From Amaricoccus macauensis (lineage in GTDB: Bacteria; Pseudomonadota; Alphaproteobacteria; Rhodobacterales; Rhodobacteraceae): a DNA stretch of 64,000 bases. Position 1 is the stretch's first letter; each line of letters opens with the position of its first letter. The stretch is from contig NZ_JACHFM010000001.1 in the NCBI RefSeq assembly GCF_014201905.1, positions 1,254,994-1,318,993 on the forward strand, written 5' to 3'. Shown piece after piece: positions 1 through 64,000 of the stretch. The notes under the pieces were generated by a model that worked only from the letters and a program-made list of their open reading frames with translations, ran no database searches and was not told the origin of the DNA. The position numbers and the translations under genes were made by a program.

Positions 1-928
1 CGAGTGCCGCCGGCGCGGTAAAGACGGGCGCCTCCGGCGTGGTGGACCCGCCCTCCGCACCGACACGCACATGCTCCGGCCGGATACCGAGCGTGACGGC
101 GTCGCCGACCTCGACCCGGCGGGCGAGCGGCACCGCAACGGGCGTGCCAAGCCCGAGGTCGATGAGCGCGATCCGGCCGGAAAGCTCCGCCACCCTGCCG
201 GGGAGGAAGTTCATCGCCGGTGATCCGATGAAACCCGCCACGAACAGGTTCTCCGGCCGCTCGTAGAGATCGAGCGGGCTGCCGACCTGCTCGATCCGGC
301 CGGCGTTCATCACCACGATGCGATCGGCGAGCGTCATTGCCTCCACCTGATCGTGGGTGACGTAGATCATCGTCGAGGCAAGCTCGGCCTTCAGGCGGGC
401 GATCTCGACCCGCATCCCCACGCGCAGCGCGGCGTCGAGGTTCGACAGCGGCTCGTCGAGCAGGAAAAGCCTCGGCTTGCGGGTGATTGCCCGGCCGATC
501 GCCACGCGCTGGCGCTGGCCGCCGGAAAGTTCGCCCGGCCGCCGGCCGAGGAGCCGCAGGAGGCGCAGCTTTTCCGCCGCCCCGGTCACGCGCTCGCGGA
601 TGTCGGGCCTCGGCGTCCGGGCGATCTCGAGCCCGAAGCCCATGTTCCGCTCCACGGTCATGTGCGGATAGAGCGCGTAGGACTGGAAGACCATGGCAAC
701 TCCGCGCTCGATCGGCTCGGCCTCGCTCACGTCCTCGCCGTCGAGCCGGATGCGGCCCGAGCTGATGGATTCGAGGCCGGCGATGATGCGGAGCAGCGTC
801 GACTTGCCGCAGCCCGACGGGCCGACGAGGACGCAGAACTCGCCGTCGCGGACCAGGAGCGACAGCTCCGGGATGACGGTGAGGGCGCCGTATCGCTTGG
901 TGATCCGCTCGATCGAAAGCGTCGACAT
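1..928 (-). CDS. Carbohydrate ABC transporter ATP-binding protein (partial)
   Basis: ATPase subunit of a CUT1-type sugar importer (MalK/UgpC/MsmK family), acting on the inner face of the membrane. The visible 309 residues begin [14 protein letters not shown]. They show Walker [10 protein letters not shown] (about 36-44), a Q-loop region [12 protein letters not shown], signature LSGGQRQR, Walker [14 protein letters not shown], an H-loop THDQVEAM and the start of the C-terminal regulatory (TOBE/OB) region. The C-terminus lies beyond the left edge. It begins 4 bp after the stop of the upstream permease, so it is the last visible gene of the operon. Family assignment is firm; the substrate is not encoded in this subunit. 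Confidence 0.93.
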
Positions 929-932
929 GGGG

Positions 933-1766
933 TCAGCCTTTCACCGCGCCGGCGAGCAACCCGCCCACGAACGCGCGCTGCACGATGATATAGAGCAGGA
1001 CCAGCGGCAGCGCGATCAGCGTCAGCACGGCGAAGAGCGCGCCGGGGTTCGACATGTAAAGACCCGAGTACTGCATCGGCACGATCGTCAACGTCTTCAT
1101 CTCCGCCTCGGTCATCACGATGAGGGCAAGGAAGAACTCGTTCCACGTGACGATGAACTGCCAGATCGCCACGAAGACGAGGGCGGGACGCACCAGCGGC
1201 AGTGCCACGTGCCAGTAGGTCTGCCACGCGGTGCAGCCATCGACGCGCGCCGCCTCGAAGAGCTCGGAGGGCGCGTCCTCCATGAACGCCTTGAGGATGA
1301 CGATGCCGAAGGGCACGCCGAGGGCGGCATAGGGAAAGATCAGGCCCCAGTAGGTGTTCACCCAGCCGAAGGTCCTGAGCAGGATCGCGAGCGGCAGGAC
1401 CAGCGAGGCGAGCGGCACCATGAGCGTGGTCAGGAGCGTCGCATAGAGCACCGTCACGCCGCGCAGCCGCAGCACCGCCGCGGCGAAGGCAAAGAGCGAC
1501 GAGGCGGCGACGACGATGGCGACGGTTGCGAGAGTGACAACGAGGGTGTTGAGAAAGATCCGCCCGAGCGGGTTGTCGCGGATCACCATGACGAAGTTGT
1601 CGAAGGTGACGGGCCAGGTGAAGAGCGCGGGGTCGAACGCCTGCGCCGGTGTGCGCAGGCCGACCGACAGCATGTAGATCTGCGGCACCATCCAGAGCGC
1701 GAGGACGAGAAAGAGCACCGCATGGACGGTGAGGCTGCGGAGCCTGGCGCGGGTGGCAGGGGTCAT
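933..1766 (-). CDS. Carbohydrate ABC transporter permease (MalG/UgpE-like)
   Basis: Inner-membrane permease of the CUT1 importer, 277 residues starting [15 protein letters not shown], with about six hydrophobic segments. The cytoplasmic EAA loop that docks on the ATPase is visible as [20 protein letters not shown]. The size and single N-terminal transmembrane helix before the first periplasmic loop fit the MalG-type partner. Its ATG overlaps the stop of the other permease by 4 bp (ATGA), implying translational coupling. A much longer in-frame reading upstream of this ATG only shadows the neighbouring gene. Confidence 0.92.
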
Positions 1767-2686
1767 GCGCCCCCCTTCGCGGGTGCGAGGCGCGCGCCGA
1801 GGACGGCAATCTGCACCAGCGACAGCGCGAGGGCGAGCAGGAGCACGATCACCGAGAGCGTCGCGCCCTGTCCGGTGTCGCCGAGCACGAAGCTCTGCCT
1901 GAAGATATGGGTGCCGAAGACTTCGCTGGCGTGGTTCGGGCCGCCGCCGGTCATCAGGTGGACGATGGGAAAGGTCTGGAGCGTGCCGATGATGCCGAGG
2001 AGCAGCAGCGACCGGGTGGCGGGCGCCAGCATCGGCACCACCACGCCGGTGGCGAGACGCCAGCCCGAGGCGCCGTCGACGCGAGCGGCGTCGAGCACCT
2101 CGCCGGGCAGATTGGCGAGCCCGGCGATGTACATGAGCATGGAGAACCCCGTCCACTGCCAGACGTTGACGAGGATGAGGGCATAGATCGCCTGCGACGG
2201 CTCGGCGATCGGCGAGGAGACCATGGTGATGCCAATCCGCGCCAGATACGCCTGCGCGATGCCGTAGTAGGGCGCGTAGATCTGCACCCAGACGAGGCTG
2301 ATGACCGAGACGGACGTGACCACCGGCAGGAAGAACGCGGTGCGGAAGAAGCCGCGCAGGCCGTGGGTGTGCCGCTCGATGAACCACGCGAGCAGGCCGC
2401 CGATCAGCATCTGCACCGGAATGGTGATCGCGCCCCAGAGCACCATGTTGCGCACCACGATCCAGAACGTCGGATCGACGAGCACCGCGCGATAGTTCGC
2501 GAGACCGGCCCACGTCTCGCTTGCGCGATTGCCGGTGTAGAGGCTCTGCCCGGCGACCCAGAGGATCGGATAGGCGATGAAGACCACGAAGAGCAGCACG
2601 GCCGGCAGGGCAAAGAGATAGAGGCGTTCGGCCCGCAGCCGTGACCGGGGCGGAGCCGGTTCAGATGCCGCGCGGCTGACGGACAT
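1763..2686 (-). CDS. Carbohydrate ABC transporter permease (MalF/UgpA-like)
   Basis: Second permease of the importer, 307 residues. After a charged N-terminus it has about six transmembrane segments beginning LYLFALPAVLLFVVFIAYPILWV. The EAA-type loop reads DAARVDGASGWRLATGVVVP. It pairs with the MalG-like permease it overlaps by 4 bp. It is separated from the binding-protein gene by a 64-bp gap that contains a terminator-like hairpin, so it is probably made at a lower level than the binding protein. Confidence 0.92.
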   Translation of the reverse strand: MSVSRAASEPAPPRSRLRAERLYLFALPAVLLFVVFIAYPILWVAGQSLYTGNRASETWAGLANYRAVLVDPTFWIVVRNMVLWGAITIPVQMLIGGLLAWFIERHTHGLRGFFRTAFFLPVVTSVSVISLVWVQIYAPYYGIAQAYLARIGITMVSSPIAEPSQAIYALILVNVWQWTGFSMLMYIAGLANLPGEVLDAARVDGASGWRLATGVVVPMLAPATRSLLLLGIIGTLQTFPIVHLMTGGGPNHASEVFGTHIFRQSFVLGDTGQGATLSVIVLLLALALSLVQIAVLGARLAPAKGGA

Positions 2687-2710
2687 GTTGGACCTTTCGC
2701 GGGGAAAAGA

Positions 2711-2745
2711 GGCGGCCGGGCCGGGAGGGTGAGCCCTCGGCCGCC
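2711..2745 (-). terminator. Hairpin between binding-protein and permease genes
   Basis: GGCGGCCG (2711-2718) pairs perfectly with CGGCCGCC (2738-2745), and a smaller AGGG/CCCT hairpin sits in the loop. Read on the minus strand the stem is followed by a T-rich tract (TCTTTTCC). This position, just after the solute-binding protein stop, is where sugar ABC operons often carry a partial terminator or RNA-processing hairpin that keeps the binding protein in excess. That role is inferred. Confidence 0.55.
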
Positions 2746-2750
2746 AGTGC

Positions 2751-4043
2751 TCAGTTGGCTGCGAGGGCCTTGTCGGTCGCCGCCTGTACCTGCGCCAGCG
2801 CCGCCTCCGGGTCGAGGCTGCCGGCCGCGACCCCGGCGAGGCCGTTGTCGAGGGCTTCGGCCACCGCGGGCGAGGCGAAACGCTGGTTCTCCGCCTTCGG
2901 CAGGTCGGCCATGAAGCGGTCGTAAAGCGCGCGGGTGTGATCGGTGATGTCGCCCTCGGGCTGATAGCCCGGCACGGCCGGCAGATCGTTCAGCGCGTTC
3001 AGCGCCTGTTGCAACCCGACGCCGTTGGTGAGCTCCGCGAGAAAGGTCCATGCGGCGGGGTTGTCCGCGCCGTTCTTCGTCAGTCCATAGCCGATGTCGA
3101 TGCCGCCGACCGGCGGGCTCGGCGGGTTCCCCTCCCTGACCGGCGGCAGGTAGAAGAAGTCGAACCCGGCCATGCCGTCGACGAACTCCGACAGGGGCGG
3201 CGGGAACTTGCTCTCCTGCATCCACCACGAGCCGAGGGCCATCATGCCCACCCTGCCCTGCGCGAGAAGCTGGGCGCCCGTCGGATAGGCGTGGGCGCCA
3301 AGCGCGCCCTTCTGGAAGATGCCGTCGTCGAAGAGCGCCTTCCACGCGGTCATCGCCTCGACGAGTTCAGGCGACGTCCACGGCACCTCGCCGGTCTGAG
3401 CGCGGTCGGTGATGCCGGGGGAGAACTGGTTCGCGAGCATCAGGAAGACGTTCTCGTTCTGCCAGCCGTCGGCAGCGCCCTGGAACATCGGGATGTAGCC
3501 GCCTTCGGTCAGCGCATTGGCGGCGGCCTTCAGCTCGCCGTAGGTGGTGGGCACGGAAAGCCCGAGATCGGCGAAGATCTTCGTGTTGTACCAGATCGCC
3601 AGCACCTGGCTTTCCTGCGGCACCATGTAGGCGTTGGCGTCCCCCGCCGGGTTGCCCATCAGCATCTGCTTGCGGTTGACGGGGAAGATCTTCTCCGCCC
3701 AGTCGTCGCCCCACTCCTTCGCGGCGAGCGCGTTCACCGGGGCAAGGTCTTCGCGGTACTGCTGGGTGAGCGAGCCCGGCTGCAGGCCGATCACGTCGGG
3801 CAGGCTGCCCGAGGCGGAGGCGGCCTTGAGGGCGGTGATGTATTCCGGCGAATAGTTGTAATACGTGAACTTCACGTCGATGCCGGGATGCGCGGCCTCG
3901 AAGGCCTCGATCGACTTTTCCATCGTCGGCTGATGGAACCAGGACCAGACGGTGACTTCCTGCTGGTCCGCGGCCTCGGCCACGGAGATTGCCAGCATCG
4001 AGGCGGCTACAAGGCTCGCCGCCGAGGCAAGGGGCCGTTTCAT
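2751..4043 (-). CDS. Extracellular sugar-binding protein of ABC transporter
   Basis: Periplasmic solute-binding protein (family 1, MalE/UgpB-like), 430 residues. The start MKRPLASAASLVAASMLAIS opens a Sec signal peptide with likely cleavage near SVAEA-ADQQ. The mature part begins EVTVWSWFHQPTMEKSIEAF, typical of family 1 proteins, and carries several Trp/Tyr residues suited to sugar stacking. An earlier in-frame ATG would put 37 residues before the signal peptide and is rejected; GGGGAG lies just upstream of the chosen ATG. The position in the cluster says it binds the substrate whose catabolism the kinase, dehydrogenase and aldolase carry out; the ligand is unknown. Confidence 0.92.
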   Translation of the reverse strand: MKRPLASAASLVAASMLAISVAEAADQQEVTVWSWFHQPTMEKSIEAFEAAHPGIDVKFTYYNYSPEYITALKAASASGSLPDVIGLQPGSLTQQYREDLAPVNALAAKEWGDDWAEKIFPVNRKQMLMGNPAGDANAYMVPQESQVLAIWYNTKIFADLGLSVPTTYGELKAAANALTEGGYIPMFQGAADGWQNENVFLMLANQFSPGITDRAQTGEVPWTSPELVEAMTAWKALFDDGIFQKGALGAHAYPTGAQLLAQGRVGMMALGSWWMQESKFPPPLSEFVDGMAGFDFFYLPPVREGNPPSPPVGGIDIGYGLTKNGADNPAAWTFLAELTNGVGLQQALNALNDLPAVPGYQPEGDITDHTRALYDRFMADLPKAENQRFASPAVAEALDNGLAGVAAGSLDPEAALAQVQAATDKALAAN

Positions 4044-4127
4044 GACCTTCGGGTCTCCCCTGGATTGCTTTTCTGCCGGCGCCTCTGGCGGGGAGCCGGT
4101 CGACCTTGGGAGGCAGGCCCCGGGGTC

Positions 4128-4150
4128 GGGAGGCGGGCCGGCCGCCTCCC
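4128..4150 (-). terminator. Hairpin between aldolase and binding-protein genes
   Basis: A 9-bp perfect stem: GGGAGGCGG (4128-4136) and CCGCCTCCC (4142-4150) around a 5-nt loop, in the 119-bp gap between the aldolase stop and the binding-protein ATG. No U-tract follows, so it may attenuate or stabilise the mRNA rather than terminate fully. Confidence 0.45.
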
Positions 4151-4162
4151 CCACGCCGGGCC

Positions 4163-5203
4163 TCAGGCCGCCTTGGCGGCGGCGGTCTTCAGCACGTCCT
4201 CGGTCACGATCCGGTCGTCGCCGAGCGCGCGCAGCGGCTTGATGCCGAGCTTCTGGAGCTCACCGTGGTAGGCGCGAACGGCTTCTTCCGGGGCGATGGC
4301 GCCGTCCACCACCTGCCGCATGAGCGCGACGAGGTGGAGCGGCGATTCCGCGAGGTTGATCTTGCGGCCGAAGAGCGCGACGCGGGCGCCGTAGCGCTCG
4401 CCCTGCGAGAGCAGCTCGAAGGTGTCGCGGGTGGTGCCTGCCCCGCCGCCGAGGATGCCGACGATGAGCGAGGGGTCGAAGCTCGCCAGCTCTTCCAGCG
4501 CCTTCGGGCCGTTGAACGGAATCTTCAGGAATTCCGGCCGCTCCGCCTTGGTGAGGCCGGCGAGCGAGGACAGGATCATGTCGTTCAGGTACTGGCCGAG
4601 CTGCTCCTGATCCATGCCGATGTCGATGTTCGGATTGAACACCTCGTAGAAGTACCGGAAGTTGTTGGCCTGTGCTTCCTCGCGGAACACCAGGAACTCT
4701 TCGAGCGCGTGGGTGTCGCGCTCGAGATCGTTCAGGAACGTCACCGAATAGAGCCCGAGGTCGGTTCCGGTGATCGGCGCGCCGGGTTCGGGGTACGGGG
4801 TTCCGGTCATCGCGCGCGAAATCGTCACCGAGCGGAACGGCTGCGACGGGAAGTCGCGGTAGGTGCCGTGGCGCACCCCGGCCCAGCAGTCGGTGGAGAG
4901 GTTGGCGCGGATCGCCGGCTTCACCGCCGAGCCCTCGAACGTGCCGCGCTCGTGCAGCAGTTCGAGATTCGACACCGAGACGAGCATGATGTCGAGGATG
5001 TCCTGCTTCACCAGCGCGTCGATCTGGTCGAGGAACTCGGCGCGGGTGCGCTGGCGCGGGCCGCTGGCGTCGGTGTGGTCGAACCCGGTACAGGCGGCGC
5101 CCGCGCCGGCGTCTGCATCCTTGGCGTCGGCGATCAGAAAGTCCGTGGGCTTGTAACGGCCCTCGCGGATGTTCGTGAGCTTCGTGTCCATTCGCGTCGT
5201 CAT
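4163..5203 (-). CDS. Class I aldolase-like protein (LacD/DhnA family)
   Basis: Predicted TIM-barrel aldolase of 346 residues. The C-terminal half carries the signatures of DhnA/LacD-type Schiff-base aldolases: FLKIPFNGPKALEEL with candidate lysine K227, then VGILGGGAGTTRDTF (about 248-262) and GARVALFGRKINLAESP (about 272-288). These bind a sugar phosphate and cleave it by retro-aldol reaction in the family. It is encoded with a sugar kinase and a polyol-type dehydrogenase, so it probably cleaves the phosphorylated ketose made by them. The N-terminal about 160 residues are not diagnostic. Start chosen at the ATG preceded by GGGGGATCC; a second ATG lies 4 codons in. Exact substrate unknown. 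Confidence 0.72.
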   Translation of the reverse strand: MTTRMDTKLTNIREGRYKPTDFLIADAKDADAGAGAACTGFDHTDASGPRQRTRAEFLDQIDALVKQDILDIMLVSVSNLELLHERGTFEGSAVKPAIRANLSTDCWAGVRHGTYRDFPSQPFRSVTISRAMTGTPYPEPGAPITGTDLGLYSVTFLNDLERDTHALEEFLVFREEAQANNFRYFYEVFNPNIDIGMDQEQLGQYLNDMILSSLAGLTKAERPEFLKIPFNGPKALEELASFDPSLIVGILGGGAGTTRDTFELLSQGERYGARVALFGRKINLAESPLHLVALMRQVVDGAIAPEEAVRAYHGELQKLGIKPLRALGDDRIVTEDVLKTAAAKAA

Positions 5204-5298
5204 GGATCCCCCTTCGGGGCCGCGTGCATTCCCGCGACCCGCATCGCGAGGCCTGCCGCGGCCTCTCACGCGGAACTGATGGTTCCCTCGAGTCTTGA

Positions 5299-5326
5299 GA
5301 TATAAGTCCCTGTCAAACTCTGTCAA
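5299..5326 (-). promoter_or_regulatory. Predicted promoter upstream of the aldolase gene
   Basis: On the minus strand: -35 TTGACA (5326-5321), 16-bp spacer, -10 TATATC (5304-5299), about 90 bp upstream of the aldolase ATG. It lies in the 129-bp gap after the regulator gene, so the aldolase-transporter half can be transcribed separately from the kinase half. Confidence 0.6.
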
Positions 5327-5327
5327 A
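5309..5327 (-). promoter_or_regulatory. Candidate DeoR-type operator (copy 1)
   Basis: Minus-strand TTTGACAGAGTTTGACAGG is a direct repeat of TTTGACA with a 10-bp period, overlapping the -35 element. Fifteen of 19 positions are identical to the motif at 8202-8220 upstream of the kinase gene. Direct repeats on one face of the helix fit DeoR/GlpR-family operators. The linked DeoR-family gene is the obvious candidate regulator. Confidence 0.5.
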
Positions 5328-5332
5328 GCCTT

Positions 5333-6160
5333 TCACGCGGTCAGATGTTCCACCTCATCCACGACCGGCACCACCGTCACCTTCACGTCGATGGCGGCGA
5401 GTGCGTCGAGGTGCTCCGGCGCGATCCCGTCATCGGTGATGACTTCGTCGATGTCGGAGAGATCGCCGAAGGCGCTGAAGCACGGCGCGCGGAACTTGGT
5501 GCTGTCGACGAGCAGGATCCGCCGCTCCGCCGAGCGCATCATCGCCCGCTTCAGGGCCGCGACCTCGATCGTCGCGTCGGTCAGGACCGACCCGCTGACC
5601 GCAAGCGCGCCAATGAGGCAGACGTCGGCGTGGATGCCGGCGAAGAACGCCTCGCCGGGCGGGCCGGCGAGCATGGTCGAGCCCGGCCGCACGGTGCCGC
5701 CGGGCACGATGACCCGCCAGCTCGGGACGCCGGCGCTGACGAGCGCGATCTCGAGGCTGTTCGTGACGACGGTGAGAGGCATGGCGCGGCGGGCGACGAC
5801 GGAGATCGTCTCGAGCACGGTCGAACTGCTGTCGCAGATGATGCTCTGCCGTGGCGAGAGCCGGTCGGCGGCCTCAACGCCGATGCAGCGCTTCTGCATC
5901 CGGCACATGGCCTGATGCAGCGAGAACTCCCCCTCGAACGCCGCGCGGGCGGGCGGGATCAGCAGCGCCCCGCCGTGGGTCCGCTCGAGATACCCCGCCT
6001 CGGTCAGGTGTTCGAGGTCGCGGCGCACCGTCGACTGCGAGCCGCCGATCACCTCGGCAAGCTGCTGGATCGAGGCCGGCCCATGCGCGCGCAGGTGTTC
6101 GAGGATCAGCGCCCGCCGCTTGGCGGGGACGAGCTCGACACGTTTGGGCGGGAGCTGCAT
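5333..6160 (-). CDS. DeoR/GlpR family transcriptional regulator
   Basis: Sugar-phosphate-responsive repressor, 275 residues. The N-terminal winged helix (about 10-60) reads KRRALILEHLRAHGPASIQQ through STVRRDLEHLTEAGYLERTHGGAL, the DeoR signature. The C-terminal DeoRC effector domain contains CDSSSTVLET, TNSLEIALV, PGGTVRPGSTMLAGP and LLVDSTKF. The ATG at 6160 is used; a GTG at 6169 overlaps the upstream dehydrogenase stop (GTGA) and is also possible. It most likely controls this cluster, responding to a phosphorylated intermediate. Two matching candidate operators are found at 5309 and 8202. Confidence 0.9.
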   Translation of the reverse strand: MQLPPKRVELVPAKRRALILEHLRAHGPASIQQLAEVIGGSQSTVRRDLEHLTEAGYLERTHGGALLIPPARAAFEGEFSLHQAMCRMQKRCIGVEAADRLSPRQSIICDSSSTVLETISVVARRAMPLTVVTNSLEIALVSAGVPSWRVIVPGGTVRPGSTMLAGPPGEAFFAGIHADVCLIGALAVSGSVLTDATIEVAALKRAMMRSAERRILLVDSTKFRAPCFSAFGDLSDIDEVITDDGIAPEHLDALAAIDVKVTVVPVVDEVEHLTA

Positions 6161-6165
6161 GGGCG

Positions 6166-6939
6166 TCACCAGATCGTGTAGCCGCAATCGACCAGCAGCA
6201 CCGTGCCGGTGCACGCGCTGGCCGCGTCGCTGGCAAGGAACAGGATCGCCGAGGCGATCTCGTCGGCGCGCGCCACCCGCTTCATCGGCGTGCCCTCCAT
6301 CCAGTGGGGCATCAGAGTCGGGTCGTCGAAGCCGCCGCGCGACATGAGCGTGTCGACGTAGGTCGGCGCGACCGAGTTCACCCGGACGCCGCGCGCGGCC
6401 CATTCGCCGGCGAGCGAGCGGGTCATGTGGTGCACCCCGGCCTTGGCGGCGTTGTAGTGCGCCTGTCGCTGCGGCTTGTTGGAGATGACGCCCGACATCG
6501 AGCCGACCGTGACGATCGAGCCGCGCCCGCGTTCGAGCATGGGGCGCCCGAACTCGCGGCACGACCAGAACGTGCCGTTGAGGTCGATATCCACCACCTT
6601 GCGCCACGCGTCGTCGGACATGTCCTCGCCGCCGGTGTCGGGCCAGGCGATGCCGGCGTTGGCGATCAGGATATCGACGCCGCCATGCCGCGCGTTCGCC
6701 TCCGCCGCCACGCGTCCCACCGCGTCCGGGTCGGTGATGTCGAGGAGCACCGCGCCTACCTCGTGCCCGGCGGCCAGCAGTTCGGCGCGACCGGCTTCGA
6801 GGACCGCAGGATCGATGTCGGAGATGACGACCCCGGCCCCCGCCTCGGCCAGCGCCGTCGCGGTGGCGAGGCCGATACCACGGCCGCCGCCGGTGATGAA
6901 CGCGGTCTGGCCGGTCAGGTCGTATTTCCCGAGATACAT
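6166..6939 (-). CDS. Short-chain dehydrogenase (polyol/sugar type)
   Basis: Classical SDR oxidoreductase, 257 residues. It has the Rossmann motif TGGGRGIG (16-23), Asp at the end of beta-2 (SDID, about 41) suggesting NAD preference, NAG (94-96), and catalytic S147, Y162 and K166. The C-terminus ends DCGYTIW. Such enzymes in sugar ABC clusters usually oxidise a polyol to a ketose (galactitol or iditol type); that is inferred from context. It starts 9 bp after the kinase stop and is followed directly by the regulator, so the three are cotranscribed. Confidence 0.88.
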   Translation of the reverse strand: MYLGKYDLTGQTAFITGGGRGIGLATATALAEAGAGVVISDIDPAVLEAGRAELLAAGHEVGAVLLDITDPDAVGRVAAEANARHGGVDILIANAGIAWPDTGGEDMSDDAWRKVVDIDLNGTFWSCREFGRPMLERGRGSIVTVGSMSGVISNKPQRQAHYNAAKAGVHHMTRSLAGEWAARGVRVNSVAPTYVDTLMSRGGFDDPTLMPHWMEGTPMKRVARADEIASAILFLASDAASACTGTVLLVDCGYTIW

Positions 6940-6948
6940 CGCTTTCCC

Positions 6949-8178
6949 CTAGGCGGCCGCCTGTTCCTTCCGGAGCGCGCCGAGCACCATCAGGCACCCG
7001 CCGGTGAAGGTGTCTCCGAGCCCGAGCGTCGATGCCGGGCGGTCGATGTAGGGCGTCGAGACGGCGACGAAGTGCCAGCCGTCCCGAAGTTCGCTTGCAT
7101 CGAACGGCGGGGGTTCGAAACGGGCGGCGGCGGGGACCGACACCGTGCTGACCGGCCCGCCGGCCTCGGCGCGGGCGGCGGCGAGAAGCGAGCCGCACAT
7201 CAGCGCCTCGCGCTCCTCTCCGGGATCGCCGCGCGTCACCGACGCCGCCCATTCGTCGGCGTGCACGCAGAGCCGCGAGACGCGCAGGCGCTCGGCAAGC
7301 GCCAGCATCGCGTCCGGCGGCGGCACGCCGGGGGCAAGCTGCCGCAGCTCGGAATGACTCATGCCGATCGAGGTGACGACGCCGGCAAAGGCGTCGAGCA
7401 CGCTCTCCAGCCATTCGACGGTCTCGTAGCCGGCCATCTCCATGTGGATGAGCCCGAGGCCCTGCTCGCGCCAGCTGTGACAGAGCGCACGCACCCGCTC
7501 GATCCCCGCGGCGACGTCGTCGGGCGGAATGGCGTGGAAACCGGAGATGAGGCCGGCGCCGGCTGTCGCCGCCAGCTTCGGGGTGTGTCGGTCGAAATCG
7601 GGATCGTCGTCGAGACCGGGGTCGGCGAGGCGGACGATGATCCGCGACGAGCGCGGCGGCACGACGCCCGCGACCGCGACGCCGGCCGAGTAGTCGAAGA
7701 TGTAGATGTCACCCTGTCGCTCGCCGCGTGGCGTCAGGCCCTCGGAGGGAAGGAGGCGATCGCCTTCGAACACCAGCACGCCGGGCGGCAGCTGGGCCAG
7801 CATGTGCGCGCTGCGGTCACCGAGCGAGGTGGCCGCCGGCGCGCCGATGGCCGAGAGCACCCACGCCGCCTGCGCCCCGGTGCCGCCGAGCGAGCACGTG
7901 AGGTCGAGATTTTCCGCCAGCCATTCCGCGCCCTCGGGCCAGGGGAACAGCATCTCGCCGCCGACCCCGCGCGCGACCCGGTCGAGGAGCCGCGCGCCGA
8001 GGGCAGCCGCCTGCAGGGGAGCGTCGGGGGAGAAGAGCGCGCCCGTGCGCGCGAGATCGGTCCGGGCATCGACGCAGGAGACGAAGCCGCCCATGGTCAG
8101 CCTGGCGGCGGCCGCCTTGGCGGGGAACGTCGCGGCGAGGCGCTGATAGGCCCCGGACCAGGTGGCCGACGATCGCAT
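6949..8178 (-). CDS. ADP-dependent phosphofructokinase/glucokinase-like sugar kinase
   Basis: Ribokinase-fold kinase of 409 residues that resembles the ADP-dependent PFK/GK family rather than ordinary PfkB kinases. Seen: GGTGAQAAW (98-106), SGFHAIPP (212-219), IHMEMAGYETVEWL (244-257), the family-like GMSHSELRQLA (272-282) in place of the archaeal GMNEQEL, and the GLGDTFTGG anion-hole/catalytic motif with D389. The ADP-dependent family is best known from archaea and animals; bacterial relatives are mostly unstudied. First gene of the minus-strand cluster, with a promoter and candidate operator directly upstream. It probably phosphorylates the ketose later cut by the aldolase. ADP use is inferred only. 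Confidence 0.7.
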   Translation of the reverse strand: MRSSATWSGAYQRLAATFPAKAAAARLTMGGFVSCVDARTDLARTGALFSPDAPLQAAALGARLLDRVARGVGGEMLFPWPEGAEWLAENLDLTCSLGGTGAQAAWVLSAIGAPAATSLGDRSAHMLAQLPPGVLVFEGDRLLPSEGLTPRGERQGDIYIFDYSAGVAVAGVVPPRSSRIIVRLADPGLDDDPDFDRHTPKLAATAGAGLISGFHAIPPDDVAAGIERVRALCHSWREQGLGLIHMEMAGYETVEWLESVLDAFAGVVTSIGMSHSELRQLAPGVPPPDAMLALAERLRVSRLCVHADEWAASVTRGDPGEEREALMCGSLLAAARAEAGGPVSTVSVPAAARFEPPPFDASELRDGWHFVAVSTPYIDRPASTLGLGDTFTGGCLMVLGALRKEQAAA

Positions 8179-8201
8179 TTCAGCGTCTCTCCTGAAACGA
8201 T

Positions 8202-8220
8202 GCTCTCACACTCTTTCAAA
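8202..8220 (-). promoter_or_regulatory. Candidate DeoR-type operator (copy 2)
   Basis: Minus-strand TTTGAAAGAGTGTGAGAGC matches the motif at 5309-5327 at 15 of 19 positions, keeping the two half-sites 10 bp apart. It begins within the -10 region and covers the expected transcription start of the kinase gene, a position suited to repression. Confidence 0.5.
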
Positions 8221-8221
8221 T

Positions 8222-8250
8222 TTTATCTTTGGTTCTCCAATCTCGGTCAA
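8222..8250 (-). promoter_or_regulatory. Predicted promoter of the sugar catabolism cluster
   Basis: On the minus strand: -35 TTGACC (8250-8245), 17-bp spacer, -10 GATAAA (8227-8222), about 45 bp from the kinase ATG. The surrounding AT-rich patch stands out from the GC-rich background. Confidence 0.5.
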
Positions 8251-8554
8251 GCCCCCTCAGGGGCTCACCTCGCCGGATCGGGGCCCGGCCGCGTGAAGGC
8301 CTCGGGCGGCGCGTCGGTGGCGCGTATCGGATCGTCGAACGGCGTGGCCTGACCGGGGTCGGTGGCGTGGCCGCCGCAGGATGGTTAACGGCGCAGCGCC
8401 CCATGTATGAATGTAGCGATGGGGCGGTTCGTCGGGAACACAGCTTCCCCGGAATGGTTAACTGGCGAAGCGGCTGACCGGCGCGCTCGGCGTCCTGTCG
8501 GCGGGCACGGGGTCAGCTCCGCTCCACAGGTGAGCCCCCCGGTATCTGCCGACG
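8251..8554. other. ORF-free intergenic region
   Basis: About 300 bp between the purK stop and the sugar-cluster promoter. I see no convincing gene. It contains a 6-bp hairpin AGCCCC/GGGGCT (8250-8265) and two copies of ATGGTTAAC (8381-8389 and 8454-8462). Short frames here lack ribosome-binding sites or family resemblance. Confidence 0.6.
8381..8462 (-). promoter_or_regulatory. Pair of GTTAACCAT boxes (CtrA half-site-like)
   Basis: Minus-strand GTTAACCAT occurs at 8389-8381 and 8462-8454, 73 bp apart. TTAACCAT resembles the CtrA half-site described in alphaproteobacteria. Both copies face the sugar cluster. Binding is only a hypothesis; TTAA-containing words are uncommon in this GC-rich sequence, which makes the pair noticeable. 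Confidence 0.3.
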
Positions 8555-9631
8555 CTACCCGCCCGCGCCCCGGGGCCGGATGCGGGTCACGTGCCCCATC
8601 TTGCGCCCCGGCCGGGCCTCAGCCTTGCCGTAGAGGTGCACCCGCGCGCCGGTGAGCCCGGGCGCTGCCTCGGCGTCGGAGCCGAGCAGGTTCACCATCT
8701 CCGCGTCCGAGTGCCGCGCGCCGTCGCCGAGCGGCCAGCCGCAGATCGCCCGGATGTGCTGCTCGAACTGGTCGATGAGGCAGGCGGCCTCGGTCCAGTG
8801 GCCGGAGTTGTGCACCCGCGGCGCGATCTCGTTCACCACGAGCCCGGAGCGGGTGACGAAAAGCTCCACCCCGATCACTCCGACGTAGTCGAGTTCCGTC
8901 AGGATCTTCCCCGCGAGCAGCACCGCGTCCTGCGCCCGGCCGGCCGGAACACGCGCCGGCACCGTCGTCTTGTGCAGGATGCCGTCGCGATGCTCGTTCT
9001 CGCCGGGATCGAACGCCGCCACGGAACCGTCGCCGCCGCGCGCCGCGATGACCGAGATCTCGCGCTCGAAATCGACGAAGCCTTCCAGCACCGAAGGCGC
9101 CTTGCCGACGGAAAGCCACGCCGCGTCGGCCGAGCTGCCCGCGTCGAGCCGGACCTGCCCCTTGCCGTCGTAGCCGAGGCGCCGGGTCTTCAGGATCGAT
9201 GGTGTGCCGATCGCCTCGAGCGCGGTTTCGAGCGTGTCGGTTCCGTCGATCGCCGCATAGGGCGCGGTCGCGAGCCCGATCGCGTTCAGGAAGTCCTTCT
9301 CGGCGATCCGGTCCTGTGCCACTTCGAGCGCCCGGCGCCCCGGCCGGACCGGCACCAGCGGCGCCAGTACGTCAATGGCGGCGAGATCGACGTTCTCGAA
9401 CTCGTAGGTCACCACGTCGACTCCGGCGGCGAAATCGGCGAGGGCGTCCGCGTCGTCCCAGGCAGCCCGCGTCACCTTGTTCGCCACCTGCCCGGCCGGC
9501 GGCTCGGGGGCGGGCTCGTAGACGTGGACCTTCATCCCCAGCCGGGCGGCGGCGAGGGCGAGCATCCGGCCGAGTTGGCCGCCGCCGAGGATGCCGACCG
9601 TGCTGCCGGGGGCGAGAGGGTCAAAGCTCAT
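8555..9631 (-). CDS. purK: 5-(carboxyamino)imidazole ribonucleotide synthase
   Basis: ATP-grasp enzyme of de novo purine synthesis: AIR + ATP + bicarbonate to N5-CAIR. The 358 residues start [24 protein letters not shown], the PurK N-terminal signature. They continue with [43 protein letters not shown] and [15 protein letters not shown], the ATP-grasp active-site region. The start codon lies inside the end of purE (11-bp overlap), so the two are translationally linked and supply consecutive steps. Confidence 0.97.
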
Positions 9632-10109
9632 CGGGGGCCTCCGCGACCGCTGCCGTCTGCGCCGCCCGCCAGGCGTCGAGGCGGGCGGCCAGCCCTTCGT
9701 CGGTCGTGGCCAGCATCGCCGTGGCGAGGAGCGCGGCGTTCGCCGCGCCCGCCGGGCCGATCGCCAGCGTGCCGACGGGCACGCCCTTCGGCATCTGGAC
9801 GATGGAGAGCAGCGAATCCATGCCGGAAAGCGCCTTCGACTGCACCGGCACGCCGAGGACCGGGATGCGGGTCTTCGCCGCCAGCATCCCCGGCAGGTGC
9901 GCGGCTCCGCCGGCACCGGCGACGATGGCGCGAAGCCCGCGTCCCGCCGCCGCCTCGGCATAGGCGAAGAGCCGGTCCGGCGTGCGATGGGCCGAAACGA
10001 TGCGGACCTCGTGCGGGACGCCGAGCGTGTCGAGGATCTCGGCGGCGCCGCGCATGGTCTCCCAGTCGGACTGGCTGCCCATCACGATGCCGACCAACGG
10101 GTCCGCCAT
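9621..10109 (-). CDS. purE: N5-carboxyaminoimidazole ribonucleotide mutase
   Basis: Class I PurE, 162 residues, converting N5-CAIR to CAIR. Diagnostic stretches are [14 protein letters not shown] near the N-terminus, [13 protein letters not shown] with the active-site His, and [14 protein letters not shown]. Upstream partner of purK in a two-gene operon. Confidence 0.97.
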
Positions 10110-10275
10110 GTCGCTCCTCCCCTCGAAAGGGCGCGACCATACTCGGTTCCCGCCCGGCTCGCCAAGGGGGGTGAGGCGCGACTTGCCCTGACGCCCGGCG
10201 CCGGCCGTGCCGCGCGTCAGGGCCGCACCGTGTCTGGAACGCCGCTTCTTTCTCGCGCCGGGGCAGTTTGCCGTG

Positions 10276-10304
10276 TTGACGCCTGACGTTCTTGGGCCTA
10301 ATCA
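10276..10304 (+). promoter_or_regulatory. Promoter of tRNA-Tyr
   Basis: -35 TTGACG (10276-10281), 17-bp spacer, -10 TAATCA (10299-10304). The expected start is about 10 nt before the tRNA 5' end, so the leader is very short. Confidence 0.65.
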
Positions 10305-10321
10305 GCCCTTCGCCGACCTCC

Positions 10322-10407
10322 GGAGGGGTGGCAGAGCGGTCAAATGCAACGGACTGTAAATCCGTCGGGGTAACCCTACGCTGGTTCGAATCCAGCCCCC
10401 TCCACCA
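10322..10407 (+). tRNA. tRNA-Tyr (anticodon GTA)
   Basis: Class II tRNA of 86 nt including an encoded CCA (10405-10407). The acceptor stem GGAGGGG pairs with CCCCTCC. The anticodon stem ACGGA/TCCGT encloses loop CTGTAAA, with GTA at 10356-10358. A long variable arm follows, and the T-arm loop region is GGTTCGAATCC. It stands alone, not in an array. Confidence 0.97.
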
Positions 10408-10833
10408 AGGACCTAGCGGAACCGGCCCCCACATCATCTTGGCTTGCGGAAGGGTTCGCGTTTCGGGCCGTTCTGGCGTCGTCGAGGCGCACCAGAACCG
10501 GCTCCGGGAGGGCAGGATCGGCGGGCACTCGAGTGGCCTCCCGCCCACGGGAAATGGGGTCCCCGCTGAACTCTTTGGCGAGGAGGACCACTCTGGCGCG
10601 CTGACACCAACACGAGAGCGGCGAAAAGAGAACGTGTCGGGGATCAACTCACCCGCGCTTCGCAGCAAGAGCTGCGTAGAAGCACGAGATGACTCGCGGT
10701 GTCTCAGATAACTGCCCGCCATTTGCATCCCTGCGGTGCAAAGAGCGCTCGGTCATCGCCATTTCATCGTCCCGTACCGCGTCCTTCCATTCCGTGGACA
10801 CGGAGCCCACCACCAAACCGTGCGTTCAAGAAC
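10408..10833. other. Non-coding stretch downstream of tRNA-Tyr
   Basis: About 426 bp with no convincing gene. It contains a TTTGCA/TGCAAA inverted repeat (10722-10727 and 10737-10742). Short frames in both directions lack homology signatures. The flank of a tRNA gene followed by an orphan channel gene would suit an old insertion scar, but no direct repeat of the tRNA 3' end was found by eye. Confidence 0.5.
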
Positions 10834-11346
10834 CTAAAGCCACCCGTCCAGGATGAGGTAGCCGGGGATCCAGCCGGTCGCGATGCCGCAGAACATCGTG
10901 AACCATGCGGTGCTGCGCAGGATGTCCTTCCGTAGCGCCAGCAGCAGGAAGTACATCGTCCAGAGCACCGCCCAGAGCGCCCAGTTGATCGCCATCCAGG
11001 CGTCGAGCCCGGTCCGCATCGTCGCGAACGCGCTTCCCGCCACCGGCACCGCCGTGATCGCCACGAACAGGCTGAACCAGCCGAGCCCGCGACCGTCCAC
11101 CGCCACGACGCGGTTGTACGCCACCCAGAAATACGTCGTGCTGAACAGCATCGTCAGCGCCGCCGCACGCACCGACGCCAGATCCGCCCCGGCCCCGAAC
11201 GCGCCCTGCACCACCACCGCAAGCGATACGAGCGCCGAGACCACGTTGATCACCACGATCTCGCGATCCTCGATGCGGCCCTGAAGCCAGAGTCCATTCA
11301 GAAAAAGAACGGCCCCTACATAGAGGAGGCTGAGCCCGAGAAGCAT
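10834..11346 (-). CDS. AmiS/UreI family channel protein
   Basis: Inner-membrane urea/short-chain amide channel-like protein, 170 residues, about six hydrophobic segments. The N-terminus MLLGLSLLYVGAVLFLNGLW and the later STTYFWVAYNRV, AINWALWAVLWTMYFLLLAL and GWIPGYLIL match the AmiS/UreI family pattern. GGAGAC lies upstream of the chosen ATG; longer in-frame readings are low-complexity shadows. No urease or amidase gene is nearby, so it is an orphan and its substrate is uncertain. Confidence 0.8.
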   Translation of the reverse strand: MLLGLSLLYVGAVLFLNGLWLQGRIEDREIVVINVVSALVSLAVVVQGAFGAGADLASVRAAALTMLFSTTYFWVAYNRVVAVDGRGLGWFSLFVAITAVPVAGSAFATMRTGLDAWMAINWALWAVLWTMYFLLLALRKDILRSTAWFTMFCGIATGWIPGYLILDGWL

Positions 11347-11540
11347 GAAATGTCTCCGAAAGAGGTCAGTGAAAGATGGTCGGTTCAAGATCGTCAGCGC
11401 AAGATCATCAGCAACAGAAGCTTCAGACAACCCATCGCCGCCCGCGCGTTGCCATGAAATCGCCCAATTCAGACACCCGATAAAGCACAGACAATCGCGC
11501 AGGTCATTCGCGGATTCCAAGCGAATCCCCTCGACCACAC

Positions 11541-12767
11541 CTACCGCGTGAACGCCGCCACCAGTTCCACGTGACCCGTCCAGAGGAACTGGTCCACCGG
11601 CTGCACCCATTCGAGGCGATAGCCGCCGGCGATCAGGATCCGCGCGTCGCGCGCAAAGCTCGCCGGGTTGCACGAGACCGCCGCGATGCGTGCCACCCGC
11701 GAGGCCGCCAGCTCCCGCGCCTGCGCCTCCGCACCGGCCCGTGGCGGATCAATCACCACCGCGTCCGCCGCCGCCAGCTCCACCGGAAGCAGCGGCCGCC
11801 GGAAGAGGTCGCGCGTCGCCGTCCGGACCGGCCGCAACCCCGGCGCGCCCCGCGCCGCCTGTGCGAGCGCTGCCAGCATCGCCGCCTCGCCCTCGACCGC
11901 CACCACCTGCGCGCCCTCGGCGAGCGGCAGCGCGAACGTCCCGCAGCCGGCGAAGAGATCGAGCACCCGGGCCGCGTCGCCGACGATCTGCCCGACCGCG
12001 CTCACCAGCGCCGCCTCGCCCTCGGCGGTTGCCTGCAGAAACGCCCCCGGCGGCGGCACCACCCGCGCCTTGCCCATGGGAAGCCACGGCGCGCGGCGCA
12101 TCGCCACCGGCTCGCCGTCCCAGCAAACCCGCGCGAGATCGTAGCTTTCCGCCACCGCGGCAATCTCGCCGCCGAGACCCGCCTTGCCCAGACCCGCGCC
12201 TCTCGAGCCCGGCGCAGTGTCCAGCGGCCGCCCGCCCTCGATCGCCACGTCGAGCCCGACCGGCCCCGTCGTCACGCCAAGCCGCACCTCCGATGACCGG
12301 CTTGCCGCCACCCGGGTCAGCGCCTGCAACGCCGGCAGGCCGGCGAGGATCTCCCGCCGCACCACCAGACAGTCAGGCACCGCCACGAACTGATCCGACC
12401 GCCGGCCGTGAAACCCGACGACCACGGTCTTCTTCGTCCGCCGCCCGGCGAACACCGCCCGCCGCCGCGACGCCACCGGCGAGGAGATCGTCGGGCGCAC
12501 CTCCACCTCGATCCCCTGCGCCGCCAGCGCCCGCACCACGACGTCGGCCTTCCACCGCGAGAGCCAACCCGCCTCCGCGTGCTGCAACGCGCAGCCGCCG
12601 CAGGCCCCGAAGTGGGGGCACGGCGGCACGACCCGCTCCGGCGCCGCCTCGATCAGCCGCGGCGGCTCCCCAAGCTCCCAAAGCTCACCCGGCAGCGCGA
12701 ACGGCACCCGCACGGACCCGGCGAGCCCGTCGCCCTCGCGCCCCAGCCGCTCGATCCTCACCGCCAT
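11541..12767 (-). CDS. RNA uracil-5-methyltransferase (TrmA/RlmC/RlmD family)
   Basis: SAM-dependent m5U methyltransferase for rRNA or tRNA, 408 residues. Iron-sulfur cysteines are visible in CPHFGACGGCALQH (C50, C56, C59) with a further Cys in VPDCLVV. The SAM-binding motif VLDLFAGCGTF, the DPPRAG motif and the catalytic nucleophile in AVSCNPASFARD are intact. The N-terminal RNA-binding TRAM-like part is short. Whether it acts on 23S rRNA like RlmD cannot be settled from sequence alone. Divergent from the VOC gene. Confidence 0.9.
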   Translation of the reverse strand: MAVRIERLGREGDGLAGSVRVPFALPGELWELGEPPRLIEAAPERVVPPCPHFGACGGCALQHAEAGWLSRWKADVVVRALAAQGIEVEVRPTISSPVASRRRAVFAGRRTKKTVVVGFHGRRSDQFVAVPDCLVVRREILAGLPALQALTRVAASRSSEVRLGVTTGPVGLDVAIEGGRPLDTAPGSRGAGLGKAGLGGEIAAVAESYDLARVCWDGEPVAMRRAPWLPMGKARVVPPPGAFLQATAEGEAALVSAVGQIVGDAARVLDLFAGCGTFALPLAEGAQVVAVEGEAAMLAALAQAARGAPGLRPVRTATRDLFRRPLLPVELAAADAVVIDPPRAGAEAQARELAASRVARIAAVSCNPASFARDARILIAGGYRLEWVQPVDQFLWTGHVELVAAFTR

Positions 12768-12866
12768 CCGACCGGCTCCGAAACCGGCTGTTTCCCAAAC
12801 GCCAACTTATCCACAATCATCGTTCGCATTATCTTCGTGTCATCAACGAACATCGGAGCATCCAGA

Positions 12867-13361
12867 ATGCCCACTCCCGTCGCGCCCGGCACCCGGATCG
12901 GGCATGTCCACCTGAAGGTCGCCGACCTCGACCGCGCCATCGCGTTCTATTCCGGCGTGCTCGGCTTCGAAATCCAGCAGAAATTCGGCAAGGACGCCGC
13001 ATTCCTCTCCGCCGGCGGCTACCACCACCACATCGGCCTCAACACATGGGAAAGCCGTGGCGCCACCCCGCCGCCTCCGGGCCACACCGGCCTCTACCAC
13101 ACGGCGATCCTCTATCCCACCCGGGCCGATCTCGCCGACGCCCTGCGCCGCCTGATCGCCGCGAGTATCCCGCTGACCGGCGCCTCCGACCACGGCGTCA
13201 GCGAAGCCCTCTACCTCAATGACCCCGACGGCAACGGGGTCGAACTCTACCGCGACCGTCCCGAGGCCGAGTGGCCGCGCGACGCCGAGGGCAATCTCGC
13301 CATGGTGACGCGGCGCCTCGACCTGAAGAACCTTCTTGCGGAGGCGCCGGCAGGTTCCTGA
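12867..13361 (+). CDS. VOC/glyoxalase family protein (CatE-like)
   Basis: Vicinal-oxygen-chelate protein, 164 residues. Two betaalphabetabetabeta modules are seen: GHVHLKVADLDRAIAFYSGVLGF at the N-terminus and HTAILYPTRADLADALRRL through YLNDPDGNGVELYRDRP toward the end. Metal-ligand positions (His near 13-15, a second His in the HTAIL segment and the terminal Glu of GVELY) are present. The family includes extradiol dioxygenases and isomerases; substrate not predictable. The chosen ATG fits the domain start; 99-bp divergent gap to the methyltransferase gene. Confidence 0.85.
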   Translation: MPTPVAPGTRIGHVHLKVADLDRAIAFYSGVLGFEIQQKFGKDAAFLSAGGYHHHIGLNTWESRGATPPPPGHTGLYHTAILYPTRADLADALRRLIAASIPLTGASDHGVSEALYLNDPDGNGVELYRDRPEAEWPRDAEGNLAMVTRRLDLKNLLAEAPAGS

Positions 13362-13367
13362 GCGACC

Positions 13368-13401
13368 GCGATGTCTCGGACGCGTTCGCCCGAGACATCG
13401 C
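13368..13401. terminator. Bidirectional terminator-like hairpin
   Basis: Perfect 12-bp inverted repeat GCGATGTCTCGG (13368-13379) / CCGAGACATCGC (13390-13401) with a 10-nt loop, placed exactly between the convergent VOC and tlyA genes. It can terminate transcription from either side, although the T-tracts are weak. Confidence 0.7.
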
Positions 13402-13402
13402 T

Positions 13403-14125
13403 CTAACCCTTGCGCGCGGCGACGAGGAACTCGCGGTTGCCGTCGCCGCCCTCGATCGGGCTCGGGGCCTCCCCGAGCACCGTCCAGCCCTCCGCCGCCA
13501 GCAGCGCCGTCGCGCCCGACACCGCATCGGCCCACGCCGCCGGATCGCGCACGATCCCACCCTTGCCGACGCGGCCCGGGCCGACCTCGAACTGCGGCTT
13601 CACCAGCACCACCAGCGAAGCCCCCGGCTGCGCCAGCCGGAGCGCCGGCGGCAAGGCCACGGCGAGCGGGATGAACGACAGATCCGCCACCACGAAATCC
13701 GGCGGCGGCACGTGCCCCACCGTCAGCTCCCGCACGTTCAGCCCCTCGATGAGATGCAGCCTCGGCTCGTCCGCGAGTTCCGCCGCAAGCTGCCCATGGC
13801 CCACGTCCACCGCCCAGACCTCCGCCGCGCCGCGCGACAGCAGCACCTGACTGAAGCCGCCGGTCGAGGCGCCGAGATCAAGCGCCACCGCGCCCGAAGG
13901 ATCGAGCCCGAAGGTGTCGAGGCCGGCGATGAGCTTCAGCGCGGCCCGCGACACCCACGGCAGCGCCGTCGCATCGACCTCCAGCGCCGCGCCCGCGCCC
14001 ACCGCCATCGAGGATTTGCCCGCCACCCGTCCGTCCACCGTGACGGCCCCGGCGGCAATCAGCGCCTGCGCCCGCGCCCGGCTCGGCGCGAGGCCCGCCG
14101 TCACCAGCGCCTGATCGAGTCTCAC
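13403..14125 (-). CDS. tlyA: TlyA-family rRNA methyltransferase
   Basis: S4-domain plus FtsJ-like methyltransferase, 240 residues; family members 2'-O-methylate 16S and/or 23S rRNA cytidines. The N-terminal S4 RNA-binding domain is [20 protein letters not shown] through [13 protein letters not shown]. The SAM motif is [20 protein letters not shown], and further motifs [10 protein letters not shown] and [12 protein letters not shown] follow. It overlaps fmt by 4 bp, so it is the third gene of a def-fmt-tlyA unit. Confidence 0.92.
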
Positions 14126-15036
14126 CCGAGCCGCGTCCCCGCCGGCACCGGCGTTCCGCGCAGAAAGTCGTCCGCCTGCATCGCGCCGCGCCCGGCCCGC
14201 TGCACCGTCAGGATCCGCACCGCGCCCGCGCCGCAGGCAATCGTCAGCCCGTCCGTCAGCCCGTCGAGCACCGTCCCCGGCGCCCCCGTGCCGTCCGCCC
14301 GCTCGCTCAGGAGCAGCTTCACCCGCTCGCCGCCGATCTCGGTCCAGGCGCCCGGGAACGGCGCAAGGCCCCGGATCAGCCGATCGACCTCCGTCGCCGG
14401 ACGGCCCCAGTCGACCCGCGCCTCAGCCTTGTCGATCTTCGCCGCATAGGTGACGCCCGCCTCCGGCTGCGGCTCGGGCGTGAGCGTGTCGAGCCGCGAC
14501 AGCGCGTCGACCACCGCCTCCGCGCCGATCCCCGCCAGCCGGTCGTGCAGACTGCCGGCGGTATCCCTCGGCCCGATCTCCGTCGCACGGCGCAGGAGCA
14601 CCGGCCCGGTATCGAGCCCGGCCGCCATCTGCATGATGCAGACCCCGGTCTCCGCGTCACCGGCCATGATCGCCCGCTGGATTGGCGCAGCCCCCCGCCA
14701 GCGCGGCAGGAGCGAGGCGTGGATGTTGAGACAGCCGCGCGCCGGCACGTCGAGCACCGCCTGCGGCAGGATGAGCCCATAGGCCGCCACCACCGCCACC
14801 TCCGGCGCAAAACCGGCGAACTCGGCGATCGCCCCGGCGTCGCGCAGCTTCACCGGCGTCCTGACCGGGATCCCCAGCGCCTCGGCCCGTGCCGCCACCG
14901 GCCCCGGCCGCGGCTTCTGCCCGCGCCCGCTCGGCCGCGGCGGCTGGGAGTAGACCGCCACCACCTCGTGGCGCGCCGCCAGCGCGTCGAGCGCCGGCAC
15001 CGAGAAATCCGGGGTTCCCATGAAGACGATGCGCAT
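14122..15036 (-). CDS. fmt: Methionyl-tRNA formyltransferase
   Basis: Formylates initiator Met-tRNA, 304 residues (usual length about 310). Start [19 protein letters not shown]. The catalytic Asn-His region [20 protein letters not shown] and GLDTGPVLL with the catalytic Asp are intact; the C-terminal OB-like domain follows. 26 bp after def, giving the classical formylation/deformylation pair. Confidence 0.97.
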
Positions 15037-15062
15037 CGGCGTCGCTCCGGGGCGCGAAGGCG

Positions 15063-15581
15063 TCAGACCCGCGCCCGCTCCTTCTTCAGCTTCTTCATCT
15101 TGGCGGTGATCATCGTCCGCTTCACCGCGCCGAGATAGTCGATGAAGAGCTTGCCGTTCAGGTGGTCGAGCTCATGCTGCGCGCAGATCGCCCAGCGCTC
15201 GCCCAGCTCCGCCTCATGGAACTCGCCGTCGAGCCCCAGCCAGCGCATCTGCACGCCCGCGTGCCGCGTCACGTCGTCATAGATGTCGGGGATCGACAGA
15301 CACCCCTCCTCGCTCGTCACGAACTCGTCCGACGCCGCGACGATCTCCGGGTTGAGCAGGACCATCGGCATCGGCTCATTGTCCTTGACCGAGCAGTCCA
15401 TCACGAAGACCCGGCGCAGCACCCCGACCTGCGGCGCCGCCAGCCCGATGCCGGGCGCCGCATACATCGTTGCCAGCATGTCCTCGGCAAGCTTCCGCAC
15501 CCCGTCGTCGACTGCCTCGACAGGGGCTGCCACCTTGCGCAGACGCGGCTCGGGATGGATCAGGATCGGACGGATAGCCAT
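15063..15581 (-). CDS. def: Peptide deformylase
   Basis: Metalloenzyme removing the N-terminal formyl group of nascent proteins, 172 residues from [16 protein letters not shown]. All three motifs are intact: [17 protein letters not shown] and QHELDHLNG (HExxH metal site). A basic C-terminal tail ends [11 protein letters not shown]. An upstream in-frame ATG adds 12 unlikely residues and is rejected. Confidence 0.97.
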
Positions 15582-15682
15582 GATCCGCGAGATAGGCGAA
15601 GGCCCGCGTGAACACAACCCACTCGCCTGCGTTGCCCTTTCAGCCCCCCGTCAATAGCGTCATGGGAGAGGAGGATCACGCC

Positions 15683-16165
15683 ATGAGCCGCGCATTCGTG
15701 AAGGAAGACGACGGATCGAGACCGGAACAGCTGCCGGAGCTGCCGGTCAGCCCGCATCCGAACCTCGTCACCGCCCGCGGCCTGCGCCTGATCTCCGAGA
15801 CCATCGCCCGGATCGAGACCGCCCTCGCCGCCGGCCCCGACGAGGCCGAGACCGCGCGGCTCCGCCGTGACCAGCGCTACTGGACCCTGCGTCACGCCAC
15901 CGCGCGACCGACCGCCCCGGACCCGTCAGACCCCGCGGCGCAGTTCGGCAGCCGCGTCACCTACCTGACCGAGGACGGCGAGCGCCGCACCCTGACGATC
16001 ACCGGCGAGGACGAGGCCGACCCCGCCGCCGGCCGCATCGCCTACACCGCCCCCGTCGCCCGCGCGCTGATCGGCGCCACCCCCGGCAGCACCGTCACCG
16101 CGACGATCCGCGGCGCGCCGGTTGATCTCGAAGTGACAGACATCGAGGTCTCCCCCGACGACTGA
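15683..16165 (+). CDS. GreA/GreB family transcription elongation factor
   Basis: 160 residues from MSRAFVKEDDGSRPEQLPE, with GGAGG about 8 nt upstream (an earlier in-frame ATG is rejected). The N-terminal part is shorter than the usual coiled coil but includes helical TARGLRLISETIARIETAL. The C-terminal FKBP-like domain has GSRVTYLTEDGERRTLTITGEDEADPAAGRIAYTAPVARALIGATPG, a typical Gre C-domain pattern. It likely binds RNA polymerase near the secondary channel; whether it stimulates cleavage is unclear. Convergent with the MFS gene, 12 bp apart. Confidence 0.85.
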   Translation: MSRAFVKEDDGSRPEQLPELPVSPHPNLVTARGLRLISETIARIETALAAGPDEAETARLRRDQRYWTLRHATARPTAPDPSDPAAQFGSRVTYLTEDGERRTLTITGEDEADPAAGRIAYTAPVARALIGATPGSTVTATIRGAPVDLEVTDIEVSPDD

Positions 16166-16177
16166 CGCCGCCGCGTC

Positions 16178-17815
16178 TCAGGGGTGATCAATCGGCGGCT
16201 TCGGCAGCGGCTCGTGGTGGGTGAAGCGCACCTGGCGCACGATGCGCCGATGCACCGTCGGCAGGCCCGGCGCGCGGTGCAGCGCCCGCAGCCGCGCGTT
16301 CCACCCGGCGTCCGCGTTGGTCCGCCGCGAGTTGTGCCGCACGTACTCGACCCACGTCGGCGTCTCGTAGCTCTCGACCCAGAGCCGCTGGTCGCCGAGG
16401 TCGCGCAGCAGCTGCCAGTTCCGCGCCCCGTCGCGCACCCGGACCCGGTGCCGCTCCTCCATGGCCTCGAGGAACTCCGGCACGTCATCCTCGTCGATGA
16501 CGTACTCGATCGAGATCGAGATCGGCCCCGAGCGCGGGCGCACCCCGCCGGCGACCTCCGGCTCTGTCCAGGTGTTGAGCGGCGAGAGATCGAGCTCGGC
16601 CCGCGCCGGCAGCGGCAGGAGGAACCCGACCGCGGCGAAGAGCAGCGCCGCCGCCGCGGCGAAGAGCAGCGCCTCCGCCGGCCCCTGCCGCTGGGCGAGC
16701 TCGCCCCACAGCCAGCTGCCGAGCGCCATGCCGCCAAACGCCGCGGTCTGGTAGAGCGCGAGCGCCCGCCCGACCACCCAGCGCGGCGTCGAGAGCTGCA
16801 CCGTCACGTTGAAGAGCGCCAGCGCCAGCACCCAGGAGGCACCGCCGACAATCATCGCCGCGGCGATGACCGGCGCCGACGGCACGAGCGCAAGCACCCC
16901 CGAGCAGATCGCGAAGCCGACAAAGGCCAACCGGGCGATCCACTCACTCGGCAGCAGGGTCTGCAACCGTCCGCCGAGGAACGCGCCCCCGATCGCCCCG
17001 ACCCCGAAGGCCCCGAGCAGGCCGCCGTAGAGCGTCGGCCCGCCATGCACCAGCTCGCGGGCGACCAGCGGCAGCAGCGCCAGCACCGCGACCGACGACA
17101 GGCCGAAGAGGAAGCTCCTGAGCAGCACCTTCAGGATGTTCGGCGACATCGCCACATAGCGCAGGCCCGCGCCCATCGCCGCGCCGAGCCGCTCGCGTGG
17201 CAACCGGTTCGGCGCGATTTGCGGCCGCCAGAAGAACAGCACGGTGATGAGCGCGAGATAGCTCACGCAGTTGACGGCAAACGCCGCCGCCGCACCGCCG
17301 GCCGCGACGATGACGCCGCCGAGCGCCGGCCCGACACTCCGGGTGATGTTGAAGCCGACGCTGTTCAGCGCCACCGCCGCCGGCAGGTGCGTGCGCGGCA
17401 CGATGTCGCCCACCGACGCCTGCCACGACGGGTTGTTGAGCGCCGTGCCGCAGCCGATCAGGAAGGTGAAGCCGAGCAGGGTCCAGGGCGTCAGGTGCCC
17501 GTACCAGGCCGCGACCGTCAGGGCGACCGAGACCGTCAGCATGAAGAACTGCGCGGCGAGCATCACCGTGCGTCGATTGAAATTGTCCGCGATGGCACCG
17601 GAAGCGAGCGAGAACACCATGACCGGCAACGTCGTCGACGCCTGCACCAGCGCGACCATGTCGGCCTCGTTCGAGATCTGCGTCATCATCCAGGCCGCGC
17701 CGACCGACTGGATCAGCGCTCCGAAATTCGACGCAAGGCTCGCAACCCAGATTGCCCGGAAAGTAGGGATGCCCAACGGCGCCAGCGCCGACGCCCGGGG
17801 GGCGGATTCACTCAT
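16178..17815 (-). CDS. MFS transporter with C-terminal soluble domain (MFS_3 type)
   Basis: 545 residues. Residues about 10-410 form a twelve-helix MFS_3/EntS-like exporter, with GAIADNFNRRTVMLAAQFF as the loop 2-3 motif and NNPSWQASVGDIVPRTHLPAAVALNSVGFNITRSVGPALGG in the middle. A soluble tail of about 130 residues follows (ISIEYVIDEDDVPEFLEAMEERHRVRVRDGARNWQLLRDL), which looks like an antibiotic-biosynthesis-monooxygenase/EthD-type ferredoxin-fold domain. This MFS-plus-tail architecture recurs in family PF05977. Substrate unknown. Confidence 0.85.
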   Translation of the reverse strand: MSESAPRASALAPLGIPTFRAIWVASLASNFGALIQSVGAAWMMTQISNEADMVALVQASTTLPVMVFSLASGAIADNFNRRTVMLAAQFFMLTVSVALTVAAWYGHLTPWTLLGFTFLIGCGTALNNPSWQASVGDIVPRTHLPAAVALNSVGFNITRSVGPALGGVIVAAGGAAAAFAVNCVSYLALITVLFFWRPQIAPNRLPRERLGAAMGAGLRYVAMSPNILKVLLRSFLFGLSSVAVLALLPLVARELVHGGPTLYGGLLGAFGVGAIGGAFLGGRLQTLLPSEWIARLAFVGFAICSGVLALVPSAPVIAAAMIVGGASWVLALALFNVTVQLSTPRWVVGRALALYQTAAFGGMALGSWLWGELAQRQGPAEALLFAAAAALLFAAVGFLLPLPARAELDLSPLNTWTEPEVAGGVRPRSGPISISIEYVIDEDDVPEFLEAMEERHRVRVRDGARNWQLLRDLGDQRLWVESYETPTWVEYVRHNSRRTNADAGWNARLRALHRAPGLPTVHRRIVRQVRFTHHEPLPKPPIDHP

Positions 17816-17877
17816 TTGCCTGCGACTCGTTCCATCCCTCGGTGCCGATCATGCCGATCGGACGCGGTGGGGCAAGC

Positions 17878-18078
17878 TCAGGCGGACGTACGATACCGAC
17901 AATCCGCGCGATTGCACGGCTTCGGATTGCGCGCCAGCACATAGGCCCCGCAATCGGGGCAGGGCCGGGTGGCCTCGACCGCCGGCGCCGGCGGCCGTGC
18001 GGCGATGCGCTTCCTCCAGGCGATCACCTTCCAGGCGGCGATCGCGAGCAGGATCAGGATGGCGACACGCAGGCTCAT
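17878..18078 (-). CDS. Small membrane protein with zinc-ribbon-like tail
   Basis: 66 residues: one N-terminal transmembrane helix (MSLRVAILILLAIAAWKVIAW) and a cytoplasmic or periplasmic tail with CPDCGAYV and later CNRADC, four cysteines that could bind zinc. Its ATG overlaps the stop of the S49 peptidase by 4 bp, so the two are made together. It resembles small hypothetical proteins of the PP0621 kind; function unknown. It may be an accessory to the peptidase, which is inference from coupling only. Confidence 0.75.
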   Translation of the reverse strand: MSLRVAILILLAIAAWKVIAWRKRIAARPPAPAVEATRPCPDCGAYVLARNPKPCNRADCRYRTSA

Positions 18079-18899
18079 GGCGCGGCCAGCCCGAAGCGGG
18101 CCCAGTGGCTCGCGGCCTCGGCGGTGCCGATCGCCTCCCCCACGGCATCCGCGACGCCCGGAACGCCGAGCCGGCGAAACAGCGGCCGGCGCGGCGCGAT
18201 CATGCTGAAGCGCAGGTCGTCGCCGTAGAGCCGGCGCATGGTCGGCGCGAGATGGCCGATCTCATCGGCAAGCCCGACCTCGATCCCCCCCTCACCGACC
18301 CAGATTTCGCCGGTGAAGAGATCGCGGTCCGCAAGCCGGGCGCCCCGGCGCTCCTTGACCTGATCAATGAAATTCCCGTGGATTTGCCGCTGCAACGCCA
18401 TCAGCCGGTCCACATCCTCCTGCCGCTCCGGCCGGAACGGATCGAGCATCGACTTGTCGACGCCAGCGGTGTGGACCCGGCGCTCGATGCCATGGCGCGC
18501 CAGCAGCTCGGGAAAGCCGAAGCCCGCATAGATGACGCCGATCGAGCCGACGAGGGAGTTCGGATCGAGATGAATGCGATCGGCGGCGGTGGCGAGCCAG
18601 TAGCCGCCGGACGCCGCCACGTCCTCGACAAAGGCGTGGACCGGAATCTTCAGCTCATCCGCCAGTCGGCGGATGCGCGCGGCGATCAGGCTCGACTGCG
18701 CGGCACTTCCCCCCGGCGAGTTGATCGAGAGGGCAACCGCCTTCGGCTTGCCCTTGCGGAACGCCGCCTCGATGAGCGGCGCGAGGCGGGCATCGGTGAG
18801 CGACGGGCCGCCGAGCCTGCCGGCGGCACCAATGACTCCTTCGAGCCGGATCACACTGACCCGGGGACGGCGGCGAAAGAGCGCGAGGGGGCTTTTCAT
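18075..18899 (-). CDS. S49 family serine peptidase (SppA/SohB-like)
   Basis: 274-residue signal-peptide-peptidase-type protease of the short (single-domain) class. Oxyanion segment INSPGGSAAQSSLIAARI, nucleophile Ser in EDVAASGGYWLATAAD, and a general-base Lys in HTAGVDKSMLDPFRPE are present. It acts on membrane-embedded leader peptides in the family. No clear N-terminal transmembrane helix is seen, unlike SppA of E. coli. Cotranscribed with the small zinc-ribbon protein. Confidence 0.9.
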   Translation of the reverse strand: MKSPLALFRRRPRVSVIRLEGVIGAAGRLGGPSLTDARLAPLIEAAFRKGKPKAVALSINSPGGSAAQSSLIAARIRRLADELKIPVHAFVEDVAASGGYWLATAADRIHLDPNSLVGSIGVIYAGFGFPELLARHGIERRVHTAGVDKSMLDPFRPERQEDVDRLMALQRQIHGNFIDQVKERRGARLADRDLFTGEIWVGEGGIEVGLADEIGHLAPTMRRLYGDDLRFSMIAPRRPLFRRLGVPGVADAVGEAIGTAEAASHWARFGLAAP

Positions 18900-18947
18900 C
18901 GCCCCGATGTATGCGGCCCCGCGCTCTCCCGCAAGCAGCCTGAGGCG

Positions 18948-19544
18948 TCAATCCACAGCGATGCCACTCAGTTCGATCGCCCCGAAGACCGGGCGCCCGG
19001 CGGGATCCTCGGCCTCGATGCGCAAGGTGGCGCCGGGGCGCGCCTCGACGATCGCGACCGGCCCGCTGTCCTGAAGCGCGGCAGGTGCCTCCCCGACACG
19101 GGCACCGTCAACGAGAATCATGAGCGTCCCCGCCTGCGTCAGCGCGTCGGCGTCCACCGCCGCCGGTGCCGCGACCGTCAGGTCGACCTCCGGCGCCTCG
19201 GCGACGAGCACGAGCAGACGGGGCGTGCCCGCCACGTCGAGCACCGCCTTGAGCCCGATGGTGATGCTGGTGCCGGCCGGGACGCTCGCCCCCCGCGCCG
19301 GACGGCATTTCGCCGGGAGGGGCGCCAGCGCGCTGCGCTCATGGAAGCGCTCCTCGGGCTGGGCGTCGGCCTCGAGGCCTCGGGCCACCAGATCGAGTTC
19401 GCGCGCCGCCTCCGGCCAGTCGGCGAGCGCCGCGGCCAGCGTCGGCGCGATGTGGCGCACGTCGGAGGCGCGGGTCAGGTCGCGGGAGACGACGACAAGG
19501 CGGCCGTCCTCGGTGGCGGTGTCCGGCAAGCTGGCAAGTTGCAA
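18948..19544 (-). CDS. Fumarylacetoacetase-like protein lacking the catalytic core
   Basis: 198 residues. The first about 75 ([43 protein letters not shown]) match the N-terminus of bacterial FAH-family hydrolases. The last about 35 ([24 protein letters not shown]) match their C-terminal strand. The intervening region is far too short and lacks the acidic metal-binding residues and the typical HVELVRKARGA segment, so it should not hydrolyse fumarylacetoacetate. The frame is intact with normal codon use, so it is not a simple pseudogene. Reading it as a shrunken, possibly structural or regulatory paralogue is inference. Confidence 0.65.
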
Positions 19545-19614
19545 CGTTTCCTCCGTGCTTTTTTATGACTGTAGGACTATCCGGCGCGGGCCGGACGAAA
19601 AGGCGAGAGAGGCC

Positions 19615-20178
19615 ATGACCAGACGACAGCCGCTGCCCTACGTCCTGACGGCGCTCGTCGTGCTTGCCGCGGCCATCACGCTCCTCGCCATGGGCCGTGT
19701 GCCGATCTGCACCTGCGGCCATGTCGAGCTCTGGCACGGCACGGTGAACGACTCGGGCAACTCGCAGCACCTCACCGACTGGTACTCGCCATCGCACCTG
19801 ATCCACGGCTTCCTGTTCTTCTGGCTGCTCTGGCTGGTGATGCCGCGCGTGCCGCTCGGCTGGCGGCTTCTCGCCGCGACCGTGGTCGAGGTCGCGTGGG
19901 AGATCCTTGAAAACAGCCCTGTCATCATCGAGCGGTATCGCGCCGTGACGATCTCGCTCGACTACTACGGCGACAGCGTCCTCAACTCGGTTTCCGACAT
20001 CGGGATGATGATCATCGGCTTCCTGCTCGCGTCGCGGCTGCCGGTCTGGCTGACCGTGCTGATCGCGCTCGGGTTCGAGATTCTCACGACCTGGATGATC
20101 CGCGACGGGCTGGCGCTGAACGTCCTGATGCTGATCTGGCCCGTTGACGCGATACGGATCTGGCAGGGCAACCTCTGA
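19615..20178 (+). CDS. UPF0314/DUF2585 family membrane protein
   Basis: 187 residues with about five hydrophobic segments. It carries the family hallmark [36 protein letters not shown] and a later [18 protein letters not shown], strongly conserved in alphaproteobacteria. Function is unknown in the family. GAGAGAGG lies just upstream of the chosen ATG. Divergent from the FAH-like gene across 70 bp. Confidence 0.92.
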
Positions 20179-20265
20179 GCGTCGGACCGGCGCGTGAGTC
20201 ATGAAGGGTGCGATCCGGTAAATGCACGGACCATTCTTCCTTCTGCTTCAGACAGATACACATCA

Positions 20266-20280
20266 TGCGCAACTTGCGCA
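20266..20280. promoter_or_regulatory. Perfect 15-bp palindrome TGCGCAACTTGCGCA
   Basis: TGCGCAA and TTGCGCA flank a single C in the 235-bp gap between the UPF0314 stop and the histone-deacetylase-like gene. The surrounding DNA is less GC-rich. It could be an operator for the downstream plus-strand operon; no regulator is adjacent. Confidence 0.4.
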
Positions 20281-20413
20281 GCCACGTGCCTCGACGCCGC
20301 CCCGGATCGCATGAGCGCATTCTCCCCTACCAAAGGATAGGCCTCGACCGCCTCCGCGGGCAAGCACGCCGGATTCATTTGAAACGCTCGCGCCCCGCTT
20401 CTAGTCTTGCGTG

Positions 20414-21352
20414 ATGACGACAGCCCTTCTCAGCCATCACGACTGCCTCGACCACGTGAACCCGCCCGGCCACCCGGAGCAGGTCGCGCGCCTCCGCGCC
20501 ATCAACGCGGCGCTCGAGGCGGAGGAGTTCGCCTACCTGATCCGGGAAGAGGCGCCCCTCGCCACCGACGCCATGATCGACCGGGTCCATCCCCCGACCC
20601 ACCGCGAGCGCCTCGAGGCGATGGTGCCGAACGAGGGCTGGCGGCCGATCGACGGCGACACCTTCGTGGGCCCCGGAACGATCCGCGCCGCCCGCCGGGG
20701 TGCCGGCGCGATCTGCCGGGCGGTCGATCTCGTCATGTCCGGCGAGGTCAGGAACGCCTTCTGCGCCGTCCGACCGCCCGGCCACCACGCCGAAACCGAG
20801 CGGGCCATGGGCTTCTGCTACTTCGGAACCGTCGCGATCGGCGCCCTCCACGCCATCCACGAACACGGCCTCAGCCGCGTCGCCATCATGGATTTCGACG
20901 TCCACCACGGCAACGGCACGCAGGACCTGCTCTGGAACGAGAAGCGCGTCCGCTTCGCCTCCACCCACCAGATGCCGCTCTATCCCGGCAGCGGCGCGGC
21001 GGACGAGGTCGGCCTGCACGGCCAGATCGTCAACGTCCCCCTGCCGCCCGGCGCCAGCGGCGGCGTCTTCCGCGCCGGCATGCTCGGCCGCGTCCTGCCC
21101 GAGCTCGACGACTTCGCCCCCGACCTCGTGCTGATCTCCGCCGGCTTCGACGCCCACGCCCGCGATCCGCTGGCGAACCTCAACCTCACCGAGGACGACT
21201 TCGCCTGGGCAACCGCCCGCCTCTGTGATCTCGCCGACAAGCACTGCAACGGGCGCGTCGTCTCGACTCTCGAAGGCGGATATGATCTTGCCTCCCTCGC
21301 GTCGTCGGTGGCGACGCACGTTCGGGTGCTGATGGATCGCGGATATGGCTGA
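20414..21352 (+). CDS. Histone deacetylase family protein
   Basis: Zinc-dependent deacetylase of the HDAC/AcuC/acetylpolyamine amidohydrolase superfamily, 312 residues. Active-site landmarks: [11 protein letters not shown] with the paired His, [13 protein letters not shown] and [13 protein letters not shown] with metal ligands, and STLEGGYDL. In bacteria these act on small acetylated molecules or acetyl-lysine; substrate unknown. ATG at 20414 is preferred over the adjoining GTG at 20411. Its end overlaps xseB by 8 bp, so it leads an operon with xseB, ispA and dxs. Confidence 0.92.
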
Positions 21353-21596
21353 AACGGACGCGAGCGGACAGGTTCCGGTCGCCGAACTGACCTTCGAGGC
21401 GGCGCTCGCCGAACTCGAGCGCGTGGTGGCACGGCTCGAGGGACAGGTGGCGCTTGACGAGTCGATCGAGCTCTACGCCCGCGGCGCCGAGTTGCGCGCG
21501 CATTGCGAGGACAAGCTCAAGGCCGCCGAAGCACGCGTCGACGAAATCGCCAAAGGCGCGGACGGGCTGAAGTCCCGGACGGTCGACATCTCCTGA
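21345..21596 (+). CDS. xseB: Exodeoxyribonuclease VII small subunit
   Basis: 83 residues, the usual size. [52 protein letters not shown] is the standard two-helix XseB pattern. It partners with XseA (not in this window) to degrade single-stranded DNA. The placement before ispA is common in proteobacteria. Confidence 0.96.
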
Positions 21597-21603
21597 CCCC
21601 CTG

Positions 21604-22491
21604 ATGGACGCCGAGACCCTGCAATTCCATGCCGCGCTGAGCGACGCCGCGACCCGCACCGAGGCCGCCCTCGCCGACTGGCTCCCGCCCGAGGACACCA
21701 CGCTCGGCGCCGCCATGCGCCACGCGGTCCTGTCGGGCGGCAAGCGCCTGCGCGCCTTCCTCGCCATCGAGAGCGCCGCGATCTTCCGCGTGCCCGCCGC
21801 CCAGTCGCTCCGCACCGCCGCCGCCGTCGAGTGCGTCCACGCCTACAGCCTCGTCCACGACGACCTGCCCTGCATGGACGACGACGACCTGCGCCGCGGC
21901 CAGCCGACGGTGCACGTGAAATGGGACGAGGCGACCGCGGTCCTGAGCGGTGACGCGCTCCAGACGCTCGCCTTCGAGCTTCTCGCGCAGCCGCAGGGCA
22001 GCATCGACCCGCGGCTGGCGGTGCGGCTGGTCCTGCGCCTCGCCCAGGCCGCCGGCGCGGCGGGGATGGTCGGTGGCCAGGCCTTCGACATCGCCGCCGA
22101 GACCACCGCCGTGCCGCTCGATCTCGACTCGATCCGCACGCTTCAGTCGCTCAAGACCGGCGCGCTCTTCGTCTGGTCCGCGGAGTCGGGCGCGATTCTC
22201 GGCCGCTCCGACCCGGAGCCACTGCGCGCCTACGCAACCGCCCTCGGACAGGCATTCCAGATCCGCGACGACCTTCTCGACGTCGACGGGGATCCGGAAG
22301 CCGCCGGCAAGCGTTTGCAGAAAGACGCCGAGCAGGGAAAGGCGACATTCGTTTCGCTCCTCGGGGTGGACGGGGCGCGGCAGAAAGCGCATGAGCTTGT
22401 GTCCGCCGCCTGCGACGCGCTCGCACCCTACGGGTCGGCGGCGGGAAACCTGCGCGGAGCGGCCCGGTTCGTGCTGACGCGGGGCAATTGA
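21604..22491 (+). CDS. ispA: Farnesyl/geranyl diphosphate synthase
   Basis: Short-chain polyprenyl synthase, 295 residues, condensing IPP with DMAPP/GPP. The first Asp-rich motif is [17 protein letters not shown], with two residues between the Asp pairs as in bacterial FPP synthases; the second is [19 protein letters not shown] and the substrate motif GGKRLRAFL are also intact. It starts 7 bp after xseB and feeds from the Dxs pathway encoded next. Confidence 0.95.
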
Positions 22492-22514
22492 CGTCTCGGG
22501 AGGAAAGACAGCCT

Positions 22515-24434
22515 TTGAGCGATCAACCGAAGACCCCGCTTCTCGACCGGATCGGCTCACCCGCCGACCTGCGTGGCCTCTCCGTGCCGGAACTCGGCCG
22601 GGTCGCTGACGAGTTGCGAGCCGAGACGATCTCGGCGGTCTCCGTCACCGGCGGCCACCTCGGAGCCGGCCTCGGCGTTGTCGAGCTGACCGTGGCGATC
22701 CACGCCGTCTTCAACACGCCCAGGGACAAGCTGATCTGGGACGTGGGACATCAGTGCTATCCCCACAAGATCCTCACCGGCCGCCGCGACCGCATTCGCA
22801 CGCTCCGCGCCGCCGGCGGCCTCTCGGGTTTCACCAAGCGTGACGAGAGCGAGTATGATCCGTTCGGCGCGGCGCACTCCTCCACATCGATCTCCGCCGG
22901 CCTCGGCTTCGCCGTGGCACGCGATCTCGGCGCCCCGGGCGTCGGCGACGTGGTCTGCGTGATCGGCGACGGCTCCATGTCCGCCGGCATGGCCTATGAG
23001 GCGATGAACAACGCCGGCCATATGAAGGAACGGCTCTTCGTCATCCTGAACGACAACGAGATGTCGATCGCTCCGCCGGTCGGCGCCATGTCGAAGTACC
23101 TCTCCCGCCTCTACACCGGCGAGCCGTTCCAGGATCTGCGCGCCGCCGCCAAGGAAGCCGTGAAGTTCCTGCCCTCCCCGCTCCAGCACGGCGCGCGCCG
23201 CGCCCGGGAACTGGTGAAGGGCATGACGGTCGGAGGCACGCTCTTCGAGGAACTCGGCTTCTCCTATATCGGCCCGGTCGACGGGCACGACATGGAAAGC
23301 CTCGTCTCGGTCCTCCGCGTCGCCAAGGCGCGTGGCACCGGGCCGATCCTGATCCATGCGCTGACGAAGAAGGGCAAGGGCTACGCGCCCGCCGAGGCCT
23401 CCGACGACAAGTACCACGGCGTCGCCAAGTTCGACGTGGTGACCGGCACCCAGAAGAAGGCGCCCTCGAACGCCCCGACCTACACCAAGGTCTTCGCCCA
23501 GAGCCTGATCCGCGAGGCCGAGCGCGACGAGCGCATCGTCGCGGTCACCGCCGCTATGCCCGAAGGCACCGGCCTCAACCTCTTCGCCGAGCGCTTCCCG
23601 AGCCGCTGCTTCGATGTCGGCATTGCCGAGCAGCACGCGGTGACGTTCTGCGCCGGCATGGCTGCGGCGGGGATGAAGCCGTTCTGCGCGCTCTACTCGA
23701 CCTTCCTGCAACGCGGCTATGACCAGGTGGTCCACGACGTGGCGATCCAGAAGTTGCCGGTCCGCTTCGCCATCGACCGGGCCGGGCTCGTTGGCGCCGA
23801 CGGACCGACGCACGCGGGCGCCTTCGACATCGCCTTCCTCGCCTGCCTGCCCGAGATCGTGGTGATGGCCGCCGCCGACGAGGCCGAACTCGTCCACATG
23901 GTCGCAACCGCCGCCGCGCTCGACGACCGCCCGTCCGCCTTCCGCTTCCCGCGAGGCGAGGGTGTTGGCGTCGACATGCCCGAGCGCGGCGTCCCGCTGG
24001 AGATCGGGCGCGGCCGCGTGCTGATCGAGGGTCAGGGCGTCGCGATCCTGTCGTTCGGTGCCCGGCTCGCCGAGGTGCTGAAGGCGGTGGAGTCCCTCGG
24101 CGCCAAGGGCGTCCACCCGACGGTGGCAGATGCCCGCTTCGCCAAGCCGCTCGACCGGGAGCTGATCCTGCGTCTCGCGAAGGAGCACGCGGGGATCATC
24201 ACCATCGAGGAAGGCTCGATCGGCGGCTTCGGCAGCCAGGTGGCGCATCTTCTGGCCGAGGAAGGCGTCTTCGACCGAGGGCTGAAGTTCCGCTCGATGG
24301 TCCTGCCGGACGACTTCATCCAGCAGGACAGCCCGGAGAAGATGTATGCGGTCGCCGGCATGAACGCGGCCGACATCGAGGCGAAGGTCCTCGGCCTGAT
24401 GGACGTGGCCCGCGTGGGAGCCCGCCGGGCCTGA
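22515..24434 (+). CDS. dxs: 1-deoxy-D-xylulose-5-phosphate synthase
   Basis: Thiamine-diphosphate enzyme making DXP from pyruvate and glyceraldehyde 3-phosphate, first step of the MEP pathway; 639 residues. ThDP motif [19 protein letters not shown]-terminal [19 protein letters not shown], and transketolase-type [21 protein letters not shown] are present. The start is taken as TTG at 22515, preceded by GGGAGGA with 10-nt spacing; another TTG at 22488 overlaps the ispA stop and is less likely. Terminal gene of the HDAC-xseB-ispA-dxs operon. Confidence 0.95.
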
Positions 24435-24516
24435 CGCCCGGACCGCCGGCCGCTGCCTTTCGCCGACAGAGGGCGCGCACCGGGTGACCGGCGGAGAGGC
24501 AGGGGAGTGACGACCG

Positions 24517-24957
24517 GTGCCGGATCGTGAGACGTCAGAGCCGCGGCAGGAGCAGACGCCCCGGCTCCTCTCCGGGGGCAACCCGCAGATCCCGAAGGGT
24601 GACGGGGACGCACCGGTTCAGGCGTACATCACCGCCATGCCCGGTTGGAAACGGCCGATCGGGGAGCGACTGGACGCTCTCGTCACCGCCGCAGTTCCTG
24701 ACGTGGAAAAGGCCGTGCGGTGGAACTCACCCTTCTACCGCGCGCCGGGAAAGGGCTGGTTCCTGTCGTTCCACTGCTTCACCCGCTACGTGAAGGTCGC
24801 GTTCTTCGACGGCACGGCACTCGATCCACTGCCGCCCGAGGGATCGAAAGACCCGAGGGCGCGCTATCTGCACATCGGCGAGGACGGCGTTTTCGACGAG
24901 GCCCGGTTCACCCGCTGGGTGACGCAAGCCTCCGCCTTGCCGGGCTGGAAGCCCTAG
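24517..24957 (+). CDS. DUF1801 (YdhG-like) domain protein
   Basis: 146 residues, GTG start. The core AYITAMPGWKRPIGERLDALVTAAVPDVEKAVRWNSPFYRAPGKGWFLSFHCFTRYVKVAFFDG is the DUF1801 fold, related to the frataxin/iron-chaperone YdhG group. The C-terminus includes DEARFTRWVTQASALPGW. Function unproven in the family. The N-terminal about 30 residues are low complexity. Convergent with the dehydratase gene. Confidence 0.82.
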   Translation: MPDRETSEPRQEQTPRLLSGGNPQIPKGDGDAPVQAYITAMPGWKRPIGERLDALVTAAVPDVEKAVRWNSPFYRAPGKGWFLSFHCFTRYVKVAFFDGTALDPLPPEGSKDPRARYLHIGEDGVFDEARFTRWVTQASALPGWKP

Positions 24958-25018
24958 CGGGCCCCGGTAAGCGGGCCGGGCGCGGTCCTGTCGGCCCCGG
25001 GCCGCCCGCCTCCGGCCC

Positions 25019-25393
25019 TCAGCCGCCGTCGCGCATGTGCTGCAGGCGGCAGAGGCATTCCACCGGCTCGGAGTGGTTGCGCTGCACCTCGGCGGCATCG
25101 CCGGCGATCTTGTCCATTCGCCGCGCGAGGTCGAGGTCGAGGCGCGAGAGGCCGTCGCAGGCGTGGGTGGTGAGCGTCACGTCGACGACGTTGTAGATGT
25201 TCGTCCACTCCGGGTGATGGTTCAGCTTTTCCGCGGCCAGCGCGACGCGGGACATGAAACCCCACGCCTCGGAGAAGGTCCGAAACTTCCATATCTTGCG
25301 CAGTGCGTCGCGTTCCGGCACGGCACCCCAGCCGGTGGCACCGAGGTCGGGCAGCAATTCGGCCCGCTCGTTCTCGGTCAGGACATAGGTCAC
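25019..25393 (-). CDS. Pterin-4a-carbinolamine dehydratase
   Basis: 124 residues. Core residues EKLNHHPEWTNIYNVVDVTLTTHACDGLSRLDLDLARRMD keep the catalytic His trio of the PCD/DCoH family. Length exceeds the usual about 100 because of a C-terminal extension ending VECLCRLQHMRDGG with two Cys and one His. It recycles pterin cofactor after aromatic hydroxylation, or acts in pterin salvage; no phenylalanine hydroxylase gene is near. Its start overlaps the GST gene by 4 bp. Confidence 0.9.
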   Translation of the reverse strand: MTYVLTENERAELLPDLGATGWGAVPERDALRKIWKFRTFSEAWGFMSRVALAAEKLNHHPEWTNIYNVVDVTLTTHACDGLSRLDLDLARRMDKIAGDAAEVQRNHSEPVECLCRLQHMRDGG

Positions 25394-26025
25394 TCGACGT
25401 TCTCCTTGAAAGACTTGCGCATCAGGTCGTCGTCGATCTCGCGCGCACGCACCGCCGCCGGGCGGTTGACCAGACGCCCGCAGTAGTCGGCGAACACGTG
25501 CCGCGGGTCGATGGTCTGGAAGCGCAAGCCCCAGCCGATGTGCGAGCCCACGTAGACATCGGCGGCGCTGAACCGGTCACCGGCGATGTACTCCCGCCCG
25601 GCGAGCGCCGCCTCGAGCGTGTTGAGGGTGTCCTCGAGCGAGCCATAGCCCACCATGCCGCGCCGGTCCTCAGGCACCTCCACCCCGAGCGCGCGATTCG
25701 TCGTCGCCGCCTCCAGCGGGCCGGCGGCGAAGAACAGCCAGCGATAGTAGTCACCCCGCCGCGCCGGCTCGGGCGCCAGCCCCGCCTCGGGGAAGGCATC
25801 GGCCAGATAGGCGCAGATTGCCGGCACCTCGGTCACCACCTGGTTGCCATGGCGGATTGCAGGAACCTTCCCCATGAGATTCACCGCGCGATAGGCGTCG
25901 GACTTCATCTCCGGTCCGAACTCCAGCACCTCCGTCCGGTACGGCTGCCCGATCTCCTCAAGCATCCAGCGGGCGATCCGTCCCCGCGACATCGGATTGG
26001 TGTAAAAGACGAGCTCGTCGGCCAT
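25390..26025 (-). CDS. Glutathione S-transferase family protein
   Basis: 211 residues from MADELVFYTNPMSRGRIARW. Thioredoxin-like N-domain with catalytic Ser/Asn region YTNPMSRGR, cis-Pro in GKVPAI, and a following TEVPAICAYLADAFP segment that binds glutathione. The helical C-domain contains FSAADVYVGSHIGWGL. An earlier ATG adds 13 residues and is not used. Substrate unknown. Confidence 0.9.
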   Translation of the reverse strand: MADELVFYTNPMSRGRIARWMLEEIGQPYRTEVLEFGPEMKSDAYRAVNLMGKVPAIRHGNQVVTEVPAICAYLADAFPEAGLAPEPARRGDYYRWLFFAAGPLEAATTNRALGVEVPEDRRGMVGYGSLEDTLNTLEAALAGREYIAGDRFSAADVYVGSHIGWGLRFQTIDPRHVFADYCGRLVNRPAAVRAREIDDDLMRKSFKENVE

Positions 26026-26088
26026 GGCGATCCCTCTCCCGGTATGAGGCCAACGGTAGAACATTTCCCCGCTACCGCAAACAGGGCG

Positions 26089-27297
26089 TCACTCCGTTTC
26101 GGCCGGCTCCCCGCCGCGTCGGAACGGGCCGTAGGCGGTCAGCACCTCGATTTCCTGGTCGATCGCCTGCGCCTCAGCCTTGAGGAATTGCGCCACCGCC
26201 CGCGCGAAGCGGGGATCGCCGATCCAGTGCAGCGAATGCGTCACCGTCGGAAGGTAGCCGCGGGCGAGTTTGTGCTCGCCCTGGGCGCCCGCCTCGACGC
26301 GCGCCAGCCCGTGGTCGATCGCCCAGTCGATCGCCTGATAGTAGCAGAGCTCGAAGTGCAGGAACGGATGCTCTTCCACGCATCCCCAGTATCGCCCGAA
26401 CAGGGTCTCGCGCCCGATGAAGTTCAGCGCGCCCGCGACCCACCGTCCGTCGCGCCGGGCGAGCACCAGCAGGATGTCGGCCCGCATGGTCTCCTGCATC
26501 CGGTCGAAGAACGCCCGCGTCAGGTAGGGTCGCCCCCACTTCCGGCTGCCGGTGTCCTGGTAGAACCGCCAGAACGCGTCCCAGTGCTCCGGCTCGATGG
26601 CGTCGCCGGCCAGCACCACGATCTCGCCGCCGAACGCCTGCGCCCGCTCGCGCTCCTTGCGGATCGTCTTGCGCTTGCGTGAAGAGAGATCCGCGAGGAA
26701 CGCGTCGAAGTCCCGGTATCCGCGGTTCAGCCAGTGAAACTGCTGCGTCGTTCGCGCCAGAAGGCCGATCGCCTCGCCCCACTGCCGTTCCGCCTCGGTG
26801 CAGAACGTCACGTGCAGGCTCGACACATCCATCCGCTCGGCTATCTGGAGCGCGCCCTGGATCAGCGCCGAACGCCCTTCCGCCTCGAACCCGGCCCGGG
26901 TCAGGAAGCGCCGCCCGGTCGCCGGGGTGAAGGGCACCGCCCCCTGCAGCTTGGGGTAGTACTCCCCGCCTGCGCTCTCGAAGGCGTGGGCCCAGTTGTG
27001 GTCGAAGATGTATTCGCCCTGGCTGTGGGTCTTGGCGTAGAGCGGCATCACCCCGATCACCACGCCGCCGAGGCGCGCCACCAGATGGCGTGGGATCCAG
27101 CCGCTGCGGTTTCCGACCGAGCCGGAGTCCTCGAGCGCCTTCAGGAAGCGGTGCGTCGTGAAGGGATCGACCGGCACGATGCCGCCATCGCCTGCGCAGG
27201 CGTCCCACTCCTCCGCGGCGATCTCGCCGAGGGAGCCAAGCACCGTGATTTCGATCGTCTCGCCGCCGTCCATCTCGTCGCCGTCCATCGCCCGCAT
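26089..27297 (-). CDS. FemAB/GNAT-like acyltransferase (PF04339-type)
   Basis: 402 residues. The body has DPFTTHRFLKALEDSGSVG near the start, then SGWIPRHLV, QGEYIFDHNWAHAFESAGGEYYPKLQGAVPFTPATGRRFL and later FGRYWGCVEEHPFLHFELCYYQAIDWAI, the pattern of the widespread 'peptidogalycan biosynthesis'/FemAB-like family. Likely transfers an acyl or amino-acyl group; substrate unknown. ATGs at codons 1, 4 and 9 all remain possible starts. It follows the glycerophosphodiesterase gene by 45 bp. Confidence 0.8.
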   Translation of the reverse strand: MRAMDGDEMDGGETIEITVLGSLGEIAAEEWDACAGDGGIVPVDPFTTHRFLKALEDSGSVGNRSGWIPRHLVARLGGVVIGVMPLYAKTHSQGEYIFDHNWAHAFESAGGEYYPKLQGAVPFTPATGRRFLTRAGFEAEGRSALIQGALQIAERMDVSSLHVTFCTEAERQWGEAIGLLARTTQQFHWLNRGYRDFDAFLADLSSRKRKTIRKERERAQAFGGEIVVLAGDAIEPEHWDAFWRFYQDTGSRKWGRPYLTRAFFDRMQETMRADILLVLARRDGRWVAGALNFIGRETLFGRYWGCVEEHPFLHFELCYYQAIDWAIDHGLARVEAGAQGEHKLARGYLPTVTHSLHWIGDPRFARAVAQFLKAEAQAIDQEIEVLTAYGPFRRGGEPAETE

Positions 27298-27342
27298 CAG
27301 ATGGCGGGTTCGTGCGCTGCGTCAACCGCCGCCGCGCCTCCG

Positions 27343-28119
27343 TCACAGGGGCGCGAGGTATCCCTCGAAGGTGATGTTGTCGGCGATCGCGCGAGCCTCG
27401 GCCTCCTGCGCGGCGCTGCGCACCGTCCAGGTCAGGATCGGCAGGCCCCCGGCCTTCAGCTTCGCCACGAGCGGGTTCGACAGGTCGTGCCGGTCGTGGG
27501 AGATGAACGCTCCGCCGCTCGCGCCGAAGTCCGCGAGGGTCGCGACGAGCTCCGCCCGGCGATAGTCGGGCACGGAGAGGTCCGGGTCGTCGTAGTCGCA
27601 GCTCGTCAGCCCGCGCGGACACCCGGGCAGGTCGCGCCCCATGGCCGCGACGGAATGCGGGTTGAAGGACATCACCGCAACCGGGCCGTCATAGCCGGCG
27701 AGAAGGGCGGCCACCCGCGCCTCAAGGCCGCCGACGTCCGGGCCGAGGGCGCCGTCCTGATCCTTGATCTCCACGAGCAGCGGCACACGGCCCGCGACGA
27801 GCGCCAGCACCTCGGCAAACGTCGGGATCGTCTCGCCGTCCGCCGCATCGAGCAGCGGGATCGTCGCGAGCGTCGCCGCGTCGTAGTCGTGCACCAGCCC
27901 CGGCCGATCAGTCAGCCGTGGCATCTCGTGGTCATGGAACACCATCGCCTCGCCGTCGCGCGAGCGCTGGACGTCAAGCTCGATGCCGTAGCCCTTCGCG
28001 ATCGCCGCCCGGAACGCCGCGCGGCTGTTCTCGATCACCCCTGCCGCCCGGTCGTGCAGCCCCCGGTGGGCGAGGGGCTGGGTGAGGAAGGCCTCCGGCA
28101 GGGCTGGCGACCGGCTCAT
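27343..28119 (-). CDS. Glycerophosphodiester phosphodiesterase
   Basis: GDPD-family enzyme, 258 residues, probably cytoplasmic (no signal peptide). Catalytic His and metal ligands: LAHRGLHDRAAG, GIELDVQRSRDGEAMVFHDHEMPRLTD, and LLVEIKDQDG. Hydrolyses glycerophosphodiesters to sn-glycerol 3-phosphate. Overlaps the dehydratase gene by 4 bp. Confidence 0.93.
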   Translation of the reverse strand: MSRSPALPEAFLTQPLAHRGLHDRAAGVIENSRAAFRAAIAKGYGIELDVQRSRDGEAMVFHDHEMPRLTDRPGLVHDYDAATLATIPLLDAADGETIPTFAEVLALVAGRVPLLVEIKDQDGALGPDVGGLEARVAALLAGYDGPVAVMSFNPHSVAAMGRDLPGCPRGLTSCDYDDPDLSVPDYRRAELVATLADFGASGGAFISHDRHDLSNPLVAKLKAGGLPILTWTVRSAAQEAEARAIADNITFEGYLAPL

Positions 28120-29090
28120 GGCATGTTCTCCGAAATGGCGCGCGCGAAGGTCTCCGTGGCGACGTTGCCGCCCGAGGCGACACAGATCACCGCGTCGCCC
28201 GCGATCGCATCCCGGCGGAAGAGCGCCGCGGCGAGGGCAACAGCCCCGCCCGGCTCCAGCACGATGTGCAGATGCCGGAACGCCACGGCGACGGCGGCCA
28301 TGGCCTCGGCATCGCTGACCGCGAGGCCCGGACCAGCCAGCCGCTGCAGCACCGGGAAGGTCAGCGCCCCGGGACGTGGCGTCAGGATTGCGTCGCAGAT
28401 CGAGCCGGTGGTGGCGGCGTTCGACAGCCGCTCGCCCTCGGCGAGCGAGCGGGCCATGTCATCGAACCCCGCCGGCTCGGCGGTGCGCACCCGGAGGCCC
28501 GGCGCATCGGCCTCGAGCGCCAGCGCGACCCCGGCCGAGAGCCCGCCACCGCCGCAGCAGACCAGCACGTCGGCACGAGCGACCCCGGCCTCTGCCGCCT
28601 GTCTGGCGATCTCGAGCCCCACGGTTCCCTGTCCGGCGATGACCTGCGCGTGGTCGAAGGGTGGCACCAGCGTCAGGCCGCGCTCGGCCGCGAGCCCGGC
28701 GCCCAGCGCGTCGCGATCGTCGCGCCCGCGGTCGTAGAGCACCACGTCGGCGCCATAGGCCTTGGTGCCGTCGATCTTCACGGCCGGCGCGTCGGAGGGC
28801 ATGACGATGACGGCCGGCGCGCCGTGCGCCGCGGCGGCCCACGCAATCCCCTGCGCATGATTGCCGGAGGAGTAGGCGAGCACGCCCCGCCGCCGGTCGG
28901 TTTCCGACAGCGCCGAGATGGCCGCCCAGGCACCGCGCGCCTTGAACGAGCCCGTCACCTGCAGGCACTCGGCCTTCACCAGCACCCGCCGCCCGGCGAG
29001 CCGGTCGAGCCCGGGAGCTTCGAGCAGCGGTGTCCGACGGATGCCGCGGGCGCGACGCGCCGCTGCGCGAATCGCCGCGACGTCGGTCAT
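28116..29090 (-). CDS. Threonine/serine dehydratase-like PLP enzyme
   Basis: Fold-type II PLP enzyme, 324 residues, no ACT domain, so catabolic/degradative size. PLP lysine in VTGSFKARGAWAAI, then SSGNHAQGIAWAA, CCGGGGLSAGVALALE (phosphate-binding glycine loop) and VICVASGGNVA. Expected to deaminate threonine or serine to 2-oxo acids, or to act as a racemase. ATG at 29090 overlaps the upstream hydrolase stop; longer frames are shadows. Confidence 0.9.
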   Translation of the reverse strand: MTDVAAIRAAARRARGIRRTPLLEAPGLDRLAGRRVLVKAECLQVTGSFKARGAWAAISALSETDRRRGVLAYSSGNHAQGIAWAAAAHGAPAVIVMPSDAPAVKIDGTKAYGADVVLYDRGRDDRDALGAGLAAERGLTLVPPFDHAQVIAGQGTVGLEIARQAAEAGVARADVLVCCGGGGLSAGVALALEADAPGLRVRTAEPAGFDDMARSLAEGERLSNAATTGSICDAILTPRPGALTFPVLQRLAGPGLAVSDAEAMAAVAVAFRHLHIVLEPGGAVALAAALFRRDAIAGDAVICVASGGNVATETFARAISENMP

Positions 29091-29917
29091 TCGCGCGCCA
29101 CCTGCGCCATCAGTGTCTCGAATGCCTGAAGCGCCTCCGGTTCGTCGAGGAACGGCACATGACCGCGCTCGGGCACCTCCGCGACGATGAGACCGGGGTG
29201 ACGGCGCGCCATCCCGGCGACGGTCTCGGCCGAGAGCAGGTCGGAATTCTCCCCCCGCACCACGGCGATCGGCAGCCCGGCGAGCATCTCGAAGAGCGGC
29301 CACATGTCCGGCATCGGCCCGTCCACGGCTTCGAGCGAATCGCGGAGCTTCGGGTCGTAGTTGAGGACGAGCCCGTCCGGGCCCATGTCGAACCACCGCT
29401 CGGCGAGGCTCATCCACTTGCCGGGCGAGAGATGCGGGAAGCGTCCGCCCATCCGCGCCTCGAGGGCAAACACGACCTCGGGGTAGGTCTTCGCCTTCGG
29501 GGCGACGCCGAGATAGTCCATGATGTTGGAGAGACCCTCGGCCTCGAGCACAGGCCCGATGTCGTTGAGGAGCACGCCCGAGATCCGGTCCCGCACCGTC
29601 GCGGCCAGCACCATGGCGATCATGCCGCCACGCGAGGTGCCGACGATCGTCACCTTGGGAAGGTCAAGGAAATCCAGGAACTCGACCACGTCCCGCGCCT
29701 CGACAGGGACATTGTAGTTCTTCCAGTCCGGATCGCGATCCGACTTGCCGCGGCCACGCAGCGTCAGGCGGATCAGCCGGTAGCGTCCGCCGAGCGCCGC
29801 GGCAAACTCGTCGAAGTCCGATCCGTTGCGCGTCAGGCCGGGCAGACAGAGCACGGGACGGCCTGCGCCCTCCTCCTGCCAGTCGAGCCTCAGGCCATCG
29901 GAGGTGGTGAAGGTCAT
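29087..29917 (-). CDS. Alpha/beta hydrolase
   Basis: 276 residues. Oxyanion HG-equivalent region LCLPGLTRNGSDFDEFA, nucleophile elbow GTSRGGM, acid loop in PIAVVRGENSDLLSAE and catalytic His in VPERGHVPFLDEPEAL. Family-level function (esterase, lactonase or similar) only. Lies between fabI (47 bp) and the dehydratase gene (4-bp overlap). Confidence 0.9.
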   Translation of the reverse strand: MTFTTSDGLRLDWQEEGAGRPVLCLPGLTRNGSDFDEFAAALGGRYRLIRLTLRGRGKSDRDPDWKNYNVPVEARDVVEFLDFLDLPKVTIVGTSRGGMIAMVLAATVRDRISGVLLNDIGPVLEAEGLSNIMDYLGVAPKAKTYPEVVFALEARMGGRFPHLSPGKWMSLAERWFDMGPDGLVLNYDPKLRDSLEAVDGPMPDMWPLFEMLAGLPIAVVRGENSDLLSAETVAGMARRHPGLIVAEVPERGHVPFLDEPEALQAFETLMAQVARE

Positions 29918-29964
29918 GCGCGTGTGCTCCGCGGCTGCCCGGGCGGCGCGCGCCTCCCGGTGGG

Positions 29965-30771
29965 TCAGAGATACTCCGGCTGCGCCATCCCGAGGATGTG
30001 GAAGCCGCCATCGACGAACACCACCTCGCCCGTCACCGCCTGCGAGAGGTCGGAGGCGAGGAACACCGCCGTGCCGCCCACCGCCTCGAGCGAAGCGTTC
30101 TGGCGCATGGGGGCGTTCCGCTCGGTGACGTTGTAGACCTTGCGCGCCCCGGAGATCGCCGCGCCGGCGAGCGTGCGCATCGGCCCCGGGCTGATGGCGT
30201 TCACCCGGATGCCGTCCGGCCCGAGGTCGTTCGCGAGATAGCGCACCGAGCTTTCGAGCGCCGCCTTCGCGACACCCATGACGTTGTAGTGCGGGGTCAC
30301 CCGCTGCGCGCCGATGTAGGTAAGGCTCATGATCGAGCCTCCCACCGGCATCAGCGGCGACGCCCGGCGGGCGAGGTCCACGAGGCTGTAGCAGGAGATG
30401 TCGAGGGAGTGCAGGAAGTTCGCCCGGCTCGTCGCCATGAACTTGCCGTCGAGCTCGGCCTTGTCGGAATGCGCGATCGCGTGGACGAGAATGTCCAGGC
30501 CGCCCCAGACTTCGACGACCTTCTCGAAGAGCGCGTCAAGCGACGCCCCGTCCAGAACATCCGCCGGCACGATCATCTTCGCGCCGACGCTTTCGGCGAG
30601 CGGCTTCACCCGGCGGCCGAAGCTGTCGCCCTGATAGGTGAACCCGAGTTCAGCCCCCTGCGCGGCGAAGGCGCGTGCGATCCCCCACGCGATCGAGTGG
30701 TCGTTCGCGACCCCGAGGATCAGCGCCCGCTTGCCCTTGAGCAGTTCCCCCGTCACCGGCTCAACCGGCAT
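29965..30771 (-). CDS. fabI: Enoyl-[ACP] reductase (NADH)
   Basis: Last step of the fatty acid elongation cycle, 268 residues. Features: [20 protein letters not shown] at the NADH site, [11 protein letters not shown], then Tyr-x6-Lys in [14 protein letters not shown], and [13 protein letters not shown]. It overlaps the end of fabB by 11 bp, closing a fabA-fabB-fabI operon. Confidence 0.96.
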
Positions 30772-31990
30772 GACGGCTCAGGATCAGGGAGGCGTTGGTG
30801 CCTCCGAAGCCGAAACTGTTCGTCATCACGCTATCGAGCCCCGCATTGTCCACCCGTGTCGTGGCTATTTCACCCGGGCGGATCCCCGGGTCCAGAGTCT
30901 CGACGTTGATTGAGGGCGCGATGAAGTCATCGCGCAACATGAGGAGCGAGTAGATGGTCTCCTGCGCCCCGGCCGCGCCCTGACTGTGGCCGGTCATCGA
31001 CTTCGTCGAGCTGATCGGCGGCACCTGGCCTTCGCCGAACACCCGCCGCACCGCCTCGACCTCCGAGACGTCACCGACCGGCGTCGAGGTGCCGTGCGCG
31101 TTGATGTAGCCGACGCGGCGCCCCTCGGGCAGGGTCGTCAGCGCCAGCCGCATGGCGCGCTCGCCGCCGATGCCCGACGGCGCCACCATGTCATTGCCGT
31201 CCGAGGTCGCGCCGTAGCCCGTCACCTCGGCGTAAATCTTCGCCCCGCGCGCCAGCGCGTGCTCCCGCTCCTCCAGCACCACGATGGCGCCGCCGCCCGA
31301 GATCACGAACCCGTCGCGCTCGGCATCGAACGCGCGGCTCGCGCGCTGCGGATCGTTGTTGTAGCGCGAACTCATGGCGCCCATGGCGTCGAAGAGGCAC
31401 GAGAGCGTCCAGTCGAGTTCCTCGCCGCCGCCGGCGAAGACGATGTCCTGCTTGCCGAACTGGATCTGCTCGACGCCCGACCCGATGCAATGCGCGCTCG
31501 TCGAGCAGGCCGAGGTGATCGAGTAGTTCAGCCCCTTGATCTTGAAGGGAGTCGCGAGACAGGCGGAGACGGTGGAGGACATGCAGCGGGTGACCATGAA
31601 TGGCCCCATCCGCTTCGGACTGCCCTTCTCGATCACCGTCTGGTGCGCCTCGAACATGTTCCGCGTCGACGGCCCGCCGGAGCCGGCGATGAGCCCGGTC
31701 CGCTCGTTCGAGACGTCCGATTCCTCAAGCCCGGAATCCGCGATCGCCTGACCCATGGCGATATAGGCGTAGGCCGCCCCATCGCCCATGAACCGAAGCT
31801 GACGCTTGTCGATATGCTCGGTCACGTCGATGTCCAGCTTGCCCTGCACATGGCTGCGGAAGCCGTGCGCGGCGTATTCCGGCGCGAAGCTGATGCCGGA
31901 GCGTCCGGCCTTCAGCGAGGCGAGCACCTCGTCGGCACTGTTGCCGATGGACGAGACGATGCCGATTCCCGTGATGACGACGCGGCGCAT
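30761..31990 (-). CDS. fabB: 3-oxoacyl-[ACP] synthase I
   Basis: Condensing enzyme, 409 residues. Catalytic Cys162 in [14 protein letters not shown], with His residues in [11 protein letters not shown] and [14 protein letters not shown]. In this operon it elongates the cis-3 unsaturated product of FabA and so sets unsaturated fatty acid content. 15 bp after fabA. Confidence 0.97.
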
Positions 31991-32005
31991 GGCGCGTCCC
32001 TCCTC

Positions 32006-32512
32006 TCAATCGGTGAACAAGCCCACCTTCATGTCGGTGGCTGTGTAAATGGTCTCACCGTCGGCCTTCATGATGCCGTTGGCGATGCCGAGCTTCAACT
32101 TGCGGTCGATGACGCGCGTAAATTCTACCGTGTACTCGACGAGCTTCACCTGCGGCGTAACCATGCCGGTGAACTTCACCTCGCCCACGCCAAGCGCCCG
32201 GCCGCGGCCGGTCATCCCGCGCCAGCCGAGGTTGAACCCGGTGAGCTGCCAGAGGGCGTCAAGCCCGAGGCAGCCGGGCATCACCGGGTCGCCGATGAAA
32301 TGACAGCCGAAGAACCAGAGTTCGGGCTTGATGTCGAACTCGGCGACCACGTGGCCCTTGCCATGGGGTCCACCGTCGGCCGAGATCGACGTGATCCGGT
32401 CCATCATCAGCATGGGCGGAGCGGGAAGCTGCGGATTGCCGGGGCCGAACATCTCGCCACGGGCGCACTGCATCAGGCCGTCATAGTCAAAGCGGGTTGG
32501 GCGATCGGTCAT
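32006..32512 (-). CDS. fabA: 3-hydroxydecanoyl-[ACP] dehydratase/isomerase
   Basis: Bifunctional dehydratase/isomerase that starts anaerobic unsaturated fatty acid synthesis, 168 residues. Hot-dog fold with catalytic His71 in [15 protein letters not shown] and Asp85 in LGLDALWQL. First gene of the fab operon. The 186-bp divergent gap to irr holds both promoters; the fabA side contains TTGACA (minus strand, 32617-32612) with no strong -10 at ideal spacing. Confidence 0.97.
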
Positions 32513-32698
32513 CTGGGCTTTTTGTTCAAGGCCGGCTCCCTGCCGAACATCGCCGGACGTCTATCACCCACGCCGCGATCCGCGCAAGACCTGCACGGCC
32601 GCGGCGGAAAATGTCAAAGGTATCGTCCCGGACTGGCGGAGGACTGGAAATCCACCGGGTGTTCTGCTTATTTGCCAGATGATCGGAGGAAGCCCGCC

Positions 32699-33142
32699 AT
32701 GATGCCAGCCAGGACCACAGACCGCGGACCCGCCCGGGCCAGGGCGACCTCGTGGCTGTCCAGCGGCGGCCTCAGGCCCACGCGGCAGCGTCTCTCCCTC
32801 GCCGAGCTCCTGATCGGCGACGGTCGCAACCGCCACGTCACGGCCGAGGGGCTGCATGCCGCCGCCGCCCGCCAGGATTCGCCCGTTTCGCTCGCCACCG
32901 TCTACAACACGCTCCGCGCCTTCTGCGAGGCCGGGCTGATGCACGAAGTGACCGTCGACGGCAGCCGCACCTATTTCGATACGCGTGTCGACGAGCATCC
33001 CCACTACTACTGGGAAGAGGACGGCCGCCTGACCGACGCGCCGAACGACGCGGTGAAGCTCATCGGGGAGGCGATCATTCCCGACGGTGCCGAGCTTGAT
33101 CGCATCGACGTGGTGATCCGGCTGCGCCGAAAGGCCGACTGA
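32699..33142 (+). CDS. irr: Fur-family iron response regulator Irr
   Basis: 147 residues. Winged helix SSGGLRPTRQRLSLAELLIGDGRNRHVTAEGLHAAAARQDSPVSLATVYNTLRAFCEAGLMHEV, typical of Fur/Irr, followed by SRTYFDTRVDEHPHYYWEEDGRL, where Irr proteins carry a His-rich segment instead of the Fur zinc/iron sites. Irr represses or activates iron and haem genes when iron is low in alphaproteobacteria. Placement opposite fabA recurs in Rhodobacterales. ATG chosen with CGGAGGA 8 nt upstream. Confidence 0.88.
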   Translation: MMPARTTDRGPARARATSWLSSGGLRPTRQRLSLAELLIGDGRNRHVTAEGLHAAAARQDSPVSLATVYNTLRAFCEAGLMHEVTVDGSRTYFDTRVDEHPHYYWEEDGRLTDAPNDAVKLIGEAIIPDGAELDRIDVVIRLRRKAD

Positions 33143-33189
33143 CCCGCAACTGTGCAAAACGGCACATGGCGACCCGTGCTGCGGTAACG

Positions 33190-33210
33190 CGCTGCTGATC
33201 CAGCGTTTTT
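33190..33210 (+). terminator. Intrinsic terminator after irr
   Basis: CGCTG (33190-33194), 6-nt loop, CAGCG (33201-33205), then TTTTT (33206-33210), about 48 bp past the irr stop. Confidence 0.6.
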
Positions 33211-33326
33211 CACCGCTCTTCCGCATTGCTGGCGGATCCCGGGAGGAGCGCCCGAGATTGACCCGCCTCCCGCCCACGCGGTAACGCGGTGAAGAGCGCG
33301 GCGCCCCGCCGCAGGAGCCAGGTCCC

Positions 33327-34529
33327 GTGCCGCAGATCCAGTTCCCCGATTTCATGGCCCTCACCGTCGGCCTCGTCGCCTATCTGATCGGCGAGGCAAT
33401 CAACTACCGGGTGCCAATCCTGCGGCGGTTCAACGTCCCCGACGCGGTGACCGGCGGCCTGCTCGTCGCGCTGTTCTTCTTCGGGCTCCGCGAGGCGGGG
33501 CTGGTCGAGGTGTCCTTCGACACCCACACCCGGGACCTCCTGCTTCTCGTGTTCTTCACCGGGATCGGCCTCAATGCCCGCGTCGGAGACCTCCTCTCCG
33601 GCGGAAAGCCCCTCGGCATCCTCATCGTCGTGACCGCCGTGCTCCTGCTGGTGCAGAACATCGTCGGTCTCGGCGCCGCGTGGATTTCCGGGCTGCCGGT
33701 CGCCATGGGCGTCGTCTTCGGCTCCGCCTCGCTGCTTGGCGGCCATGGCACCGTCATCGCCTGGTCGCCCGAACTCGTCCAGCGCGGCCTCGAGGGCGGT
33801 CCCGAGATCGGCATCGCCATGGCCACGCTCGGCCTTGTCGCCGCCAGTGTCATCGGCGGACCGCTCGGTCGCATCCTGATCGGCCGCAACCACCTCGTCT
33901 CCACCGAGACCGACGTGAACCCGGTCGGCCTCGTGCCGGGCGACACGGTCGAGCCGATCACCCGCAATTCGCTGATGCGCACGCTCCTGTGGATCTTCGT
34001 CTGCATCATCCTCGGCTATCTGCTGCAACGCGGGGTGCTCGCCCTTGGCGTGATGCTGCCGCTCTTCGTGCCGTGCCTCATCGTCGGGATCGTCGTCGGC
34101 AATCTGGCGACGCTTGCCCCGTTCCTCCGACCGATCAGCCACACGCCCGCGCTGAGCCTCGTGTCCGAGTTCTCCCTCGGGGTCTTCCTCGCGATCTCGC
34201 TCATGGCCTTGCAGCTCTGGGCGCTCGCCGGCATGGCCGGCACGCTTGCCGCCGTTCTGCTGGTGCAGACGGTGATCGCCGTCGCCGTCGCCTGGTTCGT
34301 CGTCTTCCACCTGCTCGGTCGCGACTACCGGGCCGGGGTGATGAGCGCGGGCTATGCGAGCTTCGTCATCGGCGCGACGCCGACTGCCATCGCCACCATG
34401 ACGGCGGTGACCAAGCAGTACGGTCCGTGCCAGACCGCCTTCATCGTCCTGCCGCTGGTGTCCGCAGTCTTCGTCGACCTTGCGAACGCCCTCGTCGTGC
34501 AGGGCTTCCTCCACCTATTCGCCGGCTGA
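33327..34529 (+). CDS. gltS: Sodium/glutamate symporter
   Basis: 400 residues, about ten transmembrane segments. Family motifs include [20 protein letters not shown] near the N-terminus, [18 protein letters not shown] and [18 protein letters not shown] in the first half, with the pseudo-repeat [29 protein letters not shown] in the second. Imports glutamate with Na+. GCAGGAG lies before the start region. The glyS gene follows after 4 bp, so the two are probably cotranscribed. Confidence 0.93.
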
Positions 34530-34533
34530 CCCA

Positions 34534-36663
34534 ATGCCCGATCTCCTTCTCGAACTCTTCTCCGAAGAGATCCCCGCCCGCATGCAGGCCAAGGCCAGCG
34601 CCGATCTGCGCCGCCTCGTCACCGATGGCCTCGTGGAGCGCGGTCTCACCTACGCTCACGCCGCCGCCTTCGCGACGCCGCGCCGGCTGACGCTGGCGAT
34701 CGAGGGCCTCGCCGAGGCCTCGCCGCGCCTCCGCGAGGAGCGCAAGGGGCCGCGCGCCGACGCGCCGGAAAAGGCGATCGAGGGCTTCCTGCGCTCGACC
34801 GGCCTCGCCCGCGACGCGCTGGAGACCCGGGCCGACAAGAAGGGCGACATCCTCGTCGCGGTGATCGACCGCCCCGGCCGTCCGGCGGCCGAGATCGTCG
34901 CCGAGACCGTCGAGGCGGTGATCCGCGACTTCCCCTGGGCGAAGTCCATGCGCTGGGGGTCGGGCTCGCTGCGCTGGGTGCGGCCGCTCCAGTCGATCCT
35001 CTGCATCCTCGTGCGCGAGAGCGGCGCCGAGGTGGTGCCGTTCGAGATCGAGGGCATCGTCGCGGGCGACGTGACCCGCGGCCACCGCTTCCATGCGCCG
35101 GAGCCCTTCGCCGTCACCTCGTTCGAGGACTACGCCGCGAAGCTCGAGCGCGCTCACGTGATGCTCGACCCGGCGCACCGCGCCGACCGGATCGAGCACG
35201 ACGCCCGCCAGCTCGCCTTCGCGACCGGCCTCGAACTCGTCGAGGATCCGGGGCTGCTCGCCGAAAACGCCGGTCTCACCGAATGGCCGGTGACGCTCAT
35301 GGGCCGCATCGAGGAGCGGTTCCGCGACCTGCCGCCGGAAGTGCTTCAGACCTCCATGCGCGAGAACCAGAAGTTCTTTTCCCTGCGCGAGCCCGGCGGC
35401 GCGATCACCGCCTATCTGCTGGTCGCGAACCGCGAGACCGCCGACAATGGCGCCACGATCCTCGCCGGCAACGCCCGGGTGCTGACCGCGCGCCTCGCCG
35501 ATGCGGAATTCTTCTGGCAGAACGATCTGCGCACACCGCTCGGCGAGATGGCGGCGAAGCTCGACGCCGTGACCTTCCACAACCGGCTCGGCACGCAGGG
35601 GCAGCGCGTCGCCCGGATCGCCGCGCTTGCCCGCGAGCTTGCGCCGGCGGTCGGGGCCGATCCCGACCTCGCGGAGCGCGCGGCGACGCTCGCCAAGGCC
35701 GATCTCGCGAGCCAGGCGGTCTACGAGTTCCCCGAGTTGCAGGGCGCCATGGGGCGCTACTACGCCGAGCGCGCGGGGGAAGACCTTGCGGTCGCCGCCG
35801 CCGCCCCGGAGCATTACCAGCCGCTCGGCCCGTCGGACGCGGTGCCCACCGCGCCCATTTCCGTCGCCGTGGCGCTGGCCGACAAGCTCGACACACTGAC
35901 CGGGTTCTGGGCGATCGACGAGAAGCCGACCGGGTCGAAGGATCCGTTCGCGCTGCGGCGCGCGGCGCTCGGGGTGATCCGCATCCTGCTCGAAGGCCAT
36001 CGCCTGCGGCTGACGGACGCGCTGCTGGCGCCGATCCGGCGCAACCGGGCGGCCATGGCGGCGCTGGCGCCGGCCGGCGACGAAGTGCCCGATCTCTCCA
36101 GCGACCGGGTGGAGCGGGAGTGCGCGCTTGTCCTCGCGGGGGACTTGCTCGCCTTCCTCGCCGATCGTCTGAAGGTCTACCTGCGTGAGCAGGGCATCCG
36201 GCACGACGTGATCGACGCCTGCTTCCAGCTCGGCGGGCAGGACGATCTGGTGGTGCTCGTCGCGCGGGTTCAGGCGCTGCAGGGCTTCCTCGGGACCGAG
36301 GACGGCGCGAACCTGCTGGCGGGTTACAAGCGTGCGGTGAACATCCTCGGGCAGGAGGAGAAGAAGGACGGCGTCGAGTATTCGCTCGACCCGGACGTCC
36401 GCTTCGCCGAGACGGAGGAGGAACGCAGCCTCTTCGCTGCGCTCGACACTGCCGAGGCGGCGCTGGCGCCGGCGCTCGGGCGGGAGGACTTCGCAGGGGC
36501 GATGGCGGCGCTTGCGCGGCTCCGGGCGCCGATTGATGCGTTCTTCGAGACGACGGTGGTGAACGCCCCCTCGGCCACGGTGCGCCGGAACCGGCTCTGC
36601 CTGCTCAACCGCATCCGGGCGGTGATGAACCGGGTGGCGATCTTCGCGGCGGTCGAGGGCTGA
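34534..36663 (+). CDS. glyS: Glycine--tRNA ligase beta subunit
   Basis: 709 residues, full length for the family. Start [25 protein letters not shown] is the canonical GlyS N-terminus. Further family blocks: [90 protein letters not shown] and [13 protein letters not shown]. It needs the alpha subunit GlyQ, which is not encoded upstream in its usual place; gltS occupies that position. Confidence 0.96.
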
Positions 36664-36765
36664 GGCGGTTCGGCAGAGTAGCGCCACAGGGCTCATGCTT
36701 GCAGCACCCTGGCGCAGCGGCGACGGATCCGCTCCGGCGTGGAACTGGTTGAAACGGTGAAGAGC

Positions 36766-36793
36766 GACGGATTTGGCGAGTGACAAATCCGTC
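36766..36793. terminator. Perfect 10-bp hairpin between glyS and a convergent gene
   Basis: GACGGATTTG (36766-36775) and CAAATCCGTC (36784-36793), 8-nt loop, about 100 bp past the glyS stop and 58 bp before the convergent gene's end. Suitable for both directions. Confidence 0.5.
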
Positions 36794-36799
36794 CGCGAT

Positions 36800-36818
36800 C
36801 GCCCCTGCGGGGGCGTTT
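36800..36818 (+). terminator. Intrinsic terminator-like hairpin downstream of glyS
   Basis: CGCCCC (36800-36805), TGCG loop, GGGGCG (36810-36815), then TTT. Confidence 0.5.
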
Positions 36819-36850
36819 CCGCGCCCGCCGGGACGGCTCGACGCGCTTCG

Positions 36851-37141
36851 TCAGGCTCGCTGAAGGTCCGCCACCTGCGCTTCCCAATCGGCGCGGGGAT
36901 CGGCGCCGGCGCGGGCCTTCCCGGCGCGGCGATACCAGTAGTCCGAGTTCGACCGGTCGCCCTCGATCCAGTGCAGCAGCGCGTGGACGCGGTCGTATGC
37001 GGCCACGCCCTCGCTCGCCTGGGCGATCTCGTGCGCCCGCTCCCATGCCGGCCCGACGGCGAAGCCGCCCTTCGCCACCCACCAGAGCGCCTGTTCCGGC
37101 GGCGTGAGCCCGGCCTCGGGCTCGTCGCGTTCGAGATCCAT
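36851..37141 (-). CDS. Conserved hypothetical protein
   Basis: 96 residues: LTPPEQALWWVAKGGFAVGPAWERAHEIAQASEG, then VHALLHWIEGDRSNSDYWYRRAGK. The WERAHEIAQ / YWYRRAG pattern recurs in small proteobacterial proteins of unknown function and suggests a TPR-like helical pair. Its ATG shares one base with the stop of the metal-dependent hydrolase (TGATG), so it is translated together with it. Confidence 0.8.
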   Translation of the reverse strand: MDLERDEPEAGLTPPEQALWWVAKGGFAVGPAWERAHEIAQASEGVAAYDRVHALLHWIEGDRSNSDYWYRRAGKARAGADPRADWEAQVADLQRA

Positions 37142-37830
37142 CAGAGCTCCACCTCCTCCATCACCTCCGGCGCCACCACGTTCACGCCGGGCAGGCCCGC
37201 GCGCAGCGGCTCGGCCGACTGCTCGAGCAGCGGGAAGGTCTTGTAGTGGCAGGGGATCACCGTCCTGAAGTTGAAGAACTTGCGCGCCGCGTAGGCCGCC
37301 CGCGCCATGTCCATGGTGAAATGCCCGCCAGCGCAGAGGATGCCGATCTCCGGGTGATGCAGATCCTCGAAGACGGCCATGTCGGCCATCACGTCGGTGT
37401 CGCCGGAGACGTAGATGGTGCGCCCCTCGCCGGCGATCATGAAGCCCGACTCGGTCCCGGCATAGACCGGGCCGTCCGGTCCGCCGAACGACGAGGAGTG
37501 CGTCGCCGAGACCATGGTCACCGCCACGTCGCCGAGCCTGACCGTGCCGCCCTTGTTGAAGCCCACGACGTCGATGCCGTGCTTCTCCTGCCAGTGGGTC
37601 ATCAGGTCGTAGATGCCGACGACCGGCACGCCCTTCTCCTGAGCGATGGCGATCGTGTCGGCGATGTGGTCGAAATGCCCGTGGGTGATCAGGATGTGGG
37701 TGACGCCCTCGATCGCCTCGGCCCGGCGGCTCGCGTCGAAGAGCGGATTGCCGATCCAAGGGTCGATCAGCAGCACCTGATCGCCGATCTCCAGACGGAA
37801 GCCGGAATGGCCAAGCCAGCGAAGCTTCAT
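37141..37830 (-). CDS. UPF0173 metal-dependent hydrolase
   Basis: Metallo-beta-lactamase-fold protein, 229 residues. MKLRWLGHSGFRLEIGDQVLLIDPWI, then the metal motif HGHFDHIADT, the His of VSATHSSSF, SGDTDVMADM and CAGGHFTMDM. Broadly conserved (YtkL-like) but of unknown substrate. Divergent from gatC over 197 bp with no obvious operator. Confidence 0.92.
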   Translation of the reverse strand: MKLRWLGHSGFRLEIGDQVLLIDPWIGNPLFDASRRAEAIEGVTHILITHGHFDHIADTIAIAQEKGVPVVGIYDLMTHWQEKHGIDVVGFNKGGTVRLGDVAVTMVSATHSSSFGGPDGPVYAGTESGFMIAGEGRTIYVSGDTDVMADMAVFEDLHHPEIGILCAGGHFTMDMARAAYAARKFFNFRTVIPCHYKTFPLLEQSAEPLRAGLPGVNVVAPEVMEEVEL

Positions 37831-38027
37831 CGCGCGGTCCCTTTCTCGAATGCCGTCCCGGACTTACCATCCCCGTCGGCCCGGCGAAACGCCTCATCGC
37901 CCGCGAATCGACGCAGGCCCGGCGCGCTGCCGCGAGCCTCGCGGACCGGCTGGAGCTTGCACGGGATCCGCCCGCGCGATAAAGCGCCACAAACCCTGAA
38001 CCCGCCCGGCCGGAGACGACTGCCCCC

Positions 38028-38315
38028 ATGTCGATCGACAAGGATACCGCGCGCCGCGTCGCGCATCTGGCGCGCATCGAGGTCGCCGAGACCGATCTCG
38101 AGCATCTTGCCGGTGAGCTCTCCGGCATTCTCGGCTTCATGGAGCAGCTGCGTGAAGTCGACGTCGAGGGCATCGAGCCGATGACCTCGGTCACGCCCAT
38201 GGAGCTGCCGTGGCGCGAGGACGTGGTGACCGACGGCGGCAATGCCGAGCGGGTGCTCGCGAACGCCCCCGACGCCCGCGACGGGTTCTTTACCGTGCCG
38301 AAGGTGGTGGAATGA
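38028..38315 (+). CDS. gatC: Asp-tRNA(Asn)/Glu-tRNA(Gln) amidotransferase subunit C
   Basis: 95 residues, standard Gat[36 protein letters not shown], then VEPMTSV-like EGIEPMTSV, and C-terminal [17 protein letters not shown]. It clamps GatA to GatB. Overlaps gatA by 4 bp. Confidence 0.97.
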
Positions 38316-39796
38316 CCGATCTTGCCTCTCTCACCATCGCCGACGCCCGCGACCGCCTGCGCTCCGGCGACATCGGCGCGGCCGAGCTGACCGACGCCTG
38401 TCTCGCAGCCTCCGAGGCAGCGGCGGCGCTCAATGCGGTCACCGCGCCCACGCCGGACCTCGCGCGCGCGCAGGCAGCGCGCGCGGCGGAGCGCCTGAAG
38501 GCGGGTGACGCGCCCGACCTCTGCGGCATCCCGCTCGGCATCAAGGATCTGTTCTGCGTCGACGGCGTGCAGAGTCAGGCCGCCTCGCGCATCCTCGAGG
38601 GCTTCCGCCCGCCCTACGAGAGCACGGTGACGACGAAGCTCTGGGAGGCGGGTGCCACCTGCATCGGCAAGCTCAACATGGACGAGTTCGCCATGGGGAG
38701 CTCGAACGAGTCCTCGGTCTATGGCCCGGCGATCAGCCCGTGGCGTGGCGAGGGCGACGCCGCGCTGACGCCCGGCGGCTCCTCCGGCGGCTCGGCGGCG
38801 GCGGTCGCGGCCGACCTCTGCCTTGCGGCGACGGGCACCGATACCGGCGGCTCGATACGCCAGCCAGCCGCCTTCACCGGCATCGTCGGGGTGAAGCCGA
38901 CCTATGGCCGGGTGTCGCGCTGGGGGATCGTGGCCTTCGCCTCGTCGCTCGATCAGGCCGGCCCGATGACGAAGACCGTCCGCGACGCCGCGATCATGCT
39001 GAAGGCCATGTCCGGGCACGACGCGAAGGATTCCACCTCCGCGCCGCTCGCCGTCCCGGACTTCGAGGCCGCGCTGACCGGCGACCTGCGCGGCAAGAAG
39101 ATCGGCCTGCCGCGCGAATATCGCGTCGATGGGATGCCGGCGGAGATCGAGGCGCTGTGGCAGACCGGCGCCGACATGCTGCGCGCCGCTGGTGCCGAGA
39201 TCGTCGACATCTCGCTGCCGCACACGAAGTACGCGCTGCCGGCCTACTACGTCATTGCACCGGCCGAGGCGTCGTCGAACCTCGCGCGCTACGATGGCGT
39301 GCGCTACGGCCGCCGGGCGAAGATCGGCGCGAACGAGGGCATCACCGCGCTCTATGAGCGCACCCGTGCCGAGGGCTTCGGGCCGGAGGTGAAGCGGCGG
39401 ATCATGATCGGCACCTACGTGCTCTCCGCCGGCTACTACGACGCGTACTATCTGCGGGCGCAGAAGGTCCGCACGCTGATCAAGCGCGACTTCGAGCAGG
39501 CGTTCGAGGCCGGGGTCGACGCGATCCTGACCCCCGCGACGCCGTCGGCCGCCTTCGGCATCGGCACGATGGCGGATGCCGATCCGGTGGAGATGTACCT
39601 CAACGACGTCTTCACGGTGACGGTGAACCTGGCCGGCCTGCCGGGCGCCGCGGTGCCCGCGGGCCTCTCGGCCACCGGGCTGCCGCTCGGGCTTCAGGTC
39701 ATCGGCCGGCCGTGGGGTGAGGCAGAAATGCTTGATGTCGCGTTTGCGATCGAACAAGCGAGTGGATTTGCTGCAAAACCCGCGAAATGGTGGTAA
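38312..39796 (+). CDS. gatA: Asp-tRNA(Asn)/Glu-tRNA(Gln) amidotransferase subunit A
   Basis: Amidase-signature glutaminase, 494 residues. Catalytic triad: Lys78 in [10 protein letters not shown], cis-Ser158 in [12 protein letters not shown] and nucleophile Ser181 in [11 protein letters not shown]. Supplies ammonia for tRNA-dependent Gln/Asn formation. gatB is not in this window. Confidence 0.97.
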
Positions 39797-39842
39797 GACC
39801 GCCGCAAAGCGAGCGGGCTTATTGCGAAAGGCGGGCTGTTCG

Positions 39843-40433
39843 ATGCGGATTGTGGCGGTCTTCATGTGCGCGGCGCTCGCCGGCTGCGCGAGTTCGGTTT
39901 CTGTACCTGACGCGAACGTCACCGAGGTACCCCTGACCGGAACACCGTCGAGCTATGGCGCCCCCGATCTCGGCGGCGACCCGCTTCCCGTGGACCCGAT
40001 GCTGCCGCCGGTCGGCGCGGGCGCACCCTCCGCCGACGGGACCGGGACCGCGCTCGATCAGGACCGCATCAACCTGATGCAGTGGACGCTCGAGCAGCAG
40101 AAGATCGACGCGGCCAAGGCCCAGACCGATCTCGACAACGCCCGGCGTCAGCTCGTGGTCTTCCAGCCGACCAACGTGCCCTCGGAGAACGGCGTCAATG
40201 TGGCGCTCTTTGCCCGGCAGACGACGAATCAGGTGGGCGAAAAGATCTACAGCCGCTCGTTCGCCGGCCGGGTATCGGGAATGGGCGCCTGTGGCCGGTA
40301 CCGCTCCGACGACGAGGCGCAGCGCGCGTTCCTCGCCGCCGGGGGGCCGGATCGGGACTCCCTCGGCCTCGACGCGGACGGCGACGGCTTCGCGTGCAAC
40401 TGGAACCCCGTCCCCTACCGCGCGCTCAACTGA
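39843..40433 (+). CDS. Lipoprotein with excalibur-like C-terminal motif
   Basis: 196 residues. Signal peptide MRIVAVFMCAALAG with lipobox LAGC (lipid Cys15). A Pro/Gly-rich spacer follows, then a helical segment LMQWTLEQQKIDAAKAQTDLDNARRQLV. The tail SRSFAGRVSGMGACGRY and SLGLDADGDGFACNWNP carries the DxDxDGxxC arrangement of excalibur calcium-binding domains. Probably an envelope lipoprotein; function unknown. Its last 19 bp overlap the convergent gene. Confidence 0.8.
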   Translation: MRIVAVFMCAALAGCASSVSVPDANVTEVPLTGTPSSYGAPDLGGDPLPVDPMLPPVGAGAPSADGTGTALDQDRINLMQWTLEQQKIDAAKAQTDLDNARRQLVVFQPTNVPSENGVNVALFARQTTNQVGEKIYSRSFAGRVSGMGACGRYRSDDEAQRAFLAAGGPDRDSLGLDADGDGFACNWNPVPYRALN

Positions 40434-41047
40434 GCGTCGGCGCTCGGGTGGAGCCTCGGGGCGTAGCCGGCGGCCAGAACGGCGCGCATGGAGCCCGGTG
40501 TGACCGCGATGACCGGCTGGCTGGCCGGTACGTCCGGTGCCGGGCGGTAGCCTTCGAAGCTCCAGGCGCGCACGCCGTCGGCGAGGCAGAGGCGAAAGCC
40601 GTCGCCCGCGCGAAAGATCGCCCCCGGCGGCAGCGCGCCGCGCCGCACGAGGTCCGGGGGTCCGAGGCGCTCGGCGTGCAGCACCCGGTCCATCTCGCCG
40701 GCGCGTGGTGGCGTGGTGAGGCCATTCGCGCGCGCCCAGGCGCCCGCGAAGGCGAGCGCATCGGCGCGGCGGCACTCGAAGCACGGGCGGTGGCCCGCCG
40801 CGAGCGCGGTCGCCTCGTCGAGGAAGAAGACTTCCGTGTAGCTCTCGCCCATCACCGTCCGATGTCGGTCGCGGAAGGCAAGGCGGCAGGCGATCCAGGC
40901 GCGGCTGCGCCAGCGCGACGCGGTGAGCGTGCCGTCCGGGCGGTGCAGGCGTCCGCCGCGGTTGCCCATGAGGGTGCCGCGCGCCGAAACGGCATGCAGG
41001 CCGCCGTCCGGCGCGACGCGGTTCCGGAGTGGCGAGGGGCGTGGCAT
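40415..41047 (-). CDS. Conserved hypothetical protein with Cys motif
   Basis: 210 residues from MPRPSPLRNRVAPDGGLHAV. Recognisable conserved-looking core: GTLMGNRGGRLH, SRAWIACRLAFRDRHRTVMGESYTEVFFLDEATALAAGHRPCFECRRADALAFAGAWARANG. The CFEC pair and preceding ACRL Cys could bind metal, loosely like the Ada N-terminal zinc site, but I do not recognise a named family. No signal peptide. Ends inside the 3' end of the lipoprotein gene. Confidence 0.7.
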   Translation of the reverse strand: MPRPSPLRNRVAPDGGLHAVSARGTLMGNRGGRLHRPDGTLTASRWRSRAWIACRLAFRDRHRTVMGESYTEVFFLDEATALAAGHRPCFECRRADALAFAGAWARANGLTTPPRAGEMDRVLHAERLGPPDLVRRGALPPGAIFRAGDGFRLCLADGVRAWSFEGYRPAPDVPASQPVIAVTPGSMRAVLAAGYAPRLHPSADAQLSAR

Positions 41048-41094
41048 TGGCGCTTGTCCTCCGCAGGCATCTCGTCCCTGGCGGGCATCAGGCC

Positions 41095-41772
41095 ATGCGG
41101 CTGATCCGCCGGTCCAGCCCGAATTTCGGGCCACGCCGCGACGGGCTGACGCCGGAGCTGGTGGTGATCCATCATACGGCGATGCTGACCGGTGAGGCAG
41201 CCGTCGGACGGCTGGTCGATCCTGCCGCCGAGGTCTCGGCGCATTGGGTGATCGGCGAGGACGGCACGCTCTGGAGCCTCGTCGACGAGGCCGAGCGGGC
41301 GTGGCACGCGGGCGCGGGCAGCTGGCTCGGCCGGGGCGACGTGAACTCGCGCTCGATCGGGATCGAGCTGGCGAATGCCGGGCCGCTCACCGACTTTCCG
41401 CCGTTCCCCGAGCCGCAGATGGCGGCGCTGGAGGCCCTGCTCGACGGGATTCTCGGGCGCTGGGGCATCGGTGCGCGCGGCGTGATCGCCCATTCCGACA
41501 TGGCGCCGGAGCGCAAGGCCGATCCCGGACCGGCGTTCGATTGGCGCAGACTCGCGCTCGGCGGCCGTGCGCTGTGGGTGGAGGAATGCGCGGCGCAGGG
41601 GGGCGAGACGGCCTTCGCCGCCGCGGCGGAGCGCTTCGGCTACCCCGTCACCGAGGCCGGCATGCCCGCCGTGCTCGCGGCCTTCCGGCTGCGCTTTCGT
41701 CCGTGGGTGACGGGGCCGCTCGCGCCGGTGGACGTTGGCACGATGCAGGCGCTGGCGGACCTGATCGTCTAG
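41095..41772 (+). CDS. N-acetylmuramoyl-L-alanine amidase (AmpD/AmiD type)
   Basis: Amidase_2 family, 225 residues from MRLIRRSSPNFGPR. Zinc and catalytic residues: VVIHHTAMLTGEAAV, VSAHWVIGEDG, HAGAGSWLGRGDVNSRSIGIELANAG and IAHSDMAPERKADPG. C-terminal part resembles a peptidoglycan-binding helical domain. No signal peptide is obvious, so a cytosolic anhydro-muropeptide recycling role (AmpD-like) is possible. Tail overlaps hemD by 4 bp. Confidence 0.9.
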   Translation: MRLIRRSSPNFGPRRDGLTPELVVIHHTAMLTGEAAVGRLVDPAAEVSAHWVIGEDGTLWSLVDEAERAWHAGAGSWLGRGDVNSRSIGIELANAGPLTDFPPFPEPQMAALEALLDGILGRWGIGARGVIAHSDMAPERKADPGPAFDWRRLALGGRALWVEECAAQGGETAFAAAAERFGYPVTEAGMPAVLAAFRLRFRPWVTGPLAPVDVGTMQALADLIV

Positions 41773-42464
41773 AGTTCGGCCAGCGCCTCCAACATCCCCG
41801 CGCGCCCCGGGGTCCTGGTGACGATGCGGTGCCCCGACACCAGCGGCGCGACGGCGGCGTCGCTGATGCCGACGAAGGTGACGCCCGTCAGATCGATCCC
41901 TGCCGCCTCGCGGGCGAGGATGCGGGCGGTGCGCGGCGAGAAGAGTGGCACGACCACGCCCTCACCCCGCGCCATGAGATCCTTCGCGGCGGACGAAAGC
42001 GGCCGCGCCACCTGCTCGTAGAGCTCCACCGCGCGCGCCGGGACGCCTTCGGCGGCGAGCGCGCCGATGAGGTCGCCGGCCGCATGACGGCCGCGCACGT
42101 GCAGGAGCGCCCCGTCGCCGGGCTTCCAGCTCGCGGCCCCGAGGGCGGCGAGCGCTACCACGTCCCCGTCGGCCGAGTGCGCGGTGAAGCCTGCTTCACG
42201 CGCCGCCGCCGCCGTCATCTCGCCGACGCAGAGTGCCGGCAGGCCGCGCTCGGGCGAGGCAGTGACGAAGGCCTCGACACCGTTCGCCGAACTGAAGACG
42301 AGCGCGCTCACCCCGTCGAGGTCGACCGGCGCGGGATGGAGCACGATCTCGAGCAGCGGCGCGACCACGACCGGCCCGAAGCGACCGGGCAGCAGCCGGG
42401 CAAGCTCGGCCGCGAACTCTGCGGACTGCGGCGCCGGTCGGGTGAGAAGCAGTGGCCGGCTCAT
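41769..42464 (-). CDS. hemD: Uroporphyrinogen-III synthase
   Basis: 231 residues. HemD is poorly conserved, but LLLTRPAPQSAEFAAEL, ALVFSSANGVEAFV, LCVGEMTAAAAREAGF, DGALLHVRGRHAAGDL and PLFSPRTARILA fit the two-domain enzyme that closes and inverts hydroxymethylbilane to uroporphyrinogen III. Its ATG overlaps the glycosyltransferase stop by 4 bp; hemC is not adjacent. Confidence 0.88.
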   Translation of the reverse strand: MSRPLLLTRPAPQSAEFAAELARLLPGRFGPVVVAPLLEIVLHPAPVDLDGVSALVFSSANGVEAFVTASPERGLPALCVGEMTAAAAREAGFTAHSADGDVVALAALGAASWKPGDGALLHVRGRHAAGDLIGALAAEGVPARAVELYEQVARPLSSAAKDLMARGEGVVVPLFSPRTARILAREAAGIDLTGVTFVGISDAAVAPLVSGHRIVTRTPGRAGMLEALAEL

Positions 42465-44041
42465 GGCGCCACCCCTCGCGCGACAACGGCGGCGCCGATC
42501 TCCAGCGCGACGTCGGGCTGCATCGGGAACGGCGCCGAGAACGGCTCGGACGGGGTGAGGGCAATGCCGGTGTTCCAGCGTTGGCCCAGCGTCTCGATGA
42601 TCCGCTGGCTGCGGTCGCCGTTCCACCAGAGCGCCACCACTTCCTCGCCAGCCGCCGGGGGCGCACCGGGCACGGTCGCGGAGACGATCGGCAAATCGGG
42701 GCGAACGAGCACGAGATTGCCGGCGAGCCACGCCGGTTCGGCGACGATGCGAGCGGCGCCCGGGTGGCGCGACGCGAGGTCGGCGGCGATGGCCGCGACC
42801 GGGGCGCCGGTGAGGCTCGGCTTGCCCGGCTTGCCATAGCGGAAATGCACCGTGAGGACGACGATGACCACCGCTGCGAGAACGGCAATCGTGCGAACGA
42901 GCGCCCGCGCGCCCCACGCACCGGTGACGCCGATCAGGGACACCGCCGCCAGCGGCGCCGCGAGATAGACCACCGGGGTGAGCCAGCGGTCCCGGAAGTC
43001 GGTCATGCCGCCGAGGGCGATGCCGATCGCCACGAGCGCGATGCCCGCGATGATCGTCCTGAGCAGCAGCCGGGCGAGCGGCGCGGCAGGCTCCGGGCGC
43101 AGGCCGGACAACGGCCGGTCGACCCGACGCCGCCCGAGGGCGAAGATGACGCCGAAGATCACCGCCGGAAGGCCGAGGAGGCTGGCGATGCCTTCCGCGA
43201 GGGAGGCCATACCCGACAGGATGGCGCCGCCGCCGGAGTCCGAGAGATTGAGCTTCGCGACCGAGCTGAAGGCGATCTCCGGATGTGCGAACGCCCACCA
43301 TGTGGGCATGGCGATGACTGCCGCCGCGGCAAGGAGAGCGATGGCGAGTCCGCCGGGATGGAGCCGGGATCGCAGATCGGGCAAACTGGCGGTGGCGAGG
43401 AGGAGCGAGAACGGGACCAGCGCGAAGTTCACCTTCGAGAGCAGGCCGAGCCCCGCGAGCAGGCCGAACAGCAGCCAGCCGCCGCGGCGACCGGCAAGCG
43501 TGCAGGTCCAGAAGGCGAGCGTCGTGCCCGCCGCGAGGGTGACGACGAGGACCGAGTGGGTGAGGTCACGCTGGCTCTCCCACGAGATCTGCGGCAGCAG
43601 GAACAGGGTGAGCGCCGCCGGGCCGGCTATCCGCGCCGGGTACTCGCTCCGGAGCAGCCGGAAGACGGCGAGATAGATCGTCGCGAGCAGCAGGTTCTTC
43701 AGGAGCGCCAGCGAGAGCAGCGTGTCCGGGACAATCTGGAACGAGAGCCATTGCAACCAGGAATAGAGCGGCGGCTGCGAGCCATAGCCCCACGCCAGAT
43801 GCCGGCTCCAGAGCAGCATCTCGGCCTCGTCGAGGGTGAGCGAGCCGGCGGCGAATCGGCGGAGCAGGACCTGCAGCGCGAAATAGGCGCAGATGACGAG
43901 CGGCCAGTTCAGTTCGGGCCAGCGGACACCGGTCACGGCAGCCGGCACCGGGCGCGCGGTGCCTGAAGCCGCGGCGCGCGATCCGGTGGCGACCGCCGCG
44001 AAACTGGTCCAGCGGGTGCCGTGCTCGCCTGGGCTGGTCAA
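42461..44041 (-). CDS. GT39-type membrane glycosyltransferase (PMT_2/ArnT-like)
   Basis: 526 residues, about ten or more transmembrane helices. The catalytic acidic pair of the first periplasmic loop is in GSLTLDEAEMLLWSRHLAWGYGSQPPLYSWLQWL, followed by SWESQRDLTHSVLVV and LSKVNFALVPFSL, as in polyprenyl-phosphate-sugar transferases. A periplasmic C-terminal domain holds EEVVALWWNGDRSQRI. Acceptor unknown. Translationally coupled to hemD, which looks coincidental functionally. Confidence 0.88.
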   Translation of the reverse strand: MTSPGEHGTRWTSFAAVATGSRAAASGTARPVPAAVTGVRWPELNWPLVICAYFALQVLLRRFAAGSLTLDEAEMLLWSRHLAWGYGSQPPLYSWLQWLSFQIVPDTLLSLALLKNLLLATIYLAVFRLLRSEYPARIAGPAALTLFLLPQISWESQRDLTHSVLVVTLAAGTTLAFWTCTLAGRRGGWLLFGLLAGLGLLSKVNFALVPFSLLLATASLPDLRSRLHPGGLAIALLAAAAVIAMPTWWAFAHPEIAFSSVAKLNLSDSGGGAILSGMASLAEGIASLLGLPAVIFGVIFALGRRRVDRPLSGLRPEPAAPLARLLLRTIIAGIALVAIGIALGGMTDFRDRWLTPVVYLAAPLAAVSLIGVTGAWGARALVRTIAVLAAVVIVVLTVHFRYGKPGKPSLTGAPVAAIAADLASRHPGAARIVAEPAWLAGNLVLVRPDLPIVSATVPGAPPAAGEEVVALWWNGDRSQRIIETLGQRWNTGIALTPSEPFSAPFPMQPDVALEIGAAVVARGVAP

Positions 44042-44221
44042 TCGGCACGCCTCCGCTCACCTCTCGGCATTCGGGATTAGCGCCCGGTCTTGCGGGCGGC
44101 AACCCCTGCTTCAGGCCAGTGGAAAGCCGCCCCGAGAGCTGCAGGCGCCCGCTCACCGTTGACGCCGCCGTGGCCCGGGGCCATTAACCGCGCTCCCGTG
44201 CCAGTTCCGGAGCATCTTTCC

Positions 44222-45250
44222 ATGGCCGAAGCGAGCTTCGCCCCGCGCGTCTTTTCCGGCATCCAGCCGTCGGGCAACCTGACCCTCGGCAACTATCTCG
44301 GCGCGCTGCGGCGATGGGTCGAGATGCAGGACGAGGGCATCCCGACGGTCTATTGCGTCGTCGACCTGCACGCGATCACCGTCTGGCAGGATCCCGAGAA
44401 GCTCCGGAACGCGATCCGCGAGGTGGCCTCGGCGTTCCTCGCGATCGGCCTCGATCCGGCGCGCTCGATCCTCTTCAACCAGAGCCAGGTCTCGGGTCAT
44501 GCCGAGCTCGCGTGGATGTTCAACTGCGTCGCCCGGATCGGCTGGATGTACCGGATGACCCAGTTCAAGGACAAGACGGCCGGCAAGAACGCCGAGAACT
44601 CGTCCCTCGGGCTGCTCGCCTATCCCTCGCTGATGGCGGCGGACATCCTGCTCTACCACGCGACCCACGTGCCGGTCGGCGAGGACCAGAAGCAGCACAT
44701 CGAGCTGACCCGCGACATCGCGGCGAAGTTCAACCACGACTACGGCGTCGACTTCTTCCCGATGACCGAGCCGGTGATCGAGGGCGTCGCCACCAAGGTC
44801 ATGTCGCTTCGGGATGGCAACAAGAAGATGTCGAAGTCCGATCCCTCGGACATGAGCCGGATCAACCTGACCGACGACGCGGACGCGATCGCGGCGAAGA
44901 TCCGCAAGGCGCGCACCGACCCCGAGCCGCTGCCGGAGACGGTGGAAGGGCTTGCCGGTCGGGCGGAGGCGACGAACCTCGTCAACATCTACGCCGCCCT
45001 CGCGGGCACCAGCGCCGAGGCGGTGGTGACGGAATATGCCGGTCAGCCGTTCTCGGTCTTCAAGCCGGCGCTCGCCGATCTCGCGGTGGCGCATCTCGGG
45101 CCGATCACCGGGCAGATGCAGCGCTACATGGCCGATCCCGCCGAGATCGACCGCATCCTTGGCGCGGGCGCGGAGAAGGCGGCGGCGATCGCCGACCCGA
45201 TCCTCGCGCGGACCAAGGAGATCATCGGGCTCATATCGAGCCGCGGATGA
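44222..45250 (+). CDS. trpS: Tryptophan--tRNA ligase
   Basis: Class I synthetase, 342 residues. [23 protein letters not shown] carries the HIGH-equivalent site, and [13 protein letters not shown] the KMSKS loop. [21 protein letters not shown] and [19 protein letters not shown] are further standard blocks. ATG preferred over upstream in-frame starts that add low-complexity sequence. Confidence 0.97.
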
Positions 45251-46353
45251 GGGAACGGGTCAGGACGGCCGCTCGCGTCGTCCTGACCTGCCTGCTCGTC
45301 CTGTCGCTCGGCCTGACGGGCTGGCGCCTCTACCGCCTGGCGAGCGATCCGCTCGCCAGCGTCGTCGCCGAGCGGACCGGCGAGGCGATCGAGGCGCGCC
45401 TCGAGACGCTGATGGCCCGGGAGGCCACGCCCGAGCGGATCGCGGCCCGGCTCGGGGAGCTTCTGGCGGAGACCCCGCGCGACTGGGCGCGGATCGACGC
45501 CCTGACCGAGCTTGCGGAGGCGCGCGAGGTTGTCCTGCCCGAGGCGGTCGTGGCGGCGCTCGCCGTGGCCGATGCGGCGGATCGCAGCTTTCTGGACCGG
45601 GCGGCGGACTGCGCCGTCTGCATGTGGGATGCCACGCGCTGCGATCTCGTGCTCGTCTTCGCCTGCCGCGCGCCGATCGAGGTGACGCCGATCGGCGACG
45701 CCGCCTCGGTGATCCGCGAGGGGCTGCACTACCAGCGCGGCGAGGACGTGGACGAGATCGACCTGACGCTCTCGGTCGTCGGGCTCGGCGCGGTCGCGAT
45801 CGCGCCGCTGGTCGGAGGGAGTTCGCTGACGCTGAAGCTCGGCGCCGGGCTGACGCGCACCGCCTGGCGGGCGGGCGCGCTCGCGCCGCGGATCGTCGCC
45901 GACGGACGGCGGCTCGCGGGCCGGGCGATCGACTGGTCAAAGCTCGCCGACACCACCCCGCTGCGCTTCGCGGACGATCTGACGGCGGCGATGCGGCCCC
46001 GGGCGATCAGGCCGATCGCGGCGTTCGCGGGCTCGGTCGGGCGCATGACGAAGGCGGTCGGGCCGCAGCGGGCGCTCGTGCTGCTGCGCGAGGCGAAGAA
46101 CCCCGCGGAGGTGCGACGCATCGCCGCGGTCGCGGAGGCCGGCGGGCGCGGGACACCGGGCGTCGTCGTCCTCGCCGGGGCGGGAAAGGTGTCGAAGCTC
46201 GCGGTCCGCTGGTCTGACGAATTCTACTGGCTCGCGTCGTCGCTGGTCTCGCTGGTCCTCTGCATCGTCGGGCTGGTGCTCGGGACGGTCAAGGCATTGC
46301 TCCTGCGACTGTTGCGCCGGGCGGCGACGCCTTCGCGCCGCCGGTTGCCCTGA
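45247..46353 (+). CDS. Unassigned membrane-anchored protein
   Basis: 368 residues, ATG overlapping the trpS stop (ATGA). An N-terminal transmembrane helix ([19 protein letters not shown]) is followed by a helical Ala/Arg/Glu-rich domain and a Cys-containing segment ([20 protein letters not shown], four to five Cys). A weak hydrophobic [23 protein letters not shown] segment and a C-terminal membrane helix ([20 protein letters not shown]) complete it. I do not recognise a family. A function related to TrpS is not implied; the coupling is positional. Confidence 0.75.
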
Positions 46354-46355
46354 GC

Positions 46356-47270
46356 TTATCCCCTGGCAAGTTCCACGGCGATCCGCGCGGCGAGGCGGGC
46401 GTTGTTGCGCACGAGGGCGATGTTGGCGGCGAGGGCGCGGCCCTCGGTGCCGCGGCCGATTTCCGAGAGGAGGAACGGCGTCACGGCCTTTGCGGCGATC
46501 CCCTCGCGCTCGGCCATGGCCAGCGCGGCGGTGATGTGCGGCGCGATCTCGGCGGCGGGGATCTCGGCGTCCCTCGGGATCGGGTTCGCCACCAGCTGGC
46601 CGCCCGGCAGGCCGAGGCGGGCGCGCATCCGGTGCGCCCGCGCGATCGCGCCGGCGTCGTCGAGGCGCAGGGGGGCGTCGAGCCCGCTCTCGCGCGACCA
46701 GAACGCCGGAAGCGCGTCCTGACCGAAGGCGATGACCGGCACGCCCATGGTCTCGAGGACTTCGAGAGTCTTCGCCAGGTCGAGGATCGCCTTCGCGCCG
46801 CTCGCGACCACGGTCACCGGGGTCTGGGCGAGTTCCGAGAGGTCGGCGGAGACGTCGAAACTCGTCTCGGCGCCGCGATGGACGCCGCCGATGCCGCCGG
46901 TCGCGAAGACCTCGATCCCCGCGAGCCGGGCGCAAATCATCGTGGCGGCGACCGTCGTCGCCCCGGTCCAGCCCTCGGAGAGCGCCACCGCGAGATCGGC
47001 GCGCGAGAGCTTGCGGACGTCCGTTGCCGAGGCGAGGGCGTCGAGTTCGCCCGCGTCGAGCCCGACGCGGATGCGCCCAGCCGTGACGGCGATCGTCGCG
47101 GGCACCGCGCCCGCGGCGCGGACCTCGGCCTCCACGGCGCGGGCGGTCTCGACGTTCGCCGGGAACGGCATCCCGTGGGTGATGATGGTCGATTCGAGCG
47201 CGACGATCGGTGCGCCCGCGGCACGGGCGGCGGCGACGTCAGCGGAGAAGGCGAGTGGCGGCGCGATCAT
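46356..47270 (-). CDS. psuG: Pseudouridine-5'-phosphate glycosidase
   Basis: 304 residues. Breaks the C-C bond of pseudouridine 5'-phosphate to uracil and ribose 5-phosphate. Family blocks: IVALESTIITHGMPFPANVETA, PATIAVTAGRIRVGL, KLSRADLA, GATTVAATMICARLAGIEVFATGGIGGVHRGAETSFDVSADL, and VVASGAKAILDLAKTLEVLET. ATG at 47270 overlaps the kinase stop by 4 bp. Confidence 0.96.
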   Translation of the reverse strand: MIAPPLAFSADVAAARAAGAPIVALESTIITHGMPFPANVETARAVEAEVRAAGAVPATIAVTAGRIRVGLDAGELDALASATDVRKLSRADLAVALSEGWTGATTVAATMICARLAGIEVFATGGIGGVHRGAETSFDVSADLSELAQTPVTVVASGAKAILDLAKTLEVLETMGVPVIAFGQDALPAFWSRESGLDAPLRLDDAGAIARAHRMRARLGLPGGQLVANPIPRDAEIPAAEIAPHITAALAMAEREGIAAKAVTPFLLSEIGRGTEGRALAANIALVRNNARLAARIAVELARG

Positions 47271-48196
47271 CGTGGGGTGGCTCCGGCTGGGCTCTGGTCG
47301 GGACATGCGGGGATGTGTCGGCTGGGGGCCGGTCGGGCGATGTGGCGCGCGGCAGCGGCGAGCGCAAGGCCGAGGGCCTGCTCTGGCCCGAGACCTTCGG
47401 CCCGGGCGGCGAGATGGCGCGCGACGAAGCGGTCTCCCGCCCCGGTCACGCTGCCGCCCGCGAGGGGTGCGGGCGCGAGCGTCACGGTCTCGTCCGCGCC
47501 GGCGAAGGTGGCGGGTGCGGCACCGTCGGTCACGACGGCGCTCACGGCCCCGAGGCCGAGAAGCGCCAGCGCCGCGGCACGGCTGCCGGGGAGCGGCCGT
47601 CCGGCCAGCGCCTCGGCCTCGGCCCGGTTGGCGTAGAGCGTGACTTCGCGGCGGCTGAGGATCGGGCCGAGCCGCGCGGCCTTGGCGGGGCTCGCCGGCA
47701 CCAGCGCCAGCGCCGCACCGGCGAGTCCGGGATGATGCGCGGCGCGCGCGAGCACGTCCGCCGGAAGGTTGCCGTCAAGCACCACGGTGCCGCGCCACGG
47801 CATCGCCAGCGGACCGCCGTCGAGCCCGGCAAGCAGCGAGAGACCGGCGCGCTCCAGCCCGGCGCAATCCGCGACGGCGGCATGGAGCGCGCCCGAGCCG
47901 GTCTCGATCGCCACGTAGGCGTCGGTGTCGCCCGCCTGCCGCAGCATCCCGCTCAGGCCGATCCCGGCGGCGGCGATCACCGCGGCGAGCGCGTCACCCG
48001 CCGGATCGCGGCCCAGCGCCGCGACGAGTTCCACCGGCTGCCCGGCATCGGCCAACCCGAGGGCGAGGTTGAGCGCCACCCCGCCCGGTCGGGGCTCCAC
48101 CCGCCCGGGCACGTCGGCCCCGGGCGTGAGGTGCCCGGCTGCCCGGGCGATGATATCCCAATGCGCGGCGCCGATGACGAGGAACGCAGGCTGCAT
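47267..48196 (-). CDS. psuK: Pseudouridine kinase (PfkB family)
   Basis: 309 residues. PfkB features: VIGAAHWDIIARA N-terminus, RPGGVALNLALGLADAG and the C-terminal catalytic SVTGAGDRFVARHL with the conserved Asp. Makes pseudouridine 5'-phosphate for PsuG, with which it overlaps by 4 bp. It starts 97 bp after the arsH stop on the same strand. Confidence 0.92.
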   Translation of the reverse strand: MQPAFLVIGAAHWDIIARAAGHLTPGADVPGRVEPRPGGVALNLALGLADAGQPVELVAALGRDPAGDALAAVIAAAGIGLSGMLRQAGDTDAYVAIETGSGALHAAVADCAGLERAGLSLLAGLDGGPLAMPWRGTVVLDGNLPADVLARAAHHPGLAGAALALVPASPAKAARLGPILSRREVTLYANRAEAEALAGRPLPGSRAAALALLGLGAVSAVVTDGAAPATFAGADETVTLAPAPLAGGSVTGAGDRFVARHLAARAEGLGPEQALGLALAAAARHIARPAPSRHIPACPDQSPAGATPR

Positions 48197-48293
48197 GACG
48201 CCTCTCTGGCCGTGGCGGCGGGCACCACGCCGGCACTCTGGGACGCAGGACCGCCGCAGGCAATGCGGAACGCTGCGACGACGCGGCAGGCGC

Positions 48294-49031
48294 CTACGCC
48301 CGCGCCCCCGCCGCGCGCTCGTCCGGAACCGCCTCGCTCAGGCGCACGCGGGCTTCGAGCTTTGCGGCGGACTCCTTCCGCTCGCTGTAACGGTCGGTCA
48401 GGTGCGGCACGAGATCGCGCGTGAGCAGGGTGAACTTCACCAGCTCCTCCATCACGTCGACGACCCGATCGTAGAACGAGGAGGCCCGCATCCGACCGGC
48501 CTCGTCGAACTCCTGATAGGCCTTGGCAACCGAGGACTGGTTCGGGATCGTCAGCATCCGCATCCAGCGCCCGAGGACGCGCATCTGGTTGACGGCGTTG
48601 AAGCTTTGTGAGCCGCCGGAGACCTGCATGACCGCAAGCGTGCGCCCCTGCGTCGGGCGCACGCCACCGAGGGAGAGCGGGATCCAGTCGATCTGGGTCT
48701 TCATCACGCCGCTCATCGCCCCGTGCCGCTCCGGGCTGGTCCAGACCTGCCCCTCTGACCAGAGCGAGAGCTCGCGCAACTCGCGCACCTTCTCATGCTC
48801 CGGGCCGACGCCGTCGGGCAGCGGCAGCCCGAGCGGATCGAAGATCCGCGTCTCGCAGCCGAAGTGGCGCAGCAGGCGCTCCGCCTCGAGGGTCAGGAAG
48901 CGGCTGTAGGACCGCTCCCGCAGCGAGCCGTAGAGCAGCAGCATCCTCGGGGGATGCGTGGAGCGCGGGCCGGCGAGCAGCTCCGCCGAGGGGATCCGCG
49001 CGGCGCCGGTCAGGTTCGGAAGGTCCGTCAT
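48294..49031 (-). CDS. arsH: Arsenical resistance protein ArsH (organoarsenical oxidase)
   Basis: NADPH-dependent FMN reductase family, 245 residues. Flavin site [24 protein letters not shown] and [23 protein letters not shown] are typical of ArsH, which oxidises trivalent organoarsenicals. Overlaps the efflux gene by 4 bp as last ars gene. Confidence 0.95.
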
Positions 49032-50098
49032 GTGCGCGCCTCCCGAGGCGCGGCGGTGGCGGGAAGCCAGCGCCGGCCGAGCCGCAGCGCGACCGAGACG
49101 AGCAGGACCAGCACCGGCACCTCGACCAGTGGCCCGATGACGGCGGCGAAGGCCGGCGCCGAGGCGAGACCGAAGGCCGAGATCGCCACGGCGATCGCAA
49201 GCTCGAAGTTGTTGCCGGCCGCGGTGAAGGCAACGGCGGTCGTCCGGGGATAGTCGGCCCCGGCGACTCGGCCCATCCAGAAGCTCACGGTGAACTGGAT
49301 CAGGAAGTAGAGCCCGAGCGGAATGGCGATCCGCACCGCGTCCCATGGCAGGCTCACCACCTCGCCGCCCTTGAGGCTGAACATCGCGACGATGGTGAAG
49401 AGAAGCGCCGCCAGTGTCAGCGGCGCGATGCGCGGCAGGAAGTGCTCCTCATACCAGGCGTTGCCATTCCGGGTGACGAGGGTCCGCCGGGTCAGGTAGC
49501 CGGCGGCGAACGGCACGCCGAGGTAGAGCAGGACCGACTGGGCGATCGTCCGGAAGCCGACGTCGATGACGCTGCCCTCGATGCCGAGGAGCGGCGGCAG
49601 GAAGGCGAGGAAGAACCACGCGTAGACCGGGAAGAACAGGATCTGGAAGATCGAGTTGAAGGCGACGAGGCCCGCCACGTACTGCCCGTCCCCCCGGGCG
49701 AGGTCGTTCCAGACCAGCACCATGGCAATGCACCGTGCGAGGCCGATCAGGATCAGCCCGGTCATGTACCCGGGCTCGTCGCGGAGAAAGATCACCGCGA
49801 GGACGAACATCAGCACCGGCCCGATGAGCCAGTTCTGGATCAGCGACAGCGCGAGAAGGCGGCGGTCGGCGAAGACCCGGGGCAGCTCCTCGTAGCGCAC
49901 CCGGGCGAGCGGGGGGTACATCATCAGGATGAGGCCGATCGCGATCGGAACGTTGGTCGTGCCGATCGAGAGCGCCTCGAGCCCGGCGGATAGCCCCGGC
50001 ACCGAGGCGCCGAGCGCGATCCCGAGCGCCATTGCGGCGAAGATCCAGAGCGTCAGATAGCGATCGGTGAAGGACAGGCGGCGGGGGGCGGCTGACAT
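49028..50098 (-). CDS. acr3: ACR3-type arsenite efflux transporter
   Basis: 356 residues, ten predicted transmembrane helices. ACR3 hallmarks: [19 protein letters not shown] with the essential Cys, and [20 protein letters not shown] with the conserved Glu. Exports arsenite. Often annotated arsB, but the sequence is of the ACR3 (BASS) family. Starts 7 bp after arsC. Confidence 0.95.
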
Positions 50099-50105
50099 CG
50101 CGGGC

Positions 50106-50483
50106 TCACTCCGAACCAGCGGATGCGTCGCCCTGCGGCAGCAGGTCGAGCACGGTCTCCGACGGCCGGCAGAGCCGCGCGCCGAGCGGGCTGACCACGA
50201 TCGGCCGGTTCAGCAGGATCGGATGCGCCTCGATGGCGTCGAGGAGCTGCGCGTCGGTCAGCGACTCGTCCGACAGCCCGAGCTCGGCATAGGGCGTCCC
50301 CTTCTCCCGCAGGAGCGCCCGCAGCGGGACGCCGCACTGCTCCGCCAGCGCGGCGATCGTCTCCCGGGTCGGCGGGGTCTTCAGGTACTCGACCACCTGC
50401 GGCTCGATACCGGCGGCGCGGATCAGGCCGAGCGCGTTGCGCGATGTCCCGCAGGCGGGGTTGTGATAGATTGTGATGTCCAT
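50106..50483 (-). CDS. arsC: Arsenate reductase (glutaredoxin-coupled)
   Basis: 125 residues from [21 protein letters not shown], containing the catalytic Cys. [15 protein letters not shown] and [28 protein letters not shown] supply the conserved Arg residues of ArsC. A GTG 5 codons earlier is possible, but GGAGA sits just before the ATG. Converts arsenate to arsenite for export. Confidence 0.96.
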
Positions 50484-50494
50484 CTTCTCCGGTC

Positions 50495-50836
50495 TCACGT
50501 GCAGGTCCGCGGCGCTGCCAGCGGGCCACAGATTTCGGGGTGTCCCTGACAGCAGTCGCGCGTCAGGAAGTCGATGAGGCCGCCGAGGGCGGCATAGGCG
50601 GCCGTGTAGACGATGAAGCGGCCCTCCCGCCGCGAGGTCACGAGCCCGGCGTTCTCGAGGTGGCCGAGGTGAAACGACAGGCGCGAGCTTCCCGCCGCGC
50701 CGACGGCTTCGCCGATCGCCCCGGCCGCCAGGCCGTCCGGCCCCGCTTCCACCAGCACCCGCACGATGCGAAGCCGGGTTTCCTGTGACAGGGCCGCGAA
50801 GGCGGCGAGGGCGGCGGGTTCGTCCATGGGCGGCAT
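50495..50836 (-). CDS. arsR: ArsR-family arsenic-responsive repressor
   Basis: 113 residues (or 110 from the second ATG at 50827). Winged helix LSQETRLRIVRVLVEAGPDGLAAG through SSRLSFHLGHLENAGLVTSRREGRFIVYTA. It lacks the helix-3 CVC As(III) site of the E. coli repressor; instead a C-terminal DCCQGHPEIC supplies three Cys, the arrangement of C-terminal-site ArsR proteins. Leads arsR-arsC-acr3-arsH. Confidence 0.93.
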   Translation of the reverse strand: MPPMDEPAALAAFAALSQETRLRIVRVLVEAGPDGLAAGAIGEAVGAAGSSRLSFHLGHLENAGLVTSRREGRFIVYTAAYAALGGLIDFLTRDCCQGHPEICGPLAAPRTCT

Positions 50837-50845
50837 TATCTCAAC

Positions 50846-50865
50846 ATTTCAAGAAGTGTAGAAAT
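50846..50865. promoter_or_regulatory. Candidate ArsR operator in the arsR promoter
   Basis: ATTTC (50846-50850) and GAAAT (50861-50865) form an inverted repeat with a 10-bp spacer in an unusually AT-rich 30 bp directly upstream of arsR. It lies between a -35-like TCTACA and a -10-like GATAAT on the minus strand. Placement fits ArsR autorepression. Confidence 0.5.
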
Positions 50866-51044
50866 AATATGACCGGCCGCACGACCCGCGTCAACCGCGA
50901 ATGAGGACGGTCGCGCGCGCCGATCATCCACGCGGCGCGACGCTCGCATTCCCGCTTATCCGGCGGCCGGGTTTCAGGCACACTGATCCGCGACGGTGAG
51001 CCCCAGGCAACATTTGCGCCTGTGCGGCGGAAAGGAGTCCAGAC

Positions 51045-51662
51045 ATGCAGAACGGCAATTCAGCCGTCGTGCGACCGGCGCGGCGTGAGGAGGCAGCGGA
51101 TCTGGCGAGGCTCGGCGACATGGCGGGGCACGGTCTGCCCTCGTACTTCTGGCGACACACGGCGGAACCGGGGCAGAACCCCATGGAGATCGGCATCGCC
51201 CGCGCCATTCGCGACGACGCCGACTTCTCCTGGCGCAACGCCGCGGTCGCCGAGGTCGACGGCCGGGTGGCCGCCGCGGTCGTCAGCTATGCGATCGGCG
51301 ACGAGCCCGAGCCGCTCGACGAGCTCGGCCCGATCATGCGCACCCTGCAGTCGCTCGAGAACCGTGCCCTCGGCAGCCACTACGTGAACGTCCTCGCGGT
51401 CTACCCGGAGTTCCGCCGCCGCGGCCTTGGCCGCGCGCTTCTGGAGGAAGCCGAGCGGCGCGCCGGCCCCCGGCGACTCAGCCTGATTGTCGAGGACACC
51501 AACACGGCCGCGCGCCGGCTCTACGACGCCTTCGGCTTCCGGGTGGCGGCCGAGGTGCCGATGGTGAAGGAAGACTGGAAAAGTGACGCCAACGCGTGGA
51601 TTCTCATGGAGCGCCCGGTGTCTCGGGACTTCCAAACCGCGCCCGGCGGTACTACATTGTGA
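51045..51662 (+). CDS. GNAT family N-acetyltransferase
   Basis: 205 residues, AAAGGAGT before the ATG. Acetyl-CoA loop VLAVYPEFRRRGLGRALLEEAERRA, then LIVEDTNTAARRLYDAFGFRVAAEVPM. Substrate unknown. Its 3' end probably contains the promoter of the RNA candidate that follows. Confidence 0.9.
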   Translation: MQNGNSAVVRPARREEAADLARLGDMAGHGLPSYFWRHTAEPGQNPMEIGIARAIRDDADFSWRNAAVAEVDGRVAAAVVSYAIGDEPEPLDELGPIMRTLQSLENRALGSHYVNVLAVYPEFRRRGLGRALLEEAERRAGPRRLSLIVEDTNTAARRLYDAFGFRVAAEVPMVKEDWKSDANAWILMERPVSRDFQTAPGGTTL

Positions 51663-51665
51663 CGT

Positions 51666-51826
51666 AGCGGGTTCTAGCCTTCTCGTGAGGGGCCCAAATC
51701 CTAGTGGCCTTAATTATTCTTGAGGGAGCCGGCTCTGTGACTGGCCCTGGCCTATCGCACCTGGCGCCCACCTGGTTATCCAGGCTCTCAAGGATTGCAC
51801 GCGCCCACGGTCGCGCCGGGCCCGCT
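51666..51826 (+). ncRNA. ssrS: Candidate 6S RNA
   Basis: A 187-bp gene gap lies immediately upstream of the 5-formyl-THF cyclo-ligase gene, the usual neighbour of ssrS in proteobacteria. The ends AGCGGG (51666-51671) and CCCGCT (51821-51826) pair to give a 161-nt rod. Inside, AATCCT can pair with AGGATT (51697-51702 / 51791-51796), in competition with CTTGAG/CTCAAG (51720-51725 / 51786-51791). A -10-like TACATT lies at 51653. The extended hairpin and size fit 6S RNA; no covariance search was possible. Confidence 0.5.
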
Positions 51827-51849
51827 GCTTCCGGCAACGGATCGTTTGC

Positions 51850-52452
51850 ATGACACCGCTCTCGGCTGAGAAACGCCTCGCGCGCGAGGGGGCCCTCGAT
51901 GCCCGCGCCCGGGCACATGCCGGCGGGGCCGGTGCCGCGCGGCAGGCGGCGGGTCATGTGCTCGAGGCGATGAACGCGGCCCGCGCCTGTGGGACCGTCT
52001 CCGCCTATCTGGCAATTCGCAGCGAAATCGACGCCATGCCGCTGATGCTGGCGCTCTCCGGCCTCCGCATCCCGGTGGCACTGCCGGTGATCGTCGGTCG
52101 CGGACAGCCGCTCGGCTTCCGGCTCTGGACGCCCGGCGCTCCGCTGGACCCGGGCCCGTTCGGAACCTCGGTGCCGCGCGACGGCGCGGAGGTGGAGCCC
52201 GACATCCTCATCGTGCCGATGCTGGCCTTCGATGCCCGCTGCCACCGGCTGGGCTACGGCGGCGGATTCTACGACCGGACCATCGCCCGGCTGCGGTCGC
52301 GGGGGCCGGTTCATGCCTTCGGCCTCGCCTATGCGGGACAGCAGATGCCGCGGCTGCCGGTGGAGGCGACCGACATGCAACTTGACGCTGTCGTGACAGA
52401 GAACGGCGTCATCCGCCCGGAGCAGCTTGCCGACGAGGCTTTGCCCGGCTAA
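51850..52452 (+). CDS. 5-formyltetrahydrofolate cyclo-ligase
   Basis: 200 residues. SAEKRLAREGALDARARA replaces the usual K-x-R-x-x N-terminal helix, then VSAYLAIRSEIDAMPLM, and the family signature VPMLAFDARCHRLGYGGGFYDRTIARL. Converts 5-formyl-THF to 5,10-methenyl-THF. Follows the 6S RNA candidate, as in other proteobacteria. Confidence 0.95.
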   Translation: MTPLSAEKRLAREGALDARARAHAGGAGAARQAAGHVLEAMNAARACGTVSAYLAIRSEIDAMPLMLALSGLRIPVALPVIVGRGQPLGFRLWTPGAPLDPGPFGTSVPRDGAEVEPDILIVPMLAFDARCHRLGYGGGFYDRTIARLRSRGPVHAFGLAYAGQQMPRLPVEATDMQLDAVVTENGVIRPEQLADEALPG

Positions 52453-52462
52453 GCCTTGGATT

Positions 52463-53275
52463 ATGAGGCTTTTGTTTCTCGGCGACGTGATGGGAAGGAG
52501 CGGCAGGGCCGCCGTGGCAACCGAGTTGCCGCGGTTGCGACAGGACTGGGCGCTAGATTTCGTGGTGGTGAACGGCGAGAACGCCACTGGAGGTGCGGGT
52601 CTCAGCACCGCGCACGCAGCGATCATCTTCGGCGCCGGCGCCGACTGCATCACTCTCGGCGACCACGCCTTTGATCAGCGTGAGATGATGGCCGCGATCG
52701 AGCAGGACACGCGCATCCTGCGGCCGCTCAACTACGCGCGGCTCGCGCCGGGGCGCGGCGCGCGGGTCTTCGAGGCGCCGGGCGGGCGCAAGGTTCTCGT
52801 GGCGCAGGTGCTCGGACGGGTCTTCATGAAGCAGCCGTTCGACGATCCGTTCTCCGCGATCGAGGCGGCCCTGAAGCCTGCGCCCCTTGGCGCCGCCGTC
52901 CAGGCGATCATCGTCGACGTCCACGCCGAGGCGACTTCGGAAAAGAACGCGCTTGGCCACTGGTGCGACGGTCGGGCAAGCCTCGTCGTCGGCACGCACA
53001 CCCACATTCCCACCTCGGACACGCGCATCCTCGCCCGTGGGACCGCCTATCAGTCGGACGCCGGCATGTGCGGCGACTACGACAGCGTCATCGGCATGGA
53101 CAAGCTCGAGCCGATCAGCCGCTTCGTCACCGGCATGACCAAGGCCCGCTTCACGCCCGCGGACGGCCCGGCAACCCTCTGCGGCGTCTTCGTCGAAACC
53201 GATGACGCAACCGGCCTCGCCCGGCGCGTGGTGCCTGTCCGGGCAGGCGGTACGCTCAGCCCGTCGTCCCCCTGA
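52463..53275 (+). CDS. YmdB-family metallophosphoesterase
   Basis: 270 residues from MRLLFLGDVMGRSGRAAVATELP. Metal ligands: LFLGDVMG, VVNGENATGGAG, CITLGDHAFDQREM, VDVHAEATSEKNALGHWCDGRASLVVGTHTHIPTSD. The family (TIGR00282/YmdB) has 2',3'-cyclic nucleotide phosphodiesterase activity in Bacillus. Starts 10 bp after the cyclo-ligase stop. Confidence 0.94.
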   Translation: MRLLFLGDVMGRSGRAAVATELPRLRQDWALDFVVVNGENATGGAGLSTAHAAIIFGAGADCITLGDHAFDQREMMAAIEQDTRILRPLNYARLAPGRGARVFEAPGGRKVLVAQVLGRVFMKQPFDDPFSAIEAALKPAPLGAAVQAIIVDVHAEATSEKNALGHWCDGRASLVVGTHTHIPTSDTRILARGTAYQSDAGMCGDYDSVIGMDKLEPISRFVTGMTKARFTPADGPATLCGVFVETDDATGLARRVVPVRAGGTLSPSSP

Positions 53276-53407
53276 GCCCGCATCCGGCGGCGGTTTTTCG
53301 CCGAGAGCCCCGGGCGCTGGGGCCTTGAAGCTCCCGCCGAGCTTGCGCAAAGGTGTCGCGCTGCGGTGCAGTGCGGTATCTGGGGGTTCCAACGGTTGTT
53401 GAGTTTC

Positions 53408-55195
53408 ATGCAAGGGCTGGCGGCACAGCCTCACTTCGAGGCGTACTTTACCCTCACAGTTCTCGCCGCGATGTTCGTGGTCTTCGTCCTCGAAATCTAT
53501 CCGGTCGAGGTCACCGCAATGCTCGGGGCCGCGGTGCTGGTCGTTGCCGGGATCGTACCATCGGACAGCGTTCTCAAGGTGTTCTCGAACCCCGCGCCCT
53601 GGACGATCGCCGCGATGTTCATCGTCTCCGGCGGCCTCGTGCGCACCGGGCTCATGAACGCGCTCGGCCGGACGCTCTCGCACTACGCGGCGCACAACAA
53701 GCTATTGGTGCTCGCCGGGGCCGCGGGCTTCCTGTCGGTCGCGTCGGCCTTCACCAACAACACGCCGCTCGTCGCGGTGATGATCCCGGTGACGATCCAG
53801 CTCGCCCACTCGCTCGGGCTGGCGCCGTCGAAGCTCCTGATCCCGCTCAGCTACATGACCGTGCTCGCCGGCATGATCTCGATGATCGGCACCTCGACGA
53901 ACATCCTCGTCGACGGCGTCGCCCGGGCGCAGGGGCTCGAGCCGTTCCACCTCTTCGAGATCGCACCCCTCGGGATCATCGTCACCATCGTCGGCGCGCT
54001 CACCATGGTCGTGCTGGTGCCGCGCTTCCTGCCGAACCGGGACTCCATGTCGGATCTGCTCGGCACCCGGAAGAAGATGAAGTTCTTCACCGAGGTCGTG
54101 GTGCCCGAGGGCTCGCCGCTCATCGGCCAGAAGGTGATGGACGTGGGCCTCTTCAAGCGGGACGGCATCCGGGTGATCGACCTGCTGCGCGCTGACGAAT
54201 CACTGCGCCGGCAGTTCCCCGACGTGACGCTCGCCGAAGGTGACCGCGTGGTGCTGCGCACCGAGATGCGCGAACTGCTCGGCCTCAAGGACTCGAACAA
54301 GGTGGCGCTGGTCGACCGGGTGGGCTCGAAATCCACCACCACGGTCGAGGCGCTGATCATGCCGGATTGCCGACTGGTCGGCCGCTCGCTCGGCAGCCTT
54401 CGCCTGCGCCGGCGCTATGGCGTCTACCCGCTGGCGGTGCACCGGCGGAACCAGAACATCGGCCGCAAGCTCGACGAAGTGGTGGTGCGCGTCGGTGACA
54501 CGCTGCTCCTCGAGGGCGCGCCGGAGGACATCCGCCGCCTTGCCGCCGACGTGGACATTCTCGACCTGAACGAGACCACCGACCGGCCGTTCAAGCGCGA
54601 ACGCGCGCCGTTCGTGCTCGCCGTGCTCGCCGGCATCGTCGCGCTCTCGGCCATGGAGATCGCGCCGATCCAGATCCTCGCGCTACTCGGCGTCGTCGCG
54701 CTCCTCATCAGCCGCACCATCGAGCCTGAAGAGGCCTACAGCACCGTCAGCGCCTCGCTGATCGTGCTTATCCTCGCCATGCTGGTGGTCGGCGAAGCCC
54801 TCGACCATTCAGGCGCGGCCGAGATGCTGGTGAACGCGATCTCCCCGACGCTGGCCACGCTCTCGCCACTCGTCGTGCTGTTCGTGCTCTACTTCCTGAC
54901 GCAGATCCTGACCGAGCTTCTCTCGAACAACGCGGTGGCCGTGATCGTGACACCGGTGGCGATCGCGCTTGCCCACAAGCTCGGGCTCGATCCGCGACCG
55001 CTGGTCGTCGCGGTGATGTTCGCCGCCACGCTCGCGTTCGCAACGCCGATCGGCTACCAGACCAACACGATGGTCTACGGCGTCGGCGGCTACAAGTTCA
55101 CCGACTTCACCCGCATCGGCCTGCCGCTCAACATCGTCACCGGCATCGCCGCCTGCCTTGCGATCCCGTTCTTCTGGCCGCTCGTGCCCGGCTGA
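53408..55195 (+). CDS. SLC13/DASS-family transporter with RCK_C (TrkA-C) domains
   Basis: 595 residues. Two membrane halves carry the family hairpins SAFTNNTPLVAVMIPVTIQLA and LSNNAVAVIVTPVAIALAHKLG. Between them about 200 soluble residues contain two TrkA_C-like modules (VVVPEGSPLIGQKVMDVGLFKRDGIRVIDLLR and LIMPDCRLVGRSLGSLRLRRRYGVYPLAVHR). These occur in proteins annotated as sulfate or anion permeases. ATG at 53408 fits the first helix; a GTG at 53366 is possible. Anion specificity not determined. Confidence 0.9.
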   Translation: MQGLAAQPHFEAYFTLTVLAAMFVVFVLEIYPVEVTAMLGAAVLVVAGIVPSDSVLKVFSNPAPWTIAAMFIVSGGLVRTGLMNALGRTLSHYAAHNKLLVLAGAAGFLSVASAFTNNTPLVAVMIPVTIQLAHSLGLAPSKLLIPLSYMTVLAGMISMIGTSTNILVDGVARAQGLEPFHLFEIAPLGIIVTIVGALTMVVLVPRFLPNRDSMSDLLGTRKKMKFFTEVVVPEGSPLIGQKVMDVGLFKRDGIRVIDLLRADESLRRQFPDVTLAEGDRVVLRTEMRELLGLKDSNKVALVDRVGSKSTTTVEALIMPDCRLVGRSLGSLRLRRRYGVYPLAVHRRNQNIGRKLDEVVVRVGDTLLLEGAPEDIRRLAADVDILDLNETTDRPFKRERAPFVLAVLAGIVALSAMEIAPIQILALLGVVALLISRTIEPEEAYSTVSASLIVLILAMLVVGEALDHSGAAEMLVNAISPTLATLSPLVVLFVLYFLTQILTELLSNNAVAVIVTPVAIALAHKLGLDPRPLVVAVMFAATLAFATPIGYQTNTMVYGVGGYKFTDFTRIGLPLNIVTGIAACLAIPFFWPLVPG

Positions 55196-55226
55196 CCCCG
55201 CTGGCCGCGCGCGGTCAGGCCCACGG

Positions 55227-55952
55227 TTAGGTGCGTGGCTCAGGCCCGCGCGCCCGGCCAAGCCACGCGAACGAGCGGGCGAGCCCGGAGGCGGCGCATG
55301 CCTCGTCCGGCAGTTCGCCGTGCGCGACGACGATCCGCCGGCAGTCCCATCGGAGCATCCGGTCGCGCGCGGCGCGGGCGGGCACCCGGTTCACGAACGA
55401 AAGCCGCAGGTCGAGCGGGGCCATCGCCTGACGTGAGGTGATGCCCCCGAGCCTCGCAATGAAGCGCCAGCGCCCCCAGTGCCGCCGCAGGAAGTCCGCG
55501 CCGAAGGTCTGCACGAGATCGGCGATGATCACCGTGCCGCTCGGAACGTGGCAGAACACGATCTCGTCGAGCGCGAAGGAGCCACGAAACCAGATCTGAT
55601 CGAGATCCGGCCGCCACTCCGCCGGCACGGCATCCCGCAGCGCCCCGGCGAAGTGCAGGTCCGGCCGCTTCTCCACCGTCGACTCCGGCCCCCAGAGCCG
55701 CGCCTCCGGATAGGCGCTGGCCCAGTCCTGCAGGAACAGGTGGTGCAGCTTGTTGGGACTGACGAGATGACGCACGGGTCCGAGGCCGTCCACGTCCCGC
55801 CGGAGCGCGGGCGTCAGGGCTATCGGCGACCAGACCCACAGATCGCCGGTGTGCAGGCGCACGATCACCGAGCGCACCGGGTAGGGAAAGCCGTGAAAGC
55901 TCACGACCCCTCCCTCCGCTGTCCAGAGGTCCTCGGCTCTCTGCCTGATCAT
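55227..55952 (-). CDS. DUF4336 domain protein
   Basis: 241 residues from MIRQRAEDLWTAEGGVVSFHGFPYPVRSVIVRL. GLGPVRHLVSPNKLHHLFLQDWASAYPEARLWGPEST and IWFRGSFALDEIVFCHVPSGTVIIADLVQTFG are typical of DUF4336, a metallo-beta-lactamase-like fold without the full metal motif. CRRIVVAHGE near the end. Function unknown. Longer upstream frames are not supported. Confidence 0.85.
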   Translation of the reverse strand: MIRQRAEDLWTAEGGVVSFHGFPYPVRSVIVRLHTGDLWVWSPIALTPALRRDVDGLGPVRHLVSPNKLHHLFLQDWASAYPEARLWGPESTVEKRPDLHFAGALRDAVPAEWRPDLDQIWFRGSFALDEIVFCHVPSGTVIIADLVQTFGADFLRRHWGRWRFIARLGGITSRQAMAPLDLRLSFVNRVPARAARDRMLRWDCRRIVVAHGELPDEACAASGLARSFAWLGRARGPEPRT

Positions 55953-56295
55953 CTCGTCGCCCCGATGGTTCGCAAGGCACCGATGGATGCGTCGAGAGGG
56001 GCGCACCGCGGCCCGTTCTCCACTCGCCGCTGAAGATGCCCCTCGCGGCGCATGAGCCGAGCCTTGCCTCGCCACGGGCAGGATCCGGCCGGACGTTCAG
56101 TCTACCACAGAGGCTGGAGACCACCCCATAACAACTTCGGGGTGTCAGCTGCGAGGGCTTTGCCGCGAGTTCACTGTCACCGGGACAGCCCCGCAGCGTC
56201 CGCTCTCGCGGAACGTCACGCAAAGTTCGCAACAGCATCAACCTTCCGTCTTGGCCGCCTCCTACGTGTCTCGGGCCAGCCATGGAGGATTACCT
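55953..56295. other. Divergent intergenic region upstream of phoD
   Basis: About 343 bp without a gene. It contains an inverted repeat CTGTC-ACCGG-GACAG (56174-56188) that includes a single Pho half-site-like CTGTCAC, but no tandem Pho box at the expected 11-bp spacing. GGAGG precedes the phoD ATG. Confidence 0.5.
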
Positions 56296-57867
56296 ATGTC
56301 CAGAGCCCGTCTCGCAATCAGCCGCCGCCGCCTGCTCGCGACTGGAAGCGCCGGTCTTCTCGCGTCGGGGCTCGGCCTGCCGGCGTTCTCGCAGGCAGCC
56401 GCGCGGCCGGTCTTCACCCATGGCGTGCAATCGGGCGATGTCGACGCCTCGTCGGGGATGGTCTGGACCCGCGTCGACCGCCCGTCTCGGGTGATGATGG
56501 AATACGCGACGACCGAGAGCTTCGCGAATCCGGTGCGCCTCGCGCCGGTCACCGCGCTGCCGGAGTCGGACTTCGCGGTGAAGCGGCTCCTCGAAAGCCT
56601 GCCGGCCGATCAGGAAATCTTCTACCGCATGGTCGCGGCCGATCTTGCGGACATCAATGTCGTCTCCGAGCCGATCATCGGGCACTTCCGCACCGCTCCC
56701 TCGGCGCTGCGCTCCGTGCGCTTCGCCTGGTCGGGCGACACCGCCGGTCAGGGCTGGGGCATCGACGAGATCGGCATGAAGACCTACGGCACCATCGCCA
56801 GCCACCGCCCGGACTTCTTCCTGCACTCCGGCGACACGATCTATGCCGACGGTCCGATGAAGGACTCGGTCGATCTCGAAGGCGGCGGCACCTGGAAGAA
56901 CCTCGTTCTCGTCGATGCCAAGCGCAAGGTTGCGGAAACCCTCGACGAGTACCGCGGGCAGTGGAAGTACAACTTGCTCGACGAGCATGTGCGCGCCCTC
57001 GCGGCGGACGTTCCGACCTTCTTCCAGTGGGACGACCACGAGGTGACGAACAACTGGTCGGCCTCGAAGGATCTGACCGCCGACGACCGCTACACCGAGA
57101 AGTCGGTCGCGCTGCTGGCCGCGCGCGCGGGTCGCGCCTTCCACGAGATGACGCCGATCCGCTACACGCCCGCCGAGCCGGGGCGCGTCTATCGCAAGAT
57201 CGCCTATGGGCCGCTGCTCGACGTCTTCTTCCTCGACATGCGCAGCTATCGCGGGCCGAACCGCCCCGCCGACGAGACGACGCTCACCGACGAGACGCGC
57301 ATCCTCGGCAGGGCGCAGACCGACTGGCTGAAGCGCGCGCTCGCCGGCTCGACCGCGACCTGGAAGGTCATCGCCGCCGACATGCCGCTCGGCGTCATCG
57401 TCTGGGACGACTTCAAGAGCCGGACCGGCGCCGAGGCGGTCGCGAACGGCGACAACGGCCCGGCGGCGGGGCGCGAGCTCGAGATCGCCGACCTCCTGCG
57501 CTTCATCAAGGCGGCCGGCATCACCAACACCGTCTGGCTGACGTCGGACGTGCACTACACCGCCGCCCACTACTACAATCCCGACAAGGCGCAGTTTCAG
57601 GACTTCGCGCCGTTCTGGGAATTCGTCTCCGGCCCCCTGCACGCCGGCACCTTCGGCCCGAACGACCTCGACATGACCTTCGGCCCGGAACTCCGCTTCG
57701 TGAAGGCGCCGCCTGCCGGCCAGGTGAACCTGCCGCCCTCGGCAGGCTTCCAGTTCTTCGGCCTCGTCGACATCGACGCCGCCACCGAACAGATGACCGT
57801 CCGGCTCATGGATCGCGACGACACCGAGCTCTGGTCAGTGGTGCTCGACCCGACCCGCGTCGGCTGA
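56296..57867 (+). CDS. phoD: Alkaline phosphatase D (PhoD family)
   Basis: Secreted phosphodiesterase/phosphatase, 523 residues. Tat signal [17 protein letters not shown]. Mature domains: PF16655-like N-terminal [23 protein letters not shown], then metal residues [45 protein letters not shown] and [17 protein letters not shown]. Releases phosphate from esters in the periplasm or outside. Confidence 0.94.
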
Positions 57868-57956
57868 GCCTCCGCTCGCGGCTTGAAACCGGGCTGGCTG
57901 CTGGGCTAAGACGCCCGCCAGCCAACCCGCATTCATCCCAAGCCCCGGAGCCAACC

Positions 57957-58697
57957 ATGGCCGGCCATTCCAAATGGGCCAACATCCAGCATCGCAAGGG
58001 CCGGCAGGACGCCGCCCGGTCGAAGCTGTTCTCCAAGTTCTCCAAGGAAATCACCGTTGCCGCCAAGATGGGCGACCCTGATCCTGACAAGAATCCCCGC
58101 CTTCGCCTCGCGGTGAAAGAGGCCAAGTCCAACTCGATGCCCAAGGACAACATCGACCGGGCGATCAAGAAGGCCATGGGCGGCGACTCGGAGAACTACG
58201 AGGAAATCCGCTACGAGGGCTACGGCCCGAGCGGTGTCGCGATCATCGTCGAGGCGCTGACCGACAACCGCAACCGCACCGCCTCGAACATCCGCTCGAC
58301 GTTCTCCAAGCGCGGCGGCAACCTCGGCGAGACCGGCTCGGTCGCCTTCATGTTCGACCGCAAGGGCCAGATCGTCTATCCGGCGTCGACCGGCTCCGAG
58401 GACGACATCATGGAAGCCGCGATCGATGCCGGCGCCGAGGACGTGGAATCCGACGAGGAAAGCCACGTGATCTGGTGCGCCGACAGCGACCTCGCCGAGG
58501 TCTCGTCCGCCCTCGAGGCCAAGCTTGGCGAAGCCGAGCACGTGAAGCTCGTCTGGCGGCCGCAGACCACGACCGAGCTGCCGCTCGAAGCGGCGCAGAG
58601 CCTGATCAAGCTCATCGAGGCGCTGGAGGACGACGATGACGTCCAGTCGGTGACGGCGAACGTCGAGTTCTCCGACGAGGTGATGGCGCAGCTCTGA
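57957..58697 (+). CDS. YebC/PmpR family regulatory/translation protein
   Basis: 246 residues. [39 protein letters not shown] and [52 protein letters not shown] are canonical. YebC proteins were described as regulators and are reported to relieve ribosome stalling at proline-rich stretches. Here it is not next to ruvC. Confidence 0.97.
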
Positions 58698-58705
58698 GGC
58701 GCTTT

Positions 58706-58732
58706 CCGGCTGATCGCCTCAGGATCAGCCGG
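58706..58732 (+). terminator. Perfect 10-bp hairpin after yebC
   Basis: CCGGCTGATC (58706-58715), 7-nt loop, GATCAGCCGG (58723-58732), 8 bp after the yebC stop. No T-tract follows, as often in GC-rich genomes. Confidence 0.6.
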
Positions 58733-59099
58733 TCGTCCGCGCGGTCGTCCGCACGGGCGGCAAGACTGGCGGCGGCCCGTCGGCGCCAGGCTCCGGCGAC
58801 GAACGGCACCCGACTGCCCTTCCCGCCCGTGCGGTCCTTGCCGGAAGGGGCCGGCAGCGCGGGCCGGACCGGAGCCGCCCGCATCTCCCGGAATCCGCGC
58901 CGTTAACCGCGCGAACAACAATCGTTTCACCCGCCTCCTGACCGGGCCTATGGTTCCCTTCAGGGGCGCCTGGCCGTTAACCACGTTTTCATGCCTGGAG
59001 TGGCGCCGCCGGCTCGCCAGTCACGCCGGGGAGGGACCTCGCCGGTGAGCCTCTACCGGGGCCGCGCAGCCCCGGAGGCGCGATCCCGCTTCGGGGCGC
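58733..59099. other. Non-coding stretch between yebC and the aldo/keto reductase
   Basis: About 370 bp between convergent genes with no credible ORF. Holds two GTTAACC words (near 58902 and 58977) and a 7-bp hairpin CCGGGGC/GCCCCGG (59056-59075) that may terminate the reductase gene. Confidence 0.5.
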
Positions 59100-60083
59100 T
59101 CACATGTTGATGCCCTTCATGCCTTCGGGTGTATAGCGCTCGCCCGCGACCGGCAGGCGGGAGAGGGCCTGATCGAGGACGGTTTGCTCCGCCTCGCTCA
59201 GGCTGACGGAAACCGCCGCTACATTGTCGTCGAGGTACTTCAGCCGCTTGGTGCCGGGGATCGGCACGATGTCGTATCCCTTGGCGAGCAGCCACGCCAG
59301 CGCGACCTGAGCCGCCGAGCAGCCCTTCCCGGCTGCGATCCCACGCGCGATCTCGACCAGCGCGCCGTTCGCGGCCGCATTCTCCGGCGCGAAGCGTGGC
59401 AAGCCGGCACGGAAATCACCTTCCTCGAACGCGCTTCCAGCCTGAAAGCGGCCGGTGAGAAATCCGCGCCCCAGCGGCGAATAGGCCACGAACCCGATGC
59501 CGAGCTCACGGCAGGCCGGCAGGACCCCGGCCTCCACGTCACGGCTCCAGAGCGAGTATTCGGTCTGCACCGCCGTGACCGGATGAACGGCATGGGCCCG
59601 GCGCAGGGTCGCGGCACTGACCTCGCAGAGCCCGATGTGGCCGATCTTGCCTTCCTGCCGGAGATCGGCCAGCGCCTCCATCGTCTCCTCGATGGGCCGC
59701 TCCCGGTCGAGGCGGTGGACGTAGTAGAGGTCGATCCGCTCGACACCGAGCCGCCGGAGCGAGCTTTCGCAGGCCTGGCGCATGTAGCCGGCGCTGTTGT
59801 CGATGGTGCGCGCGTATTCGTCGGGCTTGCGGACGATGCCGAACTTTGTGGCGATCTTCACCGCTGCGCCGGTTTCGGCGAGGAAGCGGCCGATCAGGTC
59901 TTCGTTGTGGTGGGGGCCATAGATGTCGGCGGTGTCGAGAAAGTCGATGCCCTGCTCGACCGCCCGCCGCAGCACCGCGAGGGATTCCGCGTCGTCCCGA
60001 GGGCCGTAGAACTCGCTCATTCCCATGCAGCCGAGACCGATGGCCGAAACCGACAGATCACGCCCGAGCGTTCGATGTTGCAC
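59100..60083 (-). CDS. Aldo/keto reductase
   Basis: AKR superfamily, 327 residues. GTG start at 60083 supported by AAGGAG 7 nt upstream and the typical first strand [26 protein letters not shown]. Catalytic tetrad visible: FLDTADIYG (Asp, Tyr), KIATKFG (Lys) and LYYVHRLD (His). NADP-binding [14 protein letters not shown] and [14 protein letters not shown]. Substrate unknown. Divergent from a LysR gene that probably controls it. Confidence 0.92.
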
Positions 60084-60150
60084 TGCACTGCTCCTTGCTT
60101 GCTGCTTCCAAGGATGGTTTTCCTTATTGATGCGACAACCCTCTGAAAAT

Positions 60151-60173
60151 CGATATCCGATGTCCGATATCGG
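60151..60173. promoter_or_regulatory. GATATC repeat/palindrome at the LysR start
   Basis: CGATATCCGATGTCCGATATCGG contains the 10-bp palindrome CCGATATCGG (60164-60173) and a second CGATATC at 60151. It straddles the probable LysR start codon and lies about 70-90 bp from the divergent reductase start. Candidate autoregulatory site. Confidence 0.35.
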
Positions 60174-61074
60174 AAAACGCGGCGCGAACCGCCTGCGATG
60201 GGACGACGCGCGGGTGTTCCTCGCCATTGCGCGGAGCGGCTCGCTCAGCGGCGCGGCGGAGACCCTCGGGCTTGGTCTCGCCACCGTCTCGCGACAGATC
60301 GAGCGACTGGAGGCCGCCCTCGGACTGGCGCTGTTCAGCCGGCACCAGAACGGCTGCCGCCTCACCGATGACGGAACCGCGCTGCTGGAGCGTGCGGAAG
60401 CGCTGGAGCAGGCGGCGGAAGCCTTCGCCGACGGGTCGGCCGCGCACACGGAAGTCGCCGGCCGGGTTCGACTCGCGACGGCCGAGACGCTCGCGAACCA
60501 TGTCATCATCCCGGCGACGCCGCGGTTGTTCGGCCGCTTCCCCGACCTGACGCTCGAAGTCGTCACCGACATCCAGACGGTCAACCTGCATCGGCGCGAC
60601 GCCGATCTGGCCGTCAGGCTGGTCAAGCCCGAGCGTGGCAATGTCACGATCCGCCGGCTCGGCACGCTCGGCTTCGGTCTCTACGCGTCACGGGTCCATG
60701 CAGCGCGGCGGCAGGGGACTGCCGGGCCGGGGGCCGACCGCTTCATCGGCTGGTGCGAGACCCACGCCCACCTGCCAGCCGCCCGCTGGATCGAGCGGGC
60801 GCTGCGCGGTCAGCCGCCCGTGCTCGCGACCACGACCCTGTCGGCGCAGCTCTCGGCAGCGGTGGCCGGGATCGGGCTGGCCATCCTGCCGCATTTCCTC
60901 GGGCGGCTGAATGACCTGGTGTGCGTGCAGGATGATCTCGGCATCGATCAGGACATCTGGCTCGCGGTCCACTCCGACCTCGCCCAGTCGCGCCGCGTCA
61001 GGGCGGTGAGCGAGTTTCTGGCCGACCTGATCCACGCCTCGAAAACCGAGCTGGAGTTGCCTCCGGAGACCTGA
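60160..61074 (+). CDS. LysR family transcriptional regulator
   Basis: 304 residues from MSDIGKRGANRLRWDDARVFLAIARSGSLSGAAETLGLGLATVSRQIERLEAALGLALFSR, a standard LysR helix-turn-helix. The effector domain is short on conserved pocket features but contains DADLAVRLVKPERGNVTIRRLG. An ATG at 60130 is an alternative start. Divergent neighbour is the aldo/keto reductase. Confidence 0.92.
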   Translation: MSDIGKRGANRLRWDDARVFLAIARSGSLSGAAETLGLGLATVSRQIERLEAALGLALFSRHQNGCRLTDDGTALLERAEALEQAAEAFADGSAAHTEVAGRVRLATAETLANHVIIPATPRLFGRFPDLTLEVVTDIQTVNLHRRDADLAVRLVKPERGNVTIRRLGTLGFGLYASRVHAARRQGTAGPGADRFIGWCETHAHLPAARWIERALRGQPPVLATTTLSAQLSAAVAGIGLAILPHFLGRLNDLVCVQDDLGIDQDIWLAVHSDLAQSRRVRAVSEFLADLIHASKTELELPPET

Positions 61075-61223
61075 CCAGCGCCATCCGTACCGGCCGATCG
61101 GCCGATCGGCCCTGGCCTCTGCAGCTTGCACGCACCCGCTGAACCAGCCGCCCGCCGCTTGCGCCAGCCGTCCCCCACGGCATACGGTTCCCCCTTGAGA
61201 AGCCGAATGCCGGAGCCAGCCCC

Positions 61224-62408
61224 ATGCCGCCCCTGAACCCCCTCGTCGCGCGAACCGCTGCCCCGCCGGTGATGGAGGCCCGCCGCTGGCTCGCGGGCGT
61301 CGACATGCCGTCGGGCCGCCCGCTCATCAACCTCTCGCAGGCCGCCCCCGTCGAGCCGCCGCCCGAGGCGCTGCGCGAGGCGATGGCCGAGATGGTGCGC
61401 GCCGAGGACGACACCCACCTCTATGGCCCGGTCCTCGGCCTGCCCGCGCTGCGCTCGGAGATCGCATGGCGCTGGTCGGCGGCCTACGGCGGCGCGATCG
61501 AGCCCGAGGACGTGGCGATCACCGCCGGCTGCAACCAGGCCTTCGCCACCGCGATCATGACCCTCGCCGAGCCCGGCGACGCGGTCCTCCTGCCCGTGCC
61601 TTGGTACTTCAACCACAAGATGTGGCTCGACCTCTGCGGCATCGAGGCGATCCCGCTGCCCTGCGACGACGCGATGCTGCCCGACCTCGCGGCCGCGGCC
61701 GCTCTCTGGACGCCGCGCACCCGCGCCGTCGCCCTCGTCACCCCGAACAACCCGACCGGCGCGGAATATCCGCCCGCCCTCATCGCGGGCTTCGCCGAGC
61801 TCGCGGGCTCCCGCGGCGGCGCCCTCGTCCTCGACGAGACGTATCGCGATTTCGCGAGCTCCACCGAGCGCCCGCACGACCTCTTCACCGACGCGGGCTG
61901 GCGCGACACGCTCATCCACCTCTACTCGTTCTCGAAGTCCTTCCGCCTCACCGGCCACCGCACCGGCGCGATGATCGCCTCGCCGGACCGCCTGGCCGAG
62001 GCCGAGAAGATCCTCGACACCGTGACGATCTGCCCGCCGCAACTGGGCCAGAAATCCGCCCTCTGGGGCCTGCGCAACCTCGGCGACTGGCTCGCCGCCG
62101 AGCGCCTCGAAATCCTCCGCCGCCGCGACGCCGCCTTCGCCGCCCTTTCGGCCCTCCCCGGCTGGCGGGTCTTAGGCTGCGGCGCCTACTTCGCCTACGT
62201 CGAGCACCCGTTCGACATCCCCTCGAGCGAGCTCTGCCCCAAGCTGGTCCGCGACCAGTCCCTCCTCATGCTCCCCGGCACCATGTTCGCCCCCGATGGC
62301 GACGAGCGCGCCAAACGCCAGCTCCGGCTCGCCTTCGCCAACGTCGGGGTGGAGGGGCTGGGGGTGCTGGGGGAGAGGCTGGCGGGGGTGGGGGAAAAGG
62401 TGGGATAG
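61224..62408 (+). CDS. Class I/II PLP-dependent aminotransferase
   Basis: 394 residues. HLYGPVLGLPALRSEIAWRWSAAYGGAIEPEDVAITAGCNQAF, VTPNNPTGAEYPP, LVLDETYRDF, PLP lysine in LYSFSKSFRLTGHRTGAMI and final substrate Arg in RQLRLAFANVG. Amino-group donor and acceptor unknown. Monocistronic in appearance. Confidence 0.92.
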   Translation: MPPLNPLVARTAAPPVMEARRWLAGVDMPSGRPLINLSQAAPVEPPPEALREAMAEMVRAEDDTHLYGPVLGLPALRSEIAWRWSAAYGGAIEPEDVAITAGCNQAFATAIMTLAEPGDAVLLPVPWYFNHKMWLDLCGIEAIPLPCDDAMLPDLAAAAALWTPRTRAVALVTPNNPTGAEYPPALIAGFAELAGSRGGALVLDETYRDFASSTERPHDLFTDAGWRDTLIHLYSFSKSFRLTGHRTGAMIASPDRLAEAEKILDTVTICPPQLGQKSALWGLRNLGDWLAAERLEILRRRDAAFAALSALPGWRVLGCGAYFAYVEHPFDIPSSELCPKLVRDQSLLMLPGTMFAPDGDERAKRQLRLAFANVGVEGLGVLGERLAGVGEKVG

Positions 62409-62624
62409 GGCTGAGATTGCTCCGTCTGTTTTAGGAGTGGCAGGGAGGCACTAAGACCGCGCACTATCGCAGGCTTTGCAGCGCAGGCGAAGAATCGGCG
62501 CAGCCACGCCGCGGCGCCCTTGTCCACCGGGACCGGGTCGAAGGGGGCCGCTTCACACCAAACCGGAACGCCCCACCGACACGGATGCTTGGACGACGTG
62601 GCGATTTCCGCTACATCTCGACCC

Positions 62625-62849
62625 ATGAACGCCCGTCTCGACACCGCCCTCACTGAAGCCCGCGCCGCGCTCCCGCCCGACGCGCAAGACGGGCTCGCCG
62701 CGCTGATTGAGGCCTACGTCGCGACCCACGCCGCGCCGCCCGCATTCAACGATGCGGAGCGTGCAGAGATCGTGCGGCGTCATGCGGCACCGTTCGATCC
62801 GGCCTCCGAGGCCGAAGTCCGGGAGTTCTTCGCCCGCCATCGCGGCTGA
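62625..62849 (+). CDS. Antitoxin-like small protein
   Basis: 74 residues: MNARLDTALTEARAALPPDAQDGLAALIEAYVATH with C-terminal FDPASEAEVREFFARHRG. It sits 4 bp before a RelE/ParE-type toxin gene on the same strand, the normal antitoxin-first order. DNA-binding motif is not clear; assignment rests on position and size. Confidence 0.65.
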   Translation: MNARLDTALTEARAALPPDAQDGLAALIEAYVATHAAPPAFNDAERAEIVRRHAAPFDPASEAEVREFFARHRG

Positions 62850-62853
62850 GTGA

Positions 62854-63129
62854 TTGGCCCACGTCCGGTTCAGCCGACAGGCGCTCGCCGATCTCGCCGG
62901 CATTCACGCGTGGCTCACCGAGCGCAGCCCTGCCGCCGCTGGCCGGGTTATCGCGGCGATCGAAGCGAGCGTCACGCTTCTCGCAGACCATCCCGCCATG
63001 GGCCGGCGCGAGGAGCGTGGTCTCGGCCGGATCCTGATCGTCCCTCGCTATGGCTACGTCGTTTCCTACCGGGTCACGGGAGATGCGGTCGAGATCCTGT
63101 ACGTCTTCCATCCGAGCCGAGACCGGTAG
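62854..63129 (+). CDS. RelE/ParE-family toxin
   Basis: 91 residues with TTG start. AHVRFSRQALADLAGIHAWLTERSPAAAGRVIAAIEASVTLLADHPAMGRRE and PRYGYVVSYRVTGDAVEILYVFHPSRDR are ParE-type. ParE relatives poison gyrase, RelE relatives cut mRNA; which applies is open. Forms a toxin-antitoxin pair with the upstream gene. Confidence 0.85.
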   Translation: MAHVRFSRQALADLAGIHAWLTERSPAAAGRVIAAIEASVTLLADHPAMGRREERGLGRILIVPRYGYVVSYRVTGDAVEILYVFHPSRDR

Positions 63130-63346
63130 GGGTCATCGCACGATCTCTCAGTCGGCCTTTCCAGTCGGCTTCGCCCTGCCCATGGCGCGGAACCACTTCA
63201 CCAGGGGCCGTGCACGCGCGGTGCATGTGCCGTGCGAACTTGGGCTCGCATCCTCACACCGCGGTCAACGCGCCGCGCCCGACACTTGCCACCCGGGCGA
63301 TCACCGCGTAGACCCGGGCCACCTTTTCCCCGGCCGGTGGACTGCG

Positions 63347-64000
63347 ATGCTCGGAAGCTTCCGTAACAACAAGCGCTCGGGCATTTTCGTCTGGGCGTTG
63401 ATGGTGGCGATCATGATCGGCCTCGCCGGCTTCGGCATCGGCGTGGGCGGCGGCCTCGGGGGCGGTGCCGACATCGCCACGGTCGGTGATCAGAAGGTCA
63501 CCGCCGACGACTATGTCCGGGCGATGCAGCAGGAACTGCGTGTCGTCCAGGAGCAGGTGGGCCGCTCGCTGCCCATGGCCGAGGCGCGCAAGTACGGCAT
63601 TGACGGCATGGTGCTCGGCCGGCTGGTGAACGATGCCACCCTCGACGGCGAGGCGGAGCGGCTCGGCATCTCCACCGGTGACGATGCGGTCCGGGCGCAG
63701 GTGCTCGCGACCCCGGCCTTCCAGGGCGCGTCGGGACAGTTCGACAAGGCGACCTACGAGGCCGCGCTGCAACGCGCGGGTCTGCGGGCCGACCAGTTCG
63801 AGGCGCTGCTCCGGGCCGAGGCGTCGCGCAACCTTCTGGCGAGCGCTATCCCCGCCGCCGCGCAGGTTCCCGCGACGGAAGCCGAGACCATCCTGTCATT
63901 CCTCGGTGAGAAGCGCACGTTCGAGTGGATCCGGCTCGACGCAACGCAGCTGCCCGCGCCGATCCCGGCGCCGACGGACGCCGATCTCACCGCGTTCCAC
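63347..64000 (+). CDS. PpiD-type SurA N-terminal/peptidyl-prolyl isomerase protein (partial)
   Basis: 218 residues seen before the right edge. MLGSFRNNKRSGIFVWALMVAIMIGLAGFGIG is a cytoplasmic stub plus one transmembrane anchor, followed by a periplasmic VGDQKVTADDYVRAMQQELRVVQEQVGRSL and helical SurA_N-like segment, as in PpiD. The parvulin domain, if present, lies beyond the window. Likely assists folding of exported proteins. Confidence 0.88.
   Translation, partial: MLGSFRNNKRSGIFVWALMVAIMIGLAGFGIGVGGGLGGGADIATVGDQKVTADDYVRAMQQELRVVQEQVGRSLPMAEARKYGIDGMVLGRLVNDATLDGEAERLGISTGDDAVRAQVLATPAFQGASGQFDKATYEAALQRAGLRADQFEALLRAEASRNLLASAIPAAAQVPATEAETILSFLGEKRTFEWIRLDATQLPAPIPAPTDADLTAFH

What the first reader, a model, noticed from the sequence alone, without database searches (positions are those of the whole stretch)
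933..8178. Sugar/polyol cluster pairing an ADP-dependent-type kinase with a class I aldolase
The kinase (6949-8178) carries family-like motifs (SGFH, IHMEMAGY, GMSHSEL, GLGDTFTGG) of ADP-dependent PFK/GK enzymes, known mainly from archaea and animals. It is encoded with a LacD/DhnA-like aldolase (candidate Schiff-base K227), a polyol-type SDR, a DeoR repressor and a CUT1 importer. Inferred route: polyol imported, oxidised to a ketose, phosphorylated, cleaved to triose phosphate plus an aldehyde. I know of no characterised pathway with this gene set.
Basis: partly seen in the sequence, partly recalled or inferred. Interest (0 to 1): 0.75.

Follow-up and report, generated by a model that had tools for sequence, protein, structure and literature searches.

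The report
Archaeal-type kinase in bacterial polyol operon
A bacterial operon, probably for using sugar alcohols, carries a sugar kinase of a type known mainly from archaea and animals beside a protein with an aldolase-like fold that matches no Pfam family, and may form an unstudied way of breaking such sugars into triose phosphate.

Summary
The kinase (6949-8178, -) is a full-length PF04587 (ADP_PFK_GK) member: 63 bits, cut-off 27, no PfkB hit. Its model (pLDDT 94) matches solved ADP-glucokinases/phosphofructokinases first. Catalytic residues are kept, but NXXE is SXXE. The "aldolase" (4163-5203, -) matches no Pfam family (0 of 29 family members hit DeoC/LacD), yet its model matches class I Schiff-base aldolases best. 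K227 lies on the sixth strand and is Lys in 51 of 55 family members.

Of 57 kinase copies, 43 lie within 8 kb of this aldolase and 12 of a LacD-type aldolase; one has a class II aldolase about 2 kb away, one is cut by a contig end. In 8 of 14 aldolase loci where this kinase was not found, a PfkB (ATP-type) kinase follows the aldolase (7 scanned, 1 by similarity). So this kinase probably does the job of an ordinary ketose kinase. Best reading: polyol import, oxidation to a ketose, phosphorylation (probably at C1), cleavage to DHAP plus an aldehyde. Donor, substrate and phosphorylated carbon are untested. My searches of open-access papers found none on this gene set.

The parts
6949..8178 (-). 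Sugar kinase of the ADP_PFK_GK (PF04587) family, 409 aa, bacterial subfamily
   Evidence: Pfam 63.4 bits, no PfkB; AlphaFold pLDDT 94.4; Foldseek ranks 1-22 all ADP-GK/PFK; R179, H245, E247, E277, D389 invariant in the 34 rows of A4
6166..6939 (-). SDR dehydrogenase, polyol-type, 9 bases after the kinase gene
   Evidence: adh_short_C2; best PDB relative 3awd putative polyol dehydrogenase E 4e-81, then galactitol dehydrogenase E 3e-58
5333..6160 (-). DeoR/GlpR family repressor
   Evidence: HTH_DeoR and DeoRC
4163..5203 (-). Putative class I (Schiff-base) aldolase of a family without a Pfam entry; candidate lysine K227
   Evidence: 0 of 29 family members with a DeoC/LacD Pfam hit; model pLDDT 82; Foldseek best hits class I aldolases; K227 is Lys in 51 of 55 rows
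2751..4043 (-). CUT1 solute-binding protein
   Evidence: SBP_bac_1 E 5e-29
1763..2686 (-). CUT1 permease A
   Evidence: BPD_transp_1 E 2e-6; UgpA 94 bits, below its cut-off
933..1766 (-). CUT1 permease B
   Evidence: BPD_transp_1 E 3e-18
1..928 (-). ABC ATPase of the importer, cut by the window edge (376 aa in L093 6792-7922); followed outside the window by an L-xylulose-reductase-like SDR (L093 5891-6619) and an IolE-like TIM barrel (L093 5061-5876)
   Evidence: ATPase named from its similarity to the annotated ugpC genes of L007 and L008

Best explanation
A laterally acquired catabolic operon for a sugar alcohol. The CUT1 importer brings in the polyol; the SDR (perhaps with the second SDR and the epimerase/isomerase-like protein beyond the window edge) turns it into a ketose; the ADP_PFK_GK-type kinase phosphorylates the unphosphorylated ketose, most likely at C1; the new-family class I aldolase forms a Schiff base through K227 and cleaves the ketose 1-phosphate into dihydroxyacetone phosphate and a short aldehyde; the DeoR protein represses the operon. 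Shown: gene content, kinase family, predicted fold of both enzymes, conservation of catalytic residues, repeated kinase-aldolase pairing with exchange of either partner. Inferred: reactions, substrate class, C1 position, ADP as donor, repression.
For: Kinase-aldolase linkage: 43 of 57 kinase copies within 8 kb of the new aldolase, 12 of 57 of a LacD-type aldolase (PF01791 in the 3 scanned); of the other 2, L012 has a class II aldolase about 2 kb away and L019 is cut by the contig end. One Verrucomicrobiota MAG has kinase and LacD-type aldolase in one 749-codon open frame. Partner exchange: in 14 aldolase loci from 13 genomes where the kinase profile found nothing, 8 have a kinase gene directly after the aldolase (7 scanned as PfkB PF00294, 1 by BLAST cluster), one of these (L079) with a mannitol-dehydrogenase-family gene and a CUT1 importer; L081 has FGGY kinase, GlpD-like oxidase and CUT1 importer instead, a set that could also give a ketose 1-phosphate. 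Kinase: D37 and E75 kept; residues aligned with the fructose-6-P phosphate contacts N32, N34, N181 and Q244 of AncMsPFK (list from passages of PMC7948494) differ in the window and in nearly all 34 rows, which suggests an unphosphorylated sugar. SDRs; the first SDR lies within 8 kb of 34 of the 43 aldolase-paired copies.
Against: I found no activity reported for any member of either family branch. The aldolase has no significant sequence similarity to known aldolases and Foldseek TM-scores are moderate (best 0.58 by query length, 0.75 by target length); K28 is even more conserved (55 of 55) than K227. NXXE is SXXE in 33 of 34 kinases. Two of the six phosphate contacts speak the other way: E90 is kept (E75), and the K179 column, Gln in the window, is Arg or Lys in 20 of 34 rows. 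The IolE-like gene could point to a cyclitol or keto-acid route. 9 of the 43 aldolase-paired copies lack the SDR within 8 kb; five of these nine loci have an FGGY kinase gene next to the aldolase (L026 not printed in 59), which this scheme does not explain. Four divergent aldolase relatives have Glu at 227 and lie with TauE and, in the one scanned, a DGOK-family protein.
Confidence: 0.55

Rival explanations
1. Same module, but the sugar is a cyclitol-derived or deoxy-keto acid: the kinase acts like IolC and the aldolase like a 2-deoxy-5-keto-gluconate 6-phosphate aldolase.
For: IolE-like protein at the end of the operon (PDB 3cny, E 5e-12; 68% identical to that of L010; the L010 protein gives 69 bits to iolE, cut-off 290); of four PfkB partners scanned with NCBIfam, two (L083, L086) score best and two (L079, L084) second best with iolC; LacD-type partners match an 8tnf DUF2090 protein best in the PDB, and DUF2090 is proposed to be that aldolase (PMC9007349, passages).
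Against: I saw no IolD or IolB among the genes scanned or annotated (not searched for as such); the SDRs look like polyol/ketose enzymes; a Gfo/IolG-like gene cluster occurs in 7 loci only; all these family scores are far below the cut-offs.
Confidence: 0.15
2. The kinase belongs to the PF04587 fold family but uses ATP (or another donor); the pathway is otherwise as proposed.
For: PfkB (ATP-type) kinases hold the same place in sister loci; position 308, invariant Asp here, aligns with a gap in four canonical PF04587 members, W310 with Phe, and NXXE is SXXE.
Against: R179, HXE, the Glu of NXXE and GXGD, shared with ADP enzymes, are kept; the 22 best structural matches are all ADP-GK/PFK. From recall, the characterised PF04587 members use ADP.
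Confidence: 0.35
3. The 4163-5203 protein is a TIM-barrel enzyme of another kind (thiolase like LsrF, isomerase or epimerase), not an aldolase.
For: Its profile hits LsrF, a thiolase by recall, though weakly (E 0.07); no significant profile match to LacD-type aldolases; TauE/DGOK context of the four divergent members.
Against: LacD-type aldolases stand in its place beside the same kinase family; best structural hits are Schiff-base aldolases; strand-6 lysine in 51 of 55.
Confidence: 0.15
4. The operon is an ordinary fructose/sorbitol route: the kinase makes fructose 6-phosphate or fructose 1,6-bisphosphate for glycolysis.
For: Family name; ADP-PFK and LacD handle hexose bisphosphates (recalled); E90 kept and the K179 column basic in 20 of 34 relatives.
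Against: Other 6-phosphate contact residues differ; no other sugar kinase in the operon to supply a hexose 6-phosphate; an aldolase gene accompanies the kinase in 55 of 57 copies.
Confidence: 0.1

Closest known systems
ADP-dependent glucokinase/phosphofructokinase family (PF04587; 1ua4, 6c8z/6xio, 5od2)
   Same: Fold, catalytic Arg, HXE, Glu of NXXE, GXGD base, sugar-site Asp and Glu
   Different: 400-432 aa in most relatives against 453-511 in most solved chains; Asn of NXXE is Ser; several sugar-phosphate contacts differ; new invariants R183, D308, W310; found in bacterial polyol-type operons with an aldolase; 16-19% identity to solved members
Class I aldolases of the DhnA/LacD/YihT kind (1w8s, 3mhg, 1to3, 2qji)
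   Same: Eight-stranded barrel, lysine on strand 6, GG(G) after strand 7 and GR after strand 8
   Different: No Pfam match and no significant profile-profile match; 10-16% identity in the Foldseek rows shown
SDR plus PfkB polyol operons (recalled: Agrobacterium altritol/galactitol, rhizobial sorbitol and erythritol loci)
   Same: ABC importer, DeoR-type regulator, SDR, kinase
   Different: Kinase of another family; aldolase of an unnamed family
L-xylulose reductase (1pr9, 4egf) and Gox2181 polyol dehydrogenase (3awd)
   Same: Closest solved relatives of the two operon SDRs
   Different: Substrates of the operon enzymes unknown

Membership tests
ADP_PFK_GK (PF04587) | Profile match above the curated cut-off over the whole domain | tested here: met
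   63.4 bits against 27; profile 47-429/430
ADP_PFK_GK (PF04587) | GXGD catalytic base, HXE motif, catalytic Arg (R206 of AncMsPFK) | tested here: met
   D389, H245, E247, R179 invariant in 34 of 34 rows and in 4 canonical relatives
ADP_PFK_GK (PF04587) | NXXE (or DXXE) motif | tested here: not met
   SXXE in 33 of 34, NXXE in 1; E277 invariant
ADP_PFK_GK (PF04587) | ADP as phosphoryl donor, AMP as product | not testable with these tools
   needs an assay
ADP-dependent phosphofructokinase (specificity) | Six fructose-6-P phosphate contacts of AncMsPFK (N32, N34, E90, N181, K179, Q244; PMC7948494) | tested here: inconclusive
   Window: V33, C35, E75, I158, Q155, H215, so 1 of 6 kept; in the 34 rows N32 is Asn in 1, N34 in 0, E90 Glu in 34, N181 in 0, K179 Lys in 7 and Arg in 13, Q244 in 0; loop alignments are uncertain
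PfkB kinases (PF00294) | Profile match | tested here: not met
   no hit at E<=1; locus not among the 11 PfkB places of its genome
DeoC/LacD aldolases (PF01791) / DhnA (NCBIfam) | Profile match above cut-off | tested here: not met
   0 of 29 family members in Pfam; best NCBIfam 15 bits against 241
Class I Schiff-base aldolase fold | TIM barrel with lysine on strand 6 | tested here: met
   eight strands of 3 or more, K227 within strand 225-229; Foldseek best hits; model pLDDT 82, position of the lysine against a solved aldolase not superposed
Class I Schiff-base aldolase | Covalent imine at that lysine | not testable with these tools
   needs borohydride trapping
Polyol catabolic operon | Polyol-type dehydrogenase and CUT1 importer | tested here: met
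   by similarity only:
Polyol catabolic operon | Growth on, or induction by, a polyol | not testable with these tools
   needs culture or expression data

The most novel reading that the evidence does not exclude
A bacterial, laterally mobile polyol pathway via ketose 1-phosphate in which an ADP-using (AMP-forming) kinase of archaeal type has replaced an ATP-using PfkB kinase, working with a previously unrecognised family of class I aldolases: a physiological role for an ADP-dependent sugar kinase outside central glycolysis.
Probability: 0.4. Interest if true: 0.78.

Novelty: new variant of a known kind. Interest (0 to 1): 0.6.

Why it matters
Why some organisms use ADP rather than ATP to activate sugars is an open question, studied (as far as I recall) almost only in archaea and animals. 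Here bacteria, many of them rhizobia and plant- or soil-associated, carry a diverged branch of that kinase family in polyol-type operons, and sister operons hold a PfkB kinase in its place beside the same aldolase family: a natural paired comparison of donor use. The aldolase family is annotated 'hypothetical protein' in the three annotated records where I read its entry and gave no Pfam hit, so a C-C bond-cleaving enzyme family may be recognised and used in biocatalysis.

Tried and rejected
Rejected: kinase as PfkB. Rejected: aldolase as LacD/DhnA by sequence. In one search (four divergent rows left out of the query on purpose) the best local register puts K227 on the lysine of the LacD-set 'LKVEFPG' motif, but at probability 0.05%, so it is not used as evidence of homology; in the LsrF alignment K227 is one column off the target's lysine. 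Weighed and kept as a rival only: phosphofructokinase role on a sugar 6-phosphate. Led nowhere: literature for this gene set; donor-specificity residues in PMC3688580; promoter scan (0 promoter-like sites; 3 terminator-like against 2.7 in shuffles). Dropped rows: L061 (short kinase piece, under the bit threshold) from the 57; L076 (22.6 bits, partial) from the aldolase loci; L011/L046 (one record), L007/L022 and L008/L035 (same or near-identical) are counted apart in the 57, but L011, L022, L035 and L046 were left out of the trees; the first kinase copies of L049 and L053, cut by contig ends, are not in the kinase tree. The 55-row aldolase count leaves out L011 and L046. The order-wide searches scored only about 4-5 candidates per genome and the genome scan used two peptide patterns, so absence is not proof and the 57 is a lower bound.
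Full report
What is there. On the minus strand, 8178 to 1, the window holds kinase, SDR, DeoR regulator, aldolase-like protein, solute-binding protein, two permeases and the start of an ABC ATPase. The window's genome (G000, 4.83 Mb, unnamed by the tool) continues with the rest of the ATPase, an SDR closest in the PDB to L-xylulose reductase, and an IolE-like TIM-barrel protein. The seven complete genes have third-codon-position GC of 0.89-0.93, as expected of genes. The gap between kinase and SDR is 9 bases.

The kinase. It matches PF04587 with 63.4 bits (cut-off 27) and no PfkB; 11 PfkB places are listed in the same genome and this locus is not one of them. A profile of 34 sequences finds the solved ADP-glucokinases and ADP-phosphofructokinases (best E 8e-20). 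The AlphaFold model (pLDDT 94.4) has all of its first 22 Foldseek hits in that family (E 1.5e-26 to 2.7e-18); the next hits, ribokinase-fold enzymes such as adenosine kinase, start at 4e-9. I took key residues of AncMsPFK from passages of PMC7948494 and also aligned four canonical PF04587 members from the window's class. The catalytic Arg, HXE, the Glu of NXXE, the GXGD Asp, the sugar-site Asp (D37) and Glu (E75) are invariant in 34 of 34 rows. The Asn of NXXE is Ser in 33 of 34. R183, D308 and W310 are invariant here and differ in the four canonical ones. Of the six residues that contact the 6-phosphate of fructose 6-phosphate, the window keeps one (E90 = E75); N32, N34, N181 and Q244 differ in nearly all 34 rows, but the K179 column, Gln in the window, is Arg or Lys in 20 of 34. 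I read this as leaning to an unphosphorylated sugar; it is not decisive.

The aldolase. No Pfam family (window protein; 0 of 29 family members with a DeoC/LacD hit), a 15-bit NCBIfam echo and no significant profile-profile match to the LacD-type set. Its model (pLDDT 82) is an eight-stranded barrel with K227 inside the sixth strand. Foldseek's best hits are archaeal class I FBP aldolase (E 4.8e-6), rabbit aldolase, LacD, ADH synthase, YihT and LsrF; 63 hits have E <= 0.001, and of the 50 rows shown the only others are N-acetylneuraminate lyase and a Corynebacterium protein known by locus name (human aldolase rows counted with rabbit). TM-scores are moderate (best 0.58 by query length). Among 55 family rows, some near-copies, K227 is Lys in 51 and Glu in 4, all four from the divergent TauE branch; K28 is Lys in 55 of 55.

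Neighbourhoods. The kinase family was collected from plasmid records (9 records; 7 read) and from one scan of a collection with one genome for each of 84,980 species (48 loci). Over 57 kinase copies in the 56 loci given to the script (one locus, L061, fell under the threshold; two loci hold two copies), 43 lie within 8 kb of the new aldolase and 12 within 8 kb of a LacD-type aldolase (three of the latter checked as PF01791). Of the two left, L012 has a class II aldolase gene about 2 kb away and L019 begins 434 bases before the kinase match, where still shows a piece of the aldolase. These rows are not independent: several are near-copies. The first SDR lies within 8 kb of 34 of the 43. Kaistia soli and Mesorhizobium sp. 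BR1-1-16 carry both kinds of cassette on one stretch. L055, a MAG contig, has kinase and LacD-type aldolase in one open frame of 749 codons; a stop lost through sequencing error is possible.

Partner exchange. In 390 genomes of the window's order the kinase profile finds only the window's genome (also 1 of 101), while the aldolase profile finds 15 of 390. I fetched 14 aldolase loci from 13 of those genomes (own genome and one 22.6-bit partial match left out); no gene in them was labelled as this kinase. Directly after the aldolase lies a PfkB kinase in 8 of 14 (7 scanned, 1 by BLAST cluster with them). L079 adds a mannitol-dehydrogenase-family gene and a CUT1 importer. L081 has FGGY kinase, a GlpD-like oxidase and a CUT1 importer; L080 shares the oxidase cluster and the regulator family, but its FGGY position was not scanned. 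A polyol kinase plus GlpD-like oxidase, or a dehydrogenase plus ketose kinase, can both lead to a ketose 1-phosphate (from knowledge of GlpK/GlpD and EryA/EryB, recalled), which is why I place the phosphate at C1. The remaining four loci (37-40% identity) have TauE (one scanned, others by cluster) and, in the one scanned, a DGOK-family protein; they have Glu at 227 and are probably another function.

History. In the aldolase tree the window protein groups with 19 proteins of Rhizobiaceae, Phyllobacteriaceae and one Pleomorphomonas (94/90, just under the tool's mark for a firm branch), away from the aldolases of its own family, including its own genus. All aldolases paired with this kinase can form one side of one branch, but weakly (72/63). 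In the kinase tree the 39 copies paired with the new aldolase form one group (100/96) apart from the LacD-paired ones. Where relatives carry the same importer type, its binding protein and permeases are 74-85% identical to the window's, and the SDR 65-80%, but the kinase is at most 54% identical. I read this as lateral acquisition of the operon, with a fast-evolving or separately acquired kinase.

Mechanism and limits. The scheme polyol, ketose, ketose 1-phosphate, DHAP plus aldehyde is the simplest that fits importer, SDRs, kinase and aldolase and the exchanges. My own estimates: kinase-aldolase functional link about 0.9, aldolase identity about 0.8, C1 position about 0.6, ADP as donor about 0.6. 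The substrate is unknown; the L-xylulose-reductase-like and polyol-dehydrogenase-like SDRs make pentitols or hexitols likely. Nine of the 43 aldolase-paired copies lack the SDR; the FGGY kinase next to the aldolase in five of those loci is unexplained.

Literature. Searches in the open-access library listed no paper that I recognised, from titles and abstract openings, as treating this gene set; most subscription papers are not held. I saw passages only of PMC7948494, PMC3688580, PMC9007349 and PMC9304392. Public annotation already calls the kinase 'ADP-dependent glucokinase/phosphofructokinase' in 6 of the 9 plasmid records (2 'hypothetical protein', 1 without annotation), while the aldolase is 'hypothetical protein' in L007, L008 and L009.

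Verdict. Real, well supported as a kinase-aldolase module, a new variant of known kinds: a diverged branch of a known kinase family with an unnamed aldolase family in a polyol-type operon.

Noticed in passing
L055:9986-12232: Kinase and LacD-type aldolase in one 749-codon open frame in a Verrucomicrobiota MAG: a natural fusion or a lost stop.
   Followed up: partly
L049 and L053: Two different kinase-aldolase cassettes (LacD-type and new-type) on one stretch, with Gfo-like and IolE-like genes between.
   Followed up: partly
L089-L092: Divergent aldolase relatives with Glu in place of the strand-6 lysine, next to a TauE-family protein and (L089) a DGOK-family protein: probably a different enzyme.
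   Followed up: partly
L018, L023, L026, L027, L059: A ribulokinase-like FGGY gene stands between importer and aldolase where the SDR is missing (L026 by cluster membership only).
   Followed up: partly
window 8222-8250: By eye, TTGACC-17-GATAAA upstream of the kinase start on the minus strand (position checked); the strict promoter scan does not list it.
   Followed up: no
window 8555-10407: purK and an apparent purE upstream of the operon and a tRNA-Tyr gene at 10322-10407 (+); whether the operon inserted near the tRNA was not examined.
   Followed up: no
L002-L005: Four genomes of the window's class carry a canonical PF04587 protein of about 464-475 aa, a second and different bacterial branch of the family.
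   Followed up: partly
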